Below are positions 1 through 64,000 of a stretch of DNA of 64,000 nt, piece after piece. The notes beneath the pieces were generated by a model. That model saw nothing but the letters and a program-made list of their open reading frames with translations. It was not told where the DNA came from and ran no database searches. A program made the position numbers and the translations under genes. Position 1 is the stretch's first letter; each line of letters begins with the position of its first letter. The DNA lies in contig JAUXWO010000092.1 in NCBI GenBank assembly GCA_030680175.1, positions 1 through 64,000 on the forward strand, in the 5' to 3' direction. Source of the stretch: Vicinamibacterales bacterium (GTDB lineage Bacteria > Acidobacteriota > Vicinamibacteria > Vicinamibacterales > UBA2999).

Positions 1-289
1 GGGTGGTGGGTGGTGGGTAGTCGTGGTTTCGGACCGCCGGATAGGTGTGGGGCGCCAGCCGCGAGAGATCACCAGCTAGATCTGGAGCGCCAGCTCCAGG
101 GGATCACCAGATAGATGCGGCGCGCGAGCCGGGGGAGATCACCAGCTAGATCTGGAGCGCCAGCTCCAGGGGGATCACCAGATAGATGCGGCGCGCCAGC
201 TCTCCGGGGGATCGTCAGATCTCACATCAGATCGCCACATCACCACATCACGAGATCACCAGATATCGTTCCCGATCTAGAATCCCCTC
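1..289. repeat. Intergenic repeat block: family A plus a family C scrap
   Basis: No gene is seen here. Positions 1-25 are GGGTGGT-type repeats like those at 25.6 and 27.0 kb. From about 65 to 205 a unit of roughly 70 bp built of GATCACCAG and GCGCCAGCTCCAGG pieces occurs twice in tandem (GATC at 67 and again at 137). Positions 220-275 carry the ATCACCACATCAC motif that also forms the arms of the elements at 3.3, 10.4 and 54.7 kb. Function unknown. Confidence 0.75.
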
Positions 290-643
290 ATGCCTGTCAC
301 CACACGCTTCGTTGGCATCCTCCTGGTCGTCATCGGCCTCGGCAGCTACTACCTGACCGGGCGGACGAGCGTCACGGCCCTGATTCCCGCGTTCTTCGGT
401 GTGGTCTTCATCGCCCTGGCGCTGGTCGCGCGGGCGGAGGCGGCGCGCAAGCACGCCATCCACGCGGCGGTGGCCCTGGCGCTCATCGGGCTGATCGGCA
501 CGCTGAGCCGCCTCGGCCCGGCCATGAGCGAGGGGCTCTTCGCGCGCCCCGCGGTGATGGCGCAGTTCCTGACGGCGGCGGTGCTGGCCGCCTACGTGGC
601 GCTCGGCGTGAAGTCATTCATCGACGCCCGCCGGTCTCGCTGA
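290..643 (+). CDS. Small four-helix membrane protein, unknown function
   Basis: The 117-residue product is almost entirely hydrophobic, with about four predicted membrane segments: residues 5-22, 28-46, 55-75 and 88-108. These are joined by short basic loops such as RAEAARKH. I do not recognise the family. The ATG at 290 directly follows the repeat block, and the stop lies about 3 bp before a long inverted repeat that could end its transcript. It probably sits in the inner membrane with both termini near the cytoplasm, judged from the basic C-terminus (DARRSR). It stands alone; the next gene, on the other strand, is convergent. Codon use and GC-rich third positions look like real coding sequence. 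Confidence 0.65.
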   Translation: MPVTTRFVGILLVVIGLGSYYLTGRTSVTALIPAFFGVVFIALALVARAEAARKHAIHAAVALALIGLIGTLSRLGPAMSEGLFARPAVMAQFLTAAVLAAYVALGVKSFIDARRSR

Positions 644-840
644 TCACGTACAAAACACGAAGCACACGAAGGCCACGAAGGCTCGCGTTCTTGTCTTTGC
701 TCAGTGTGGGGACTGCACTCGGCGGAACAGGTGCGCGTCGCGCCGCGGCCGAGTACTGACGCACTTCAACAATCTGTCGCACAGCCAGAGACCCGAAGAG
801 CTCCTTCGTGGCCTTCGTGTGCTTCGTGTTTGTACGTGAC
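641..840. repeat. Family B inverted-repeat element (ACACGAAGG arms)
   Basis: The left arm (644-681) and right arm (802-839) are reverse complements over 37 bp apart from one extra A. They are made of CACGAAGG-like units and end in ACGTAC. About 120 bp lie between them. The element separates two convergent genes and could form a very long hairpin in RNA, so it may act as a bidirectional transcript end. Related copies lie at 8964-9018 (short) and 12104-12260. Confidence 0.85.
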
Positions 841-878
841 CAGCGTGTTCGTTCGTGATCACGCGTGTGTGTCCGTGA

Positions 879-2423
879 TCAGGCGCCGTTGCCCGAGAGG
901 TGGGCGATGGCGCGCCAGGCGTGGTGCAGCAGGCGGTCGGCGCGCCGCATCGCGTCCACGCGCGCCAGCGCCTGGTCGGGATCCATGAGGCCGCGTGCCG
1001 CATCCGCCAGGACCGTGCGCCGGTGCGCCTGTCGCCGGATCCGCACGTCCTCGGCCAGCAACCCGAGCGGCGCGGCGTCGAACGTCTCGACCGCGCCCGC
1101 CACCCAGACACGCGCCGCATAGAGCAGGGGCGCCGCTTCCCGCCAGACGCCTTCCACGTCGGCGTCGCCACCCGCCTGCACCTCGCGCTCCTCCATCTCC
1201 TCGAGCAGCCGCTCGAGGTGATCCACGGCGTGGAGCACCGATTGATGGCGGAGGTGCTCGTGCGGCGTGTCGGCGGACGTCCGTACGCGCGCCAGGAAGT
1301 GGCGGATCGCGATGAGCGCGTCGTCGGCCTCGGCCACGCGCGCCGGCCGAGCGGTGTCGGCCGGCAGGCCGCCCGGCAGCAGCGCGATGACGCGCGCCGC
1401 GACATCGGCGGTCGCGCGCCGCGCCGCCTCCACGGCCACGGCCGGGACCTCCGCCACCGAGTCGTCCAGATGGCGCGTCGGCGCGACGCTGCGCTCGGGC
1501 AGCAGGCGCGTCACGACGCGGGTCAGCGTGCCGATGAACGGCAGCACCAGTGCCACTGCCGTCCCGGTAAACACGGTGTGAAACACCGGGAGCGCCATCG
1601 TCTCGCGGCCCGCGTTGGCGAGGTCTGCGGCGGCCAGGAAGAGAGGGAGCACGAGGAACGCGACGACGCCCGCGATGACGTTGAAGATCACGTGGACGAG
1701 CGCCGTGCGTCTGGCCGGCACCGACGCACCGACGGCCGCCAGCCCGGCGGTGACGGTGGTGCCGATGCTCTGGCCAATCACCAGGGAGGCGCCTTGCGCG
1801 AGGCCGATCGTGCCCGCATGGAAGGCCGTCAACGTCGTCGCCATCGCCGCGCTGGACGACTGCATCACCACCGTCATCGCGACGCCGATGGCCACGAGCC
1901 CGGTCCGGCCGCCGATGGAGGTCCCGGGGAGCGTCGCGGGATCGAACCGCGTGGCGAGCGTGGCCATGCCCTCCTCGAGCAGCGAGACGGCAAAAAACAC
2001 CAGCCCGAAGCCCGCGATCGCCAGTCCGATGGCCGCCCACCGGCCGCGCCCGAGCAGGCGCAGGAGCGCGCCGAGGCCGACGAAGGGCAGTGCGGCGGCG
2101 CCAAGGCTCAGCTTCAGCCCGACGACCGCCACGAGCCAGCCGGTGCTCGTCGTGCCGAGGCTGGCGCCCAGGATGAGGCCGGCGGCGCGCGGGAACGTGA
2201 GCAGCCCCGCGCTGACGAAGCCGATGGTCGCCACCACGGTGGCGCTCGACGACTGCACGAGCGCCGTGATGACGACACCGGTCAGCACCGCGCGGCCCGC
2301 ACCGCCCGTCAGGTGGGCGAGCGTCGCGCGCAGCTGGTTTCCCGCCGCGGCCTTGAGGCCGTCGGTCATCAGCACCATTCCGAGGAGGAACAGGCCGAGG
2401 CCGCCTGCCAGTGTGACAATCAT
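879..2423 (-). CDS. Na+/phosphate cotransporter with C-terminal PhoU-like domain
   Basis: The 514-residue protein has the Na/Pi-cotransporter fold: a first hydrophobic repeat at about residues 1-140 and a second at about 160-310. Each holds the QSSSA signature of the family (VQSSSATVV and MQSSSAAMA). From about residue 330 to the end it is hydrophilic and helical, matching the PhoU-like tail of the NptA/YjbB group. It should move phosphate across the inner membrane, coupled to sodium. The ATG at 2423 is chosen because GGGAG stands just before it and the hydrophobic segment begins at once; an upstream ATG at 2453 would add ten residues. It is divergent from the nitrilase gene, with only about 38 bp between the two starts. 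Confidence 0.9.
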   Translation of the reverse strand: MIVTLAGGLGLFLLGMVLMTDGLKAAAGNQLRATLAHLTGGAGRAVLTGVVITALVQSSSATVVATIGFVSAGLLTFPRAAGLILGASLGTTSTGWLVAVVGLKLSLGAAALPFVGLGALLRLLGRGRWAAIGLAIAGFGLVFFAVSLLEEGMATLATRFDPATLPGTSIGGRTGLVAIGVAMTVVMQSSSAAMATTLTAFHAGTIGLAQGASLVIGQSIGTTVTAGLAAVGASVPARRTALVHVIFNVIAGVVAFLVLPLFLAAADLANAGRETMALPVFHTVFTGTAVALVLPFIGTLTRVVTRLLPERSVAPTRHLDDSVAEVPAVAVEAARRATADVAARVIALLPGGLPADTARPARVAEADDALIAIRHFLARVRTSADTPHEHLRHQSVLHAVDHLERLLEEMEEREVQAGGDADVEGVWREAAPLLYAARVWVAGAVETFDAAPLGLLAEDVRIRRQAHRRTVLADAARGLMDPDQALARVDAMRRADRLLHHAWRAIAHLSGNGA

Positions 2424-2461
2424 GGATCTCCCGCGGCCGCACCCGGAGTACATTCAGGGCG

Positions 2462-3295
2462 ATGAAGATCGCCCTGATTCAGCAGCATGCCACACACGAC
2501 AAGGCCGCGAACGTGGCCCGCGGGCTCGCCGCGCTCGAGGCCGCGGCGCGGCAGGGCGCGGCGCTCGCGTGCTACGCCGAACTCGCCTTCGAGTGGTTCT
2601 ACCCGCAACGCCCGGCCGCCGCCCGCCCGCACGAGTTGGCCGAGCCGATCGACGGCCCCACCGTGCGCGCCTTCCAGGCCCGCGCCCGCGAGCTCGGCAT
2701 CGTCGTGGTGCTGAACCTGTTCGAGCGGGACGGGGACGCGGCGTACGACAGCTCGCCGGTGATCGACGCGGACGGGACGCTGCTCGGCGTGACGCGGATG
2801 GTGCACATCACCGAGTACGCGTGCTTCCACGAGCAGGGGTACTACACGCCAGGCGACACGGGGGCCCCGGTGTACGACACGCGCGCGGGCCGGATCGGCG
2901 TCGCCATCTGCTACGACCGGCACTTCCCGGAGTACATGCGCGCGCTCGGCGTGGCCGGCGCGGATCTGGTCATCGTGCCGCAGGCGGGCGCGGTCGGCGA
3001 GTGGCCCGAGGGGCTGTACGAGGGCGAGATGCGCGTGGCCGCGTTCCAGAACGGCTACCACGTGGCGCTCTGCAACCGGGTGGGGAAGGAAGAGTGCCTG
3101 GACTTCGCCGGCGAGTCGTTCGTCTGCGACCCGAACGGCATCGTCACCGCCCGCGCACCGCTCGGCGAGGACGCACTGCTGGTGACGGAGGTCGATCTGG
3201 CGCAATGCGCGACGTCGCACGCGCGGCAACTGTTCCTGCGCCACCGCCGCCCCGAACTCTACGCCGGGTGGATCGGTCACCAGATCACAAGATAG
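2462..3295 (+). CDS. Carbon-nitrogen hydrolase (nitrilase superfamily)
   Basis: The 277-residue protein spans a full nitrilase domain and probably hydrolyses an amide or N-carbamoyl substrate in the cytoplasm; the substrate cannot be told. The triad glutamate is E40 (CYAELAFEW) and the nucleophile is C150 (ICYDRHFPE). The lysine expected after the arginine in the RKxH motif is replaced: here the sequence is TRMVHI, with M113 in that place. The rest of the neighbourhood (QGYYTPGD, NRVG, AGES) is well conserved, so the protein is not decayed. It is closest in style to N-carbamoylputrescine amidase or beta-ureidopropionase relatives. The 3' end runs into family A repeats. Confidence 0.85.
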   Translation: MKIALIQQHATHDKAANVARGLAALEAAARQGAALACYAELAFEWFYPQRPAAARPHELAEPIDGPTVRAFQARARELGIVVVLNLFERDGDAAYDSSPVIDADGTLLGVTRMVHITEYACFHEQGYYTPGDTGAPVYDTRAGRIGVAICYDRHFPEYMRALGVAGADLVIVPQAGAVGEWPEGLYEGEMRVAAFQNGYHVALCNRVGKEECLDFAGESFVCDPNGIVTARAPLGEDALLVTEVDLAQCATSHARQLFLRHRRPELYAGWIGHQITR

Positions 3296-3485
3296 ATCAC
3301 GAGATCAAAAGATCACGAGATCAGAAGATCGCAAGATCGCGAGATCCAGATCGCCAGATCCAGATCGCCAGATCCAGATCACCAGATCCAGATCACCAGA
3401 TAGATGTGCCCGTCCCCATCAAGATCTGAACATCTGACATCCCATCACCAGATCACCACATCACGAGATCACGAGATGTCATCTG
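3286..3485. repeat. Family A repeat tract (AGATCACC units)
   Basis: This is a dense array of imperfect AGATCxC units. Between 3340 and 3405 the piece CCAGATCCAGATC recurs, followed by the conserved end ATCACCACATCACGAGATC at 3452-3470. It starts inside the last codons of the nitrilase gene and reaches the last codons of the Rieske gene, whose stop codon and final residues are written in repeat sequence. Two convergent genes end here. Confidence 0.8.
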
Positions 3486-4590
3486 TCGATCTATCTACCT
3501 TCCCCACCACCCACTGATCGAACTCCCAGAGCTGCGCTTCGCGCGCCGAGTAGGGTCCCGGGGTGTAGGCACGTGAGGCGATGCCGAGCTGCGACTGCTC
3601 GGAGATCGCCCAGTCCTCCCGGTTCGTGCCATCCCAGAACGCCACCGCATCCTCGAAGACGAAGTCCGGCTTCGCGATTTCCTCCGGGTGAAACAGGAAA
3701 TCCGCCACGAGGTCCGTCTCGAGGGGGGACCGCGGCCGGATCGTCACGGTCATCACGTAGTCGGGATGCAGCGTGAGCAGCAGGTTCGGGTAGATCGCGA
3801 AGTAGTCGACCCGGGCGCGCTCGGCCGCCCGGAGCCCCGGCAGGTACGCGCGCCGCCGCCGGCCGTCGGTGCTGAGCGTCTCGACGCCCTCGCGGAAGCC
3901 CATCGCGCCGCCGCAGTACGTGCCGGTCGTCGGCACGTTCTCGGCGCCGAGGTAGTGGTGCATCCGGTTGAGCATCGGATGGATCACCGGGCAGTGCAGG
4001 CACTCGTTGTAGTTCTGGACGATCAGCTTCCAGTTGGCCTTGACGTGGTACGTCTCGCGCCGCACGAGGCGGAGATCCTCGAGTCCCCAGGGGGCGAAGC
4101 GTGCGGGCAGGCCGCCGAGCTGGGAGGCCAGCGGCGCCGGGTCGCGTCCGGTGTGGACGAAGAGGAGGCCGCCCCACGTCTCGCAGGCGACGGGGTGCAG
4201 CGGATGGTCGTCACGGCGGAAGCCCTCCACCTCGTCCATGTGCGGCGCGCCGATCAGCCGGCCCGTGAGGTCGTACGTCCAGGCGTGATACGGGCACTGC
4301 AGGCTCCCGGCCGCGTGGCCGCCCTCGCCGAGGCAGAGCCGCGTCCCGCGGTGGCGGCACACGTTGTGAAACGCGCGGACACGCCCGTCCTGGCCGCGCA
4401 CGAGGATCAGGCTGTCGCCGGCGATCTCGCGAACCAGGAAGTCGCCGGGGGCCGCGATCTCGTCGCCGCGCGCCACGACGACCCACATCGCGCGAAATAC
4501 GCGGGCCATCTCGGCGTCGAACCACGCGGGGTCGGTGTAGACGTGGCCCGGCAGTGTCTGTCGACGCTCGTCGCGTGCGGTGGTGCCCAT
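3469..4590 (-). CDS. Rieske non-haem iron oxygenase, alpha-subunit type
   Basis: The 373-residue protein has an N-terminal Rieske domain (C78, H80, C99, H102: CRH then CPYH) binding a [2Fe-2S] cluster. A C-terminal catalytic domain carries the mononuclear iron ligands H199 and H204 (NYNECLHCPVIH) and probably D326 (NREDW). This is the layout of aromatic-ring hydroxylases and of the choline/carnitine monooxygenase branch. The PYHAWTYDLTGRL and ECLHCPVIHP wording fits the latter kind slightly better, but the substrate is unknown. No reductase or ferredoxin gene is adjacent, so electrons must come from elsewhere. The ATG at 4590 is divergent from the sensor kinase with 9 bp between starts. The last few residues are encoded by family A repeat sequence. 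Confidence 0.9.
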   Translation of the reverse strand: MGTTARDERRQTLPGHVYTDPAWFDAEMARVFRAMWVVVARGDEIAAPGDFLVREIAGDSLILVRGQDGRVRAFHNVCRHRGTRLCLGEGGHAAGSLQCPYHAWTYDLTGRLIGAPHMDEVEGFRRDDHPLHPVACETWGGLLFVHTGRDPAPLASQLGGLPARFAPWGLEDLRLVRRETYHVKANWKLIVQNYNECLHCPVIHPMLNRMHHYLGAENVPTTGTYCGGAMGFREGVETLSTDGRRRRAYLPGLRAAERARVDYFAIYPNLLLTLHPDYVMTVTIRPRSPLETDLVADFLFHPEEIAKPDFVFEDAVAFWDGTNREDWAISEQSQLGIASRAYTPGPYSAREAQLWEFDQWVVGKVDRSTDDIS

Positions 4591-4599
4591 ACCGGAATC

Positions 4600-7581
4600 A
4601 TGATACAACCGGGACGGACCTCCCTTCCCGAGCGCACCGCGTCCGTGCCACCCGAGCCCTCGCCCCGAACGTTTGCCTCCGGCGCGTGTCGTCGCGCCGC
4701 GCGGCGGACGCTGCTGGCCCTCGTCCTGCTCGCGCCCGTCTCCCTGCACGCGCAGGCGCCGCCGCGCACCGCCGCCGAGATGCGCGCGGTGGCCGCCCGC
4801 GATCAGGGCGTGCCCCTGTCCGTCTCGCTCCGTGCCACCGTGACGCACGTGGATGCCTCGCGCAACCTCGTGTTCGTCGATGATGGGACGGCGGGGATGG
4901 TGGTCCTGCCGGTGGGCGAGGTGGCGGCCACGCCCGGGGATGTGGTGCGCGTCGACGGCCAGCTGGTGATCGCCGCGCGCGGGCCGTCGATCGCCGCCTC
5001 GGAAGTCGAGGTGGTCGGCCGCGCTTCCGAGGTCCCGCCGCGCCCGCTCGTGTGGAGCGGCGTCCGGGCGGGAGCGCTGGATGCGCGGCTCGTCGTCGCG
5101 CGCGGCGTCGTGCGGCGCGCGGAGCTGCGCGGCGAGGGCACGCGGGTCACGATCATGACGGAGGGCGGCGCGCTCGATGCCGATCTGGCCGGCGGCGCCC
5201 CCTTCGATGTGGACGCCGTCGTCGAAGTGCGCGGCATGCTCGTGCCGCCCGAGGGCGAGCCGCAGAGCGCCGCACGCCAGCTGCTGGGCGCGGCGGCCGC
5301 CGCGCGGGTCGTCGAGCCGCCGGTGCCGGCCGGCCAGGTGCCGCGACTCGGTATCGCCGCGCTGCCGCGGGAGTCCGCGCGCGGGACGCTGACGCGGCGG
5401 GTCACGCTCACCGGGATCGTCACCCGCCAGCGGCCCGGACGGTCGCTGTATCTCCGTGACGACACCGGGGCGGTGTACGTCGAAACCGACGGGCCGGAGG
5501 TCGTCGAGGTGGGCGATCGGGTCGAGGCCACCGGGTACCCCGCGGTGGACGAGTTCGCGCCGTACCTCGAGGACGCGGTGTTCCGCCGCCTCGGCCCGGG
5601 GCCGGCGCCCACGCCACGCAGCGCGACGCTGCCGGAACTGCTGAGCGGATCGCTCGACGCCGAGCTGGTGGTCACCGAGGCCGTGCTGGTCTCGGGCGAG
5701 CGCGGACGCGAGGAGCACACGTTCGTGCTGCAGGCCGATGACCTGCTGTTCAACGCGCAGGTCCTGCTGACGCACGCCGGCACGCTCGCCGAGGACCTGC
5801 ACCCAGGCAGCCGGCTCCGCGTCACCGGGATTGCCTCCGTCGTCGTGGACGCGGATCGGGTGCCGCGATCGTTCCGCCTGCTCCTGCGCGACGACAGGGA
5901 CATCGTGGTGGTGGCGGGTCCGCCGTTCGGGGGCGGCGGGCTGAGCTGGCCGGGGTGGCTGGCGGTGGCCATTGCCCTGGCCGCCGTGGGCGGGCTGGGG
6001 TACGCGTATCAACGGAGCCATGGGCAGGATCGCCTGCTCCGGCACGCCCTCGACCGAGAGGCGGCGCTCAAGGTGCGGCTGGCCGACCTCTTCGACCACG
6101 CCACCGACATCATGGTCCTGCACGACCGTCGTGGCCGGATTGCCTCGTTGAACCGGGCGGGCGAGCAGGCGACGGGGTACACGCGCGACGAGTTGCGGGT
6201 CCTCGACCCCGCGTGGCTGTTGAGCAGCGATTACCTCGACACCATCGAGCGCATGCTCCACGAAGGCGCCGATGCGCTGCCGCGCACCTTCCGCGCCGAC
6301 CTCATCACCCGCCGTGGCGAGAAGGTGCCGGTGGAGGCGCGCGCCCGCGTCCTGTCGAGTGACGGCGCGGTCACCGGCATCGAGACGCTCGCGCGCAACA
6401 CGAGCGAGCGGGAGCACCTGGAGGCGCAGCTCCGGCAGGCCCAGAAGATGGAAGCCGTCGGCCGCCTCTCCACCGGCGTCGCGCACGACTTCAACAACCT
6501 GATCACGGTGCTGCTCGGCTACAGCGACGATCTGATCGAGGGGCTCGGTCCCGGGCATCCCCTGCGTCAGTCGGCCGAGGAGATCCGCCTGGCGGCCGAG
6601 CGCGCCTCGTCGCTGACGCAGCAGCTGCTGACGTTCAGCCGGCGGCAGGCGAGCGTGACGCAGGCGATCGACCTGAACGTCACGATTACGAACATGCGCG
6701 AGCTGCTCCAGCGCCTCGCCGGCGAGGACGTGGCGATCGAGGTGGCCCTGGCGCGTGACCTCGGCCTGATCCGCGCCGACGCCGCGCAGATCGGCCAGGT
6801 GCTGATGAATCTTGTCGTCAATGCGCGCGACGCGATGCCGTCCGGCGGGCGCATCACCATCGCGACCGCGAACGTGGAGCTCGGCGACGAGCACCTCGAT
6901 GCCGTGCCGGGACCGCACGTGCAGTTGACGGTCACCGATACCGGCGCCGGCATTCCGCCCGAGGTGCGCCTGCGCATGTTCGAACCGTTCTTCACGACGA
7001 AGGAGGCCGAGCAGGGCACGGGCCTCGGCCTCGCGATGGTGCAGGGCATCGTCCTGCAGAGCAACGGCCACATCGCCGTCGAGAGCGAGCCTGGGCGGGG
7101 CGCCACGTTCCGGCTCTCGTTCCCGCGGGTGGACCTGGACGAGGCGACCCGCCCGGGCGAGCCGCCCGCGTCGCGGGAGCGGTCCACGGCCGTCCGGACG
7201 CCGGCCAGCGGCGTGGTGCTGCTCGCGGAGGACGACCGCGCCGTCCGCCGCCTGCTGGGCAACGAACTGCGCCGGCGCGGCTTCACCGTGCTCGAGGCCC
7301 GGCATGGTGGCGAAGCGCTCGAGATCTGCCGGCAGTACGGCGCCGACATCGACCTGCTCATCACCGACGTCGTGATGCCGCAGATGAGCGGCGTGGATCT
7401 GGCGGCGGCCGTGGCGCCGATCCGGCCCGAGATGGCCGTGCTCTTCGTGTCCGGCCATCCCGATCGCGCCGGCGCGAGCCTCGATCCCCGCGGGCCGAAC
7501 GCGGGCAACCTGCTGATGAAGCCGTTCAGCCCGGAGACGCTCGGACTGCGCGCCCAGGAAATCCTGCGCGCCCGTCGCTGA
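4600..7581 (+). CDS. Hybrid sensor histidine kinase with periplasmic OB-like sensor
   Basis: Domains in order for the 993-residue protein: a signal anchor near residues 30-55 (LLALVLLAPVSLHAQA), then a periplasmic region of about 390 residues with several short beta-rich stretches of the form LVFVDDGTAGMVV and LYLRDDTGAVYVE, which resemble repeated OB folds. A membrane helix lies near 447-468, a PAS domain at 495-600, and HisKA with the phospho-accepting histidine in VAHDFNN near 628. The ATPase domain shows NLVVNARDAM, DTGAGIP and GTGLGLAMV. A C-terminal receiver starts at 870 with the phospho-acceptor aspartate in LLITDVVMP. It should autophosphorylate and pass phosphate to its own receiver; the output is unknown, as no DNA-binding partner is adjacent. 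A GTG at 4645 is an alternative start. Confidence 0.88.
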   Translation: MIQPGRTSLPERTASVPPEPSPRTFASGACRRAARRTLLALVLLAPVSLHAQAPPRTAAEMRAVAARDQGVPLSVSLRATVTHVDASRNLVFVDDGTAGMVVLPVGEVAATPGDVVRVDGQLVIAARGPSIAASEVEVVGRASEVPPRPLVWSGVRAGALDARLVVARGVVRRAELRGEGTRVTIMTEGGALDADLAGGAPFDVDAVVEVRGMLVPPEGEPQSAARQLLGAAAAARVVEPPVPAGQVPRLGIAALPRESARGTLTRRVTLTGIVTRQRPGRSLYLRDDTGAVYVETDGPEVVEVGDRVEATGYPAVDEFAPYLEDAVFRRLGPGPAPTPRSATLPELLSGSLDAELVVTEAVLVSGERGREEHTFVLQADDLLFNAQVLLTHAGTLAEDLHPGSRLRVTGIASVVVDADRVPRSFRLLLRDDRDIVVVAGPPFGGGGLSWPGWLAVAIALAAVGGLGYAYQRSHGQDRLLRHALDREAALKVRLADLFDHATDIMVLHDRRGRIASLNRAGEQATGYTRDELRVLDPAWLLSSDYLDTIERMLHEGADALPRTFRADLITRRGEKVPVEARARVLSSDGAVTGIETLARNTSEREHLEAQLRQAQKMEAVGRLSTGVAHDFNNLITVLLGYSDDLIEGLGPGHPLRQSAEEIRLAAERASSLTQQLLTFSRRQASVTQAIDLNVTITNMRELLQRLAGEDVAIEVALARDLGLIRADAAQIGQVLMNLVVNARDAMPSGGRITIATANVELGDEHLDAVPGPHVQLTVTDTGAGIPPEVRLRMFEPFFTTKEAEQGTGLGLAMVQGIVLQSNGHIAVESEPGRGATFRLSFPRVDLDEATRPGEPPASRERSTAVRTPASGVVLLAEDDRAVRRLLGNELRRRGFTVLEARHGGEALEICRQYGADIDLLITDVVMPQMSGVDLAAAVAPIRPEMAVLFVSGHPDRAGASLDPRGPNAGNLLMKPFSPETLGLRAQEILRARR

Positions 7582-7653
7582 CGCGCCGCCGGCGAGCCGC
7601 CCCTCCTGAATTTCCCGATCGGCCGATCCCGTTTCATGTAAGAGTGTCACGCG

Positions 7654-8967
7654 ATGACCACGCCGGCGCTGCGTCGCGAGCTCGGCCGATGGGATCTGAC
7701 GGCCATCGGCATCAATCAAGTGGTGGGCAGCGGCATCTTCCTGCTGCCCGCGGCCGTCGCCGCGCAGGTCGGCGCCTGGGGACCCGGCGTCTTCATCTTC
7801 GTCGGCCTGACCTGCATGCTCATCGGCTTGTGCTTCGCGGAGGTCGGCAGCCGCTTCGACAGCACCGGCGGGCCGATCGTGCCGGCGCGCGCCGCGTTCG
7901 GCCGGTTCGTCGGCTTCGAGGTCGGGTGGATGATGTGGTTCACCCGGGTGGCGAGCTGGGCGTCGGTGATGAACGGCCTCGCGCTCGCGCTGGCGTTCTA
8001 CTGGCCGTCGCTGGCCGGGGGGGCGCCCAAGGCGGCGCTCTTCATCGGGCTCACCGCCGTGCTCTCGTGGATCAACATCCGCGGCGTGAGGCAGGGCGCG
8101 TGGGTCGTGAACGTCCTCACGGTCGCCAAGCTGGTGCCGCTCGTCCTCTTCATCGTCGTGGGGATCTGGTACATCAGCCCCGGGAACTTCCAGCCGTGGC
8201 CCGAGGTGACGGCCCCCCAGTTCGGGCAGACCGCCCTGATCCTGATCTTCGCCTACGGCGGATTCGAGGTGATTGGCATCCCGGCGGGGGAGGCGTCCGA
8301 CCCGCGCAGGCACGTGCCCTTTGCGATGGTGGCCACGATCACCGTGGTGATGGTGATCTACACGATGGTATCGATCGTCTCCACGGGCACGCTGCCCGGC
8401 CTCGCGGAGAGCGCCACGCCGCTCGCCGACGCGGCGGCGCTCGCCCTTGGCGCGGCGGGCGCGCTGCTCATCAGCAGCGGCGCGGCCATCTCGATGACCG
8501 GCAACTGCGCCGGGCAGGTGATTTCCTCGTCGCGCACGATCTTTGCGCTTGGCGAGAACGGCGACCTCCCCGCGTGGTTCGCGCGCGTGCATCCGGTCTG
8601 GCGGACGCCCGTCAACGCCATCGTCTTCTCCTCAACGGTCACGCTGGCGCTCGCGCTGAGCGGGTCCTTCGTGCTGCTGGCGGCGGTCAGCGCCGTGGCG
8701 CGGCTCTTCATCTACGCGACGACCTGCCTCGCCACGCTGGCGCTGCGGCGTCCCGGCCGCGAGGCCACCGTCGCCGACGCCACGTTCGTCGTCGCCGGCG
8801 GCGCGATTGTGCCGGTGATCGCCCTGATCGTGTCGCTCGGCATCCTCTGGGGCGCCACGCCCGACCAGCTGCTCCGGGGCGCCGCCGCGTTCATCGTGGG
8901 CGGCCTGCTGTTCCTGGTGGCCTCGCGCGCCGAGTCCGCCCGCCCGCCGCGCGCCGAGTCGCGCTGA
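7654..8967 (+). CDS. APC-superfamily amino acid permease
   Basis: The 437-residue protein has about twelve membrane segments. The first helix carries the hallmark unwound substrate-binding stretch INQVVGSGIFLLPA, and the equivalent one in helix 6 reads IFAYGGFEVIGIPAGE. Both are typical of the APC family that exchanges or symports amino acids or amines across the inner membrane. The specific substrate cannot be told. It is transcribed alone, about 70 bp after the kinase gene. The stop codon is inside the left edge of a short family B repeat. Confidence 0.88.
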   Translation: MTTPALRRELGRWDLTAIGINQVVGSGIFLLPAAVAAQVGAWGPGVFIFVGLTCMLIGLCFAEVGSRFDSTGGPIVPARAAFGRFVGFEVGWMMWFTRVASWASVMNGLALALAFYWPSLAGGAPKAALFIGLTAVLSWINIRGVRQGAWVVNVLTVAKLVPLVLFIVVGIWYISPGNFQPWPEVTAPQFGQTALILIFAYGGFEVIGIPAGEASDPRRHVPFAMVATITVVMVIYTMVSIVSTGTLPGLAESATPLADAAALALGAAGALLISSGAAISMTGNCAGQVISSSRTIFALGENGDLPAWFARVHPVWRTPVNAIVFSSTVTLALALSGSFVLLAAVSAVARLFIYATTCLATLALRRPGREATVADATFVVAGGAIVPVIALIVSLGILWGATPDQLLRGAAAFIVGGLLFLVASRAESARPPRAESR

Positions 8968-9018
8968 TCACGTATCAACACGCTGATCGCGGACGTGTCC
9001 TTCGTGTTTCGTACGTGA
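8964..9018. repeat. Short family B repeat
   Basis: TGATCACGTATCAACACG and TTCGTGTTTCGTACGTGA face each other within about 55 bp. They are a compact version of the family B element at 641-840. The element sits between the permease stop and the peptidase start, so the two genes are probably not one simple operon. Confidence 0.6.
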
Positions 9019-9021
9019 ACG

Positions 9022-10419
9022 GTGAAATTCATGGCGAGAGTGTCTCGGGTGCGTTGGGTTGCGGTGGGTGCGGTGGCCTTGCTGTGGGTGCTGTCGAACG
9101 GTTCGGCGCCTGAGGCGCGGGCGCAGGAGGCGGGGTTCACCACCGAGGGGCTGGCGTCGTGGTGGGACGGCCACCATGTGGATCTGCCGAGGCCGCCGCT
9201 CATCACCCACGCCGAGGTGGACACGCGCCTGCAGCGCGTGGCGGCTTCCGACCCCGGGTTCTTCACCCTCGCCACGCTCGGCGCCTCCAACGAGGGGCGC
9301 GCGATTCGCCATCTGGCGTTCGGGCGCGGGCCGTTCCACGTGCTGATGTGGTCGCAGATGCACGGCGACGAGCCGACCGCCACGCGCGCGCTGTTCGACC
9401 TGATCGCCTTCTTCCACATGCGCCGCGACGAGCCGGCGGTGGCGCGCATGCTCGACGCCCTCACCATCCACATGGTGCCGATGCTCAACCCCGACGGCGC
9501 CGAGCGCTTCCAGCGCCGCAACCTGCAGGGCATCGACATCAACCGGGATGCGCTGATGCTTCAGACGCCGGAGGGGCGCCTGCTGAAGGACCTGCGCGAC
9601 CAGCTCAACCCGCGCCTCGGCTTCAACCTGCACAACCAGGGGTGGCGCACGTCGGTCGCCGGCACCGGCCAGCCGGCCTCGATCTCACTGCTGGCTGTGT
9701 CGTTCGACGAGGCCCGCAGCGACAATCCCGGCCGCCTCCTCGCGAAGAAGGTGGCCGGCGTGATGCGCGACAGCATCGAACCGCTCGCCGCCGGCCGCAT
9801 CGGCAAGTACGACGATGAGTTCGAGCCGCGCGCGTTCGGGGACAACATCACGAAGTGGGGCACGCCCGTGGTGCTCGTCGAGACCGGCCCGTGGCCGGGC
9901 CCCGACCACGATACGCACCTCGTGCGCCTGAACTTCGTCCTGCTCGTCTCGGCCCTCGACGCCCTGGCCACCGGGCGCGCCGAGGCCGCCAGCCCCGATC
10001 GTTACGAATCGCTGCCCTTCAACGGGTCGAGCGTGCTCTACCAGTTGATCCGCCGCGCCACCGTGGTCATGGGCAACGGCGTGGCGCCGTTCCGCGCCGA
10101 CATCGGGATTACGGGCACCCGCACGGTGCGCCCGGTGGAGGGACAGCGCACGATCGTGATCGTGAAGCGGATCGACGAGTGGGGCGACCTGAGCACCTTT
10201 GGCGGGCTGGAGGAGATCGACGGCAGCGACCTCTGGGCCACACCCATCTGGTCCCCCGCCCTCAAGATCGGCGATGTCGTCACGCTGCCGGACTTTGCGT
10301 CCCGTACGGCCGCCACGATCGGTCCGGCCCAGCCCGCCAACCTCGTGCTGCTCAAGCCGGTGGGCAATGATCGCTTCCGCGTCGACCGCCTCATCATGGC
10401 GGAGGAGATAGTTCGGTAG
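9022..10419 (+). CDS. Exported M14-family zinc carboxypeptidase
   Basis: A signal peptide covers about residues 1-35 (cleavage near EARAQEAG), followed by an M14 domain. Zinc ligands are H114 and E117 in MHGDEPT and H204 in FNLHNQ. The catalytic glutamate is probably E287 in VVLVETGPWP. NPDGAERFQRRNLQGIDINRD supplies the substrate-binding arginines usual in the family. The C-terminal third (about 330-465) is beta-rich and may be an accessory domain. It should cleave peptides or amino-acid conjugates in the periplasm or outside the cell. The GTG at 9022 is used here; an ATG at 9031 would shorten the leader by three residues. The stop codon leads into a family A element. Confidence 0.87.
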   Translation: MKFMARVSRVRWVAVGAVALLWVLSNGSAPEARAQEAGFTTEGLASWWDGHHVDLPRPPLITHAEVDTRLQRVAASDPGFFTLATLGASNEGRAIRHLAFGRGPFHVLMWSQMHGDEPTATRALFDLIAFFHMRRDEPAVARMLDALTIHMVPMLNPDGAERFQRRNLQGIDINRDALMLQTPEGRLLKDLRDQLNPRLGFNLHNQGWRTSVAGTGQPASISLLAVSFDEARSDNPGRLLAKKVAGVMRDSIEPLAAGRIGKYDDEFEPRAFGDNITKWGTPVVLVETGPWPGPDHDTHLVRLNFVLLVSALDALATGRAEAASPDRYESLPFNGSSVLYQLIRRATVVMGNGVAPFRADIGITGTRTVRPVEGQRTIVIVKRIDEWGDLSTFGGLEEIDGSDLWATPIWSPALKIGDVVTLPDFASRTAATIGPAQPANLVLLKPVGNDRFRVDRLIMAEEIVR

Positions 10420-10424
10420 ATCAT

Positions 10425-10733
10425 GGCATCTGGTGATCTCGTGATGTGGTGATGTGGTGATGGATGTGGCGATGTGAAGATGCTCGGCGCCTCCGGCGTG
10501 GATGTATCTTCTGATCTTGGGCGGCGGCGGCGAGCGCAGAGGTCGCTCCAGCAGATACATCCACGCGCCGCCGCCAGGAACGCGCAACCTGCGGCCATGG
10601 CCGGCGCCTGATCGCGGCGGCGGCGTGTCCGAAGATCAATAGATAGGTGCACCCGTCGTCAGTAAGATCGTCACATCGAACATCCAATCACCACGTCACC
10701 ACATCACGAGTTCACCAGATAATCTATCTACCT
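10425..10733. repeat. Family A inverted-repeat element with inner hairpin
   Basis: This fills the 322-bp gap between two genes. The left arm (about 10430-10478) is built of GGTGATGTGGTGAT. The right arm (about 10672-10722) is its inverted form, ATCACCACGTCACCACATCAC. In the core, GCGTGGATGTATCT (10496-10509) is matched exactly by AGATACATCCACGC (10553-10566). The element ends in CTATCTACCTATCTATCT, directly against the start codon of the next gene. Confidence 0.8.
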
Positions 10734-10741
10734 ATCTATCT

Positions 10742-12106
10742 ATGTCCCTCGTTCTAGATGCGCTCCGAGCTGTATTGGGTGATCGGCTGTCCACGGCGGC
10801 GGCCGTGCGCGAGCACCACAGCCACGGCGAGTCGTGGCACGATCCCGCGCCGCCAGATGCCGTCGCCTTCCCGGTGTCCACCGCCGAGGTGAGCGCGATC
10901 GTGGCGTGCTGCGCGGCGCACGCGACGCCGATCATCCCGTTCGGCATGGGCAGCTCGCTCGAAGGGCACGTGCACGCCTACTCGGGCGGCGTCACCATCG
11001 ACCTGACGCGGATGGCGCGCCTCTGCCGCCTGAGCGCCGAGGACATGGACGTGACCGTCGAGGCCGGCCTCACCCACCGCGCCCTGAACGCCCAGCTCAA
11101 GAACACCGGCCTGATGTTCCCCGTGGACCCGGGCGCCGACGCCACGATCGGCGGCATGGCCGCGACGCGCGCGTCGGGGACGACGGCGGTGCGGTACGGG
11201 ACGATGCGGGAGAACGTGCTGGGGTTGACGGTGGTGCTCGCGGACGGCCGCGTCATCCACACCGGCGGCCGCGCCCGCAAGTCGTCGTCAGGGTACGACC
11301 TGACCCGCCTGTTCGTCGGCTCGGAGGGAACGCTCGGCGTCATCACCGAGGTGACCCTCCGGCTGCACGGCCGCCCCGAGTCGGTGGCGGCGGCGGTGTG
11401 TCCGTTCACGTCGATGGAGGGCGCCGCGCGCGCGGTCATCACGACGATTCAGCTCGGCATTCCGGTGGCGCGCATCGAGATCATCGACGAGGCGCAGCTG
11501 GCGATCGTCAACCGCTTCTCGAAGACCGACTTCCCGCTCGCGCCCACGCTCTTCTTCGAGTTCCACGGCCCGAGCCAGGCGAACGTCGAGGAGCAGGCGC
11601 GTATGGTCGAGGAGATCGCCGGCGAGCACGGGGCCACCGGCTTCCGCTGGACGACGACCCCCGAGGAGCGCGCGACGCTGTGGGAGGCGCGGCACAACGT
11701 GCTCTATGCGACCATCGCCTCGCGGCCCGGCGCCAAACCCTGGACCACCGACATCTGCGTCCCCATCGCCCACCTCGCCGAGTGCATCGTCGAGACGCAG
11801 GCGGACCTGGCGGCGTCGGGCGTGGTCGCGCCGCTCGTGGGGCACGCGGGGGACGGCAACTTCCATCTGATCTTCATGGTGGATCTGGAGGACCCGTCGG
11901 ACCTGGCGCGCGTCAAGGCGCTCAACGGCCGTCTCGTGGAGCGCGCGCTGCGCTTCGGCGGCACCTGTACGGGGGAGCATGGCGTCGGCATCGGCAAGCT
12001 CCCGTACCTGGAGGCCGAGCACGGCGCGTCGCTCGACGTGATGCGAACGATCAAGCGCGCCCTCGATCCGCAGAACATCATGAACCCGGGCAAGCTCATC
12101 CCCTGA
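10742..12106 (+). CDS. FAD-linked D-lactate/glycolate-type oxidase (GlcD/DLD family)
   Basis: The 454-residue protein has a PCMH-type FAD-binding domain (about residues 35-215) with PFGMGSSLEGH, the pyrophosphate-binding GADATIGGMAATRASG and YGTMRENVLGL. The C-terminal FAD-oxidase domain ends in the signature CTGEHGVGIGKLPYL and DPQNIMNPGKL. The conserved HAGDGNFH lies near residue 378. It should oxidise a 2-hydroxyacid such as D-lactate or glycolate and pass electrons to the respiratory chain. The iron-sulfur partner GlcF is not adjacent, which fits the single-subunit cytochrome-linked DLD branch. No Shine-Dalgarno sequence is visible: the ATG follows CTATCT repeats directly, so it may be poorly or unusually initiated. 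Confidence 0.88.
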   Translation: MSLVLDALRAVLGDRLSTAAAVREHHSHGESWHDPAPPDAVAFPVSTAEVSAIVACCAAHATPIIPFGMGSSLEGHVHAYSGGVTIDLTRMARLCRLSAEDMDVTVEAGLTHRALNAQLKNTGLMFPVDPGADATIGGMAATRASGTTAVRYGTMRENVLGLTVVLADGRVIHTGGRARKSSSGYDLTRLFVGSEGTLGVITEVTLRLHGRPESVAAAVCPFTSMEGAARAVITTIQLGIPVARIEIIDEAQLAIVNRFSKTDFPLAPTLFFEFHGPSQANVEEQARMVEEIAGEHGATGFRWTTTPEERATLWEARHNVLYATIASRPGAKPWTTDICVPIAHLAECIVETQADLAASGVVAPLVGHAGDGNFHLIFMVDLEDPSDLARVKALNGRLVERALRFGGTCTGEHGVGIGKLPYLEAEHGASLDVMRTIKRALDPQNIMNPGKLIP

Positions 12107-12260
12107 CACGTACTGACACGTACGTACAAACACGAAGGACACGAAGGACACGAAGACGTACCAATCTCTTTCACGTCACACACGCGAGCATCGCTCCGGG
12201 AATGCCAAGTGTTTCTTCATGCCCTTCGTGGCCTTCGGGTCCTTCGTGTTTTGTGCGTGA
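12104..12260. repeat. Family B inverted-repeat element
   Basis: The left arm ACAAACACGAAGGACACGAAG (from about 12124) is mirrored by CTTCGTGGCCTTCGGGTCC and CTTCGTGTTTTGT (about 12224-12254). The core is about 70 bp. It overlaps the stop codon of the oxidase gene and lies just upstream of the topoisomerase gene. It is the same family as 641-840. Confidence 0.8.
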
Positions 12261-12289
12261 TGCCCCCGGCTGCGATACAGTAGGGATCC

Positions 12290-14698
<2,409 letters not shown>

Positions 14699-14730
14699 GA
14701 CGACAGCACCGGTCAGTCACGGCTACATCG

Positions 14731-14756
14731 TTAAAATATTCAGCATAATATTTTAA
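14731..14756. promoter_or_regulatory. AT-rich perfect palindrome, candidate operator of the Fic gene
   Basis: TTAAAATATT (14731-14740) and AATATTTTAA (14747-14756) are exact reverse complements around CAGCAT. Such an AT-only dyad stands out in this GC-rich DNA. It lies 30 bp before the fic start codon. The Fic protein ends in a winged-helix domain, so autoregulation at this site is the obvious hypothesis. Confidence 0.55.
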
Positions 14757-14785
14757 CCATCGTCGTGATGTGTTAGCCTGCTTAT

Positions 14786-15949
14786 ATGGACCGGGAGCAG
14801 TTCGGGCCCCAGGCGCCGGGCAGGCTTGTCGCCGTCACCGACGGCCCGGCTGACGCGAGGCACGCGTTCGTTCCCGACGCACTGCCGCCGGCCTGGCCCT
14901 GGCCCGTGCGGCTCTGGCCGCGGCTCGTCGAGGCGCGCACGGCGCTCGCAGCGCTCGACGGCGTGGGCCGGCACCTCCCGAACGCGGCGATCCTGCTGCG
15001 CCCCATCCAGTTGCGAGAGGCCCAGCTCTCGTCTCAGCTCGAAGGCACGGTCACCGATCCGCGCCAGCAGGCGCTCTTCCAGGCCGATCCGTCCTATCCC
15101 GGTTCGGACACGGACCCCGCGAACGCCTTTCGCGAGGTCTTCAACTACGGCGTGGCGCTCGGCCTTCGTCTGCGTGGATCGCGCGAGCAGCCGCTGTCGC
15201 TGCTGGCCGTCAGGCAACTGCATCAGGTGCTGATGGACGGCGTCCGCGGCCAGGACGAGCGGCCCGGCGAATTCCGGACGGTCCAGAACCGGATCGGGCG
15301 GCCCGCCCGGTTCGTCCCCGTCCCGCCGGCGCACCTTGCCGGGGTGCTCGCCGACTTCGAGTCGTACCTCGGCGGCCGGAGCGACGATGGGTTCGATCCG
15401 TTGGTGAGGGCGTTCCTCGCGCACTACCAGTTCGAGGCGATTCATCCGTTCCGCGACGGCAACGGCCGCGTGGGCCGGCTGCTGCTCGCGCTCACGATGG
15501 CCGACTGGTGCGGGCTGGCGGGCCAGTGGCTCTACATGAGCGCGTATTTTGAACGGCACAAGCAGGCCTACATGGACCTGCTGCTCGCGGTGAGCACCGA
15601 CGCCGCGTGGGAGGCCTGGATCGAGTTCTGCCTGCGGGGCGTCGTCGAGGAGTCGCGCGATACCGAGCGCCGGTGCGAGCGTCTGCTCGCGCTCCACCGC
15701 GACTTTCACGCGCGGGTGGCCGCGAGCAAGGGCGCCAGCGTCCGGCTGGCCGCGCTCGTGGACCGTCTCTTCGAGCAGCCCGCCGTCACCGTCACGTGGG
15801 TGCGCGATCACTTCGCCGTCACGCATCCCACGGCGCGTGCGGACCTCGCGCGGCTCGAGCAACTCGGCATCGTCGAGCGGCTCGAGGGGCAGTCGCAGAT
15901 CACCTACTACTGCCGGCGGCTCTACGACGTCATGTACGACGCGGCGTAA
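14786..15949 (+). CDS. Fic-domain AMP-transferase with winged-helix tail
   Basis: The 387-residue protein has an N-terminal Fic_N segment carrying the inhibitory helix SSQLEG (S82 to E86). This is the class II arrangement in which the glutamate blocks the active site. The Fic core holds the motif IHPFRDGNGRVGR, with catalytic H220. The C-terminal part (about 320-387) has a helix-turn-helix-like stretch VTHPTARADLARLEQLGIVERL. The family transfers AMP, or sometimes another nucleotide moiety, to hydroxyl groups of target proteins. Autoinhibition and the palindrome upstream suggest tightly held expression. No antitoxin gene is adjacent, as expected for class II. Confidence 0.92.
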   Translation: MDREQFGPQAPGRLVAVTDGPADARHAFVPDALPPAWPWPVRLWPRLVEARTALAALDGVGRHLPNAAILLRPIQLREAQLSSQLEGTVTDPRQQALFQADPSYPGSDTDPANAFREVFNYGVALGLRLRGSREQPLSLLAVRQLHQVLMDGVRGQDERPGEFRTVQNRIGRPARFVPVPPAHLAGVLADFESYLGGRSDDGFDPLVRAFLAHYQFEAIHPFRDGNGRVGRLLLALTMADWCGLAGQWLYMSAYFERHKQAYMDLLLAVSTDAAWEAWIEFCLRGVVEESRDTERRCERLLALHRDFHARVAASKGASVRLAALVDRLFEQPAVTVTWVRDHFAVTHPTARADLARLEQLGIVERLEGQSQITYYCRRLYDVMYDAA

Positions 15950-15964
15950 GACGGCCGCCTGCCC

Positions 15965-16015
15965 CGCACGAGCCGGAGGTCGAGGTGCCGGCGCACTTCC
16001 GGCCGGTCGGGCCGC
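15965..16015 (-). pseudogene. Possible relic of a GNAT C-terminus
   Basis: Read on the minus strand, this stretch gives RPEVRRHLDLRLVR. It closely resembles WPDVRRHLELKLARV, the last residues of the GNAT encoded at 17996-18613. Nothing else of an acetyltransferase is present. It may be the tail of a lost paralogue or a small duplication; a chance match in so short a piece cannot be excluded. Confidence 0.3.
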
Positions 16016-16036
16016 AGGCCCTGCGCCAGCCCTGCG

Positions 16037-17173
16037 CTAGCGCTTGATGAAACCCAGCGTCAGCCCCGTCTCGGCGAAGTCGGGGAGATAGGTCGTGCCG
16101 GTCATCACGCCGCTCGGAGACGTGGCCCGGACCAGCGTCCAGAGTGAGCCGTCCACCTCGACGGCCGTACCGCGGCCGTTGCGGCTCAGCACGTAGCTGA
16201 CGCGGCCGCCGGTCCCCGGAACGCCGCGGTGTCCGACCACGCTGCCGGCCGCGGTCAGCCCGGTGATGACGTCGTCGTACTCGTCGCCCCACGGGTACGC
16301 GGCAGGCGAGCCAGGAAGCGCGAATGTCTCCACCGACCCGTCGGGATGCCGCAGGAAGCCGATGGAACCGCCTTCGACCGGCGTGTTGCCAGCCCATTCG
16401 ATGAACACGTACCGCCCCGTGACGGTGCCCGCGGCGTTGATGCCCGTCGGGTGGACGAGTTCGATATTGACTCTCGTCGTGGCGGAGTTCAGCGGCACGT
16501 GCGGGATGTCGATCATGCTGACCGCGCCGCTCGCGTCGCGATGGAACGCGCCGGCGAACGCCGATCCGTTGGACGGATGATCCTGAGCGATGCCCGCGAT
16601 CGCGCCTGTGGTGTTGATGACCGTCGGCAGGTAGATGTGGTCGCCCGGTCCCGTCACTTCCTCGACCTCGCCGCGGGGCGACACGACGAACCCGGCGCCG
16701 CGCGAGAACGCCGAGTCGATGTACGCGCCAATCATCGCGCCGCGGTCATTGATGCCAGACAACAGCGTGAGGCCGGCGCCGGGCATGTCGAACGGCGTGA
16801 TGTGGCCGTCCGGCGTCCGCACGAAGCCACGCGCCAGCACCGACGTCGAGTAGTAGGCGCCGACGACCGTGCCGGAGAGGTTGAGGCTCACGTACTGGGT
16901 GAAGCCCGCGGAGTCGGCGAGTTCGAGGGGCGAGATGACGCCCCTGGCGTCGCGGACGAACGCACCGGTGTCGCCGGTATCCGACATGTACAGGCCGGCC
17001 ACCACCCCGCGGTTGTTCACCGTCAGTGGCAGCGTGGTGTGCGCGCCCGGCACGGCGAACGTGACTGTCGACTGCGCGGCGACAGGGTGAGCGGCCACCA
17101 GCAGGGCGATGGCGGGGATGAGCGTCCGGAGAAGATGCAGGCTGGGGAGGGGGTGTCTCATGAATGGCAGCAT
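16037..17173 (-). CDS. Secreted HAF-repeat protein
   Basis: A signal peptide (about residues 1-33, ending AHPVAAQS) is followed by about seven beta-rich repeats of 45-50 residues. Each has an INDRGAMIGAY/VNNRGVVAGLY-like core followed by a stretch such as GFVRTPDGHITPFDMPGAG. This is the pattern of the HAF extracellular repeat family, predicted to form a propeller-like surface or secreted protein. No catalytic motif is seen and the role is unknown. The gene starts 41 bp from the stop of the LuxR regulator on the same strand and could be its target or co-transcribed with it. Confidence 0.75.
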   Translation of the reverse strand: MLPFMRHPLPSLHLLRTLIPAIALLVAAHPVAAQSTVTFAVPGAHTTLPLTVNNRGVVAGLYMSDTGDTGAFVRDARGVISPLELADSAGFTQYVSLNLSGTVVGAYYSTSVLARGFVRTPDGHITPFDMPGAGLTLLSGINDRGAMIGAYIDSAFSRGAGFVVSPRGEVEEVTGPGDHIYLPTVINTTGAIAGIAQDHPSNGSAFAGAFHRDASGAVSMIDIPHVPLNSATTRVNIELVHPTGINAAGTVTGRYVFIEWAGNTPVEGGSIGFLRHPDGSVETFALPGSPAAYPWGDEYDDVITGLTAAGSVVGHRGVPGTGGRVSYVLSRNGRGTAVEVDGSLWTLVRATSPSGVMTGTTYLPDFAETGLTLGFIKR

Positions 17174-17214
17174 AGGCAGGCCGCCGCCGGCGGGCTACCC
17201 CCGCACGTGGGGGG

Positions 17215-18015
17215 TCAAGAGCCGAGGAGATGTTTCAGCGCGAAGACGGTCGCGCCGTGGCGGCTGTCCTGATCGAGCTTGCGGACGATGTTGCCGACGT
17301 GCTCCTGGATGGTGTGCAGGCTGCGGCCGAGGATCGTCGCGATCTCCCGGTTCTGATGTCCCTCGGTCATCAGCAGGAGCACGTCCGCCTCACGCGCGGT
17401 GAGGCCCGCGGCCTGCAGCCGCTCGCGCGGCGACGGGCGCGGATTCGGCTCGGTGCGCCACGGGTCGCCGTGCCGGCGCCACGCCAGCAGGAAGTGCGGC
17501 GCGAAGGCGTCGAGCAGCGCGCAGTGTCGCGACGTGAAGTCCGCGCGCCGGCGAATGAGCGCCAGGCCGGCGACGGTCGTCTCGTCGACGGTAATCGGCA
17601 GGCAGACGCCGTAGAGCAGGCCCAGCCGCCGGAGGCACGTCTGGTAGTGGCGGCTCCGGCGCCACTCGGCCATCGGCACGATGTCCGAAATCCGTCTCGC
17701 GCGCCGATCGCCCGTGCGCGCGTAGTAGGCCACCCACGGATTGTCCTCGGGATGCGCGACGTAGTGCGCGGTTTCCTCCGGCGTGAACGGGTTGTCGGGC
17801 GCGCTCCGGTGGAGGAGCCGCCCGCTGGCCCGGTCGAGGACGTGGATGTTGATCAGATCCGCCGGCAACAGGCGTCCCAGCGCCGCCAGGACCGCCGCGG
17901 TGAAGTCCGCGTGGCCGCGCGCGACGTTCATCTCGTAGACGGCGTCGAACAGCGGGCGCCACAGCCGTGGGTCGATGTCCGCCTCGCCGGCCGGCTCATC
18001 GACGCGGTCGTTCAT
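17215..18015 (-). CDS. LuxR-family transcriptional regulator
   Basis: The 266-residue protein has an N-terminal region of about 190 residues, probably a GAF/autoinducer-like sensory fold. A C-terminal LuxR helix-turn-helix (about 203-260) reads LTAREADVLLLMTEGHQNREIA with HTIQEHVGNIVRKL as the recognition helix. The ligand is unknown. Its first 20 bases overlap the end of the GNAT gene upstream on the same strand, so the two are almost certainly translated from one mRNA. The HAF-repeat gene follows within 41 bp. Confidence 0.85.
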   Translation of the reverse strand: MNDRVDEPAGEADIDPRLWRPLFDAVYEMNVARGHADFTAAVLAALGRLLPADLINIHVLDRASGRLLHRSAPDNPFTPEETAHYVAHPEDNPWVAYYARTGDRRARRISDIVPMAEWRRSRHYQTCLRRLGLLYGVCLPITVDETTVAGLALIRRRADFTSRHCALLDAFAPHFLLAWRRHGDPWRTEPNPRPSPRERLQAAGLTAREADVLLLMTEGHQNREIATILGRSLHTIQEHVGNIVRKLDQDSRHGATVFALKHLLGS

Positions 18016-18613
18016 CGTCGGTCCTGACTCGTGCCAGCTTGAGCTCCAGGTGCCGGCGCACGTCCGGCCACTCGCCCGCGAGCACGCTGTACATCACCGT
18101 GTCGCGGATCGTGCCGTCCCGGCGCGGATGGTGATGGCGGATCACGCCGTCCTTCTTCGCGCCAAGCGCCTCGATGGCGCGCTGCGACCGGAAGTTGAAG
18201 TTGTCGGTCCGGAGCCCGACCACCTGGCAGCCCAGCGTCTCGAACGCATGCGCGAAGAGCAGGCGCTTGCACGCCGTGTTGACGTGCGTGTGCTGCCAGC
18301 GCGCGCCGTACCACGTGTAGCCGATCTCCACCCGGTCCGCCGCGGGGACGATGTCGTGGTAGCGGGTGCTGCCCACGATGCTGTCCGAGGCGAGGTCGCG
18401 GACGGCCCACGGCAGCATGTGCCCGGCGTCGCGTCCGCCGAGCGCGTCGGCGATGTACGCGCGCGTCTGCTCCGGCTCGGGCACTGACGTGAACCACAGC
18501 TCCCAGAGCCGCCCGTCGGCGGCCGCCGCGGCGAGGGCGTCGTGGTGGTCGAGCGTCAGCGGCTCCAGGCGGACGCCGTGGCCTTCGAGCGTGACGGGAC
18601 GGGGTTCGATCAC
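17996..18613 (-). CDS. GNAT-family N-acetyltransferase (RimJ/RimL type)
   Basis: The 205-residue protein opens with VTLEGHGVRLEPLTLDHHDAL, typical of the RimJ/RimL branch. It carries VEIGYTWYGARWQHTHVNTACKR as the acetyl-CoA-binding segment and LRTDNFNFRSQRAIEALGAKKDG as the C-terminal helix and strand. It should transfer an acetyl group to an amine on a small molecule or a protein N-terminus; the target is unknown. Start is GTG at 18613 with GAGGAG before it. It is translationally coupled to the LuxR gene by a 20-base overlap. Confidence 0.85.
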   Translation of the reverse strand: MIEPRPVTLEGHGVRLEPLTLDHHDALAAAAADGRLWELWFTSVPEPEQTRAYIADALGGRDAGHMLPWAVRDLASDSIVGSTRYHDIVPAADRVEIGYTWYGARWQHTHVNTACKRLLFAHAFETLGCQVVGLRTDNFNFRSQRAIEALGAKKDGVIRHHHPRRDGTIRDTVMYSVLAGEWPDVRRHLELKLARVRTDDERPRR

Positions 18614-18924
18614 AGCGACTCCTCAGTCAGACGGCACTGGCCGGGCGGCACGGGGCGCCGGGACCCCGGGTTGCCGCGCCCGCCCGCCGTCCGATAATAC
18701 GGCATCGTCGCATGCCGTCTCCTCCCGAGATCACCCGTCTCCTCGAGACCGGCAGGTGCGCCAGGCGATCGAGCGCCTCGACCGCGGTCTCGACGCGCGC
18801 GGACAGGGTGACGACGGGCAGGGCGGTGACGAACGGCCGTCGAAGCCAGGCAAAGGCCAGACGCGCCCGAGCCCGCGCGGGACCGCCGTCTCACGATCAG
18901 AAGAAGGTGTCGAGGAATGCGGCC
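18614..18924. other. Gene-free gap with possible eroded coding scraps
   Basis: No intact gene is visible. On the plus strand an ATG at 18712 begins MPSPPEITRLLE, which resembles the start of the ECF sigma factors common in Acidobacteria but breaks off after 12 codons. On the minus strand around 18765-18880 one frame reads RRPFVTALPVV and TAVEALDRLAHL, faintly like the winged-helix tail of Fic proteins. Both are weak. The gap also holds the GNAT promoter region. Confidence 0.3.
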
Positions 18925-19794
18925 TCACCGCGCGGGCGTCACTACTCGCGCAAGCCGCACGTGCGGGCCGATCGGCGGCAGGTCGAACACGTCGCCCTCG
19001 TCCGCGAAGCCGTGGCGCCGATAGAACCCCGCGGCATCCACCCGCGCGTTACACCACAGCCGTCCGCCACCGCGGCGCGCGACTTCGGCCGCGAACGCCT
19101 CCACGATGAGGCCGCCCAGTCCCCGGCCCCGTGACGCGGGCTCGGTCGCCATGCCGCGCAATCGCCAGGCGCCGTCCTCCTCGAACATCGATCCCACCGC
19201 CACCACGCGCCCGCCACGCCGCACGGCCAGATGCAGCGTGCACGCCTTGTCGTCGCCGGGGTAGTGACAGGCCTCGGGCGGCTGGGCGGGCCGCAGGATC
19301 GAATGGCGCAGCGGCCGAACGACATCGACGGGCACCGGCACAGGGATAGGCACCGCGTCCGCCGGGCGGCTGGCCTGCCCGTCGCGCGCAGACGCCTGCA
19401 GGGCGCGCAGCACCCCCAGCGCCTCGTCGGCGCGGTCGACGGGCACGAAGATGTGATCGTGGTACGCGCCGGCGATCACGTTGCAGCTGAGGCCGGCCTC
19501 GCCGAGCGCCGTCGCGAACGCCGCCGTCAGGCCGACCGCGGCGAGGTCCGACTGCACGCGCAGCGTGATCCACGCCGCGCGGAACAGCACCGGCAGCCCG
19601 GCGCGGATGGCATCGGCTTCGGGCAGGACGACCGTCAGCCCCTCGTCCTCACGCATGGTGGCCACGGGCGAGAGCGCTGCGAGGTCGGCGTCTGCCGGCG
19701 CCACCGCGAACACGTAGACCCCGTCGTGCCGCGCGGGCTCCAGCGACCGGAGCAGGGTGTCGAGCGCCGTCACCGTTCCAGGAACGTCGTGCAT
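18925..19794 (-). CDS. ACT domain fused to GNAT acetyltransferase
   Basis: This is a 289-residue fusion. Residues about 10-135 look like the small-molecule-binding ACT_7/DUF2241 type: GVYVFAVAP, EGLTVVLPEAD, WITLRVQSDLAAVGLTAAFATALGEAG, with the histidines of GAYHDHIFVP. A proline-rich linker (PIPVPVPVDVV) leads to a GNAT domain at about 175-289 with the acetyl-CoA loop EPASRGRGLGGLIVEAF and the ending AAGFYRRHGFADEG. The ACT part may sense an amino acid that controls or is modified by the acetyltransferase; that is inference. The start lies 8 bp after the stop of the ABC permease gene, so it is the third gene of an ATPase-permease-acetyltransferase operon. Confidence 0.8.
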   Translation of the reverse strand: MHDVPGTVTALDTLLRSLEPARHDGVYVFAVAPADADLAALSPVATMREDEGLTVVLPEADAIRAGLPVLFRAAWITLRVQSDLAAVGLTAAFATALGEAGLSCNVIAGAYHDHIFVPVDRADEALGVLRALQASARDGQASRPADAVPIPVPVPVDVVRPLRHSILRPAQPPEACHYPGDDKACTLHLAVRRGGRVVAVGSMFEEDGAWRLRGMATEPASRGRGLGGLIVEAFAAEVARRGGGRLWCNARVDAAGFYRRHGFADEGDVFDLPPIGPHVRLARVVTPAR

Positions 19795-19801
19795 CGTCGT
19801 G

Positions 19802-20545
19802 TCACTCCCAGCGAAACGTCTTCGACGCCACGGCCGCACAGACGGCAAAGATGGTGGCCAGCCCCGCCACGTGATCCCAGTGCGCGGCCCAGCCGCCGCC
19901 GTCCCAGATGCCCTGCATGAGCGCGACGGCGTGCGTGGTGGGGAGCCCCCACGCCACGACCTCGAGCGTGCGCGGCAGGGCCTCGATCGGAAAGAAGAGG
20001 CCCGACAGCACGACCATCGGGTAGAGCACCGCCGCACCCACCGGCTGCGCGAAGCGCGCCGTGGGCACCACGCTGGCGACGACGAAGCCGAGGGACAGGA
20101 TGCTGAGCACGCTCAGCAGGAGGGCCGCCGAGAAGCCGAGCCAGTGCGGCGTCATCGCGCCCGGGAAGAACTGGCGGCCCGCCGCCATCAGCAGCGCGAG
20201 GCTGGCCAGCGTGAACCCGAGCTTCACCACGACATGTGCGCTCAGGATCGTAAGCGGTGCGAGCGGCGTCGCGCGCAGGCGCTTCAGGATGCCGCCCTCG
20301 CGGTAAATGGCCATGATGGCGACGAGTGACAGCACGGCGCTGACGGCGATGAGCAGCGCCGCGAGAATGGCGACGTTGAACGGCGCCTGTGCGGCGCCCG
20401 GCACGCTGCGCCCGCCGGCGCCGAACGCGCGGCCCAGCAGGATGAAGATCACGACGGGCAGGCCAAGCGTCCCCACGAGCCCCATCGGCTCCCGCGCGAA
20501 GATCTTCGTCTCGAGCCACGCCAGCGCCCAGAGTCCCTTGAGCAT
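19802..20545 (-). CDS. ABC-2 type exporter permease
   Basis: The product is about 247 residues with six membrane segments in the ABC-2/DrrB arrangement, including the family's closing region MVVLSGLFFPIEALPRTLE. It should pair with the ATPase encoded just upstream (20744-21661) to export a drug-like or lipid substrate. The ATG at 20545 (MLKGLWALAWLETKIF) is preferred because it puts the first helix at the usual distance; an earlier start at 20587 would run into the inverted repeat. The substrate is unknown. Confidence 0.85.
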   Translation of the reverse strand: MLKGLWALAWLETKIFAREPMGLVGTLGLPVVIFILLGRAFGAGGRSVPGAAQAPFNVAILAALLIAVSAVLSLVAIMAIYREGGILKRLRATPLAPLTILSAHVVVKLGFTLASLALLMAAGRQFFPGAMTPHWLGFSAALLLSVLSILSLGFVVASVVPTARFAQPVGAAVLYPMVVLSGLFFPIEALPRTLEVVAWGLPTTHAVALMQGIWDGGGWAAHWDHVAGLATIFAVCAAVASKTFRWE

Positions 20546-20584
20546 GTCCAAATGTAGACCAGTCCGCGTGATCACAGCCGATGG

Positions 20585-20737
20585 CAATCCGCAGATTGCG
20601 CGGATAACGCAGATGACGACGATAGGCCCGGGGCCAGTTCGATCAGCAGGGCGTCCCGCGCTCCCGCCGGTCTCAGACCGGCGGCGCGGGACGCGGCGGC
20701 ACCGACCATCTGCGGCATCCGCGTCATCTGCGGATTG
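20585..20737. repeat. Family D inverted-repeat element with nested hairpin
   Basis: Outer arms of 31 bp (20585-20615 and 20707-20737) are made of ATCCGCAGATTnCGCGGAT units and match in inverted orientation with a few mismatches. Inside, GCGTCCCGCG (20651-20660) pairs with CGCGGGACGC (20685-20694), and CCGCCGGTCT pairs with AGACCGGCGG. It lies between the ATPase and permease genes of one operon, so it is transcribed and may process or tune the message. Confidence 0.85.
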
Positions 20738-20743
20738 ACCAGA

Positions 20744-21661
20744 TCAGTCCCGGATCCCGTGGCCCGTCAGCTTCAGGAACACGTCCTCGAGCGTCGGCAC
20801 CTCCGTGCGGAAGCCGCGCACGTGAATGCTCTCGCGGGCGACGGCGTGGATGATGCCGGTGACGAAGTCGTCGCCCTCGCCGTGGAGCGTGTGGGTCTGG
20901 CCCTCGGTCGTGGCATGCCGGACGCCGGGCGCGTCCTTCAGCCGCTCCGCGACGCCGGGGCTGTCGCTCGTGAACACGACGCGCCGCTCGGGGCAGTGGG
21001 TCGCGACGAGATCCGCGGGCGTGCCCATCTCGATGAGGCGCCCGTGCTCGATGATCGCCACGCGGTCGCACAACCGCTCGGCCTCCTCCATCAGGTGCGT
21101 GGTCAGGAACACCGTCTTGCCGCGGTCGCGGATGCCGGTGACCAGCGCCCAGATGGCGCGTCGCGCCTGCGGGTCGAGGCCCGTGGTGAGCTCGTCGAGG
21201 AAGACGACCTCGGGGTCGTGAATCAGCGCGAGCGCGATGAAGAGCCGCTGCTTCTGTCCGCCGGAGAGTGTCATGAACCAGGCGTCGCGCTTGCCCTCCA
21301 GGCCGAGGCGGGCGAGCAGGGCGCCGGCCTCCACCGTGCGCCCGTACAGCGACGCCCAGAGGTCGATGGCCTCCCACACCTTGATGCGCTTCTGCAGGTG
21401 GGCGTCCTGGTGCTGGACGCCGATGCGCTGGCGCAGCGCTGAGGCGTCGCGCACGGGATCCAGTCCGAGCACCGAGATGATGCCGCGATCGGCGCGCCGC
21501 AACCCCTCGACGCACTCCATGGTCGTGGTCTTGCCAGCGCCGTTCGGGCCGATCAACCCGAAGATCTCGCCTTCGCGCACCTCCAGCGACACATCGTCCA
21601 CGGCGACCGTGGCGCCGTACGTCTTGCGGAGATGGGAGACGGTGATGACGGCCGCGGACAT
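20744..21661 (-). CDS. ABC transporter ATP-binding protein (ABC-2 exporter)
   Basis: The 305-residue ATPase has Walker A GPNGAGKTTT near residue 40, Q-loop at VQHQDAH, ABC signature LSGGQKQRL near 140, Walker B EVVFLDELTTGLD and switch histidine in TTHLMEEAE. The C-terminal extension of about 85 residues (from ERRVVFTSD) is usual in the drug/lipid-export DrrA-like group. It energises the permease encoded next. The message continues through a strong hairpin element before that gene. Start ATG at 21661. Confidence 0.9.
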   Translation of the reverse strand: MSAAVITVSHLRKTYGATVAVDDVSLEVREGEIFGLIGPNGAGKTTTMECVEGLRRADRGIISVLGLDPVRDASALRQRIGVQHQDAHLQKRIKVWEAIDLWASLYGRTVEAGALLARLGLEGKRDAWFMTLSGGQKQRLFIALALIHDPEVVFLDELTTGLDPQARRAIWALVTGIRDRGKTVFLTTHLMEEAERLCDRVAIIEHGRLIEMGTPADLVATHCPERRVVFTSDSPGVAERLKDAPGVRHATTEGQTHTLHGEGDDFVTGIIHAVARESIHVRGFRTEVPTLEDVFLKLTGHGIRD

Positions 21662-21784
21662 GGGGACCGGCACAGGATGACACACCTGCGGCGCGTCAAC
21701 GAGGGGTCGCCGCGGGGGGCGATCGAGGTGGTATAACGAAGCGGGCTGTGTGCCCGTGCCGTTCCCACCCACGAGTCCAGAGTG

Positions 21785-22843
21785 ATGCAGATGCCGACGC
21801 CGTCCCGCCGCGAGTTCCTGACAATCACCGCCGCCGCGGCCGCCGCCGCCGGCACGCGCATCACGGCCCAGCCGCAGGCTGCCGTTGCCGCGGTGGTGCG
21901 CCCTCCGCGGCTCCGCCCCGGCGACACCGTCGGCCTCATCAACCCGGCCGGCGCCACCTGGAACCCCGTCGACATCGATATCGTCCGCGAGACGTTCGAG
22001 GCGCTGGAGCTCGGCGTGAAGGTGGGGCAGCACGTGCTGGATCGCCACGGCTATCTGGCGGGACGCGACGAGGACCGCGCGGCGGACGTGAACCGCATGT
22101 TCGCCGACCCCGACGTGAAGGGCCTCGTGTGCATCCGCGGAGGATGGGGCTGCGCGCGGATCCTGCCGCGGATCGACTTCGATCAGATCCGCCGGACGCC
22201 GAAGGTGCTGCTCGGCTACAGCGACATCACGGCGCTCCACACCGCCATCCACGCGCGCACGGGGCTCGTGACATTCCACGGCCCGGTCGGCATCTCGGAG
22301 TGGAACCAGTTCAACGTGGACTGGCTGCGCCGTGTGCTGTTCGAGGGCGAAGCGGTGACGTTCGAGAACGACCGGCGCTTCGACCGCGAAGATTCGCTCG
22401 TGCAGCGCGAGAACCGCATCCGGGTGCTGACGCCGGGCGTCGCGTGCGGGCGGCTGCTCGGCGGCAACCTGACGGTCCTCACCGCCATCGTCGGCTCGCG
22501 GTACCTGCCGGACTTCAAGGGCTGCGTGCTGTTCCTCGAGGATGTCGAAGAGGCGCCCTACCGCATCGACCGGATGCTCACGCAGTTGAAGCTGGCCGGC
22601 ATCCTCGACGCGGCGTCCGCCGTCGTCTTCGGCCGGTGCACGGACTGCAGTCCGGGAAGCGGCTACGGGTCGCTGACGCTGGACGATGTGCTGGTGGACC
22701 ACCTGCGTCCGCTCGGGGTGCCGGCATGGCACGGCGCGCAGATCGGCCACATCGACAAGCAGTTCACGCTGCCGGTGGGCGCCGACGTGGAAGTGGATGC
22801 GGCGAAGGGCACGATCCGGATGATCGCGCCCGCCGTGGCGTAG
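21785..22843 (+). CDS. LD-carboxypeptidase, peptidase family S66, Tat-exported
   Basis: The roughly 352-residue protein has a twin-arginine leader (SRREFLTITAAAAAAAG). The S66 domain follows with the nucleophile serine in LLGYSDITALH, the glutamate in LFLEDVEEAPYRIDRML and the histidine in IGHIDKQFTLPVG. This fits the Ser-Glu-His triad of muramoyl tetrapeptide LD-carboxypeptidase, which trims the terminal D-alanine during murein recycling. Tat export suggests that this copy acts in the periplasm, unlike cytoplasmic LdcA. A GTG at 21782 directly precedes the ATG chosen. Confidence 0.87.
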   Translation: MQMPTPSRREFLTITAAAAAAAGTRITAQPQAAVAAVVRPPRLRPGDTVGLINPAGATWNPVDIDIVRETFEALELGVKVGQHVLDRHGYLAGRDEDRAADVNRMFADPDVKGLVCIRGGWGCARILPRIDFDQIRRTPKVLLGYSDITALHTAIHARTGLVTFHGPVGISEWNQFNVDWLRRVLFEGEAVTFENDRRFDREDSLVQRENRIRVLTPGVACGRLLGGNLTVLTAIVGSRYLPDFKGCVLFLEDVEEAPYRIDRMLTQLKLAGILDAASAVVFGRCTDCSPGSGYGSLTLDDVLVDHLRPLGVPAWHGAQIGHIDKQFTLPVGADVEVDAAKGTIRMIAPAVA

Positions 22844-22872
22844 CGGCGCCTACTCCCACTCCAGGCCAAAGA

Positions 22873-23212
22873 GTCATCCGCAGATTACATGGATTACGCA
22901 GAGACAGACGGCGCGCCAGCGTGTGGGTCAGAGACCTGTGGCCGGCGAGTGGTGTGTCTCGACTGAAGAGGTCCTCGACGGGCGGCGCGGTAGGTGAATC
23001 GTCAACGACACTCCACTCGAGTATCGGTCCGTCGGCGGCGCGAAGCGCCGCGGCCGTGAACGAACGGGGGGCCGAGAGGAGAGCGTTCCCCCGCCATGAG
23101 AGCTCTCCGCTCGACCCCCCGTTCGTTCACGGCCCTGGGCCGGTCTCCGACCGGCCCACGACGGACACAGCCCGTGCGTCAATCTGCGTAATCCGCGCAA
23201 TCTGCGGATGAC
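22873..23212. repeat. Family D element with two nested perfect hairpins
   Basis: Outer arms GTCATCCGCAGATTACATGG (from 22873) and CGCAATCTGCGGATGAC (to 23212) are inverted. The core holds a 20-bp perfect stem (23052-23071 with 23115-23134, GGCCGTGAACGAACG and its complement). Next to it is GGGCCGGTC-TCC-GACCGGCCC at about 23137-23157. This fills the 380-bp gap between two convergent genes. No coding sequence was recognised in it. Confidence 0.85.
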
Positions 23213-23223
23213 CGTCTGCCCGG

Positions 23224-25635
23224 TCACCCTTCGCGCAGCGCCTCGAGCGGGTCCACGCGTGTGGCCCTCAGCGCGGGCACGTAGCTGGCAAGCACGGCGA
23301 CCGCCAGCAGGAACACCGCGACAGCGGCGAAGCTCAGCGGATCGAACGGGCTGACGTTGTAGAGCACGCTCCGCGCCAGCGGCATCGCGGCCGCCGCCAT
23401 GATCAGGCCGATGACGACGCCGACGCCCGCGAGGCGCAGGCCCTGGCCGACAATCAGCGTCAGGACCGCGCGTCGATCGGCGCCGAGCGCCACGCGGACG
23501 CCGATCTCCTGTGTGCGCTGCGAGACGGCATACGCCAGCACGCCGTACACGCCGACCGCCGCCAGCACGAGGCCGACGAGCCCGATCGCCCCGAACACCC
23601 AGCCGAAGAGCCCGAACTGCCAGAAGCTCGTGCGCCGCACCTCTTCGAGCGTGCGGATGAAGAACAGCGGCACGTGCGGATCCGAGGCGCGAATCGCCCC
23701 TCGCACCGCCCCCGTGTAGGACGCCGGGTCGCCCGCCACGCGGATCGTCAGGCCCGTGCTGAGCGACTCCTGATAGCCGTACGGCACGAACGCCGACGCC
23801 GGCGCCTGCGTGGCGCTCGGGTCGATGCCGTACAGCTGCACGTCGGGGACGACGCCGATCACGCGGAACCACTCGCCGTCGCGGTCGGGGGTCTGCAGCC
23901 GGAAGCGCTGCTCCAGCGGGTCCGCATTCGTCCAGAACCGGTTTGCCATCGTCTGGTTGATGACCGCCACCGGCGCACGTGACCAGCCTTCCGCCTCGGT
24001 GAAGTCGCGTCCGCGAATCACGGAGATGCCCAGCGCGCGATGGAACGCCGGCGTGACGCCGGTGAACGTGATGCCCATCCGCTGGCCCTCTTCGGCGGGC
24101 CGCCCCTCGATCTCGGCCTGGCCGCCCCCGCCGCCGCCATCGAGGGGGATCAGGTTCGACGCGAACGCGGCCTCCACGCCCGGCAGCGCCTCGACGCGGC
24201 GCACGACGTCCTCGGCACGGCGCAGTCGCGCGCCCTCCGGGGTGTAGGTCTCGCCCGTCATGTAGAAGCGCAGCGTCAGGAACGGCCGCGTGTCGAACCC
24301 GATGGCATAGCTGTCGAGGTTGCGGAACGTCCGGACGAACAGCATCGCGCCGACCAGCGCGACCACGGCCAGCGACACCTGGGCGACAACGAGCGCGTTG
24401 CGCAGGAAGGAGCGGGCGCCGGTGTTGCCGCGGCCGCCCTCCTTCAAGTGGCTGTACAGGTTGCGTCCCGTGACCTGGACGGCGGGGAAGAGCGCGAACA
24501 CGGCCGCCGTGGCGAGGGTGATGGCCAGCGTGTAGGCGAGCGACCGTGCGTCGAGTTCCCAGCGGACGTAGTACGGCACGCCGTCGGCCGGCATCATCGA
24601 CGCCAGCGCGCGCGTCCCGGCCTGCGCGATCAGCACCCCGAGCGGCACGCTCGCCAGCGCCAGCACGACGCCCTCGGCGAGCAGCTGGCGGATGATGCGC
24701 CCCCGGCCGGCGCCGATCGCCAGCCGGATCGCGAACTCGCGGCTGCGCGTCGTCGCGCGTGCGAGCAGCAGGTTCGCGACGTTCGAGCACGCGATCAGCA
24801 GCACGAACGTCACGCCCGCCATCATCAGGTACAGCACGAGCGGGACTTCGGGCGGCAGGAACGCCTGCCGCAGCGTCTCGACGTGGGCCGTCCAGCCGGT
24901 GTTGGTGGCGGGGTAGTCGTTCGCGAGCCGCGCGGCGATGGCGCCGAGTTCCTCCGCCCCCTGCGTGGGCGACACCCCGGGGCGCAGCCGGCCGAGGGTG
25001 AAGAGCGAACGCGCGCTGCGCGACGGGTTCGCGACGTGCGCCTCGACGGGCACCCACAGCCGCTGGTTGAACGGGAACGCGAAATCGGGCGGCATGACTC
25101 CGACGACGGTGTGCGGGCGCCCGTCGATCAGGATCGACCGGCCCAGGATCGCGGCGTCCTGCTGATACCGCGTCGTCCAGAGCATGTGGCTGAGGAGGAC
25201 GACGCCGGCCGCATTGGGCTGGTCCTCGTCACGCGTGAAGGTGCGGCCGAGGATGGGGTCCGTGCCCAGCATCGGGAACAGATCCCACGAGATCAGCGCG
25301 CCGAGGTAGCGCTCGGGCTCGCCTCCCGCATCCGAGATCGCCATCGCGCGCCCCTGCGCGCCCGCGATCGTCTCGAACGTGGCCGTCTGGTCCTTCCAGT
25401 CGCGCAGCTCGGGCAGCGAGAGCGCCTGCTGATCGCCGTCCTGGTTGCGGACCCCGAGCACGAGCAGCCGGTCGGGGTCGCGGTACGGGTACGGCTGCAG
25501 CAGCACGCCGTCGACGACGCTGAAGATGGTGGTGTTGAGGCCGATGCCCAGGCCGAGGCAGAGGATGGCCACGGTGGCGAAACCCCTGGCGTGCCAGAGG
25601 CCCCGTGCCGCGTAGCGGAGGTCCTGAAGGATCAC
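23224..25635 (-). CDS. ADOP-type FtsX/MacB permease
   Basis: The 803-residue membrane protein has an N-terminal helix with LCLGLGIGLNTTIFSVVDGVLL, the wording of the acidobacterial duplicated orphan permease family. A periplasmic MacB core domain and an FtsX triple-helix block (about 270-420) follow, then a second core and a second FtsX block (about 680-800). The C-terminus reads RVDPLEALREG. These proteins have no adjacent ATPase, as here, and their substrate is not established. The start is taken as GTG at 25635. Reading further upstream would translate the repeat at 25636-25800 into a low-complexity Pro/Thr/His tail, which is unlikely to be real. Confidence 0.9.
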   Translation of the reverse strand: MILQDLRYAARGLWHARGFATVAILCLGLGIGLNTTIFSVVDGVLLQPYPYRDPDRLLVLGVRNQDGDQQALSLPELRDWKDQTATFETIAGAQGRAMAISDAGGEPERYLGALISWDLFPMLGTDPILGRTFTRDEDQPNAAGVVLLSHMLWTTRYQQDAAILGRSILIDGRPHTVVGVMPPDFAFPFNQRLWVPVEAHVANPSRSARSLFTLGRLRPGVSPTQGAEELGAIAARLANDYPATNTGWTAHVETLRQAFLPPEVPLVLYLMMAGVTFVLLIACSNVANLLLARATTRSREFAIRLAIGAGRGRIIRQLLAEGVVLALASVPLGVLIAQAGTRALASMMPADGVPYYVRWELDARSLAYTLAITLATAAVFALFPAVQVTGRNLYSHLKEGGRGNTGARSFLRNALVVAQVSLAVVALVGAMLFVRTFRNLDSYAIGFDTRPFLTLRFYMTGETYTPEGARLRRAEDVVRRVEALPGVEAAFASNLIPLDGGGGGGQAEIEGRPAEEGQRMGITFTGVTPAFHRALGISVIRGRDFTEAEGWSRAPVAVINQTMANRFWTNADPLEQRFRLQTPDRDGEWFRVIGVVPDVQLYGIDPSATQAPASAFVPYGYQESLSTGLTIRVAGDPASYTGAVRGAIRASDPHVPLFFIRTLEEVRRTSFWQFGLFGWVFGAIGLVGLVLAAVGVYGVLAYAVSQRTQEIGVRVALGADRRAVLTLIVGQGLRLAGVGVVIGLIMAAAAMPLARSVLYNVSPFDPLSFAAVAVFLLAVAVLASYVPALRATRVDPLEALREG

Positions 25636-25800
25636 GGGAGTGGGTAGTCGGTAGTGGGGAGTGGGTAGTGGGGAGTGGGTAGTAGTCGTGGGCGGTGGGA
25701 CGTGGATAGTAGGAGCTAGCTGGAGCAGCACGCTCCACTACCGACTACCCACTACCCACTCCCCACTACCCACTCCCCACTACCGACTACCCACTCCCCA
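25636..25800. repeat. Family C inverted-repeat element (GGGTAGTGGGGAGT arms)
   Basis: The left arm (from 25636) and right arm (to 25800) are reverse complements over almost 50 bp, built of GTGGGTAGTGGGGAG units. The core of about 40 bp (25696-25734) is unrelated. It fills the space between the sulfite-oxidase-like gene and the ADOP start codon. The G-rich arms could also form quadruplexes. Confidence 0.85.
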
Positions 25801-25806
25801 CGCGCC

Positions 25807-26964
25807 TCAGGAGATGACGACCGTCCGCGGGTGCTGCGAGTTGTCCTCGAGGAACGTCTTCTTGTTCGCCAGATCCTCGAGCGTGGGCTGCACCAGCCCG
25901 TTCGCGTCCGTCACGCGTGAGACGAGCGTGTGTTCACCCGGCGTGGCGCCTCTCCAGTCGTAGGTGAAGAGCTTCCACGAGTACTTCTCGCGCGTCGACG
26001 GGTCGAGCGTCGCCGGCTGCCACGGGCCATCGTCCACCTTCACCTCGACCGACCGGATCGGCGTGCCGTCGTTCAGCACGACGCCGAGGACGCGGTGCTG
26101 GCCGCCGACGGCGGTGATGCGCGCGATGAACGACTTGAGCTGCTGGCGCGTGATGGGCTTCTCGGTCCACTTCATCTCGCCGTTGATCGTCTCGCCGCGC
26201 AGCGTGCGATACCAGCGGGTCTGGAACTTGCCGAGGTAGGCCACGTCCTGCGCGTGGATCTCGGCGAGCCACTTCACGTTCGGCGCGCCGTACCAGCCGG
26301 GCACGAGCAGCCGCAGCGGCGAGCCCTGGTGGCGGGTGAGCGGTTCGCCGTTCATCGCGAAGGCGAGCAGCGCGTCGGTGGTCATCGCCTGGCCGCGCGT
26401 CAGGCTGCGGCCGTACTGCTGCTCGACGTCGAACTTCTGCGTGCGGAACTCGACGGACTCCGGGCCGCGGTCGGCGCCGAAGAACACGACCTCGTGCGCG
26501 TCGGCCTCGAGGCCCGCGCGGTCGAGGACGGCGCGCAGCGGCACGCCCGTCCAGCGCGCGTTGCCGGACAGCCCCTGCAGCGGCCGGCGGTTGCCGGAGC
26601 ACTCGAAGCCCGCGACGAGGTCGGTCGTGCCGAGCGCGCGGAGATCGTCGAGCGAGAGCGACAGCTCCCGATCGACCATGCCCGAGACGCGCAGCCGGAA
26701 GGTGGCCGGGTCCACGACCGGGTGGCCGTAGTGCTGGGTAGTGAAGAACTGATCGGCCGGCGTGATCGGGCCCGTGATGGTGCGGACGTCGAGCAGCCGG
26801 CGGTCGGCGGCCGGGTTCGTGTTGAAGTTCTCGGGCCATTCGGTGAACGGCACGACGACTTCGCCCTGCGCCAGTGCCGGCATGGCCCACTCGGGCAGGC
26901 CGAGCATCGACAGCCCGGCAACGGCGAGACTCCCCTTCAGAACTTCCCGGCGGCTGTGGCGCAT
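25807..26964 (-). CDS. Tat-exported sulfite-oxidase-fold molybdoenzyme
   Basis: The 385-residue precursor has a twin-arginine leader (HSRREVLKGSLAVAGLSML). The molybdopterin domain follows with the molybdenum-ligating cysteine C122 in GFECSGNRRPLQG, then the C-terminal dimerisation domain (from about 285, TEKPITRQQLKSFIARI). That makes it SoxC/SorA-like rather than the shorter YedY/MsrP type. It should oxidise sulfite or a related sulfur compound in the periplasm. No cytochrome c partner is adjacent; the next gene upstream encodes a NapH-like membrane ferredoxin that could exchange electrons with it. ATG at 26964 has CAGGAGG seven bases upstream. Confidence 0.88.
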   Translation of the reverse strand: MRHSRREVLKGSLAVAGLSMLGLPEWAMPALAQGEVVVPFTEWPENFNTNPAADRRLLDVRTITGPITPADQFFTTQHYGHPVVDPATFRLRVSGMVDRELSLSLDDLRALGTTDLVAGFECSGNRRPLQGLSGNARWTGVPLRAVLDRAGLEADAHEVVFFGADRGPESVEFRTQKFDVEQQYGRSLTRGQAMTTDALLAFAMNGEPLTRHQGSPLRLLVPGWYGAPNVKWLAEIHAQDVAYLGKFQTRWYRTLRGETINGEMKWTEKPITRQQLKSFIARITAVGGQHRVLGVVLNDGTPIRSVEVKVDDGPWQPATLDPSTREKYSWKLFTYDWRGATPGEHTLVSRVTDANGLVQPTLEDLANKKTFLEDNSQHPRTVVIS

Positions 26965-27004
26965 GATCCTGCCTCCTGAAGGGGAATAGTAGATCAAGTC
27001 GAGG

Positions 27005-27230
27005 CGCGGAGGGGTCGTGGGTCGTGGGTAAGTGGGTGGTGGGTAAGTGGGTCGTGGGTAAGTGGGTGGTGGGTGGTGGGTTGTGGTCGGGGGTGGTGGG
27101 TGGTGTGTGGGTAGGGCGGCGCTGCGGGCGGGTGGCCCCGGCGCGACCTCGCCGTCCCCCCGACCCACTACCCACTACCCACTACCCACTACCCACTACC
27201 CACCCCCCACTACCCCCCCCCACCCCCCCC
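27005..27230. repeat. Family C inverted-repeat element
   Basis: The left side (27010-27110) is a run of GGGTAAGTGGGTGGT units with many GGG triplets spaced by 3-5 bases. The right side (about 27165-27230) is ACCCACTACCC in the opposite sense. It extends right up to the stop codon of the NapH-like gene. The G-rich strand is a strong quadruplex candidate. Confidence 0.8.
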
Positions 27231-28276
27231 TACGGATGCCCGAACGAGCCGGCTCTGGGGATGAGCTCGTAGAAGATCGCCTCGGGCACGTTCGTGTGCC
27301 AGCCGCCCGTCGCGCGGGCGTAGCCGACGACGCTCAGGAAGATGAGCGTGACGCCGGCCGCCACGGCCCACGCCGGCACACGGCGGCGCGGCCGGACGAG
27401 CGGCAGCGTGCGCAGGTCGAGCGCGTCCTTCACCGGGCACACGGACACGCACGTCATGCAGCCGGTGCACTCCGGCGTCTTCACCGTGCGGAGCCGGTCC
27501 ACCGGCAGCAGCGACGGGCAGGCGGTGGCGCACTTGCCGCAGTCGATGCACGAGACCACGTCACGCGTGATGCGCAACGGGCTCAGCATCGACGCGAGCC
27601 CCATCAGCGCGCCGTAGGGGCACAGGTAACGGCACCACGCGTTCTTCGTCACGACCGACAGGATCACGAGCAGCGAGGTGACGAAGATCGTCGTCCGGCC
27701 CGGGCTGCGGAAGAAGTCGAGCATCTTCACGTCGGCGACGAGCCCGTAGGGGCTCGCGAGGAACGCGCGGAGCTCCTCGGCCGGCATCCGCAGGACGACC
27801 CAGAGGAAGAGGCCGAGCAGGATGTACTTCAGGCTGCGCAGCGGGATGTCGAGCCAGCGCGGCGGCGCGAGGTTGCGGCGGAACAGCGCCTGGCCCCCTT
27901 GCCACAGCCACTCCGAGATCGTGCCGATCGGGCAGAGCCAGCTGCAGAACGCCTTGCGGAAGACGAACGAGATCGCGAGGAAGGCGACGAGCAGGAACAT
28001 CCCGGCGGGATGCACCTCGGGCAGCAGCCCCGTCACCGTGTAGCACTTCAGGTTCATCAGCGACGCGATCGGCAGCCAGCCCTCGACGCCCGGGGGACGC
28101 GTGACGTAGAGGGAGTCGCCGCCGGTCTCGAAGTGGCGGACCCAGACGTAGAAGCGCGCGCCGATCCAGAGGTTCAGGAGCAGGAAGGCGAGCTGCACGC
28201 CACGGCGGACGAGCAGCGTCTGATCGGGGGGGCGCTTGAGGTAGGCGCGGGCCACGGGGACATCTCCTGTCCCCAT
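27230..28276 (-). CDS. NapH-like membrane polyferredoxin
   Basis: The 348-residue protein has about five membrane segments and two membrane-edge motifs CSWLCPIG and CRYLCPYG, the CxxxCP pair of the NapH/RdxA family. A two-cluster ferredoxin domain near residues 235-295 (CIDCGKCATACP and CTGCMTCVSVCP) binds two [4Fe-4S] clusters. A final membrane helix follows. Such proteins pass quinol electrons to periplasmic or membrane partners. Placed between an exported molybdoenzyme and an exported peroxiredoxin on the same strand, it is a candidate electron supplier or acceptor for them. The stop codon lies at the edge of the repeat. Confidence 0.87.
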   Translation of the reverse strand: MGTGDVPVARAYLKRPPDQTLLVRRGVQLAFLLLNLWIGARFYVWVRHFETGGDSLYVTRPPGVEGWLPIASLMNLKCYTVTGLLPEVHPAGMFLLVAFLAISFVFRKAFCSWLCPIGTISEWLWQGGQALFRRNLAPPRWLDIPLRSLKYILLGLFLWVVLRMPAEELRAFLASPYGLVADVKMLDFFRSPGRTTIFVTSLLVILSVVTKNAWCRYLCPYGALMGLASMLSPLRITRDVVSCIDCGKCATACPSLLPVDRLRTVKTPECTGCMTCVSVCPVKDALDLRTLPLVRPRRRVPAWAVAAGVTLIFLSVVGYARATGGWHTNVPEAIFYELIPRAGSFGHP

Positions 28277-28324
28277 GGTCCCGCCACTGTCATCCGCCCG
28301 CCATGACGGGCGTCATATGCCCGG

Positions 28325-28867
28325 TTACCGCTTCGCGACGCCGAGCCGCTCGAGGGTGGCCACGATGTCTGGGCCGGCGGTGGAGGCGCTGACCTTCGTA
28401 TCGACGTGGAGGATCTTGCCGTCGGAACCGATGTAGAAGGTCCAGCGGTTGGCCACGCCCCGGGCGCTCAGCACGCCGTACGCTTCCGCGACTTCCTTCG
28501 TCGGGTTGGCGAGGATCGGGTAGTCCGCCTCGTGCATGGCCGCGAACTTGGCGTTGTCCTCTTGCGTGTCGACGCTGATCATGAAATACGCCACGTTGTA
28601 CTGCCGAATCAGTTCGCCGCTCTCACGGAGCGACTTGCATTCGGCCGTTCAACCAGCGGTGAACGCCTTCGGGAACCACGCGAGCACCACGGCGCTCTTG
28701 CCGGCGTAGTCCTTCAGGTTGTAGGTCTTGCCATCGGAACCGGGCAAGTTGAACCCGGGGGCGGCCTGCCCCGCCTGCACCGCCGGCGCCGGCGCGGGTG
28801 CCTGCGCCTGCGCCCCGAGGCTGAAGAGCAGGGCAAAGCCCGCCGTGAAAATCGACCGTAGCGTCAT
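28325..28867 (-). CDS. Exported peroxiredoxin-like protein with in-frame UGA (candidate selenoprotein)
   Basis: Two open stretches in one frame (28867-28652 and 28648-28325) are joined by a single TGA at 28649-28651. Read through, they give a normal 180-residue redoxin: signal peptide 1-22 (LFSLGAQAQ), then QAAPGFNLPGSDGKTYNLKD, then AVVLAWFPKAFTAG, the UGA at residue 73, then TAECKSLRESGE and MISVDTQEDNAKF. The UGA falls exactly at the peroxidatic cysteine position of the FTxGC motif; a second cysteine (C77) follows in TAEC. No frameshift is needed and codon use is the same on both sides. A hairpin lies at the expected distance downstream. Reading: selenocysteine inserted at 73 to reduce peroxides in the periplasm. 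Alternative: a nonsense mutation of a Cys codon. selA/selB/selC/selD are not in this window. GGAGGA lies eight bases before the ATG. Confidence 0.75.
28616..28634 (-). promoter_or_regulatory. Candidate bacterial SECIS hairpin
   Basis: On the minus strand GTCGCTC-CGTGA-GAGCGGC forms a 7-bp stem (one U-G pair) with a five-base loop holding GU. Counting the U of UGA as 1, the loop covers 25-29. That is inside the window used by bacterial SelB, whose element lies within the coding sequence just after the UGA. It would direct selenocysteine insertion at residue 73 of the peroxiredoxin. No folding energy was computed. Confidence 0.5.
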
Positions 28868-28940
28868 GTCGCAAATCCTCCAGCGCGTATCGTAACAGAC
28901 AGTCGGGTCCGGACGGGTCCGGACCTAGTACTATCGAAAG

Positions 28941-31900
28941 GTGAGCGTAAGAGCGGCGAGAGTGGCGGCCATCTCGGCCGTGGGGATGGCGGTGGCCCTC
29001 GGCCTCCTCGTCCTCCTCGTCCAGTCCCCGATCGTGCGCCGGCCGCTCCTCGACTGGGTCACCGACTACCTCGCGCGCGAGGTGGACCTGCACCTCGCCG
29101 TCGAGGCGTTCGACTACAACCTGATCACCCGCCGCGTGACGACGCGCGGCGTCACCATCGCGGCGCTCGGACACGAGCAGACGCCCATCCTCACCGCCGA
29201 CATGATCGAGGCGCGGCTCCCGTGGTCCGCGTACCTCGGGCGCATCGTCCTGCACGAGGTCGTGCTCACCGGCGGCCGCGTGACGATCGCCACCGATGCC
29301 AATGGCGTCAGCAACCTGCCGCCCAGTGATCCCGATGCGCTGCCGCTCGTCGAGCCGCGCCGGCTCGAGATCCGCGGCCTGACCGTGCGCGATCTCGACA
29401 TCGCCTACCTGAATGCCGAGAACGACGTGGACGTGCACGTCACCGCGCTTCGCACCGACCTCGACGGACGCGTGGTGCAGGTCTTCGCGGGCGCGACCGG
29501 CGAGATCGCCGCGGAGCGCGTGTCGATCCGCGTGGGGACGCAGCAGACCGCGAGCGGGCCCCTGACCGGGCGCATGGCGTTCGACGGCAGCACAGTGTCG
29601 CTGCAGGAGGTCGCGATGGACTTCCCGGAGGCCGACGTCCGCATCGGCGGCCGCGTGCTGCGCGCGCTCGATTCCACCGAACTCGACCTGACGCTCGCGG
29701 GCCTCCTGCATCTGATTCCCGCCACCGTCTGGGTGCCCCTCCCGGTCCCCGTTGCGGGCAGCGCCACACTCGACGGCACCATCACCGGCCCGCTCTCGGA
29801 CGTGGTGGTCGAGACCGCGTTCGTCAGCGACGACCTCGCGCTCGGCGATGCGCAGGGCCTCCGCGCGGAAGGGCGGGCGCGGATCACGACGGAGACCGTG
29901 GTCGTCACGCCGCTCACGCTCACGGCTGGTGCCGGCCGCGCCGAGGCCCTCGTCACCGCGCCGTTCGGCGACGAGCGTGCGACGACGATGGAGGCGACGT
30001 GGCAGGGGGTGCCGTCGGCGATCGCGCTGGCGATCTTCGAGGCGGCGCCGCTGCCCGTGGCCACCGCCCTCGACGGCACGGCCACACTGGATCTGGGCAT
30101 CGGCGAGACGGCGCAGCTCACCGCCGACATCGACGTGCGGATGCGCGGCGTGGCGCGCGCCGGCGTGCTGCCGGTGGACGGGCACATCACGGCACGCATC
30201 GCCAATGGACGGTGGCGCGCGAACGTGACGCAGTCGATTGGCCGGGCCGTCCGCGCGACCGGCGAGGTGTCCGGGGCGTACGACGCGAACGACGCCACGC
30301 AGTCCACGCTGACGGGGCCGCTCGATATCCGCGTGACGGATCCCGCGGCGCTGTCGCGCGCGCTCGCAAACGCCGGCATCGAGGTGCCCGAGATCGTCGC
30401 GACGTCCACCGGCGAGGTCTCGGCCGCGCTGCAGCTCGGTGGCATCCTCGGGGCGCCGACCGCGATCGGCACCGTGGCGAGCGAGGGCCTCGTGCTGGCC
30501 GACGTCGGACCCGCGCGGCTCAACTTCTCCATCGAGGCGTCGTCCGAGCGGCTGCACGTCGAGGACCTGCGGCTCGTCGCCTCGGACACGACGATCGATG
30601 CCGGCGTGGACATGAACCTGGCCTCCGGCGCGATTGACGGCGCGTTCCGCTTCGAGGCGCCGGATCTGCAGCAGGCGCTCGCGATGCTGCCGGAGGCCTG
30701 GCGCCCGGCTGGCAGCGCTTCCGGCACGGGCGTCATCGGCGGCACGACCGACGCGCCGCGCGCGACCGCCACCATCACGACCGGCATGCTCGTCGTCGGC
30801 GTGCAGCACGTGGACACCGCGCGGGCCGAGCTGCGGGTGTCGGCGGATGCGGTGGAGTTCGACCGTGTCGAGGTCACGCAGGGCGACGGCCGCTTCGACG
30901 CGACGGGGCGCTACGCCTGGACGACCGGCGCGTACACGGCGCAACTCGAGGGACGCGGGCTGGTGATCGAGGACGCGCTCGGGTCCGAGGCGGGGACGCG
31001 CGCGCGCGTGGACCTGACGTTTACCGGCGAGGGCACGGTCGAGGCGCCGGTGGGCGAGGGACGCGCCACGATTGATTTCGAGGGCGGCACGGCCGGCGGC
31101 CTCGTCGGCCGCACCACCGTCGACGTGCGGCTCGATGGCGTCGTCGCGCGGGTCCACGCGCATGCGCCCGGGCTCGGCACGTACCTCGACGGCACGGTGT
31201 CGCCGCTCGCGCCCTACGACTACCGCGCCGTCGCCGTCGTCGATCGCCTCGACCTCGCGCCCCTGGCGCTCGTCGGCGGCGCGCACGAGGATGCGGTGAC
31301 GGGCACGCTCAGCCTGACGGTGCTGCTCACCGGGCAGGCGAGCGATGCCGCAAGCCTCGTGGCTGCCATCAACCTGCAGCAGCTCGACGCGCTGGCCAAC
31401 GGCGTGCCTGTGACGCTCGCCGCCCCCTCACGCCTGCGCTACGACGCCGCGGGTGTGAGCGCGGACGACGTGACGCTTCGCGTGGGCACGGGGGAGCTGC
31501 ACGCGTCGGGGCGCTTCTCTGAGGAACTGACGAGCGAGTGGCGCACGACGCTCGAGGCGAATGCGGCGGAGCTCGTGACGCTCGCGCAGGCGTTCGTGGC
31601 CGTCCCTGCGGAGATCGCCGCGCGCGGCGCCGTGCGCCTCGACTGGCGGTCCACCGGCGGCCTGCAGCAGACCGAGGGCACGCTCACGCTGGCGGACGGC
31701 GCGCTCATTTACGACGACCTCCCGCCCGTGGAGGACGTGGCCATCCGCGCGACGTTCGACGGCGAGACCGTCGACGTGCCCGAGATGACGGGCACGTGGC
31801 AGGGCGGCGGCATCGAGGGGTCCGCGCGGCTGCCGCGTGCGCTGTTCGAGGACGAGGCGCCGGCCGCGGAGGGACACGGCTTCCTGAAGATGCGCCTGCG

Positions 31901-34900
31901 CGGCCTCGCCCCCGGCGCGCTGGCGCCGTGGATGGACGCGGCCACGCTGGCGCGGATGACCGGCCGGCTCTCGGCCACGCTCGACGCGGTGATCGAGTCG
32001 CCGTCGGTCGAAGGGCTGCGCGGCACGCTCGTGCTCGACGAGGCGGCGATGACCGTGGACGGCGTGCCCATCGAGCAGCGGCAGCCGTCACGCCTCGCGC
32101 TCGAGGACGGGCAGCTGCGCATGACCGAGGTGCAGTGGATGGCCGGCGGCAGCCCGCTGCAGCTCACCGGCGCGGTGGATCTCACCACGGAGGACCCGGC
32201 GCTCGACCTCGCGCTGACGGGCCGCGCCGACCTGCGCATCGCGTCGGCGTTCGACCCGACGATCGCGACCGATGGCGGCGCCGACCTGGACATCCGCATC
32301 GGCGGCGTCGCGAGCGCGCCGCTGTTCGACGGGCGCATCACGCTCGATGGCGCGGAGCTCGCCATGCGCGACCCGCAACTCCTGCTCTCGAACGTGCACG
32401 GACGGATCGACCTGAACGGCGACCGCATCGTGTTCCAGGAGATCACGGGCGATGCCAACGGCGGGCGGCTCGTGATCGTCGGCGGCCTCACCCACAGCGC
32501 GTTCGAACTGACCGGCGGCACGGTGATTCTCCAGGTGCAGGGCGCGGCGCTCGAGTACCCGCAGGGCCTGCAGAGCGAAGCCGACGCGCTGCTGCAGTTC
32601 GTCCCCGGCCCCGGCGCGCCGCGCCTGTTCGGGGACGTGCGGATCCTCCGCAGCGGCTATCTGTCGCCGATCAGCCTGCCGGCGATCATCGCCGCCAACC
32701 GCGCGCAGGCGCGGCCGATCCGGGCCGAGCCCGCCTATCTCGACACCGTCCGCCTGAACATCGCGGTCGAGACCGTGACCGACATGGTCGTCGACAACAA
32801 CTACGGCCGCTTCGAAGCCGGCGCCCAGGTCCGCATCGTCGGGACCGTCGCGACGCCGGGGATGGTGGGCCGGGCCGAGCTTCGCGAGGGCGGGCAGATG
32901 TACCTCGCGGGCAACACCTTCCGCATCGAGCGCGGCAGCATCTCGTTCATCGGCCAGTCGACGATCGAGCCGGACTTCGACATCGAGGTGCGGACGCAGG
33001 CGTCGGGCCAGGATGTGACCGTCACGCTGAGCGGCACCCTCGACCGCCTCGAGACCGACGTGCGGTCATCGAACCCGGACGTGCCGGCCGACGAACTCGT
33101 GTCGCTGCTGCTCGGCGGCACGGGCGCCGGCTTCGGGGGCGCGGATGCGTTGCGCCTGTTCTCGGCGGAGCTGCTGGGGGCGACGGGCCGCGCGTTCGGG
33201 CTCGACAGCGTGCGCCTCGAACGCGACTTCGCCGGCGACGACCTGCGCGCCGACCCCGGATTGTTCGCGGACCAGGCCGACCCGTCGGCGCGGCTCACCC
33301 TGTCGAAGCGCCTGCGGCCGGACGTCGAGGTCATCCTGTCGCAGAACCTGCGCGAGTCGGGCCTGTCGGCGATCGTCAGCTACCGCCCGCGGCGGAACGT
33401 GGAACTGCGCGGGATCACGCGCGACAACCAGGACCGCGCCTACTCGGTGCGTCACGAGATCACCTTCGGCGGCGGCGCGCCGGCCGCGGCCCGGGCGCTC
33501 CCGGAGCCGCGCGTCTCGGCCGTGACGGTCACCGGCCCCGTTGGCGACGAGGGCGCGCTGGCGTCGCGCCTCCGGCTCGGCCCCGGGGACCGCTTCAACT
33601 TCCACACATGGCAGCGCGACATCGATACGCTGCGGACGCACTTCCATGCACAGGGGCGCTTCGAGGCGCGGGTGCGCGCCACGCGGCAGGAGGACGAGGC
33701 CGCCGGGACCGTCGCACTCACCTACCGCGTCGAGCCGGGGCCGGCCACCCGGATCGAGACGGCCGGCTACGAGGTGTCCAGCCGGCTGCGCCGCGATCTC
33801 GAGCGCGCGTGGACCCGGGCCGTCTTCGATCAGTTCCTGATCCAGGAACTCCAGCTCCAGGTGAGGCGCCACCTGATCGACCGCGGGTACTTTGGCGGCA
33901 CCGTGGGCGTCGAGGTCGACGTGACCGACGACGAGACCGCGAAGGTCGCGCGTCTTGTCATCAACCCGGGGACGAAGGTCTCCGGGCACGACCTCCGGTT
34001 CGAGGGACGACAGGGCGTGGACGAGGGGCTGTTGCGGGCGGCCATCGAGGGCGCCGGGCTCGAGACGGACGGGTGGGTGACGCCCGCGCGCCTGCGCCAG
34101 CCGGTCGAGGACGTCTACGCGCTCGAAGGCTATCTCGACGCCCGCATCGACGTGGGGGTCCCCGCCCTCGACGGGGACCGCGCGGTGCTCCCCATCACGA
34201 TCGTCGAGGGCCCGCGCTACCGCGTCGGCGGCGTCGCGTTCGAGGGCGTCGATGCCGCACGGCTCGACGACGTGCGGCGTGACGTCCGGCTCGACCCGGA
34301 GGATCCGTACACGGCCGACGTCATCGAACGCGCGCGGCGGCGGATCGAAGACCGCTACCTGCGCCGGGGGTTCAACGCCGTCCGGGTCGACCTGCGCCCG
34401 GTGCTCGACGAGCCGGCGGCGCGGGTCGCGGTCACGTTCCTCGTCGACGAGGGCCCGCAGCAGGTGCTGGCCGAGGTCACGACGTCCGGCGCCTCGCGCA
34501 CGCGCGAGGGCGTCGTCGAGCGCGCGCTGCGGCTGCGCGTGGGCGAGCCGGTGGACCTCAACGAGTGGGCGCTCGGCCGCAAGCGGTTGTACGACACCAA
34601 CGTCTTCCGGCAGGTGGACCTGCAGGTGCAGTCGCTCGGCGAACCGGTGGACGGCATCGAGCGGGTGCGCGCCGCCGTCACCGTGCAGGAATGGCCGGCG
34701 TGGCGGCTGCGCTACGGGTTGCAGGTGAACGACGAACGGTTCACCGACGAAGAGGAGTCGTTCCGCGCCATCGAGGAGGCCGGCGGCCGCACACAGACGG
34801 TGGGCCTCGTCGGCGACCTGCGGAGCCAGAACCTGTTCGGCCGTGCGATCGGGTCAGGCGTGAATGCCAGGCTCGAGCCCAGCCGCCAGTCGGCCAACAC

Positions 34901-35732
34901 GTACATCGCCCTGCCCGCGCTCTTCCGGATTCCGGTCACGACGAACCTGTTCGTGTTCGGCGACCGCCAGACGTACGACATCAGCGACCTGCTGACGTTC
35001 GTGAACGACCGGACGGGCGCCAGCCTCGAGCAGCGCTGGCGCCGGACGCGGACGACGCAGGTGTCGTGGAGCTACCGCTTCGAGCGCAGCCGCACGTACG
35101 ACCCCGATCCGGACCCGAATGACGAGTTCCCCCTTGACCTGATGTTCGACGTGGCCCGGCTCAGCCTGACGACGCTGATCGATCGCCGCGATGATCCGTT
35201 CAACGCGCGGCGCGGGTGGTTCACGTCGGCGTCGTTCGAGTACGCCGCCCCGGAGATCGGATCGGACCTGCGCCTGGCGAAGCTCTTCGCCCAGCAGAAG
35301 CTCTTCCGGCCGGTGGGGCCGTTCGTGCTGGCCGCCGCGTTTCAGGGAGGGGCCGCGTTTGCCGACGACCTGATTCCGTCGGAGCGCTTCCGCGCGGGCG
35401 GCGGCTACACGGTGCGCGGGTTCGAGGAGAACAGCCTCGGACCGCTCGATTTCCTCGGCCGGCCGCGCGGCGGCAATGCGCTGCTCATCCTGAACCAGGA
35501 AGTGCGCTTCCCCCTGTTCCGCTGGGCGCGGGCCGTCGCCTTCCTCGACATGGGCAACGTCTTCTCGAGCCGCGAGGAGCTGTCGTTCAACAACCTGAAG
35601 GTGGGCTACGGCGTCGGCCTGCGCCTCGACACGCCGTTCGCCCTCCTCCGGATCGACTACGGCATCCCGACGGACCGCCGCCCCGGCGATCCGCGCGGGC
35701 GGTGGTACTTCGGCATCGGCCAGGTCTTCTAG
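28941..35732 (+). CDS. TamB-TamA (Omp85) fusion protein
   Basis: One uninterrupted frame of 2263 residues. Residues 8-30 form a signal anchor (VGMAVALGLLVLLVQSP). Residues about 40-1310 are AsmA/TamB-like beta-rich repeats. About 1310-1515 is the TamB C-terminal DUF490 domain (GGQMYLAGNTFRIERGSISF, then LSKRLRPDVEVILSQNLRES and a last strand YSVRHEITFGG). It continues directly into about five POTRA domains (1520-1915; VSAVTVTGP, VGGVAFEGVDAARLDD). The Omp85 barrel follows (1920-2263; RAGGGYTVRGFEENSLGP with the VRGF-type motif, ending GIGQVF with a terminal phenylalanine). Known TamB is anchored in the inner membrane and docks on TamA POTRA domains, so a covalent link is topologically sensible. 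Likely role: outer-membrane protein insertion or phospholipid transport. Start GTG at 28941 has a weak ribosome site. Its stop overlaps that of the convergent TPR gene. Confidence 0.88.
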   Translation: MSVRAARVAAISAVGMAVALGLLVLLVQSPIVRRPLLDWVTDYLAREVDLHLAVEAFDYNLITRRVTTRGVTIAALGHEQTPILTADMIEARLPWSAYLGRIVLHEVVLTGGRVTIATDANGVSNLPPSDPDALPLVEPRRLEIRGLTVRDLDIAYLNAENDVDVHVTALRTDLDGRVVQVFAGATGEIAAERVSIRVGTQQTASGPLTGRMAFDGSTVSLQEVAMDFPEADVRIGGRVLRALDSTELDLTLAGLLHLIPATVWVPLPVPVAGSATLDGTITGPLSDVVVETAFVSDDLALGDAQGLRAEGRARITTETVVVTPLTLTAGAGRAEALVTAPFGDERATTMEATWQGVPSAIALAIFEAAPLPVATALDGTATLDLGIGETAQLTADIDVRMRGVARAGVLPVDGHITARIANGRWRANVTQSIGRAVRATGEVSGAYDANDATQSTLTGPLDIRVTDPAALSRALANAGIEVPEIVATSTGEVSAALQLGGILGAPTAIGTVASEGLVLADVGPARLNFSIEASSERLHVEDLRLVASDTTIDAGVDMNLASGAIDGAFRFEAPDLQQALAMLPEAWRPAGSASGTGVIGGTTDAPRATATITTGMLVVGVQHVDTARAELRVSADAVEFDRVEVTQGDGRFDATGRYAWTTGAYTAQLEGRGLVIEDALGSEAGTRARVDLTFTGEGTVEAPVGEGRATIDFEGGTAGGLVGRTTVDVRLDGVVARVHAHAPGLGTYLDGTVSPLAPYDYRAVAVVDRLDLAPLALVGGAHEDAVTGTLSLTVLLTGQASDAASLVAAINLQQLDALANGVPVTLAAPSRLRYDAAGVSADDVTLRVGTGELHASGRFSEELTSEWRTTLEANAAELVTLAQAFVAVPAEIAARGAVRLDWRSTGGLQQTEGTLTLADGALIYDDLPPVEDVAIRATFDGETVDVPEMTGTWQGGGIEGSARLPRALFEDEAPAAEGHGFLKMRLRGLAPGALAPWMDAATLARMTGRLSATLDAVIESPSVEGLRGTLVLDEAAMTVDGVPIEQRQPSRLALEDGQLRMTEVQWMAGGSPLQLTGAVDLTTEDPALDLALTGRADLRIASAFDPTIATDGGADLDIRIGGVASAPLFDGRITLDGAELAMRDPQLLLSNVHGRIDLNGDRIVFQEITGDANGGRLVIVGGLTHSAFELTGGTVILQVQGAALEYPQGLQSEADALLQFVPGPGAPRLFGDVRILRSGYLSPISLPAIIAANRAQARPIRAEPAYLDTVRLNIAVETVTDMVVDNNYGRFEAGAQVRIVGTVATPGMVGRAELREGGQMYLAGNTFRIERGSISFIGQSTIEPDFDIEVRTQASGQDVTVTLSGTLDRLETDVRSSNPDVPADELVSLLLGGTGAGFGGADALRLFSAELLGATGRAFGLDSVRLERDFAGDDLRADPGLFADQADPSARLTLSKRLRPDVEVILSQNLRESGLSAIVSYRPRRNVELRGITRDNQDRAYSVRHEITFGGGAPAAARALPEPRVSAVTVTGPVGDEGALASRLRLGPGDRFNFHTWQRDIDTLRTHFHAQGRFEARVRATRQEDEAAGTVALTYRVEPGPATRIETAGYEVSSRLRRDLERAWTRAVFDQFLIQELQLQVRRHLIDRGYFGGTVGVEVDVTDDETAKVARLVINPGTKVSGHDLRFEGRQGVDEGLLRAAIEGAGLETDGWVTPARLRQPVEDVYALEGYLDARIDVGVPALDGDRAVLPITIVEGPRYRVGGVAFEGVDAARLDDVRRDVRLDPEDPYTADVIERARRRIEDRYLRRGFNAVRVDLRPVLDEPAARVAVTFLVDEGPQQVLAEVTTSGASRTREGVVERALRLRVGEPVDLNEWALGRKRLYDTNVFRQVDLQVQSLGEPVDGIERVRAAVTVQEWPAWRLRYGLQVNDERFTDEEESFRAIEEAGGRTQTVGLVGDLRSQNLFGRAIGSGVNARLEPSRQSANTYIALPALFRIPVTTNLFVFGDRQTYDISDLLTFVNDRTGASLEQRWRRTRTTQVSWSYRFERSRTYDPDPDPNDEFPLDLMFDVARLSLTTLIDRRDDPFNARRGWFTSASFEYAAPEIGSDLRLAKLFAQQKLFRPVGPFVLAAAFQGGAAFADDLIPSERFRAGGGYTVRGFEENSLGPLDFLGRPRGGNALLILNQEVRFPLFRWARAVAFLDMGNVFSSREELSFNNLKVGYGVGLRLDTPFALLRIDYGIPTDRRPGDPRGRWYFGIGQVF

Positions 35733-36364
35733 CCGCGCACGCTCCTGAGCACCACCAGCACCTGCGTGCGTTCGGGCGCGTTCGGGGCCAGTTGCACGAA
35801 CTGCTCGAAGTGGGTCGCCATGCGGTTGATGTTCTTCACCCGCTGGAACGAGAGCCCCGCGTAGTAGTGCGCGTAGGCGAACGACGGCATCAGCTCCGCG
35901 GCGCGCGCGAAGGCCTGTCCGGCCGCCTCATGGTTGTTGCGGCGCGCGTGCACCATCCCGAGCTGGTAGTGCGCGAAGCCCAGGCCCCCCTCGAGACCGA
36001 TGGCCTCGCCGGCGGCCCCCTGCGCCTGGTCGAGATCGCCGCGTTCGAGCGCGGCGCCCGCGCGGCCGAGCGCCGCCCACGCCGGGTTCGGGCTCGACGC
36101 CAGCCGCTCGTACTCCTGCACGACGCGGTCGCCCTGGCCGAGCCGGCGCGCGGCCTGCGCGGCCATGAAGGCCGACTCCAGCGACTCCCGGCCGGCGCCG
36201 CGCTCCGCGTCCACGCGCGCCAGCACGGCGTCGTATTGCCCGGCCTCGTAGAGCGCCTGCGGCGAGGCGTCCTGTGCCGCAGCCGCGGTCGAGATGGCGA
36301 GCAGGGCCACGAGGGCGGAGCCGAGTGCACTCCGCAGATGACGGTTTCGCTGTGTTCTGATCAT
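35729..36364 (-). CDS. Exported TPR protein
   Basis: The 211-residue protein has a signal peptide (residues about 12-31, LGSALVALLAISTAAAAQ) and then roughly five tetratricopeptide units, for example GLGFAHYQLGMVHARRNNHEAAGQAFARAAELMP and SFAYAHYYAGLSFQRVKNINRMATHFEQFVQLAPNAP in consecutive 34-residue steps. It should act as a periplasmic scaffold. Its stop codon (35729-35731) and the TamBA stop (35730-35732) share bases on opposite strands, so the two genes end on each other without a terminator between. A link to TamBA is possible from position only. Confidence 0.82.
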   Translation of the reverse strand: MIRTQRNRHLRSALGSALVALLAISTAAAAQDASPQALYEAGQYDAVLARVDAERGAGRESLESAFMAAQAARRLGQGDRVVQEYERLASSPNPAWAALGRAGAALERGDLDQAQGAAGEAIGLEGGLGFAHYQLGMVHARRNNHEAAGQAFARAAELMPSFAYAHYYAGLSFQRVKNINRMATHFEQFVQLAPNAPERTQVLVVLRSVRG

Positions 36365-36402
36365 GATGTGAGTTTACCCAGCAAGCCCGGTGCCAGAGGT
36401 GC

Positions 36403-36408
36403 TATACT
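36403..36408 (+). promoter_or_regulatory. -10 element TATACT for the structured leader
   Basis: TATACT at 36403-36408 lies seven bases before 36415, where the 5' arm of the leader stem begins. That spacing puts transcription start at or next to the first paired base. No convincing -35 is visible at 17 bp. Confidence 0.5.
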
Positions 36409-36414
36409 GCGCAT

Positions 36415-36692
36415 GTTCTCCACACGGGGCTTCAAACGCCCTGCAACCGCTCCTCGCGGTTTGCTTCCCGGCTGAGCGCGTTCCGACGGTCACGATGCGC
36501 GCGTGCCGAGTGTGTGTGGGGCACCGCGCTGGCTCTGCCCGACCGTGCAGGCGCCGCGTAATTTTGTTCCACGTGTTGTATCGACTTCCGACGGCATTGT
36601 CCGATCCGGGCGCCTTGCGCCCTTCCAGCCGCGGTGTGCGCGGCCGGCGGGCCCGGAAGTGAGATTTTGGGGGCGGGAGCCCCAGAGAGAAC
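36415..36692 (+). ncRNA. Candidate structured leader RNA of the NYN/LOTUS gene
   Basis: The two ends of this 278-base region pair in three blocks: GTTCTC (36415-36420) with GAGAAC (36687-36692), GGGGCT (36426-36431) with AGCCCC (36678-36683), and CGCCC (36437-36441) with GGGCG (36671-36675). Inside are clear hairpins such as GCAACCGC-GCGGTTTGC near 36443-36464 and GGGCGC-CTT-GCGCCC near 36618-36632. The 3' strand of the closing stem contains GAGAGAA, the only plausible ribosome site for the gene starting at 36699. It could be a cis-regulatory leader or a separate small RNA. I could not match it to 6S, tmRNA, SRP or RNase P RNA. Confidence 0.45.
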
Positions 36693-36698
36693 GCTGAC

Positions 36699-38252
36699 GT
36701 GACTGCAATGTCAGAAACCAGACTCAAGCTGGCCGTCTTCATCGACTTCGACAACGTCGAGATCGGCGTGAAGACCACCCTCGGCCTCAACTTCGACATC
36801 GGCGCGGTGCTCGAAGCCGTCAAGGAACGCGGCGAGATCGTCACGAAGGTCGCCTATGGCGACTGGAAGCGCGGCGACTACGGCCGTGCGATGTCCAACC
36901 ATGCCGTGCGCCTCGTGCAGCGCGTCATGACGCCCGGCGGCGACAAGAACGGCGCCGACATCAACCTCGCGCTCGACGCGCTCGAGATGGCCTTCACCCA
37001 CAGCCACATCAACGCCTTCGTCATCGTCGGCGGCGACAGCGACTTCATCACGCTCGTCGAGAAGCTGAAGCAGTACGACCGCAAGGTGTTCGTCGTCGGC
37101 GGCCGCGCGTTCACCAGCCAGGTGATGCAGAAGAACTTCACCGAGTTCATCGCCTACGAGAACATCGCCGGCACGAGGGGCGGCAGCCGGAGCACCGAGC
37201 GCGGCGGCAAGTCGGTCGGGCAGACCATGAAGCTCGATCAGGTGGTGCCGCTCGTCAAGCGCGCCCTGAAGGTGCTGGTGGACCGCGAGGTCACGCCGCA
37301 GCTCGGCCTGCTCAAGAGCACGCTGCTGCAGCTCGACTCGTCGTTCTCCGAGCGCGACTACGGCATCAGCACGTTCCGCGATTTCGCCGACAAGCTGGCC
37401 GAGCGCGGCGTCGTCACGCTGAAGCACACCGGGCGGAGCACGCTCGTCGAACTCGCCGAGGGCCAGTCCTCGTCGCCCGAGCCGTCCGAGGCGCCGGGGG
37501 CCGACACGGCCGAAGGCGTCGAGCCGCGCGCGGTGGAGCGCACGGACTCGTCCGTCGAGGCGCCCCGCCAGGGCACGCTCGACGTGCCGGCGCGCCAGGC
37601 GCCTGCCGAAGCGCCGGCCGCCCGTCCGCAGGCGCCGCCGGCTGATCCGGCCGCGATGGCCGAGGGCGTGGCCCTCGTGCGCCGTGCCGTCGAGGACCCG
37701 CCGCAGCCGCCGCGCTGGCCGATGTACCTCCGCCAGATGAAGCAGCTGCTGCGGTCGGTCGACGCGTCGTTCGACGAGCGGAAGTACGGATCGATCGTCG
37801 ACCTGATGCGCGCCAGCCAGAAGGAAGGCATCGTGCGGCTCGAGCGCGACCGGCAGGGCGGCCTGCGCGTGTTCTCGGAGATCGCCGCCTCCACCCAGGC
37901 GTCCGTGCCCGCGCCGGTCTCCACGCCGACCGGCCAGCCCTATCGCCCGAAGACGGTGCCGCTCGGGTGGGTGCTGTCGGGTGACGATGCCGACGATGAG
38001 GATGAGACGGGGGAAGGCCCGGCCAGCGAGCCCGAGGTGGTGACGCGCGAGGAGGCGATGCCGGCGATCGAGGCGGTGCCCGAGGACGACGCGGACGCGC
38101 CGGCCGTGGCGAAGAAGGCGGCGCGCGCGCCGCGTGCGCGCAAGACGGCGGCGGCCAAGCCGGCGGCGGCGAAGTCCGCGGCCGACAAGCCGAAGCGCGC
38201 CGCCAAGGCGCCTGCGGCCAAGAAGGCGCCGAAGGCGAAGAAGACGACGTAG
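36699..38252 (+). CDS. NYN-domain ribonuclease-like protein with two LOTUS domains
   Basis: The 517-residue protein begins with a NYN/LabA PIN-like domain (about 8-155). Acidic residues expected at the metal site are present: FIDFDNV (D16, D18), GADINLALDAL and VGGDSDF near 111. Two OST-HTH/LOTUS domains follow, about 181-250 (LLKSTLLQLDSSFSERDYG) and about 321-390 (QMKQLLRSVDASFDERKYG). LOTUS domains bind RNA, including G-rich RNA, in characterised cases. The last 45 residues are a Lys/Ala-rich histone-H1-like tail. The protein is predicted to bind and possibly cut RNA in the cytoplasm. GTG at 36699 is chosen for spacing from GAGAG; ATG at 36708 is the alternative. Convergent with the next gene (5-bp gap). 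Confidence 0.85.
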   Translation: MTAMSETRLKLAVFIDFDNVEIGVKTTLGLNFDIGAVLEAVKERGEIVTKVAYGDWKRGDYGRAMSNHAVRLVQRVMTPGGDKNGADINLALDALEMAFTHSHINAFVIVGGDSDFITLVEKLKQYDRKVFVVGGRAFTSQVMQKNFTEFIAYENIAGTRGGSRSTERGGKSVGQTMKLDQVVPLVKRALKVLVDREVTPQLGLLKSTLLQLDSSFSERDYGISTFRDFADKLAERGVVTLKHTGRSTLVELAEGQSSSPEPSEAPGADTAEGVEPRAVERTDSSVEAPRQGTLDVPARQAPAEAPAARPQAPPADPAAMAEGVALVRRAVEDPPQPPRWPMYLRQMKQLLRSVDASFDERKYGSIVDLMRASQKEGIVRLERDRQGGLRVFSEIAASTQASVPAPVSTPTGQPYRPKTVPLGWVLSGDDADDEDETGEGPASEPEVVTREEAMPAIEAVPEDDADAPAVAKKAARAPRARKTAAAKPAAAKSAADKPKRAAKAPAAKKAPKAKKTT

Positions 38253-38257
38253 GAGGG

Positions 38258-38656
38258 TTACTCCTCCTCCTCGTAGTTCGTCTCCACGTAGTCGTCGGTG
38301 GGCGTCCACACGATCTTGCGTGGCGGCAGCAGGTCGGGACGTCCGGGGCGGTGAAAGTAAATCACCACCTCGGCGTACCGGAACTTGATGGGGTCGGCGA
38401 TCTGCTTCGCGATCCCCATCGCCTCGTCGAGATAGCGCGTCTCGATGTGGACGAGCAGCACGTGGTGGGCGGAGAGCGAGCTCGTGACCGTCCATCGCGC
38501 CCACGGATTCGCCTGTTGCCGCGCAATCGGCAGGTTGGTGCCCTGCGTCGGGGGCACCGACCGCTGCACCTGGGCGAAGTAGATCAGGACGCCCACGGCG
38601 CCCACCACCGCCAGCGACACCCCCCACACCACGACGAAGACGACCCTCTGGAGCAT
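38258..38656 (-). CDS. Small single-helix membrane-anchored protein
   Basis: The 132-residue protein has one membrane segment near residues 4-28 (VVFVVVWGVSLAVVGAVGVLIYF) and a soluble domain ending in an acidic tail (NYEEEE). No known motif was recognised. The segment RYLDEAMGIAKQIADPIKFRYAEVVIYFHRPG suggests a compact alpha/beta fold. The topology implies periplasmic exposure of the C-terminal domain. It is divergent from the MacA-like gene, with a 171-bp intergenic stretch that must hold both promoters. Confidence 0.65.
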   Translation of the reverse strand: MLQRVVFVVVWGVSLAVVGAVGVLIYFAQVQRSVPPTQGTNLPIARQQANPWARWTVTSSLSAHHVLLVHIETRYLDEAMGIAKQIADPIKFRYAEVVIYFHRPGRPDLLPPRKIVWTPTDDYVETNYEEEE

Positions 38657-38827
38657 TGAGGGCAACGATAACACCCGCGCCGCGCGCCGGAGGCGCGGCA
38701 CCGCGCCGCACCCTTCGGCGTTCTTCCGCCACGGCACGCCCGTCACCAGTGGCACGCGTCTTGAATCTCTCTTCTCGAGAGGCGTGTCTCCACCTGCGCT
38801 GCGCGTCTCCGATGGATCGGAGTCCGG

Positions 38828-40072
38828 ATGAAGCGAGCCCTTGCGGTCGCCCTTGTGCTTTCCCTCGTTGCCGCAGTGGTGGCCTACTTCGGCATGGACA
38901 CACGCGAGGAGGCGCCGCGCCTGCTGGCGGCCGCGGTGTCGCGCGGCTCGGTCGTCGAGACGGTGGATGCCACCGGAACGATTCAGCCGGTGGACACGGT
39001 GCAGGTGGGCACCCAGGTGTCGGGGACCATCGCGGCGCTCGGCGCCGACTTCAACGATCTGGTGCGGCGGGGCCAGGTGGTCGCCATGCTCGACCAGGCC
39101 CTGTTCCAGTCGCAGGTCGATCAGGCCGGCGCCACGCTGATCCGGCTTCGCGCCGAGTCCGAGCGGACGCGCGTGCAGCTGGTGGACGCGAAGCACAAAC
39201 ACTCGAGGGCCGAGCGGCTCTATGCAGACCTGCTGATCCCACAGGTGGACGTGGAGTCCGCCGAGGTCGTGGTGCTCGTGGCCGAGACGAACCTGGCGGC
39301 CGCGCAGGCGCAGCTCGCGCAGGCAGAAGCGGCCCTCGCGCAGGCGAAGGTCAACCTGTCGCACACGGTCATCCACGCGCCGGTTGACGGGATCGTGCTC
39401 AGCAGGAACGTGGAGGTGGGCCAGACGGTGTCGGCTGGCCTCCAGGCGCCGACGCTGTTCGTGATCGCGCGCGATCTCGAGCGGCTGCGCCTCGACGCGC
39501 GCGTCGCCGAGTCCGACATCGGCCGCGTCGAGGCGGGGCAGCCCGTCACCTTCACCGTCGATGCGCACCTGGACGACACGTTCTCGGGCGTCGTCCGGCA
39601 GGTGCGGCTCGAGCCGACCGTGGTACAGAACGTGGTGAGCTACATCACGGTGATCGACGTGCCGAACCGCGACGGGCTCCTGAAGCCGGGCATGACCGCG
39701 ACGCTCGCCATCGAGGTCCGCCGCGAGGATGACGTGCTGCGCGTGCCCGCGTCGGCCCTGCGGTTCACGCCGGCGCCAGCGGTGCTCGAGGCGTACGGCG
39801 CCGGGGTCGATGAGGCGCCGCCGGAGGGAGGGGCCGGTGCCCGCCGCGCGCGGGTGTGGGTGGTCGAGGACAGCCGGCTGCGCGCGGTGCCGGTGCGGAC
39901 CGGCGTCACCGACGGCGCGCTGGTGGCCGTGACGTCCGACGCGCTCAGCGAGGGCGCGCAGGTGGTGACCGGCACGACGACTGCGCCGGCGGCGGCGAGC
40001 ACATCGGGCTCGCCGCTCGTGCCCGCCATGCCGCGGCGCCCCGGCGGCGGAGGCGGCCCGCAGGGCCGGTAG
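38828..40072 (+). CDS. MacA/HlyD-type periplasmic adaptor
   Basis: The 414-residue protein has an N-terminal anchor (about 5-22, LAVALVLSLVAAVVAYFG) and a first half-lipoyl strand SVVETVDATGTIQPVDTVQVG. A coiled-coil hairpin runs over about 95-180 with many Ala/Gln/Glu heptads. The second lipoyl half reads VIHAPVDGIVLSRNVEVGQTV, followed by a beta-barrel region and a Gly/Pro-rich C-terminal tail. It should bridge an inner-membrane transporter and an outer-membrane channel. The permease gene follows after four bases, so the two form one operon. No TolC-type gene is in the window. Confidence 0.9.
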   Translation: MKRALAVALVLSLVAAVVAYFGMDTREEAPRLLAAAVSRGSVVETVDATGTIQPVDTVQVGTQVSGTIAALGADFNDLVRRGQVVAMLDQALFQSQVDQAGATLIRLRAESERTRVQLVDAKHKHSRAERLYADLLIPQVDVESAEVVVLVAETNLAAAQAQLAQAEAALAQAKVNLSHTVIHAPVDGIVLSRNVEVGQTVSAGLQAPTLFVIARDLERLRLDARVAESDIGRVEAGQPVTFTVDAHLDDTFSGVVRQVRLEPTVVQNVVSYITVIDVPNRDGLLKPGMTATLAIEVRREDDVLRVPASALRFTPAPAVLEAYGAGVDEAPPEGGAGARRARVWVVEDSRLRAVPVRTGVTDGALVAVTSDALSEGAQVVTGTTTAPAAASTSGSPLVPAMPRRPGGGGGPQGR

Positions 40073-40076
40073 GGCG

Positions 40077-41297
40077 ATGATGGCCGTCAACGTGTTCGCG
40101 ATCGCGTTCGAGGCCCTGCGCCGCAACCTGCTGCGCTCGGCGCTCACCTCGCTCGGCATCATCATCGGCGTGGCCGCCGTCATCGTGATGATGGCGCTCG
40201 GCGCCGGCGCGCGCGCGTCGATCGCCTCGCGCATTCAGAGCCTCGGCACCGACGTGATCACCGTCAACGCTGGATCCGCCACCGTTGGCGGCGTGCGCAC
40301 CGGACAGGGGGCGGTCACGACGTTGACCACCGAGGACGCCGTCGCGATCCGGGAGGAGGTCTCCGGCGTGCGGGCGGTCGCGCCGCAACTGGGCGCGCGG
40401 ACGCAGGTGGTGGCGGTGCGCGGCAACTGGCAGACGCAGGTCCAGGGCTCGACGGAGACGATTCCCGACATCCGCGCGTGGGCCGTCGAGACAGGCACGT
40501 TCTTCGATCAGGAGCACGTGGCCCGCGCGGCCACGGTCGCCGTACTCGGCGCGGTCGTCCGCGACCAGCTGTTCGGCGCGGGCGTCGACCCGGTCGGCCA
40601 GATCGTCCGCCTCAACCAGCAGCCCTTTCGCGTCATCGGCGTGATGGCGCGCAAGGGACAGCAGGCCATGGGCCAGGACCAGGATGACACGGTCTTCGTG
40701 CCCGTGACGACCGTGCAGAAGCGCCTGCAGGGCGTGACGCACGTCTCGAGCATCCTCGTCGCGCTGGCGCCCCAGGCCGATGCATCGGCGGCGTCGGCGG
40801 AGATCGCCGCGGTGCTGCGCCGGCGCCACGGAATCCAGCCGGGCGCGGCCGACGACTTCACGCTCCGGACGCCGCAGGAAATGGCCGCCGTGCTGACGTC
40901 CACGACGGACACGATGACCTACCTGCTGGCGAGCGTGGCCGCCGTCTCGCTGATCGTGGGGGGCATCGGCATCATGAACATCATGCTGGTGTCGGTGACG
41001 GAGCGGACGAAGGAGATCGGCCTGCGCCGCGCCGTCGGGGCGCGCCGCCGCGACGTGCTGCGCCAGTTCATGGTGGAGGCCATGGCGCTGTCGCTCGCCG
41101 GCGGGCTGCTCGGCGTCGCCGCCGGCCTCGCGGCCGCCTACGGCGTCACGTCCATCCTCGGCTGGGCCGCCATCGTCTCGACGCCGGCGATCTTCGTGTC
41201 GTTCGGATTCGCCGCGGCCATCGGCATGATCTTCGGGTACTTTCCGGCCCGCCGCGCGGCCGCGCTCAACCCGACCGACGCGCTGCACTACGAGTAG
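40077..41297 (+). CDS. MacB-like FtsX-family permease without ATPase domain
   Basis: The 406-residue protein has an N-terminal helix [20 protein letters not shown] and a MacB periplasmic core (about 45-270). Three C-terminal helices include the family signature [28 protein letters not shown], and it ends [15 protein letters not shown]. Full-length MacB carries an N-terminal nucleotide-binding domain; here the protein starts directly at the first membrane helix. The ATPase must therefore be a separate subunit, and none lies beside it. It is co-transcribed with the adaptor gene. It probably moves a peptide, lipid or drug-like substrate from the periplasmic side. Confidence 0.9.
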
Positions 41298-41321
41298 CGA
41301 CAGGCGCGGCAAGGGGTCCTG

Positions 41322-41327
41322 TATACT
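41322..41327 (+). promoter_or_regulatory. -10 element TATACT of parE
   Basis: TATACT lies 17 bp before the parE start codon, so any mRNA would have a leader of about ten bases. A clear -35 hexamer is not seen. It resembles the -10 of the leader RNA at 36403. Confidence 0.4.
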
Positions 41328-41343
41328 TTGTTCCACCCGCCGC

Positions 41344-43245
41344 ATGTCCACCTACACCGCCAAAGACATCACCGTCCTCGAAGGGCTCGACCCCGTTCGC
41401 AAGCGCCCCGGCATGTACATCGGCGGCGTCGGCGCGGCCGGCCTGCACCATCTCGTCTGGGAGATCCTCGACAACTCCATCGACGAGGCGATGAACGGCT
41501 ACGCATCGACCATCGCGGTCACGCTGCACGAGGATGGCTCGTCGATCACGATTACCGATGATGGGCGCGGCATCCCGGTGGATGTGCACGCGAAGACGAA
41601 GAAGAGCGCGCTGGAGGTGATCTTCACCGTGCTCCACGCGGGCGGCAAGTTCGAATCCGGCAACTACAAGACGGCCGGCGGTCTCCACGGCGTCGGCGCC
41701 AGCGTCGTCAACGCGCTGTCACGCGAGCTGCGCGCCACCGTGAAGCGGGACGGCCAGCAGTGGGAGCTCACCTTTCGGCAGGGCAAGCCCGACGGCGCCC
41801 TGAAGAAGACCGGACCCGCGCGCGGCACGGGCACGACGGTGTTCTTCCGGCCCGACCCGACGATCTTCCCGAAGGTGGAGTTCGAGCCGCAGACGATCCG
41901 CGAGCGCCTCGAGGTCGCCAGCTTCCTGCACAAGGGCGTGAAGGTCACCTTCGACGACCAGACATCCGGGCAGAAGGTCACCTTCCAGCACGACGAGGGG
42001 CTCGTCGACTTCCTGAAGAAGATCGTCGGCGAGCGCGGCAGCAAGCCGGTCCACGAGGCGCCGTTCGTCCTGTCAAAGGAGAACGGGTTGCGGCTCGAGC
42101 TGGTGCTGCAGTGGACCGAGTCCACCGACGAGCACCTGCGCAGCTTCGTCAACGGCATCCCGACCGGATCGGGCGGCACGCACGAGAACGGCTTCCGCGC
42201 CGGGCTCGGCAAGGCCGTGCGCAACTACATCGAGACGCACAACCTGTCGCCGAAGGGCGTGACGCTCACCGCCGAGGACATCCGCGAGGGGCTTACCGGC
42301 GTGCTGTCGGTCTTCCTCGCGGAGCCGCAGTTCCAGGGGCAGACGAAGGACCGGCTGAACAACCCGGAGGTCACGTCCGCGGTCGATGGCTTCGTGCGCC
42401 CCGCGCTCGAGCACTGGCTGAACCACAACCAGTCGGTCGCCGAGGCCATCGTCGCGCGCATCATCCTGTCGGCGCGCGCGCGTGAGGCGAGCCGCGCGGC
42501 GCAGGCCGAGGTGGTCCGCAAGGGACCGACGGCCGGCCGCGTGAACCTGCCCGGCAAGCTGTCCGACTGCACGAACCCCGGCTCCATCACGAGCGAGCTC
42601 TTCATCGTGGAGGGGGATTCGGCGGGCGGGTCGGCCAAGCAGGGGCGCGACCGCGCGCGGCAGGCCATCCTCCCGCTGCGCGGCAAGGTGCTGAACACCG
42701 AGGGGCTGTCGACGGCGAAGGTGCTCGAGAACAAGGAGCTCGCGGATCTGGTGACGGCGCTCGGGTGCGGCGTCGGCAAGGGCTTCGAGCTCGGCCGCCT
42801 GCGCTACGGCAAGGTGATCATCCTGGCCGATGCCGATTCCGACGGCCATCACATCGCGACGCTGCTGCTGACGTTCATCTACCGGCACATGCCGCAGCTC
42901 ATCGCGCACGGCAAGGTGTACCTGGCGCAGCCGCCGCTCTACCGGATCGACATCGGCAAGGAGACGTTCTGGGCGCTCGACGAGGCGCACAAGGCGCAGG
43001 TCCTGTCGCAGAAGACCGGTCGCGCCCACCCGGAGATCACGCGCTTCAAGGGCCTGGGCGAGATGATGCCGAAGGTGCTGTGGGAGACGACGCTCAACCC
43101 GCGGACGCGGCGCCTGCTGCGCGTGGACGTGTCGGACCAGCTCGTGACCGATCGCGTGATCAACGAGCTGATGGGCAAGGACGCCTCCGCGCGGTTCCGC
43201 TTCATCATGGAACGGGCGGAGGATGTGGTCGAGCTCGACGTCTAA
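41344..43245 (+). CDS. parE: DNA topoisomerase IV subunit B
   Basis: The 633-residue ATPase subunit has a GHKL domain opening [17 protein letters not shown] and [10 protein letters not shown], with DDGRGIPV and the ATP lid [15 protein letters not shown]. The transducer domain is at about 220-390. The TOPRIM domain carries [15 protein letters not shown] near 420 and the acidic DADSDGHH. The C-terminal signature is [18 protein letters not shown]. Length and absence of a long insert fit ParE or a short GyrB. It powers the ParC subunit at 12290. The last 86 bases recur, slightly diverged, at 47063-47148, marking one edge of the inserted segment between them. Confidence 0.88.
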
Positions 43246-43429
43246 GTGCTCCTGGCTGCTTGGTCACTCGTTGAATCCACAGCCGTGACTCCCCGGGTAC
43301 GGCGCTCGCCCTGCTCGGCCTGCCCTGCGACGCCTTGTCCTCGTTCGCGCGGGGCGCCGCGGCCGGGTCGTGGAGTCAGAGAACGGGCTGTGGTGCCCTG
43401 TGCGGAGCCTGCGATCGGGCCTGATGTTG

Positions 43430-43460
43430 ACGGAAAGGCCCGCCAATGTGGCCTTTCGTT
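43430..43460 (+). terminator. Terminator-like hairpin after parE
   Basis: ACGGAAAGGCC (43430-43440) pairs with GGCCTTTCGT (43450-43459) around a nine-base loop, with one bulged G. Only a weak T-rich stretch follows. The 3' part, ATGTGGCCTTTCGTT, is repeated exactly at 47270-47284, beyond the second copy of the parE end. The rest of the 260-bp gap 43246-43505 holds nothing I recognise. Confidence 0.4.
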
Positions 43461-43505
43461 CGTCCTGTTTCGGGACGATGCGTTTGCCAGGCGCGCGCGT
43501 TTCTC

Positions 43506-44630
43506 TTAGGGCTGCGCCGTCGACAGTGTTGTGATCAGCCGCACGAGCTCTGACTGCCGTCGCGCCCCACACTTGCCCATCGACGTCTTGACTTGCGAGC
43601 GAACGGTCTCGATCGCCACGCCGCGCCCCGCGGCAATCTCGGAGATCGACTGTCCCCCTGCCAGCGCGAGGCTCACCGCCGCTTCGGTTTCGGTCAGGCC
43701 ATAGTCACGGCACAGCATGGCACCCACGCCGTCGGCGCGCCGTTCGGGGTCGGTGATGAGCAGAATTGCGGCTGCTCCTTCCTGTGTCGTGGCGGCGAGC
43801 CTGGCGGCAGAGACGATCAGGGCATAGGGCCGCTTCCCGGATGGACGTCGGAGGCTGATGGCTTCGGCCGGGGGCGCGCCGATGTCTGTCCGCAGCGTCC
43901 GGGCGATCGCTCCTGCCATTTCAGCTGTCACGCCACGATACGGAGAGGCCGGCCCTTCCCTCGTCAGGGCAAACCCATCCCTGGCGGCGTCGAACGTCAG
44001 CGCGGCTCTGTTTGCGAATAGGACGCAACCTCGCGCATCCAGGACGATCACACCCACTGCCATTCGGTCGAACGCGTCCTCGAGGGCCGTGGATCGGAGG
44101 GCCGCCGAGTGAAGCCGCGTGTGCAGATCCGCTGCCCGCCGGACATGCGGCTCGATGGTCTGAACGAACGCAACGTCACGCGCGCTCCACGGTGCCCCGG
44201 TCTCGCTCCGGAGCACCGACACCGCGAACAGGTGCGGTGAGGTCGAGGCGATGGTGAGGGGCCTCACCATTTCGAACTTCTTGGCGAAGTGTGCGTAGAA
44301 CTCCGATCCCCGAAGGTCGCTGAGGGGGACGAGCTGTTCCCCCACGAACGCCCGTGGCGTAGGCGAGAGGCCTCTCGACGCGGCGGCTGCGAACCACGGA
44401 TCGAGGGCGGCGAATCGCTGGTTGTAGAGGTCGAAGCCTTCCTTGTCGCCGCCGGCAAAGCCGGCCTGCAAGTCGATCCCCGCGGCACTCGGGGCCTGCA
44501 TGATGACCGTTGCGCTGGACGCATGCATCGTCCGCGCAAGATCCTGCCAGAACCCTCGCCACGTCTCGGGCTCGGCGACGGCGCCATAGAGGCGATCGAC
44601 GAGCCGCTTGAAGTCGTCATCGCGGCTCAT
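43506..44630 (-). CDS. LuxR-type regulator with N-terminal sensory domain
   Basis: The 374-residue protein has a GAF/PAS-like region at about residues 5-290 (VGVIVLDARGCVLFANRAAL marks a PAS-like strand pair). A C-terminal LuxR helix-turn-helix (about 310-368) reads LTETEAAVSLALAGGQSISEIA and then IETVRSQVKTSMGKCG. The ligand is unknown. ATG at 44630 is chosen; an open stretch upstream of it is low-quality sequence. The gene points back towards parE and is divergent from the acyltransferase relic and the secreted protein, which it may control. It is the left gene of the segment between the two parE ends. Confidence 0.82.
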   Translation of the reverse strand: MSRDDDFKRLVDRLYGAVAEPETWRGFWQDLARTMHASSATVIMQAPSAAGIDLQAGFAGGDKEGFDLYNQRFAALDPWFAAAASRGLSPTPRAFVGEQLVPLSDLRGSEFYAHFAKKFEMVRPLTIASTSPHLFAVSVLRSETGAPWSARDVAFVQTIEPHVRRAADLHTRLHSAALRSTALEDAFDRMAVGVIVLDARGCVLFANRAALTFDAARDGFALTREGPASPYRGVTAEMAGAIARTLRTDIGAPPAEAISLRRPSGKRPYALIVSAARLAATTQEGAAAILLITDPERRADGVGAMLCRDYGLTETEAAVSLALAGGQSISEIAAGRGVAIETVRSQVKTSMGKCGARRQSELVRLITTLSTAQP

Positions 44631-44703
44631 GGGATGGGCCGGCCGGCAGCATAGCAGGCGCGAAGCTCTCCCGCAATGGCCAAGTGGGGCGGAGCCGACT
44701 TCG

Positions 44704-44719
44704 TCACCCATCTGGGTGA
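44704..44719. promoter_or_regulatory. Dyad TCACCC-ATCT-GGGTGA, candidate operator
   Basis: This is a perfect 6-bp inverted repeat with a 4-bp spacer, about 75 bp upstream of the LuxR-type start codon, in the divergent intergenic region. LuxR-family proteins commonly bind dyads of this size. Nothing else supports it. Confidence 0.3.
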
Positions 44720-44808
44720 TGCGCGACGGTCTCGGAACGCGATACAAAGGCCCGACTCCCGATGCGCATCATAAGCCGCGACTCTTCCCAGTCACCCCTC
44801 CGAGATGA

Positions 44809-45045
44809 AGCGGTCGGTGTCCGTCTGATGTCTGGAACGCTCAGCTCGTAGTCCGTCAGTTCACCGCGGACCATGAGCGCGATGCGTGCTATCGCCTGCG
44901 CTACGACGTGTATGTGGCCGAACAAGGCAAGCCACACCCGAATGCCGATCATGCTGGGCGTCTACTGACGGACGACATGGATAGACGAAGGATCATTCTC
45001 GGCTTTCCCGGTCATCGTCGCTTCATGGATATACCGCCAGTGTGA
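44809..45045 (+). pseudogene. Relic of a FeeM/LuxI-superfamily N-acyltransferase
   Basis: One frame reads DVWNAQLVVRQF, then YRLRYDVYVAEQGK, then ADHAGRLLTDDMD before the similarity ends and a stop follows at 45043-45045. That is the N-terminal strand-helix pattern of the N-acyl amino acid synthase (FeeM) and acyl-homoserine-lactone synthase superfamily: RY-x-VYV-x-E, then an acidic DH and a DxxD end. There is no start codon before it and about two thirds of the domain is missing, so it is dead. It lies between the LuxR-type gene and the secreted-protein gene. Confidence 0.6.
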
Positions 45046-45069
45046 TTCCACGAAACCGGTCACACCATA

Positions 45070-45088
45070 GGCGCCTGTCACAGGCGCC
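45070..45088 (+). promoter_or_regulatory. Perfect hairpin before the cysteine-repeat protein gene
   Basis: GGCGCCTG-TCA-CAGGCGCC is a perfect 8-bp stem with a 3-base loop. It ends about ten bases before the ribosome site AGAAGGAG of the gene at 45111. It could shield or stabilise the message start, or end transcription entering from the relic upstream. Confidence 0.45.
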
Positions 45089-45110
45089 GTCAGAGAAGAA
45101 GGAGTCGTGC

Positions 45111-45620
45111 ATGGCCATGAACAGACCTCGCGCAATAGCAGGCGTCGCGATCGCTGTCCTCTCGTTGTCGATAGCCTCCACACAAGGCCGTGATTTCTGG
45201 AACCCAGGCCCCGGTGGGACGCACGGAAACATGGAACAGGGAATGCACGCGTGCCCAAAGCAATCTGCTGTCTCTGGCGTCAGAGCCCTTGGCGCCCCTT
45301 CCAATTTCAATGACTTCCGTTGCCGTCCTGTCACGGACGACCTGAATACGGTAGATACCGTTGAGTCGAAGTACCCCCCGTCTGGCACGTATCGCCTTAT
45401 CGAAGGCTCGCACACCTGCCCGCAGGGTTACTACGTCCGCGGGATGCAGATTGAGAAGGACGTCTTCCTGTGCAGCAAGTCGAGTTCCATCGTGGTCGAT
45501 GCCTCCACGCAAATCGTGCACATCGGGCCGGGCGGTATGCTTTGCGCCGACGGCCAGGTCATGGTTGGTTACAACGACCAGTCTCGGAAGATTGTGTGCT
45601 CATCCTTCTCGAGCAAGTAG
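45111..45620 (+). CDS. Secreted cysteine-pair repeat protein
   Basis: The 169-residue protein has a signal peptide (about 1-27, AGVAIAVLSLSIASTQG). Three repeats follow, each starting and ending with cysteine: ACPKQSAVSGVRALG...FRC, TCPQGYYVRGMQIEKDVFLC and LCADGQVMVGYNDQSRKIVC. The six cysteines probably form three disulfides, one per repeat. I do not recognise the family. GC content is visibly lower than the window norm (36 of 60 bases in 45121-45180). AGAAGGAG precedes the ATG and a perfect hairpin lies just upstream. The PLP-enzyme gene follows after 25 bases on the same strand, so the two probably share a transcript. Confidence 0.75.
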   Translation: MAMNRPRAIAGVAIAVLSLSIASTQGRDFWNPGPGGTHGNMEQGMHACPKQSAVSGVRALGAPSNFNDFRCRPVTDDLNTVDTVESKYPPSGTYRLIEGSHTCPQGYYVRGMQIEKDVFLCSKSSSIVVDASTQIVHIGPGGMLCADGQVMVGYNDQSRKIVCSSFSSK

Positions 45621-45645
45621 GCTTCTCGAGATCAGAAGGGCTGCG

Positions 45646-46995
45646 ATGACAAGACAAGGCGCCGTCGCTGATCATGGATGCCTTTTCAAGGGCCTTGCAG
45701 ACTTTCGCGATCCCTCAGGCCGGCACCTGCTGGATCGATGTGAGCCGTTCGGAGAGTGGGTGGACCAATCAAGGGAGGCCGGCGTGTTTCCCTTCATCCG
45801 CCACCACAAGAGAGCGCCGGATGTTCGATCCGACGTCGTCGATTTCGGCGGACACGGCTACGAGGGCATCAATCTTGCCTCGCAGGACTATCTCGGGTTG
45901 GCGCGTCATCCGGAGGTCATTGCCGCTGCGGTCGATGCGTGCATGGCTCAAGGAACCCACAGCGCAGGTTCAGAGCCTATGGGCGGCGGGCTAGCGGAAG
46001 CCCAGCTGCTGGAGGCGGAGCTTGCGGACTTCCTGAGAGTCCCCCACGTCGTGCTGTTTCCAACCGGGTGGGGAGCAGGCTACGGGGCCATCAAGGCGCT
46101 GGTGAGGCCGTACGATCACATTCTGATCGACGCTCTCGCGCACGACTGCCTCCAGCATGGGGCTCGATCGAGCGGAGCGACCGTCATTCCGTTTGCGCAC
46201 AACGATGTTGTCAGCCTCGAGAGACGGCTGCGACGAATCCAGGGGCGACCAGTCCCCGGCGGGGTTCTTGTTGTCACGGAGTCGCTGTTCTCGATGGACT
46301 CAGACCATCCTGACTTCGAGACGCTGGGCGAGACGTGCCGTGCGCACGGCGCGCAGTTGCTCGTCGATTGCGCACACGACCTGGGCGTCCTCGGCCCGTC
46401 CGGAAGGGGAGTCCTCGCCGAGTCGGGCACTCTCGGCAAGGTCGACATCCTTGTCGGCTCATTCTCCAAGACGTTTGCCTGCCTTGGAGGCTTCGTCGCC
46501 ACGCGGTCGAGAGCCGCCTCGTACTACGTCCGTGGCTTCGGCGGGACGCACACGTTCTCGAACTACCTGATGCCCGCGCAGATTGCCGCGGTGCGGGCGT
46601 CACTTCGCATCGTTCGCTCTGACGAAGGTGAACGGTTGAGGCGAGAAGCGCTGCGGAAGGCCGCCCTCTTGCGCGAGGCGCTGGAGCCGGAGCTCGAGGT
46701 CATGGGACGCCTATCGCCTGTCGTCCTGGCGACAATTGGCTCAGAGGCCACCGCGCGCCTCGCTCAGCGAGAGTGCCTGCGGCGAGGAGTAATCGTGAAC
46801 AGCATCGAGTTCCCAGCCTGCCGGCGAGGGCAGGCGCGGTTCCGGTTGCAGGCCTCGCCGAGGCATGCCGACAGCGATCTGCAGACGGCCGCCTCGATCA
46901 TCGTGGACTCCGTCTCCGATGTGGTTGCGCTGTCGCGGGGCAACTCGTGTAGAGACACCGTGGCGTGTACTGATCGCAGTGGGCGAGCTGGATGA
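45646..46995 (+). CDS. Alpha-oxoamine synthase-family PLP enzyme
   Basis: The 449-residue fold-type I PLP enzyme resembles 8-amino-7-oxononanoate synthase, serine palmitoyltransferase and the CqsA/LqsA signal synthases. It shows YEGINLASQDYLGLARHPEV, GTHSAGSEPMGG, VVTESLFSMDSD, the PLP-ring aspartate in VDCAHDLGVLG (usual DEAH, here DCAH) and the Schiff-base lysine K275 in SFSKTFACLGGF. Such enzymes condense an acyl-CoA or acyl-ACP with an amino acid, releasing CO2. The substrate is unknown; no bio genes are nearby, so biotin synthesis is unlikely. AGAAGGG precedes the ATG. It lies beside a LuxR-type regulator and an acyltransferase relic. The C-terminal 25 residues look unconserved. Confidence 0.85.
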   Translation: MTRQGAVADHGCLFKGLADFRDPSGRHLLDRCEPFGEWVDQSREAGVFPFIRHHKRAPDVRSDVVDFGGHGYEGINLASQDYLGLARHPEVIAAAVDACMAQGTHSAGSEPMGGGLAEAQLLEAELADFLRVPHVVLFPTGWGAGYGAIKALVRPYDHILIDALAHDCLQHGARSSGATVIPFAHNDVVSLERRLRRIQGRPVPGGVLVVTESLFSMDSDHPDFETLGETCRAHGAQLLVDCAHDLGVLGPSGRGVLAESGTLGKVDILVGSFSKTFACLGGFVATRSRAASYYVRGFGGTHTFSNYLMPAQIAAVRASLRIVRSDEGERLRREALRKAALLREALEPELEVMGRLSPVVLATIGSEATARLAQRECLRRGVIVNSIEFPACRRGQARFRLQASPRHADSDLQTAASIIVDSVSDVVALSRGNSCRDTVACTDRSGRAG

Positions 46996-47062
46996 CACGA
47001 CAAGCGAGCACGTTGACCTGGTCCCGAGATGATGCGCTGGCGTTGCAGATCATCGGGGGTGC

Positions 47063-47148
47063 TCAACGAGCCGATGGGCAAGGACGCCTCGGCGCGGTTC
47101 CGCTTCATCATGGAACGGGCCGAGGATGTGGTGGAGCTCGACGTCTAA
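47063..47148 (+). pseudogene. parE: Second copy of the parE 3' end
   Basis: These 86 bases match 43160-43245 from TCAACGAG to the stop codon with about four differences. Three of these are silent (TCC/TCG, GCG/GCC, GTC/GTG) and one turns CTG into CCG. They encode the last residues of ParE ([20 protein letters not shown]). The pattern of silent changes shows divergence under selection before the copies came together, so this is not a fresh duplication. It marks the right edge of the inserted segment. Confidence 0.9.
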
Positions 47149-47230
47149 ACTAAAGGCAAAAGAGGCAGAATGCAAAAGGCCGAATGCCAGATGCAGAAAG
47201 CAAGACGCAGAAAGCAATTGCGAAATGCCG
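47149..47230. repeat. Family E repeat tract (GGCAGAATGCAAAAG units)
   Basis: These are imperfect units of 7-9 bases such as AAAGGCAAAAGAGGCAGAATG and CAGAAAGCAAGACGCAGAAAGC, purine-rich on the plus strand. Similar tracts lie at 48568-48590 and 50700-50815. The region to 47306 also contains the 15-base match ATGTGGCCTTTCGTT to the hairpin after parE; nothing else was recognised there. Confidence 0.65.
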
Positions 47231-47306
47231 AGGGTGCCTGAGCGCTGAAGTCCGCCACGGCCTTTCTGCATGTGGCCTTTCGTTTTCGCATGCGATCGCG
47301 CAGGCG

Positions 47307-48530
47307 CTACCGCGTGACGGCCGCGTCCACGAGCGCCTTGAAGCGCTGGCGGATCCGATCCGGGTTCGACGGGACGATCTGCGCCATCAGCACCGTGACC
47401 ATCTCGCGGCGCGGATCCACCCAGAAGATCGTCCCTCCGGTGCCGTCCCACGAGTACTCCCCCACGTTCGGCGCGGTCTCGTCGAGCACGACGTTGACAT
47501 TCGCCAGCGCCCAGCCCGTCATGCCGTTGCCGCGCGCGGCGAGGACGTCCTTCGACAGGCCGTTGGCCGTCATGCGCGCGGCGGTCTCCGCCTTCAGGAG
47601 GCGCACGCCATCCAGTGCGCCGCCGTTCAGCAGCATCTGGCTGAAGCGGAGGTAGTCCGGCACGGTCGAGAGCAGGCCGACGGCGCCCTCGATGAGCGCG
47701 GGGCGTTCGGTGAACGGCGTCGACTCGATCTCGATCGGCGTGAGCCCGCCGTCGTCGGTCGGGGCGTAGGCCTGCACCAGGCGTGCGCGCTGTTCGCCCG
47801 CAGCCCAGAAGGCCGTGTCGGGCATGCCGAGGGGCGTGAAGACGCGCTCGGCCAGGAACACCTCGAACGGCTGGCCCGACCAGACCTCGATGAGCCGCCC
47901 GACGACCGTCGTGCCCTCGCTGTAGCGGAAGCGCGTACCGGGATCCTCGAGCAGCGGCGCGCGCGTGATGTTCTCGACGAAGTGCGGCAGCGTCATCGTG
48001 CGTGCGCGGACCTCGAGCGTGCGGTACAGCTCCGACGTGCGGTGGCTGAGGCCCGAGGTGTGGAGCAGCAGGTCTTCGACGGTGACGGGGCGTGACGGCG
48101 GCCGGGGCGTCGCGCCTGGCTCTGATGCGACACGGACGGCAGCGAACTCGGGCAGGTACTTCGAGACCGGGTCGTCGAGGCGGAAGCGGCCCTCGTCGTA
48201 CAGCATCATCGCGGCGACCGCGGTGACGGACTTCGCCATCGAGTAGATCCGGAAGATGGACCGATCCGTCATCGGCGCGCGCGACTCGAGGCTCTGCACC
48301 CCGGCGGCCTCGAGGTAGGCGAGCTGCCCGCGCCGCGCCACGCCCGCCACGACGCCCGCGACCTTCCCCTCGTCGACGAACTGGCGCAGCAGCGCCGTCG
48401 CCTCGTCAAGCCGCTCGGCCGAGAGCCCGACGACGTCAGGCGCGACGCGCGGCAGGGGATCCGGCGACTGCGCACTGGTGACGATGAGCAGCGAGGCGAG
48501 CAGGAGGGCCGTGCCGGACAGATGGGGCAT
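47307..48530 (-). CDS. Exported serine beta-lactamase-family hydrolase
   Basis: The 407-residue precursor has a signal peptide (1-21, ALLLASLLIVTSAQS). The penicillin-binding/class C-like transpeptidase fold follows, with the nucleophile S97 and base K100 in YSMAKSV, a Tyr-containing second motif in FRYSEGTTVVG and the third-strand region WDGTGGTIFW. It is close to the esterase/EstB and D-aminopeptidase branch, so it may cleave esters or peptides rather than beta-lactams. It would act in the periplasm. ATG at 48530 is taken because it begins the signal peptide. Confidence 0.87.
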   Translation of the reverse strand: MPHLSGTALLLASLLIVTSAQSPDPLPRVAPDVVGLSAERLDEATALLRQFVDEGKVAGVVAGVARRGQLAYLEAAGVQSLESRAPMTDRSIFRIYSMAKSVTAVAAMMLYDEGRFRLDDPVSKYLPEFAAVRVASEPGATPRPPSRPVTVEDLLLHTSGLSHRTSELYRTLEVRARTMTLPHFVENITRAPLLEDPGTRFRYSEGTTVVGRLIEVWSGQPFEVFLAERVFTPLGMPDTAFWAAGEQRARLVQAYAPTDDGGLTPIEIESTPFTERPALIEGAVGLLSTVPDYLRFSQMLLNGGALDGVRLLKAETAARMTANGLSKDVLAARGNGMTGWALANVNVVLDETAPNVGEYSWDGTGGTIFWVDPRREMVTVLMAQIVPSNPDRIRQRFKALVDAAVTR

Positions 48531-48567
48531 GGCGGCATTGTAGTGGCGCGGGCTGCCGCAGGGCGGG

Positions 48568-48590
48568 AGGCACAAGGCACAAGGCAGAAA
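48568..48590. repeat. Short family E tract
   Basis: AGGCACAAGGCACAAGGCAG lies between the divergent hydrolase and exported-protein genes. It uses the same AAGGCA unit as 47149-47230 and 50700-50815. Confidence 0.5.
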
Positions 48591-48758
48591 CGACGAACGT
48601 GCCGCGCGGTGCGGGTGCGGGCCCTACTGTCGAAGATCCGGCGCCAGGGCGCACCCTGTCAGCACGCGCACCCGTAACCGGAATGCATCCAGATACTTGC
48701 CGGGCTTGGTGCCTGGTTTGCAGTGGAGTCGACGGGGACGTGTCCTCGGAGGTCTGAC

Positions 48759-49631
48759 ATGCGAGTGGTCGTGGTGGCCGGTGTGGTGCTGGCGTTGGCA
48801 GGCCTGGCAGGCGCGGGGACGGCAGTTGGCGCAGCGCCCCAGGCCGAGTCCGCTCGCCTGTTCGACGTGACTGCGGCTCGCGGGATCGCAGAGGGGCGGC
48901 CGGTGGGGGCCGCTGACGTCTTCCCCCCGGATGCCGGCCCAATCGTCATCTGGTTCCGCTTTGCTGGCCTGCCTCCAGGCGCGCGCCTGCAGGCGACGTG
49001 GCATTACCTCGAGATGGAGGCGCCGTACGAGATCGGGGCGGCGGAGGCCGTTGCCCGGCCCGGCGCCGACTGGGCCGATTTCAGCCTCGAGCTGGCACCG
49101 GGCCGGCCGTGGCCGGAGGGTGGGTACCGCGTCGACCTTTCCGTCAACGGCCGCGTGCTGCACGCGGTCCGCTTCCGTGTCGCCGTGACCGACCCGCCTG
49201 CCGGTGCCGGCCGTCATCAGGACCCGGCCTTCACGATGGACCTCCCGGCAGGGTGGGCGGCCGCCAAGCCGCCTGATCCGGCCAGCGCGCGATTCCTCAG
49301 CCCTGCCGGCGACGCGTTCATCGAGGTGACCGACGGTGCCGTGTCGCACCTGCTGGATCCGGTGTCCTATGCGGCCGGATGGGAGTCGGTGTCGGTGGGT
49401 GCCGGCGCACGCCTGCAGAGCAAGCTGTCCGGCCGGGTCGTCCAGATCGACGGCACGCCGGCCTACGAAGGGACCTACGATGGCGGCGAGGTGCTGGTGC
49501 GCGTGGTGTTCGTGGCCCGGCCCGATCGGTTCTTCGTGATTACGGGCGTGTTCGCCCGGGAAGCGTTTCCGGCGGGCGTCGGTCTCTTCGAACGGGCCGT
49601 GGGCAGCTTTCGGACGGCCGCGGGGCGATGA
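48759..49631 (+). CDS. Exported protein of unknown function
   Basis: The 290-residue precursor has a signal peptide of about 25 residues (VVLALAGLAGAGTAVGA). There are two apparent domains. Residues about 30-150 form a beta-sandwich-like region (IVIWFRFAGLPPGARLQATWHYL, then PWPEGGYRVDLSVNGR), as seen in periplasmic binding or carbohydrate-linked domains. Residues about 155-290 resemble the PsbP/DUF1795-like fold, starting FTMDLPAGWAA and holding GTPAYEGTYDGGEVLVRVVF. No catalytic residues are evident. GGAGG lies six bases before the ATG. The universal stress protein gene starts 37 bases after its stop and may be co-transcribed. Confidence 0.72.
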   Translation: MRVVVVAGVVLALAGLAGAGTAVGAAPQAESARLFDVTAARGIAEGRPVGAADVFPPDAGPIVIWFRFAGLPPGARLQATWHYLEMEAPYEIGAAEAVARPGADWADFSLELAPGRPWPEGGYRVDLSVNGRVLHAVRFRVAVTDPPAGAGRHQDPAFTMDLPAGWAAAKPPDPASARFLSPAGDAFIEVTDGAVSHLLDPVSYAAGWESVSVGAGARLQSKLSGRVVQIDGTPAYEGTYDGGEVLVRVVFVARPDRFFVITGVFAREAFPAGVGLFERAVGSFRTAAGR

Positions 49632-49668
49632 GGGGCCGCCACTCGGGCGCGCGGCGGGAGCAACCGTG

Positions 49669-50595
49669 ATGGTTCGAATCAATCGCATCCTCTGCCCGAT
49701 CGACTTCTCGGACTACTCGCGCCGCGCCCTTGATCATGCGTGCGTCATCGCCCGCTGGTACGACGCGACGGTGACCGTGCTGTACGTCTACATGCGGCTG
49801 CCCCCGGCCCTGGTGCCGCCCGAGCTGCCCGTGCGGGACGCCGTCAGGCTCACGCCGGCCGAGCGCGAGCAGGTGCAGGCGAGCGTCGCCCGCTTCGCCG
49901 ACGCGTGCAACGCACCAGGCCGGCCTCTCGAGATCGCCGTCCACGAGGGGTGGCCGGCGGCCGGGATTCTCGCCGAGGCCGAACGCGCCGACCTGCTGGT
50001 GATGGGCACGCACGGCCGATCGGGGTTCGATCGACTCGCGCTCGGGTCGGTCACCGAGAAAGTGCTGCGCAAGACGGCGTGCCCTGTGCTGACGATCCCC
50101 AGGCAGACCCCTGAGGCCGTTCCTGCCGCACCGGTCGGTTTCCAACGCATCCTGTGTCCAATCGACTTCTCGGACGTGTCCCTTCGCGCGCTCGAGTACG
50201 CGATGTCGCTGGCAGCCGGTGCGGACGCACGGCTGACGATGCTGCACGTGATGGTGTACGACATGTCCCTGGAGGCGCCCGACCTGTACGGCACCGTCGT
50301 GTCGGACCGTGCCCTGAGCCTCGACGTGCTGCGCGAGCGGTACGAGACGTACGCGCGGACCCGGCTCGAGGCGTTGGTGCCGGACCCGGCGCAGGCGACC
50401 TGCGACGTGGAGACCGCGATCGGGCATGGCAAGCCGTCTCGCGAAGTGCTGCGTGCGGCCGAGGAGCGGCAGGCCGACCTGATCGTCATGGGCGCCACCG
50501 GGCACGGCGCCCTCGACCGCATGTTCTTCGGAGCGACGACCCAGCACGTGGTGCGCCAGGCGACCTGTCCCGTGCTCACGCTGCGGGCGCCGTAA
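49669..50595 (+). CDS. Tandem universal stress protein
   Basis: The 308-residue protein has two UspA domains (about 3-145 and 150-308), each beginning with the same phrase, RILCPIDFSD. Both keep the ATP-binding loop G-x2-G-x9-G-(S/T): MGTHGRSGFDRLALGS and MGATGHGALDRMFFGAT. It therefore belongs to the ATP-binding class and probably acts in the cytoplasm during stress or slow growth. GCGGGAG precedes the ATG; a GTG three bases earlier is an alternative. It follows the exported-protein gene closely. Confidence 0.92.
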   Translation: MVRINRILCPIDFSDYSRRALDHACVIARWYDATVTVLYVYMRLPPALVPPELPVRDAVRLTPAEREQVQASVARFADACNAPGRPLEIAVHEGWPAAGILAEAERADLLVMGTHGRSGFDRLALGSVTEKVLRKTACPVLTIPRQTPEAVPAAPVGFQRILCPIDFSDVSLRALEYAMSLAAGADARLTMLHVMVYDMSLEAPDLYGTVVSDRALSLDVLRERYETYARTRLEALVPDPAQATCDVETAIGHGKPSREVLRAAEERQADLIVMGATGHGALDRMFFGATTQHVVRQATCPVLTLRAP

Positions 50596-50699
50596 CCCCG
50601 GAAGCCGGTGGTGTTGACGCCGGCCGACGGCGCAGCCCTGCTCGCACCCTGTGGGGATCGGCGGGAGAGGCGCCGCGCTCGATGGCCAACTCAGGCTGG

Positions 50700-50815
50700 T
50701 GCGAGGCAGGAGGCGACAAGGCAGAAGGCAAAAGACGGGACACCGAAAACTGAAAGCCGAGAGCCGATCGCCGATCGCTGAGAGCCGACAGCCGACAGCT
50801 GATCGCCGAAGGCCC
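50700..50815. repeat. Family E repeat tract
   Basis: It starts as GAGGCAGGAGGCGACAAGG and changes into GCCGAGAGCCGATCGCCGAT and GAGAGCCGACAGCCGACAGC, in units of about 7-9 bases. It fills most of the 221-bp gap between convergent genes. No inverted arm is obvious in this copy. Confidence 0.65.
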
Positions 50816-50816
50816 T

Positions 50817-53192
50817 CTAGAAGCGCCAGTCCACGCCGAGGATCGGGAACAGGCCGATCTGGTCGTTGACCGTCGCGCGGTTCAGGCGGCGGTTCCATTG
50901 GACGCCCGCGAAGTTCTCGCGGTTCAGGAGGTTCTGCACGCCCGCGAACACCGTGACGGGCTGGCCGCCGACCCGGAACGTGCGATCCACGCGGACGTCC
51001 ACGCGCGCGTAGGCGGGCGAGCGGATCGCGTTCACCTGCGCGAGATCGAGCACGGGCCGGCGCTGGGCCGTGGATGCCGCCTCGTTGAACGGGGTGTAGG
51101 GGCGCCCCGACAGGTACGCCATCCGCAGCGACACCTCCCAGCCGTCCGCGATGCGGTACCCGCCGACGAGGTTCGCGACGACCGGGTAGTCGAACGATCC
51201 GTCGCGCAGCACGCCGTCGAGGCCGGCATGCCGCGCCTTCGAGATCGCCAGGTTGCCCTGGCCGTACCACCGGCCGCCCTGATCCTTCCGCTCGACGAAG
51301 AGCTCCACCCCGCGCGCGCGGCCACGGCCGGCGCTCGTCAAAGGGAACAGAATCTCTCGGACGTTGAACGTATCGCCGATATTGGCGAGCGAGAGCGAGG
51401 GGTAGCCCGCGGCCACGGGATAGTCGGCGTAGTCCTTCTGGTACGCCTCGAGCGTGACGCGGGTGGCGGCGTTCGGCGTGTAGCTCAGGCCCGTGACCGC
51501 GTGCGTCGCGCGGAACGGGATCAGCGTGCGGTTCTCGGGGAAGGCCGCCACGAACAGGAAGAACGGCTGCTGGTAGTAGCGGCCGCCGCTGGCGCGCCAC
51601 GAGAGGCGGTCGGTCAGCGCATAGCTGACGCCCACGCGCGGGCTCGTGCGCCACGCCTTCAGGTACTGGTAGTGATCGACGCGTCCACCCCACGTCACGC
51701 TCAGCCTTGGCGTCACATCCGTCGTCGTCTGGACGTAGGCGCTGTTCTGGTAGGCGCGGAAGCCGAGCGCGATGTCGAACTGATCGGCGCTGCCGTCGGC
51801 GGCATACGGATTGTCGGTGCCGAAGGGCGCCGCGGTGTCGTAGTCCACGCGGAAGGCCTTCACGCTCGCGCCGATCTGCACCTTGCCGAGGGCCGGCGCA
51901 TACGTCGTGAGGTCGTACTTCAGCGTCGTCTCGCCCTCGCCTGACTCCTCGCGGAAGACGACGGGGCTCGTGGCGAGGATGTCGTCCACGGAGACGCCAG
52001 GCGGGGGGATGCCGTCGCGCACGAGGTCCTTCACGGTGGAGCCCACGCGGCCTTCCGAGTGCGTGAGCCCCAGAAGCCCCACGCCGCGGGTGCCGAAGAT
52101 GCGCTGCCAGTTGACGCCTGTCGCGCTGCGCCACCCGCGATAACGGATGTCGAAGCTCGACACCTCATCCTCGAGCGCCGCCTCATCGTCGCCCTCGGCG
52201 AGGCCGAGCCGGATGCGGTCCCAGCCCGAGACATTGACCGCCCACACGCGATCGCGCGGCGAGAGGTCGTACACCGCCTTCGCGTTCAGCGTGTAGAGCA
52301 CCGGTACGCCGCCGAAGCCCACGTCATCGGTGAACACGTCGAGGAAGCTGCGGCGCGCCGACACGATCCACGAGCCGCGGCCGCTGGCCAGCGGGCCCTC
52401 GGCGATCAGCCCGGCGCCGGCGAAGCCGAGCGTCGCGCGCCCGCTCGTGCGCGTGCGGTCGCCCTCGCGCTGGGTGATCTGCATCACGCTCGACGTGCGG
52501 TTCACGTACGGCGCGGGGTACCCGCCCGTCAGGAACGTCACGTCCTCGATGAGCGCCGCGTCGAGGATGCTCACCGTCCCCCCGGCCGAGGCGAAGTTGG
52601 CGAACGTGTTGATATTCGGGATCTCGATGTTGTCGACGATGAACAGGTTCTCGAGGGGGCTGCCGCCGCGGACGATGATGTCGTTGCGGAAGTCGTTGGA
52701 GCCGATGACGACGCCCGGCAGCGTCTGGACGTAGCGCGAGACGTCCTGCAGGGCCCCGGCGCTCCGGCCGATCTCCTCCGCCCGGATCAGGAAGCCGGAG
52801 TTCTTCACCTCCTCCGGGGCGATGAACGCCGGCGCCGTCACCGTGATGTCCTGACGCACGCCCTCGAGCGCGGGCAGCGTCACCTCCACCGTGCTCGTCA
52901 GCCCCGCGCGCACGTCCACCGGGTCGCTCGTGAACGGCGGCTGGCCGGGGGCGATGATCTCGAGCTGCCAGGTGCCGGGCCGGAGGTCGGTGAGCCTGAA
53001 GGTGCCGTCCGTCCCGGTGACCGTGCAGCGGGACGCCCCGACGGCGCAGATGGCCACATCGGCCACGGGCCGGCGCGCGGCATCGAGGGCCACGCCGCTG
53101 AGGGTGCCGACGCCTGCCGTGTCCTGCGCCAGGAGCGGCGACGGGGAGAGGAGTGCCAGCAGGAGGAGCGCCACACGTAATGAACGGACCAT
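50817..53192 (-). CDS. TonB-dependent receptor with carboxypeptidase-regulatory N-domain
   Basis: The 791-residue outer-membrane protein has a signal peptide (ALLLLALLSPSPLLAQ) and a CarboxypepD_reg-like beta-sandwich (about 28-110; GTLSGVALDAARRPVADV). A plug domain at about 115-240 (SRYVQTLPGVVIGSNDFRND and VDNIEIPN) is followed by a 22-strand barrel ending in phenylalanine (GVDWRF). This domain set is characteristic of Acidobacteriota and Bacteroidota. It should import a ligand such as a siderophore, glycan or peptide with energy from TonB. No SusD-like partner or binding protein is adjacent, so the ligand is unknown. ATG at 53192 is chosen for the signal peptide. Divergent from the MATE gene. 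Confidence 0.9.
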   Translation of the reverse strand: MVRSLRVALLLLALLSPSPLLAQDTAGVGTLSGVALDAARRPVADVAICAVGASRCTVTGTDGTFRLTDLRPGTWQLEIIAPGQPPFTSDPVDVRAGLTSTVEVTLPALEGVRQDITVTAPAFIAPEEVKNSGFLIRAEEIGRSAGALQDVSRYVQTLPGVVIGSNDFRNDIIVRGGSPLENLFIVDNIEIPNINTFANFASAGGTVSILDAALIEDVTFLTGGYPAPYVNRTSSVMQITQREGDRTRTSGRATLGFAGAGLIAEGPLASGRGSWIVSARRSFLDVFTDDVGFGGVPVLYTLNAKAVYDLSPRDRVWAVNVSGWDRIRLGLAEGDDEAALEDEVSSFDIRYRGWRSATGVNWQRIFGTRGVGLLGLTHSEGRVGSTVKDLVRDGIPPPGVSVDDILATSPVVFREESGEGETTLKYDLTTYAPALGKVQIGASVKAFRVDYDTAAPFGTDNPYAADGSADQFDIALGFRAYQNSAYVQTTTDVTPRLSVTWGGRVDHYQYLKAWRTSPRVGVSYALTDRLSWRASGGRYYQQPFFLFVAAFPENRTLIPFRATHAVTGLSYTPNAATRVTLEAYQKDYADYPVAAGYPSLSLANIGDTFNVREILFPLTSAGRGRARGVELFVERKDQGGRWYGQGNLAISKARHAGLDGVLRDGSFDYPVVANLVGGYRIADGWEVSLRMAYLSGRPYTPFNEAASTAQRRPVLDLAQVNAIRSPAYARVDVRVDRTFRVGGQPVTVFAGVQNLLNRENFAGVQWNRRLNRATVNDQIGLFPILGVDWRF

Positions 53193-53297
53193 ACTGGGCT
53201 GTAGGACGCTCGGAGACCCCTCGACGTCCCTGATCCGCCCAGGGCCGCCCACTTCGGGCGCCCGCTGGTCCGCTGCCCACGCTACAATCGTCGGTTC

Positions 53298-54677
53298 ATG
53301 GCCGACGCGTCGCCCCCTCCGTCACGGTTCGACCGCTCCCTCGTCGACGGTCCCATCCTCCCCGCCGTCTGGAAGCTGGCGTGGCCCACGATGCTGCAGA
53401 ACCTGTTCGCGGGGCTGCAGGGCGTGGTCGACCACGTCATGGTCGGCAACATGGTGGGCTACACCGCGAATGCCGCCATCGGCGTGAGCTGGCAGCTGCT
53501 GCTGGTCGTGGTGGTGTTCATGGCCTCGCTCTTCACGGGGCAGGCGGTGCTCGTGGCCCGGTTCGCCGGCGCGGGCGATTCCGACAAGGTCAACCGCGTC
53601 GTCTATCAGGCCTTCATCACGGCGATGGCGATGTTCCTGTTCGTCATGGCCCCGCTCGGGTACGTCTCCGCGCCGTGGCTGCTGACGCTCATCAACGCCG
53701 CGCCCGAGGTGCAGGCCGAGGCCCTGCCGTTCCTGCGCATCATGTTCACGGGCAGCATCGGGATGATGCTGTTCTTCATGCTGAGCGCCGCGCTCCGCGC
53801 GGCCGGCGATGCGCAGACGCCGATGCGGCTCGGCGTGACGATGACGGTGTTGAACCTGGTGTTCAACCTCGTCCTGATTCCGCCGTTCGGCACCGTCGGG
53901 GCGGCCATCGGGACGGTCTCGGCCTCGGGCCTCGTCGCGGCCTTCGCGCTCTGGCACCTCTTCAGCGGCAAGTCCGTGATTCACCTGACGCGGTCGATGC
54001 GGCTCAAGCCGGACTTCGCGATCATCCGGTCGCTGTTCCGGTTCGGCCTGCCGACGGGGGTGCAGGGCATTGCGATGAACCTCGGCGGCGTGATGCTGCT
54101 CAGGTTCATCGGATCGCTCGAGCAGAGCGCGGCGGCGCAGGCGGCGTACGCGATCGCCTACAGCGAGCTGTTCTCGATGATCACGTGGACCTCGGTCGGG
54201 CTGATGGGCGCGTCGGCGACGATTGCGGGGCAGAACCTCGGCGCCGGCAAGCCCGACCGCGCCGTGCAGGGCGTGTGGGTGGCCGCGCGCATCGGCCTCG
54301 CGGTGGCGGCGGTGGTCGGGCTGATGTTCGTGACGATCCCCCAGGTGCTGCTCGCCGCCTTCGGCGCCACCGAACCCGCCGTCGCCGTGATCGGCACGGG
54401 GCTGCTGCAGTACCTGGCCGTGTCGGGCTTCTTCGTCACCGTGGCCCTCACGTTCACGGGCGGCCTGCAGGGTACGGGCGATACGAAGAGCCCGCTCTAC
54501 ATCACGCTCGTCTCGCAGGTCGCCATCCCCATCGGCCTCTGCAGCGTCCTGCAGGCGATGCGCCCGCTCGTGCCCTCCGACATCTGGACCGCGATCCTGC
54601 TCGGCCACATCACGCGCGGCACGCTGAGCGCCCTCCGCTTCTACCAGGGGAAGTGGAGAAGCATTGTCGTGGAGTGA
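53298..54677 (+). CDS. MATE-family efflux transporter
   Basis: The 459-residue protein has twelve membrane segments in two six-helix halves. The MATE opening ILPAVWKLAWPTMLQNLFAGLQGVVDHVMVG and the second-half counterpart (GLPTGVQGIAMNLGGVMLL) are clear. ATIAGQNLGAGKPDRA matches the conserved gate region. It exports drugs or metabolites in exchange for sodium or protons. Monocistronic. The stop codon is followed directly by a family A element. Confidence 0.92.
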   Translation: MADASPPPSRFDRSLVDGPILPAVWKLAWPTMLQNLFAGLQGVVDHVMVGNMVGYTANAAIGVSWQLLLVVVVFMASLFTGQAVLVARFAGAGDSDKVNRVVYQAFITAMAMFLFVMAPLGYVSAPWLLTLINAAPEVQAEALPFLRIMFTGSIGMMLFFMLSAALRAAGDAQTPMRLGVTMTVLNLVFNLVLIPPFGTVGAAIGTVSASGLVAAFALWHLFSGKSVIHLTRSMRLKPDFAIIRSLFRFGLPTGVQGIAMNLGGVMLLRFIGSLEQSAAAQAAYAIAYSELFSMITWTSVGLMGASATIAGQNLGAGKPDRAVQGVWVAARIGLAVAAVVGLMFVTIPQVLLAAFGATEPAVAVIGTGLLQYLAVSGFFVTVALTFTGGLQGTGDTKSPLYITLVSQVAIPIGLCSVLQAMRPLVPSDIWTAILLGHITRGTLSALRFYQGKWRSIVVE

Positions 54678-54912
54678 ATCTGGTGATCTCGTGACGTGGT
54701 GATGTGGTGATCTGATGTGTGATGTGCGGATGTTCGATCTATCTCCTGACCTGATGACCGGGGGCATCGTGCCGGCGGTCGCCAGATCGCGCTCATCGAG
54801 GAGACATCACCACATCAGAAGATAGATGGGGCGCCGGGAGGCGCGCCGAGGTCGTGACATCGGCACATCAGATCACCACATCACCACATCACGAGATCGC
54901 CAGATTCAGGAG
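54678..54912. repeat. Family A inverted-repeat element
   Basis: The left arm (from about 54680) reads CTGGTGATCTCGTGACGTGG, then TGATGTGGTGATCTGATGTG. The right arm (about 54865-54908) is CACATCAGATCACCACATCA, then CCACATCACGAGATCGCCAG, a nearly exact inversion. The core of about 120 bp contains further AGATAGATG and GGGGCGCC pieces as at 1-200. It begins at the MATE stop codon. Confidence 0.85.
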
Positions 54913-54975
54913 ATCCGCTTCTGGCGGATAACCGGCGCGGTCCGGCGGCGCAGATTCTGCGTCGCGAGCCCGGGC

Positions 54976-55198
54976 GGGCTGCACTTCGAGACCTTCCGCG
55001 CGCAGGCGGCGCACCTGCGCGACGGGCAGGGCCTGCCGCGCTTCGTCGAGCAGGAGTTACGCGCGCCAGCACGGGTTCGATCTGCATGCGGGCATCGTCG
55101 TGCCGGCCGGCCATCGCGATCGGTTGGAGCGTCTGTGCCGCTACGCGCTGCGGCCGCCGGTGGGGCAGGACCGTCTGCAATTGATGCCGGATGGCACT
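54976..55198 (+). pseudogene. IS91-type transposase relic, N-terminal and middle pieces
   Basis: Frame 1 (54976-55062) reads GLHFETFRAQAAHLRDGQGL and PRFVEQELR, like the start of IS91/Y2-type transposases. Then, in another frame (55070-55198), GFDLHAGIVVPAGHRDRLER and LCRYALRPPVGQDRLQL match the middle of the same protein. The zinc-binding part between them is deleted and the frame is lost. The rest of the stretch to 55360 holds no recognised feature. Confidence 0.65.
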
Positions 55199-55360
55199 GA
55201 GCCAGGCGACGCCAATACTTCGCGTCTGGACGGCAGACACCGCCCGCAACACGACCGTGCGGGACGTACCCGTCACGGTCGTGCGAGACGAGGCGAATCC
55301 CACTCCCGCGTCAGCGCCCGTAACGGGCCCACCGTAACAGGACGCGGTAGGAGGATTGGC

Positions 55361-56263
55361 TTACTGCCGGTTGCCGGGTCTACGGCCCGGGTTCCCGGGG
55401 GCTCCGCCCCGCTCGTCATTTGACAGGTGGCGGTGGTTCGAGTTGCCCGGATCGCAGCCCTCCGGCCCGTTGCCCACGCCCTGGTTGCACTTGAGGCCAG
55501 GGTGGACGACGGGGCCGCCGGCTGCGGAGCAGGCGGTGACGGTGGAGCCCGTGAACGTCACGGCGCCTGTCGGGTTGGCGGTCGTGCCGGTCCCGCCAGC
55601 CAGGGCCGCCCCTTTGAAGGTGCCACCGGTGACCGTGGCGTTCCCACCCGCGAGAATGGTTCCCTGGAAGAACGACGCCGTCAGTGTCGCGTCCTGGGCG
55701 ACCCACCAGTACACGTTCGGACACTCGGCTTCGGCCGCGGCGCCGTCCATGACCACCGAGAAGCCGGTGCCCGTCAGAGCACCGGTCCCGCCGGTCCCGA
55801 TCTTGAAGATCCAGACCCCGTCGGCGGGTCCGCTGAGCGTCAACGTGCCCGTCAAGGCCGCCGCCGCGGGGAAACAGTAGACGCCGGGGGGAAGCGTGAC
55901 GCCCGCGAGCGTGCCCGTCAGGGTCTGGTCGCAAGCGGTGTTGAACTGGAGCTCGGTGTACGCACTGAGGAAGGCGGCGTAAGCCGCCGTGGCGTCCAGA
56001 TCGACCGTCCCTGTCACCGTGCAACTGGTCTCAACAAAGGTGCCGGGATCGACGACCCCCACGTCTCCGTTCACAGTGGAATCGGTACATGTGACCGCAC
56101 CAGCCGCTGGACCGCCAGCCAGGGCCGCGAAGCCCGACGCCGCCCCCAGGAATGGCGCAAAGCCGGCGGCCAACCCAACGAAGGGGTAGTAGAGGAGCGC
56201 GGCGAGGGGGATCACGAAGAGCAGTCGAGCGGTCAGTCGTGGTGAAGAAACGGCTTGAGTCAT
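55361..56263 (-). CDS. Secreted DUF3494 (ice-binding-like) protein
   Basis: The 300-residue precursor has a signal peptide (LLFVIPLAALLYYPFVGLAAG). A DUF3494 beta-helix domain follows, with its hallmarks GVYCFPAAAALTGTLTLSG, WIFKIGTG and VYWWVAQDATLTASFFQGTI. Characterised members bind ice, but many act as adhesins, so ice binding is only one possibility. The last 45 residues form a Gly/Asn/Pro-rich tail (CNQGVGNGPEGCDPGNSN, then NDERGGAPGNPGRR) that looks like a separate C-terminal module. GGAGG precedes the ATG. The gene is flanked on both sides by decayed mobile-element pieces and probably arrived with them. Confidence 0.82.
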   Translation of the reverse strand: MTQAVSSPRLTARLLFVIPLAALLYYPFVGLAAGFAPFLGAASGFAALAGGPAAGAVTCTDSTVNGDVGVVDPGTFVETSCTVTGTVDLDATAAYAAFLSAYTELQFNTACDQTLTGTLAGVTLPPGVYCFPAAAALTGTLTLSGPADGVWIFKIGTGGTGALTGTGFSVVMDGAAAEAECPNVYWWVAQDATLTASFFQGTILAGGNATVTGGTFKGAALAGGTGTTANPTGAVTFTGSTVTACSAAGGPVVHPGLKCNQGVGNGPEGCDPGNSNHRHLSNDERGGAPGNPGRRPGNRQ

Positions 56264-56464
56264 TGGTGCCTCCAGGAACCGGGCGATTGCTGACACTCGA
56301 GCCACACGGCGAGACACGAGGAGCCCCGGTGCATGTGCGCGAGCGTACATGCCGTGCACGAAAGCGGGTGTGCATTCGGGAACAGCTCGACCCAGGTCGC
56401 AGGCCATCCGTGACGCCGTCAGGCGTAGGTTTTCCAGTAGCCTCGAGAGTCAACGAGCTGCGCT

Positions 56465-56655
56465 TCATTCGCGGGGCCAACGCCTCCACTGCAGCACGGT
56501 CTCGAACAGCCGCTTCACGCCGGGCGTCAGCCGGGTCCGGCTGTAGGCGTCGCCCGCCTTCTTGAAGATCTCGGCCTGCGTCGGGCACGGGTGAATCGTC
56601 GCGGCCATGGTGCCGAGGCCCGCGCCGGCCTTCATCGTCAGCGTGACCTCCGCAG
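56465..56655 (-). pseudogene. 3' relic of a flavin disulfide reductase (MerA/Lpd-like)
   Basis: The minus-strand frame ending at the TGA 56465-56467 reads GLGTMAATIHPCPTQAEIFK, then KAGDAYSRTRLTPGVKRLFE. That is the dimerisation-domain end of mercuric reductase or dihydrolipoamide dehydrogenase-like enzymes, including the conserved HP of the C-terminal active-site loop. Upstream it stops abruptly where the IS91 C-terminal relic begins on the other strand. Only about 60 codons survive. 56264-56464 holds the DUF3494 promoter region and nothing else recognised. Confidence 0.65.
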
Positions 56656-56718
56656 CTTTGGCTTCGATGTGCTGGCCTGCCCGCGCTGTGCGGGCCGGTT
56701 GAAGTTGGTGGCGCTGAT
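56648..56718 (+). pseudogene. IS91-type transposase relic, C-terminal piece
   Basis: LRSFGFDVLACPRCAGRLKL corresponds to the C-terminal zinc-finger-like motif (DVLACPRCGGR) of IS91/Y2-type transposases. It is probably the other end of the relic at 54976-55198, now separated by 1.45 kb containing the DUF3494 gene and the reductase relic. Confidence 0.6.
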
Positions 56719-56721
56719 CGC

Positions 56722-56841
56722 CATCGTCAATTCAAGCACCCCACGAAAGCCGGGCGCGTCACGGTTGCTGGTCACCCGTCGGACGACCTGGCCCCAGGGA
56801 CGTTCAACCGTATTCTCAAGCAGGCAGGACTCAAGGAGTAG
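56722..56841 (+). pseudogene. HicA toxin relic (5' truncated)
   Basis: The frame reads HRQFKHPTKAGRVTVAGHP, then DDLAPGTFNRILKQAGLKE and a TAG stop. This is the C-terminal two thirds of a HicA mRNA interferase, with the catalytic histidine of the GSH motif at its very edge. The start and first ~20 codons are replaced by transposase sequence. Followed by the hicB start. Confidence 0.7.
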
Positions 56842-56843
56842 CG

Positions 56844-56885
56844 ATGCGCAGGTTTCTCATCGTGTTCGAGCAAGCGGCTATCTAA
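56844..56885 (+). pseudogene. HicB antitoxin relic (first 13 codons)
   Basis: MRRFLIVFEQAAI then stop: the first strand of HicB antitoxins (MRRFLIVIE-type). It starts two bases after the hicA stop, the usual hicAB order. Everything beyond is lost, and the convergent membrane-protein gene ends here. Confidence 0.6.
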
Positions 56886-57559
56886 CTGCGTCTTCCCGCA
56901 ATCGCGGCGACTGGCGCCGAGACGGCCTCCAGCAGGATGAAGAGCAGCGGCCCCTGGAAGTGATCCCAGATGGTGGGCCGCCAGAGCCACGGGGTGTCGG
57001 TGGCGATCGCCAGATAGAGCAGGCCCAGCGCGAGCGCGGAGGCGCTCATCTGGAAGAGCGGCGGGAAGACGCTGTCGGGCGGCTCGGCCGCCGGCGGCGG
57101 CTCGTCACCCGGGCGTTCCGGCGGTGAGGCCAGCTCGACGACGGCGCGGAAGAGCGTGTACCACAGCCCGCCCAGCCCGAGCGTGAGTACCAGCACCCGC
57201 GGCTCCTCGAGCCACCCTGCCACCTGCACGGATGCGGCGAGCGCCAGGATCGCCAGGTGCATGCCGCGCCGCACGCCCGCGCGGGCCCCGGAGGTGGCGA
57301 CCGCCATCCCGAGCACGCGCGGTGTCCACCCGTCGGGCAGGGCGGCCGGCGCCCGGGGGTCCAGGTCGTACCCCACGATCCGTGTCGTCGCAAACGACGC
57401 CCCCAGCATGGCGCCGAGTGTGGCCAGCATCAGGGCCGGCCAGTCGTCGAGCGCGGCCGTGACGATGTAGCCGAGCAGGGCGACGAGCACCACCAGCGCG
57501 GCAAATCCGATGGCGCCCGCGGCGGGCGAGGGTTCGAGCGAAGACGACGGCTGTGGCAT
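56882..57559 (-). CDS. Multi-helix membrane protein, unknown function
   Basis: The 225-residue protein has about six membrane segments (near 17-37, 41-60, 98-115, 122-142, 170-187 and 200-218). A Pro/Glu-rich loop (PPERPGDEPPPAAEPPD) lies between the fourth and fifth. No family was recognised. Its last codons touch the hicB relic on the other strand, so the true C-terminus may once have been different. It is divergent from the P5C dehydrogenase gene. Confidence 0.65.
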   Translation of the reverse strand: MPQPSSSLEPSPAAGAIGFAALVVLVALLGYIVTAALDDWPALMLATLGAMLGASFATTRIVGYDLDPRAPAALPDGWTPRVLGMAVATSGARAGVRRGMHLAILALAASVQVAGWLEEPRVLVLTLGLGGLWYTLFRAVVELASPPERPGDEPPPAAEPPDSVFPPLFQMSASALALGLLYLAIATDTPWLWRPTIWDHFQGPLLFILLEAVSAPVAAIAGRRS

Positions 57560-57567
57560 GGACGGAC

Positions 57568-57573
57568 TATGAT
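57568..57573 (+). promoter_or_regulatory. -10-like TATGAT of the P5C dehydrogenase gene
   Basis: TATGAT lies 35 bp before the ATG at 57608, placing transcription start near 57580. AAGGAAT at 57594-57600 serves as the ribosome site. No clear -35. Confidence 0.35.
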
Positions 57574-57607
57574 AAAGGGTCCACTGTCTTCACAAGGAAT
57601 CGCACCG

Positions 57608-59242
<1,635 letters not shown>

Positions 59243-59361
59243 GGCGGACGCGGGCGAGGCCAGGGGCCGGCGGGAGCCGGCCCTTCGCCTGTACGGGCTT
59301 GGCGCGGAGGGGGCGGATGCCGCATCATGCTGCGACCGCATTTCCCCCGAGGCAGAACCCG

Positions 59362-60336
59362 ATGGCCGACGAACCCCTGATCGCCGACTTCATGGAAGAC
59401 CCGGGCGCGGTGGCGCCGCCTGGACAGACGGTGGCCGCGACGGTCGACGCCGTCCGCGAGCTGGTCAAGACGCGCTTCATCACCTACGTCTACGTCACCG
59501 CCCCGGACGGGGCCCTCCAGGGCGTCGTCGCCATGCGGGATCTGCTGCTGGCGCGGCCGGACCAGACGCTGGGGGAAGTGATGCTGGCGAACCCCTTCGC
59601 CCTCGCCGTCGACATGCCGCTCAGCGAGGCGATGCGGCACATGGTGCACCGGCACTTCCCCTCCTATCCGGTGTGCGATCAGGGCCGGCTGGTCGGCATC
59701 GTCTGGGGCTCGAAGCTGTTCGAGGCGCACACGGTCGAGATCACGGCGCAGGCGGGCCGCATGGTCGGCGTCGAGAAGGAGGAGCGGTTCAGCACCCCGC
59801 TGATGCGGGCGCTCCTGTTTCGCCACCCGTGGCTGCAGTTCAACCTGCTGACCGCCTTCGTCGCGGCCGCCGTCGTTGGCATCTTCCAGGACACGATCGA
59901 ACAGGTGGCCCTGCTCGCCGTCTTCCTGCCGGTGCTGGCGGGCCAGTCCGGCAACACGGGATGTCAGGCGCTGGCGGTGACGCTGCGAGGCATGACGCTC
60001 AACGACCTGCGCGCGGGCATGGAGCAGAAGCTGGTGGCGAAGGAAGGCCTGCTTGGCCTGATGAACGGCGCGTTCGTCGGAATCTCCGCCGGCGTCGGCA
60101 TGTACATCTTCGCGTCGATGCAGGGCAACCCGCAGGCGCTGCGCCTGGCGGTCATCACGTGGGTGGCGATGGTCGGTGCGTGCGTGAGCAGCGGCGTGTC
60201 CGGCGCGCTCATCCCGCTCACGCTGCGGCGCGTCGGCGCCGACCCCGCGACCGCCTCCGGCATCTTCCTGACGACGATGACGGACGTGGTGAGCATGGGG
60301 ATGTTCCTCGGGCTCGCGACGCTGTTTCTGTTCTGA
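59362..60336 (+). CDS. MgtE-type divalent cation transporter lacking the N domain
   Basis: The 324-residue protein begins directly with a CBS pair (about 8-135; FITYVYVTAPDGALQGVVAMRDLL and PVCDQGRLVGIVW). The five-helix MgtE membrane domain follows (about 180-324), with LPVLAGQSGNTGCQALAV in place of the usual GGN.GSQ selectivity stretch and TTMTDVVSMGMFLGLA near the end. The N-terminal helical superfamily domain of full MgtE (about 130 residues) is absent. It should conduct magnesium or another divalent ion across the inner membrane, gated by the CBS domains. The stop codon abuts the palindromic repeat. Confidence 0.85.
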   Translation: MADEPLIADFMEDPGAVAPPGQTVAATVDAVRELVKTRFITYVYVTAPDGALQGVVAMRDLLLARPDQTLGEVMLANPFALAVDMPLSEAMRHMVHRHFPSYPVCDQGRLVGIVWGSKLFEAHTVEITAQAGRMVGVEKEERFSTPLMRALLFRHPWLQFNLLTAFVAAAVVGIFQDTIEQVALLAVFLPVLAGQSGNTGCQALAVTLRGMTLNDLRAGMEQKLVAKEGLLGLMNGAFVGISAGVGMYIFASMQGNPQALRLAVITWVAMVGACVSSGVSGALIPLTLRRVGADPATASGIFLTTMTDVVSMGMFLGLATLFLF

Positions 60337-60476
60337 GGGGTCAGATATTGATCGTTGCGTCGGCTGAACGACTCGGCGCCGATGCAACGATCAAGATCTG
60401 ACCCCTGGGAAGATGGGACCGGTTGCGTCGGCTGAACGACTCGGCGCCGATGCAACGATCAAGATCTGACCCCTGG
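60337..60476. repeat. Two copies of a GGGGTCAG-type palindromic repeat
   Basis: The first copy is a full hairpin: GGGGTCAGAT (60337-60346) with GATCGTTGC pairs with GCAACGATC and ATCTGACCCC (ending 60405). A 55-bp segment of it (60354-60408) is repeated exactly at 60422-60476, giving a 68-bp period. GGGGTCAG-ended palindromes of this kind are typical of REP elements mobilised by RAYT-type single-strand transposases; no such gene is in the window. Confidence 0.8.
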
Positions 60477-60480
60477 TGCC

Positions 60481-62748
60481 CTAGTACCTGAACAGCTTCG
60501 TCAGCTTGAGGATCAGCGAGCGGTTGTCGAGCGCGGGCGCGCCGGGGCCGAGCGTGGTGCGCCCGTCGCTGTAGACGACGAACAGCTCGCTGCCCGGCTG
60601 GTACTCCCACCGGAAGCGCAGGTTCGTGGCGAGCGTCTCCGCGCGTGACTGGTACTGCGCCAGCGCCGACACGAACATCCGCGGCGACAGCGCATAGGTG
60701 AGGCGGCTGCTGACGAGCGCCGTCGTGAAGTCGCCGGCCGCCATGGTCCCGCGGTTCCACGAGAGGTTTGGCTCCAGGTAGAAGCGCGAGGTCAGCTCGA
60801 CGCGGCCGCGCCATGACAGCTCCGTGAGCGTGCCGTCGTAGAACGTGCCGCCGGTCACGCCGAACGTGCCGGACAGCCGGCGCTGCGGGCCCATCTGGTA
60901 GCTCGTGCGCACCCGGCCGAAGCTGTACGCGCCGGCCGGCACCGACACGTCGCGGCCGACGCCGAACGCCTCCGCCAGATACTCGAAGCTGCGCGTGTAC
61001 TCCGTCGTCCACTGGTCGCCACTCTCGAACTCGACGCGCACGGTGCCCTGGGCCTCGCGCGACTCCAGTCGCTGGTCCGTGTCGGTCGTGTAGTCGAGGC
61101 TCGCCTCGTAGACGAGCCGCCGTACGGCGGCGAGGCGGGCCGGACGCGGGCTGAAGCGCGCCTGCGCAAACGACCGATGGAAGGCGCGCCGGCGCAGGAA
61201 GCCGACCTCGGGGTTGAAGTCGTCGCCGACGAAGAGATGCTCGGCCTGCAGGCCGTAGCGGTCCGCGTTCCAGTCCAGCCGGCCGCGATAGCTCAGGTCG
61301 CGGTCCCAGGCGCCGCCGGACGGCGCGCCGTCCGTGTGTGTGCCGGCCAGGTACCCGGAGACCTGCACGTTCTCGTACAGGTTGAACTGGGCATCGCCGC
61401 CGAACGCGTAGTTGCTCGCGCCGCCGTCCGGGCGCCGGGCGGTGGCGATGACGCCGATGCGGCTGCGCCGCAGGACGTCGCGGTTCACCCGGAGGACGGA
61501 GAAGTTCGTGCCGGGGATCCCGGTGCCCTCGACGTCGCCGGTCTGCATGTTGGCGGCGCCGATCTGGTAGCGGCCCGCGCGCCCGAGCAGGCGGCCGCCC
61601 GCGCGGATTGGGACCACCTGTCCGTCGGTCAGGCCGATACGACGGCTGAAGAACAGCACTGGCGTGTTGTTCGGGCCCATCATGCCACCGCCCATGCCGC
61701 CACCGCCGCCGCCGAAGCTGAAGACGTCCTGTCCCTCGAGGAAGAACTCGCGCTTCTCGGGGAAGAAGAGGCTGAAGCGCGTCAGGTTGACCTGCTGCTC
61801 GTCGTCTTCCACCTGCGCGAAGTCCGTGTTGTAGGTCAGGTCGGCGACCAGCGTCTGGGTGACGCCCCACTTCACGTCGACGCCGAACTCGCCGTCGCGC
61901 GCGTTGGTCACGGGCGGCGTGGCCAGGTGGTTGGTGAGCAGCGACCCGAGCGCATAGGGCTTGATGTCGAGGTTGCGGCCTTTCGGCGGCGGCGTGAAGC
62001 CCGTGAGCGTGCCGGCGGACGACACCTTCGTGAACCCGCGGCGGCCCCACGACCGCGGGATCGGCGTGAGGAACGACGTCTCGTTGCGCCACCGCACCAT
62101 GCGGCGGAAGTTGAGGCCCCAGACGCCCGCGCCCTCGCGGAACCGCATCGATCGGAACGGGACCCGGAACTCCGCCGTCCACCCGCCGTCGAACTCCGCC
62201 GTGCGGACGTCCCAGAGGCCGTTCCAGTTGTTGTTCGGCTGCTCGTTGGTGAGCGAGCCGTCCTGCATGCCGCCCTGCGCGTTGGCGTAGAAGTAGTACC
62301 CGTTGCGCCGGTCGTAGAACGTGTCGAACATGATCCCGAAGTGATCGTTGTTGTACAGGTTCATCGAGTCGCGCTGCAGGTCGCTCATCACCCGCCGCGA
62401 GGGCTCGGTCTCCCACAACCGCGCCGACACGTACATGTACTCGTCGTCGAAGAAGACCCAGACCTCGGTCTTCTCTTCGGAGGGCTGGCCTTCGGCCGGG
62501 TCCTGCTGCAGGAAGCCCGTGATGGCGGGGACGTTCGTGTAGAAGAGCTCGTCGAGACGGCCGTCGAAGATCTGCGGCGATGGCAGCCGCATCGTCCTGA
62601 CCGTGGCGTTCCCGGCCTCGTCGCGCGCGACCACGGCCGGCGGCGGCGGCGCAGCCGGGCCGTCGATCTGTGGATCGGTCAACGACTGCCCGAAGACGGG
62701 CAGAGCGACACCCAGGAAGGCGCACAGAATGAAAACGACGCAGCGCAT
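60481..62748 (-). CDS. DUF5916 outer-membrane protein with CBM9-like N-domain
   Basis: The 755-residue precursor has a signal peptide (FILCAFLGVALPVFGQ). A carbohydrate-family-9-like domain at about 45-240 includes VWVFFDDEYMYVSARLWE and WTAEFRVPFRSMRF. The DUF5916 beta-barrel region follows, with FFPEKREFFLEGQDVFSFG and a long set of amphipathic strands ending LTKLFRY. Such proteins are common in Acidobacteriota and Bacteroidota and are predicted outer-membrane channels or receptors of unknown ligand. A glycine-rich loop (GGGGGGMGGGMMG) after residue 350 is notable. It lies a few bases from the palindromic repeat. Confidence 0.87.
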   Translation of the reverse strand: MRCVVFILCAFLGVALPVFGQSLTDPQIDGPAAPPPPAVVARDEAGNATVRTMRLPSPQIFDGRLDELFYTNVPAITGFLQQDPAEGQPSEEKTEVWVFFDDEYMYVSARLWETEPSRRVMSDLQRDSMNLYNNDHFGIMFDTFYDRRNGYYFYANAQGGMQDGSLTNEQPNNNWNGLWDVRTAEFDGGWTAEFRVPFRSMRFREGAGVWGLNFRRMVRWRNETSFLTPIPRSWGRRGFTKVSSAGTLTGFTPPPKGRNLDIKPYALGSLLTNHLATPPVTNARDGEFGVDVKWGVTQTLVADLTYNTDFAQVEDDEQQVNLTRFSLFFPEKREFFLEGQDVFSFGGGGGGMGGGMMGPNNTPVLFFSRRIGLTDGQVVPIRAGGRLLGRAGRYQIGAANMQTGDVEGTGIPGTNFSVLRVNRDVLRRSRIGVIATARRPDGGASNYAFGGDAQFNLYENVQVSGYLAGTHTDGAPSGGAWDRDLSYRGRLDWNADRYGLQAEHLFVGDDFNPEVGFLRRRAFHRSFAQARFSPRPARLAAVRRLVYEASLDYTTDTDQRLESREAQGTVRVEFESGDQWTTEYTRSFEYLAEAFGVGRDVSVPAGAYSFGRVRTSYQMGPQRRLSGTFGVTGGTFYDGTLTELSWRGRVELTSRFYLEPNLSWNRGTMAAGDFTTALVSSRLTYALSPRMFVSALAQYQSRAETLATNLRFRWEYQPGSELFVVYSDGRTTLGPGAPALDNRSLILKLTKLFRY

Positions 62749-62751
62749 CGA

Positions 62752-62816
62752 ACCTATCGAACCTATCGGACCTATCGAACCTGTCGGACCCGTCCGGACC
62801 CGTCCGGACCCGCCCC
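62752..62816. repeat. Family G tandem repeat (GAACCTATCG to GGACCCGTCC)
   Basis: Six to seven units of 9-10 bases: CGAACCTAT changing into CGGACCCGTC. A shorter tract, GGGTCCGGACGGGTCCGGAC, lies at about 28905-28924 in the divergent promoter between the selenoprotein candidate and TamBA. It fills the gap between the DUF411 and DUF5916 genes. Confidence 0.65.
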
Positions 62817-62817
62817 G

Positions 62818-63291
62818 TTACCGATATTGCGCGAAGACGCTGCGGCGGCCTTCACGCGTGAAGGCGACGACGTTGTAGGGATCGCGCCGATCGCCCATCT
62901 CCATGCCGGGGGAGCCGACGGGCATGCCGGGCACCGAGATGCCCGCCACGGCCGGGCGGTCTTTCAACAGCCGCTTGATGTCGGTCGCGGGCACGTGGCC
63001 CTCGATGGCGTAGCCGCCGACGAGCCCCGTGTGGCAGGAGCGCAGGTCAGGCGTCACGCCGGCGGTGCCGGCAATGCCGGCGAGCGCCTCATGGCTCACG
63101 TCGTGCGTCTCGACGGTGAACCCGGCGGCCCGCAGGTGCTCCACCCAGACGCCGCAGCACCCGCACGTGGCGGTCTTGTAGACCACGATGGGCTCGGCGG
63201 CCGGGGTCGCCTGCTGCGCACGCACCAGCGCCAGCGCCGCGCCGGCGGCCACGAGGGTGAACAGGACCAGGACGAGGGTGGGCTTCTTCAT
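62818..63291 (-). CDS. DUF411 metal-binding exported protein
   Basis: The 157-residue precursor has a signal peptide (LVLVLFTLVAAGAALALVRAQ). The DUF411 domain opens with YKTATCGCCGVWVEHLRAAGF. Cysteines 43, 45 and 46 plus a later SCHTGLVGGYAIEGHVP give the Cys/His set thought to bind copper or another soft metal in this family. It is predicted periplasmic and involved in metal handling. ATG at 63291; an open stretch of five codons precedes it. The stop codon lies at the repeat separating it from the DUF5916 gene, which may share the transcript. Confidence 0.87.
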   Translation of the reverse strand: MKKPTLVLVLFTLVAAGAALALVRAQQATPAAEPIVVYKTATCGCCGVWVEHLRAAGFTVETHDVSHEALAGIAGTAGVTPDLRSCHTGLVGGYAIEGHVPATDIKRLLKDRPAVAGISVPGMPVGSPGMEMGDRRDPYNVVAFTREGRRSVFAQYR

Positions 63292-63481
63292 GTCGCCTGT
63301 CAGCATACCCCGCCGCGGGCCGCGTGGTCATCCTCCACGGGTGAGGCCGGAGGGTTCAGCCGCCAGCCCGTCCGGGAGACGCAGGACTACCGCAGCGTGA
63401 CCGCGTCGGCCGCGCCCTGCTGGCCGTCCCGCACGAAACCGTCGCCTCGATCTCGACTTCGGCAGGCGCGGGACGTGGCGC

Positions 63482-64000
63482 TCAGGAGTACGGATCGTTC
63501 GCGCGGCAGGGGCCGAGCACCGTCGAGAGCACGATCGCGGCCCGCACGCTCGACGGTCGCGACAGGGCCCGGATCGTGCGGGCATGCGGCCGGCGTCGAT
63601 GGGCATGCTCGCGCTCGCGCTGATCCAGCGTCGCCCGCTGCAGGCGGGCGTCGCGCGCCCGCCGGGCCAGGACCAGTTCGGCGGGCATGGCGGCCGTGGC
63701 TCGCACGGGCGCCGGCGCACGGTGCACCGGGGGCCGCGCGGGCTGGCGCATGGGCGGCCGCACGGGAGGGAGGGGGGGCGGCGCCTGCGGGCGGGCGACC
63801 ACCACCACCTCGTCCTCTTCCTCTTCGTCGTCGTCCCACGCGGGCGGCGGTGGAGGCCGACGTACTGGCGGCGCCCCCTCGCGGGGCGCCTGTCGCCCTG
63901 GCGCGGACCGGCCCTCGGCCTGCTCGCGCCTGATGCGCGCCTTCCGGACCATCCCCTCGATGAGGGGCAGCACCAGGAACACGAAGAGGAGCAGGAGCAC
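63482..64000 (-). CDS. Membrane-anchored proline-rich protein (cut by window end)
   Basis: The 172 visible residues begin with a hydrophobic stretch LLLLFVFLVLPLIEGMV, probably a membrane anchor that may continue beyond the window. A low-complexity middle follows: basic, then Pro-rich, then acidic WDDDEEEEDEVV, then Pro-rich. A helical C-terminus ends SVRAAIVLSTVLGPCRANDPY. I do not recognise a named family, though the C-terminal AIVLSTVLGP phrase looks conserved rather than random. The GTG at the window edge may or may not be the start. The 190 bp before the DUF411 gene show nothing recognisable. Confidence 0.5.
   Translation of the reverse strand: MLLLLFVFLVLPLIEGMVRKARIRREQAEGRSAPGRQAPREGAPPVRRPPPPPAWDDDEEEEDEVVVVARPQAPPPLPPVRPPMRQPARPPVHRAPAPVRATAAMPAELVLARRARDARLQRATLDQREREHAHRRRPHARTIRALSRPSSVRAAIVLSTVLGPCRANDPYS

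Follow-up and report, generated by a model that had tools for sequence, protein, structure and literature searches.

Peroxiredoxins with a TxxU active site are an established family of bacterial selenoproteins, for which the sections of the published surveys on which we draw give 12 cases in 2006 (PMC1794560) and 91 proteins from 78 organisms in 2016 (PMC5029168), together with experimental demonstration of a Sec-containing peroxiredoxin in Eubacterium acidaminophilum (cited in PMC13188914). The gene described here lies in a 64,000-nt stretch of a Vicinamibacterales genome (hereafter, the window), and its product shares with these bacterial selenoprotein peroxiredoxins (PF00578; COG1225, Bcp) the domain, a putative Sec in TxxU, and a SECIS element directly downstream (PMC1794560, PMC9312934, PMC13188914). 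It carries a predicted signal peptide, and for TxxU peroxiredoxins those sections, supplementary lists aside, mention neither a signal peptide nor the periplasm. PrxU of E. acidaminophilum, a strict anaerobe, is a thioredoxin-dependent peroxiredoxin that likewise contains Sec, but the window protein scores 41.6 bits against a cut-off of 270 for the PrxU model (NF040737), and we reject that identity. Every other NCBIfam model touched by the protein, including Prx-SUH, was also below its cut-off. PrxQ/Bcp (PDB 3drn, 3gkm, 5ima) and AhpE (1xvw) have the same fold and PxxxTxxC site and are among the best Foldseek matches, whereas the window protein has Sec in place of the peroxidatic Cys and a predicted N-terminal signal peptide. 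Exported Cys homologues from Pseudomonadota (Thauera, Parahaliea, Pusillimonas) and Acidobacteriota belong to the same exported family, with a GCTIECKSL active site, but have Cys for Sec, have no SECIS, and form a separate clade. The enzyme type is already known; the exported Sec branch is deeply conserved and widespread in Acidobacteriota, and it reaches the cut-off of no NCBIfam family.

The gene occupies 28325..28867 on the minus strand, from an ATG at 28867 to a TAA at 28327-28325, and encodes 180 amino acids when its single UGA is read through. Direct reading places a Shine-Dalgarno sequence, GGAGG, at 28877..28881 (minus strand), with the ATG 9 nt further on. The sequence-only reading, made from the letters of the window, had proposed an intact frame around one TGA, with the UGA on the catalytic Cys and TAEC after it, and this is what the locus contains: the sole in-frame TGA is codon 73 (28651-28649, minus strand), the rest of the 180-codon frame is open, and U73 is the last position of PxxxTxxC (P66, T70, residue 73), the peroxidatic position, in a column that is solely UGA or Cys. 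That reading also anticipated that automated callers would split the gene, and the downstream half is indeed represented only by an 89-aa ORF with a GTG start (28325..28594). ORF calling cuts the gene, and every NCBIfam model scores below cut-off; annotations of it are therefore probably wrong throughout this major environmental phylum.

The read-through translation contains an AhpC-TSA domain over residues 33-154 (PF00578, 2.2e-29), and its AlphaFold2 model (mean pLDDT 90) matches Bcp, AhpE, and PrxQ in Foldseek searches (3e-15). In an alignment of 36 sequences, P66, T70, residue 73, C77, and R141 are invariant. Cys77 (codon at 28637..28639, minus strand) is the candidate resolving residue, and Arg141 (28445..28447, minus strand) is the candidate catalytic Arg of peroxiredoxins, a role that we take from knowledge of the family. 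With its AhpC-TSA domain, predicted thioredoxin-like peroxiredoxin fold, PxxxTxx(C/U) motif, and conserved Arg, the modelled product is a peroxiredoxin. In classical PrxQ the second Cys lies at +5. The invariant second Cys of the window protein is at +4 (U73, C77; C-x3-C spacing), which places the protein outside the C-x4-C class of PrxQ. Following established peroxiredoxin chemistry, the exported PrxQ/Bcp-like product would use the Sec73 selenolate, activated by T70 and R141, to attack H2O2 or organic peroxides in the periplasm. The resulting selenenic acid would probably condense with Cys77 to form a selenenyl-sulfide, and this Sec73-Cys77 bond would in turn be reduced by a periplasmic dithiol partner.

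The pairing of U73 with Cys77 might also serve a different purpose, since UTAEC forms a redox centre of two residues and the protein weakly resembles oxidoreductases of the ResA type (38.9 bits); the selenoprotein could then function mainly in thiol-disulfide exchange, or in peroxide sensing and relay, instead of bulk peroxide removal. We regard this as unlikely, because the peroxidatic PxxxTxxC and Arg site is invariant, the best structural matches are the Bcp, AhpE, and PrxQ peroxidases, and the window protein is without the CxxC of ResA and TlpA.

A peroxidase of this kind would depend on decoding of the UGA by SelB and Sec-tRNA(Sec), directed by an intragenic SECIS hairpin, and the machinery for selenocysteine was sought in the source genome (4.98 Mb in 143 contigs, 100% complete). 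All of the components named in the sequence-only reading as a check were found there. There is one strong match to selA (517 bits, 4e-155) and one to selB (294 bits, or 321 with neighbours; 1.7e-87), both above cut-off, and the tRNA-Sec scores 64.8 bits with RF01852, also above cut-off, with the anticodon UCA as determined by ARAGORN. The selD domain (273 bits, 6e-81) is above the selD cut-off and is fused to a pyridine-nucleotide oxidoreductase; the fusion scores 461 bits against TIGR04369 ('fusion_not_SelD'), under the cut-off of 700 for that model, and Ndh-SelD fusions have been reported previously (PMC2398784).

The SECIS-like element is the apical hairpin GUCGCUC-CGUGA-GAGCGGC (28616..28634, minus strand), which has a 7-bp stem and a 5-nt loop, CGUGA, positioned 21 nt past the UGA, and a folding energy of -9.6 kcal/mol, inside the published limits for bacterial SECIS (bSECIS) elements. 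We took these limits from PMC13188914 and applied them in our own implementation as a strict hairpin test. The fold of the RNA that spans the UGA and the sequence beyond it is far more stable than those of dinucleotide shuffles (z = -3.9), with 0 of 200 equally good. Among homologues, the bSECIS model fits 82 of the 92 UGA genes, with the loop 21-22 nt past the UGA in all 82, and 1 of the 62 Cys genes, with none at the 21-22 nt spacing; most of the ten UGA homologues that fail the strict test retain a similar stem. The stem covaries, with pair 17-35 present as GC, CG, or AT, pair 20-32 as GC or AT, and pair 21-31 as CG or TA. In 16 sequences (L064 type), the stem is formed in a second register three bases later, with six pairs intact in 16/16. 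In this register the 3′ stem is shifted by three bases, the loop is 8 nt, and CTC is changed to CTG, mostly with a Gly-to-Ser change in the protein as well. RNAalifold applied to 88 distinct sequences together returned no consensus structure, probably because the two stem registers were mixed; covariation appeared when the sequences were split by register. In Rfam, all matches to the locus were below threshold, and no SECIS family was among them.

Because the hairpin lies within coding sequence, its conservation partly reflects the protein. The Arg codon in the loop is nevertheless CGU in 79 and CGG in 7 sequences (86/86), even though these genes use CGC for Arg more often than any other codon. 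Resampling of synonymous codons gave a mean z of -1.35 for Sec genes and -0.45 for Cys genes, and the z of -1.1 for the window hairpin makes the single-sequence case weak by that test. The comparative case for a SECIS element is strong, and the claim of a hairpin at the right distance is borne out by one that is conserved, covarying, and absent from the Cys homologues at that spacing. These observations also bear on the idea that the UGA is read as Trp or Cys, without selenium, through a suppressor tRNA or an altered genetic code. Such recoding would yield a normal protein, and paralogues do have Cys at this position, yet a reassigned codon would not need a SECIS hairpin, which is found in the UGA and not the Cys genes, and the genome has the full Sec machinery, including tRNA-Sec(UCA). 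We therefore reject an alternative code, which we judge highly improbable in view of the conserved UGA and SECIS.

The distribution of the UGA supports selenocysteine as well. At least 103 of 162 genomes searched in the order (Vicinamibacterales) have a TGA-containing homologue, and a homologue with a single TGA occurs in about 21 further genomes from elsewhere in the phylum. Most of the named relatives are Acidobacteriota, including some titled Vicinamibacterales, and a few are MAGs with the label Planctomycetota, Chloroflexi, or Proteobacteria. In all 92 distinct UGA homologues examined (the window gene and 91 further), the UGA is at the identical codon and the protein is conserved on both sides of it, whereas 62 other homologues have Cys in this column (TGC in 54, TGT in 8). 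Since 91 further distinct homologues have UGA at codon 73, the features of the window gene are not attributable to chance. Frameshifts or further stops in relatives, named in the sequence-only reading as evidence that would count against a selenoprotein, were not what we found; close relatives keep the frame and the UGA at the same codon. In the tree, the Sec sequences form one nearly coherent group, with 3 label changes against a mean of 48.7 for shuffled labels. Only three Cys sequences (L072, L078, and L131) fall inside the Sec clade; none of the three has a hairpin that fits the bSECIS model, and no selA match was present in the genomes of two of them (G066 and G068).

Across the 162 genomes, and counting UGA homologues among the matches listed, 97 have both a UGA homologue and selA, 6 have only the UGA homologue, 29 only selA, and 30 neither (Fisher p = 6e-11, which is only a guide because the genomes are related). 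The six UGA genomes without a convincing selA match are all 62-90% complete, and selA is present in 6/6 of the tested genomes of distant UGA homologues. A lone stop in a 143-contig assembly could be an error, but a Cys peroxiredoxin gene in decay, with its TGA due to nonsense mutation or misassembly, is scarcely credible when 91 further distinct homologues, drawn from many separate assemblies, have TGA at this codon and conserve the flanking protein, the hairpin covaries, and UGA homologues co-occur with selA, and the conserved UGA and SECIS lead us to reject the pseudogene reading. We are thus nearly certain that the gene encodes a selenoprotein, in which the UGA is read as Sec with the aid of a SECIS element, and the product is very probably an exported PrxQ/Bcp-like peroxidase. 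UGA homologues, all accompanied by selA, also occur in MAGs labelled Gammaproteobacteria, Proteobacteria, Chloroflexi, and Planctomycetota (L204, L217, L167, and L168), and horizontal transfer or mislabelled bins are possible. In some genomes a Cys paralogue lies near the Sec gene (L043/L148 and L049/L151), and two gp11 acidobacteria each have two Sec genes close together (L163 and L189).

Export was proposed in the sequence-only reading from the signal peptide, and the wider family agrees. The predicted signal peptide, MTLRSIFTAGFALLFSLGAQA (28805..28867, minus strand), was recognized in the translation by a heuristic signal test, with cleavage predicted after AQA. By the same heuristic, N-termini are signal-like in 90/92 Sec and 62/62 Cys homologues, which suggests that export characterizes the family as a whole and is shared by its Sec and Cys forms. 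Together with the machinery, the conserved UGA, and a hairpin largely limited to UGA genes, this supports the original proposal of an exported Sec peroxiredoxin, in which we infer that Sec is incorporated in vivo. Two further redoxins in the same genome, L004 (G000:C94:44336-44731, minus strand) and L005 (G000:C94:80965-81441, minus strand), have one in-frame TGA each, in a DW-U-PYC (UxxC) motif with a CAGCTCGTGGAGCTG-like hairpin downstream, and are probably two more exported selenoproteins. They resemble SelL-related redox proteins, yet score under the cut-off of that model.

Downstream of the peroxiredoxin gene, a NapH-like ferredoxin gene (27230-28276) and an MsrP-like molybdopterin gene (25807-27168), both on the minus strand, give the locus an operon-like look. 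No copy of either gene was present beside the homologues fetched, and for this reason the context was not used to assign function. On the other side, 28941-35732 of the plus strand is a single ORF of 2263 aa, in which a TamB-like domain is joined to POTRA and Omp85 (TamA/BamA-like) domains; many genomes of the family have a homologue of this ORF beside the Sec-peroxiredoxin.

Natural Cys paralogues of the exported Sec peroxidase, in some cases encoded in tandem with it in a single genome, allow Sec and Cys to be compared in the same fold and compartment, and models of bacterial SECIS elements could usefully be tested on the set of 92 SECIS sequences, with its second stem register. For the phylum, we lean toward the view that these exported Sec-peroxiredoxins constitute an unnamed clade of ancient origin that has become fixed in much of Acidobacteriota and in which reversion to Cys, accompanied by SECIS loss, has sometimes occurred; periplasmic peroxide defence in these bacteria would then be dependent on selenium.

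Follow-up and report, generated by a model that had tools for sequence, protein, structure and literature searches.

The fused tamB-omp85 gene and its product

The window (the whole stretch of DNA analysed, 64,000 nt) carries a long gene whose product begins as a TamB protein and ends in an Omp85 barrel. The parts of this chain, and the gene that converges on it, are as follows.

28941–35732, + strand: fused tamB-omp85 gene, 2263 aa, GTG start, stop codon at 35730–35732, frame open throughout
28947–29021, + strand: predicted N-terminal membrane-type helix, residues 3–27, likely an inner-membrane signal anchor (AlphaFold2)
29085–33074, + strand: TamB repeating β-groove, residues about 49–1378 (AlphaFold2 models)
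32145–33428, + strand: TamB/DUF490 domain PF04357, residues 1069–1496 (Pfam, E 3.6e-26)
33291–33467, + strand: TamB C-terminal β-strands, residues 1451–1509, ending at Phe (AlphaFold2)
33468–33509, + strand: linker, residues 1510–1523 (alignment; 12–19 residues in 33 proteins)
33510–33734, + strand: POTRA 1, residues 1524–1598 (AlphaFold2 model)
33744–33965, + strand: POTRA 2, residues 1602–1675 (AlphaFold2 model)
33984–34205, + strand: POTRA 3, residues 1682–1755 (AlphaFold2 model)
34221–34448, + strand: POTRA 4, residues 1761–1836 (Pfam and AlphaFold2 model)
34458–34691, + strand: POTRA 5, residues 1840–1917 (AlphaFold2 model)
34701–35729, + strand: 16-strand Omp85 barrel with a C-terminal Phe at the OMP β-signal position (Pfam, AlphaFold2, and structure comparison)
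35729–36364, − strand: convergent TPR protein with a signal peptide-like N-terminus (TPR_2, E 2e-5, below the cut-off)

A Pfam search along the chain placed TamB (PF04357), POTRA (PF07244), and Omp85 (PF01103) matches above their cut-offs. The PF04357 match, which lies towards the C-terminal end of the TamB portion, scored 92.8 bits against a cut-off of 22.4, and PF01103 covered residues 1964–2263 (E 1.3e-45; 156.8 bits against 24). The Pfam domains and the AlphaFold2 models agreed on one open frame from the N-terminal helix to the barrel, in which a complete TamB is joined in frame to a complete Omp85 protein with five POTRA domains, as the sequence-only reading had proposed.

Family alignments were used to build two AlphaFold2 models that together span the whole chain. 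The model of the N half (residues 2–1180; 29 rows; pLDDT 87.1, pTM 0.49) begins with the N-terminal helix and one more helix, which are followed by continuous β-strands interrupted by short helices. The model of the C half (residues 1150–2263; 33 rows; pLDDT 80.5, pTM 0.55) shows, in order, the end of the groove, helices, the terminal strands of TamB, the linker, five β-α-α-β-β units, and the 16 strands of the barrel. Because pTM was low in both models, they do not fix the placing of the parts relative to one another. At the modelled junction, the terminal strands of TamB are followed by the short linker and then by POTRA 1; that is, the C-terminal strand of TamB is not the end of the protein in the fusion. 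Across both models, the TamB half has 74 strands of at least 6 residues, which at 4.8 Å per strand gives a groove of at most about 355 Å, an upper bound that ignores curvature. The best PDB matches of the N-half model were the lipid carriers ApoB100, the LPD-3 complex, and LptD, all of them weak (TM-score 0.09–0.17). Hydrophobicity alternated along the TamB strands (2.91 versus 1.59 when shuffled) and also along the POTRA strands (2.99 versus 1.87), and this test therefore did not separate the two.

The one-chain frame is genuine

An alignment was made of 33 fused proteins, which come from 29 genomes, that of the window among them; one protein, L066, is truncated at a contig end. In all 33, the last strand of TamB leads through a linker of 12–19 residues into POTRA 1, and a hydrophobic stretch lies at the N-terminus. 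The barrel ends in Phe in 32, the remaining one being the protein cut by the contig end, and a VRG[FYW] loop motif, VRGF in the window protein, was found in 20. In a further 27 fused loci, which represent other families, orders, and classes, TamB-C, POTRA, and barrel lay within a single frame in every case. The junction thus recurs in independent assemblies, and none of the fused-clade relatives examined is split into two genes at this spot; neither of the two refuting conditions named in the sequence-only reading was borne out.

Across 12 independent pairs of relatives, 110 of the 251 substitutions in the linker (0.44) fell at the third codon position, compared with shares of 0.62 just upstream and 0.55 just downstream. 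The third-position bias persists through the linker, which indicates that the linker is translated. Of the stretches compared, none varied more than the linker, in which 104 of 151 changed codons were non-synonymous; Gly, Pro, Ser, and Arg are abundant in it. A missed stop codon or frameshift at 33450–33550 is ruled out by the conservation of the junction in frame together with this bias. These results confirm that the frame at 28941–35732 encodes one protein and is not an assembly error.

The length of the frame alone would be weak evidence, because long antisense frames occur at this G+C content; opposite the fusion at locus L055 (genome G011), for example, there is an antisense open frame of 3190 codons. 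A blastp search with the whole window protein matched only the first part of the fused relatives L060, L064, and L065, each of which was complete across the junction by MAFFT, tblastn, and HMM profile searches.

Distribution of the fusion within Acidobacteriota

To count fused genes we used a profile of the junction (18 rows, residues 1361–1720); since scoring was limited to the top few candidates of each genome, all counts are lower bounds. A fused frame was present in at least 38 of the 43 genomes of the window's family and was not found in G015, G029, G031, G032, and G041, which are 77–97% complete. Junction-spanning matches occurred in at least 64 of the 162 genomes of the order, across 13 of its 15 families; among the best few candidates per genome, the profile found none in the 12 genomes of family f2 or the single genome of f5. 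The corresponding count for the class was at least 80 of 193 genomes. In the phylum sample, at least 96 of 396 genomes had a match with E ≤ 1e-25. Four genomes among them, G314, G479, G481, and G488, matched the POTRA part only, which leaves at least 92 of 396 with the fusion. The same junction was found in the single-contig genomes G247 and G491. The TamB-Omp85 fusion is therefore conserved across much of the phylum Acidobacteriota.

Some genomes carry two or more fused copies, namely G005, G011, G014, and G039 within the window's family, and G160 and G370 outside it; the fused frames of G011 are 2452 and 2323 aa long. A second copy in G028 is split into two frames within the POTRA region. 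In G491, a 934-aa Omp85 frame (C1:1619191–1620054), whose match starts within the TamB C-terminal domain, is possibly a broken second fusion or a sequencing frameshift.

Separate TamB and Omp85 proteins in the same genomes

The search for a separate tamB elsewhere in the window's own genome, which the earlier reading had called for, found an ordinary tamB-omp85 pair on contig C98, consisting of a 1369-aa TamB followed by an Omp85 with five PF07244 POTRAs and further POTRA-type matches. The genome also encodes a separate 897-aa Omp85, which is BamA-like and is taken as BamA. PF04357 was searched in 24 genomes that carry the fusion and belong to other families, orders, and classes; in 10 of them, all TamB matches lay in fused frames. 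Nine had one match each (G195, G210, G247, G271, G302, G318, G414, G428, and G491), and G370 had two. The absence of a further TamB is weaker for G414 (80% complete) and G491 (74%), whereas G247 is a single contig and 99% complete. All nine single-match genomes encode a separate Omp85 of BamA size. The other 14 genomes have a separate TamB alongside the fusion (a 1855-codon frame in G212 was counted as separate), so in these the fusion is a distinct paralogue.

Split pairs and the origin of the fusion

Of 15 split tamB-omp85 pairs fetched, 14 were used; L167 was left out, its TamB half having no TamB-C match. In all 14, tamB lies directly upstream of omp85, and in 12 the tamB stop codon shares its final base with the ATG of omp85, which is read in another frame. 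With an overlap of 1 nt, a small change would be enough for fusion. The separate TamB proteins end in Phe immediately before the stop in 13 of 14 (the remaining one ends in FR), and 26 of the 33 fused chains have Phe at the equivalent position, which is followed by Gly in all 33. This conservation of the TamB end, with Gly after it, indicates that the whole of TamB was retained in the fusion. The separate Omp85 proteins begin with a signal peptide-like stretch and the fused ones show none before POTRA 1; the signal peptide and the N-terminal POTRA region of the partner were lost in the fusion.

All phylogenetic trees were quick trees with SH-aLRT support. From the Omp85 tree, L073, a single-POTRA protein, was dropped; the second of the two frames into which the G028 copy is broken, L077_3595, entered it labelled as fused. 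Fused and separate forms grouped apart in both the TamB and the Omp85 trees. Distances of the two halves were strongly correlated (Mantel r 0.962; none of 2000 permutations as high), which shows that the two halves evolve together. Within the fused set there was a second group (L136 and L140–L146, from genomes of families f22, f35, f42, f59, f67, and f84), with longer and more variable linkers; all eight members stayed together in the Omp85 tree and seven in the TamB tree, and all eight genomes belong to the ten with only fused TamBs. In the Omp85 tree, the fused set formed one side of a branch with a support of only 32, and in the TamB tree it needed two changes. A TamB tree with a single fused clade was not rejected (p-AU 0.693) and had the higher likelihood. 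The fusion may have arisen once or twice.

The Omp85 half is of the BamA type

The name TamA, given to the Omp85 half in the sequence-only reading, did not survive. The half scored 84.6 bits on the TamA model NF047950 (cut-off 625) and 235.6 bits on the BamA model TIGR03303, which is higher, albeit under the cut-off of 297.15; on TamL (NF052279), a lipoprotein TamA-like family, it reached 80.2 bits against a required 400. In structure comparisons, residues 374–1112 of the model aligned with the full BamA (residues 24–808), whereas TamA aligned only from model residue 532, that is, from the third POTRA. These comparisons also brought up a TOC-TIC chain, 7xzi. The top Foldseek match was BamA (9hg7_A, 3.2e-42). 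The Omp85 half is therefore a BamA-type protein with five POTRAs and not TamA, which has three.

Neighbouring genes

The gene of the TPR protein abuts the stop codon of the fusion, and a TPR gene is the neighbour in 28 of 33 fused loci, at a median distance of 64 nt; its product is a possible, putative partner of the POTRAs. A protein with an NYN domain and an OST-HTH/LOTUS domain (36699–38252, + strand) is likewise conserved next to the fusion, in 16 of 33 loci. Directly before the GTG start, a palindromic repeated motif, GGGTCCGGACGGGTCCGGACC, lies at 28905–28925 and is possibly an operator. Divergent from the fusion, at 28325–28867 (− strand), is a gene for a secreted peroxiredoxin-like protein, whose AhpC-TSA match (E 2.2e-29) reads through an in-frame TGA at 28649–28651. 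The context of this codon, ...WFPKAFT[AG]G-TGA-TAECKS..., was found in all eight loci inspected, and the window's own genome has a tRNA-Sec match above the cut-off (64.8 bits). Judging from sequence, the gene likely encodes a selenoprotein.

Proposed function and alternatives

From the weak matches of the N half to lipid carriers and from what is known of the E. coli TAM, we infer that the chain acts as a bridge for lipids and is held at each end; the gene probably encodes a TAM in one chain, fixed to both membranes. E. coli TamB binds phospholipid and shows lipid-like density in its groove (PMC12800296), and its function requires TamA (PMC8593681). In the fusion, Sec would insert the N-terminal helix, which would remain as the inner-membrane anchor, the TamB groove would span the periplasm, and BAM would fold the C-terminal barrel into the outer membrane via the terminal β-signal. 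The result would be a likely covalent bridge from inner to outer membrane, with a permanent 1:1 stoichiometry, along whose hydrophobic groove phospholipids would travel to the outer membrane; POTRAs 1–5 would keep the groove end at the membrane, and the barrel might loosen the bilayer or aid the insertion of some barrel proteins. The covalent tether of 12–19 residues, roughly 45–70 Å if fully extended, would stand in for the TamB-POTRA docking of an ordinary TAM. In E. coli, the last strand of TamB pairs with strand 1 of TamA to form a hybrid barrel (PMC12800296). Such pairing of the TamB end with its own barrel, in cis and across five POTRAs, may be strained by a tether of this length, and we predict that the TamB end docks on POTRA 1 or pairs in trans.

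The chain could instead be mainly a machine for protein assembly, in which the groove shields the β-strands of certain OMPs and passes them to the barrel, with lipid transfer secondary. POTRA-bearing Omp85 proteins are barrel insertases, and the modelled barrel and its five POTRAs are intact and BamA-like throughout. Furthermore, TamAB inserts Ag43; in E. coli, however, overproduction of BAM restores this insertion and not the lipid role (PMC12800296). Since, in addition, no more than 20 of the 33 fused barrels carry the VRG[FYW] motif and the conserved neighbours include no obvious client genes, we regard this alternative as unlikely, albeit the strongest.

Still less probable is a precursor that is cut at its N-terminus or in its linker, leaving TamB and Omp85 as an ordinary complex. 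The variability of the linker and its Gly/Pro/Ser/Arg-rich composition would suit cleavage, but its length is kept at 12–19 residues throughout the close set of 33, no common cleavage motif was seen in these linkers, and the fused chains have no signal peptide-like stretch before POTRA 1, unlike separate Omp85s. At the N-terminus, 16 of 33 fused proteins, that of the window not among them, and 11 of 12 controls have a loosely defined [AVS]xA site close to where the hydrophobic stretch ends; AxA sites in or around the stretch, present in 22 of 33 fused proteins, did not decide on cleavage.

That the fusion is an idle by-product of adjacent gene order, working exactly as a two-protein TAM, would fit the 1-nt overlap of 12 of the 14 split pairs; it is very improbable given that 14 of the 24 genomes searched have a separate TamB besides the fusion and that the split partner has an extra N-terminal POTRA region which is missing from the fused Omp85. 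Finally, although the named relatives are metagenome-assembled and the second G028 copy is broken (in the POTRA region, not at the junction), an artefact merging two genes is refuted by the recurrence of this junction in at least 64 of the order's 162 genomes and at least 92 of the 396 phylum genomes, single-contig G247 and G491 included, by the third-position bias through the linker, and by the separate grouping of split pairs in both trees.

On balance, we favour a permanently closed lipid bridge made of one chain that sits in both membranes, that serves as the sole TamB in some lineages, and that perhaps arose by more than one fusion. This suggests that contact between TamB and Omp85 is permanent rather than transient in Acidobacteriota. 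Because the fusion fixes partner, stoichiometry, and junction, it makes models of the TAM directly testable, and it bears on the route of phospholipids to the outer membrane and on whether TamB needs a stable hold at an Omp85 barrel. It also poses a new problem, namely how BAM inserts a barrel whose far end is anchored in the inner membrane about 1,500 residues away.

Comparison with known systems

The E. coli TAM likewise combines a TamB, with an N-terminal anchor, a β-groove, and a DUF490 end, with an Omp85 barrel partner encoded by an adjacent gene. It consists, however, of two proteins encoded in the order tamA-tamB, with three POTRAs in TamA, whereas the fusion is one chain with TamB first and five POTRAs. 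In chloroplasts, TIC236 forms a TamB-type bridge on the Omp85 protein TOC75 and serves protein import; the bridge is shared with the fusion, but TIC236 and TOC75 are separate chains.

An acidobacterial TamB with a second, BamA-like Omp85 was described by Heinz et al. 2015 (PMC4494059), a paper from which the words "fusion" and "fused" are absent. It corresponds to the split pair of the same genomes (contig C98 in the window's own), that is, to two genes, and was given in the order BamA-TamB, whereas tamB came first in all 14 of our pairs. Ten Omp85/TpsB architectures were distinguished by Heinz and Lithgow 2014 (PMC4104836), which resemble the fusion in having an Omp85 barrel with extra N-terminal domains; in the text of that paper that was available, none bears TamB, and "fused" and "DUF490" do not occur. 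No published TamB-Omp85 fusion was found in the freely accessible journal literature covered, nor was one described in the available parts of the literature on DUF490/POTRA architecture and TIC236/TOC75. The hybrid BAM-TAM of Borrelia is similar in that TamB works with a five-POTRA BamA; in contrast to the fusion, the two are separate proteins, and in the predicted complex the end of TamB completes the barrel of BamA (PMC13382580, PMC11361582).
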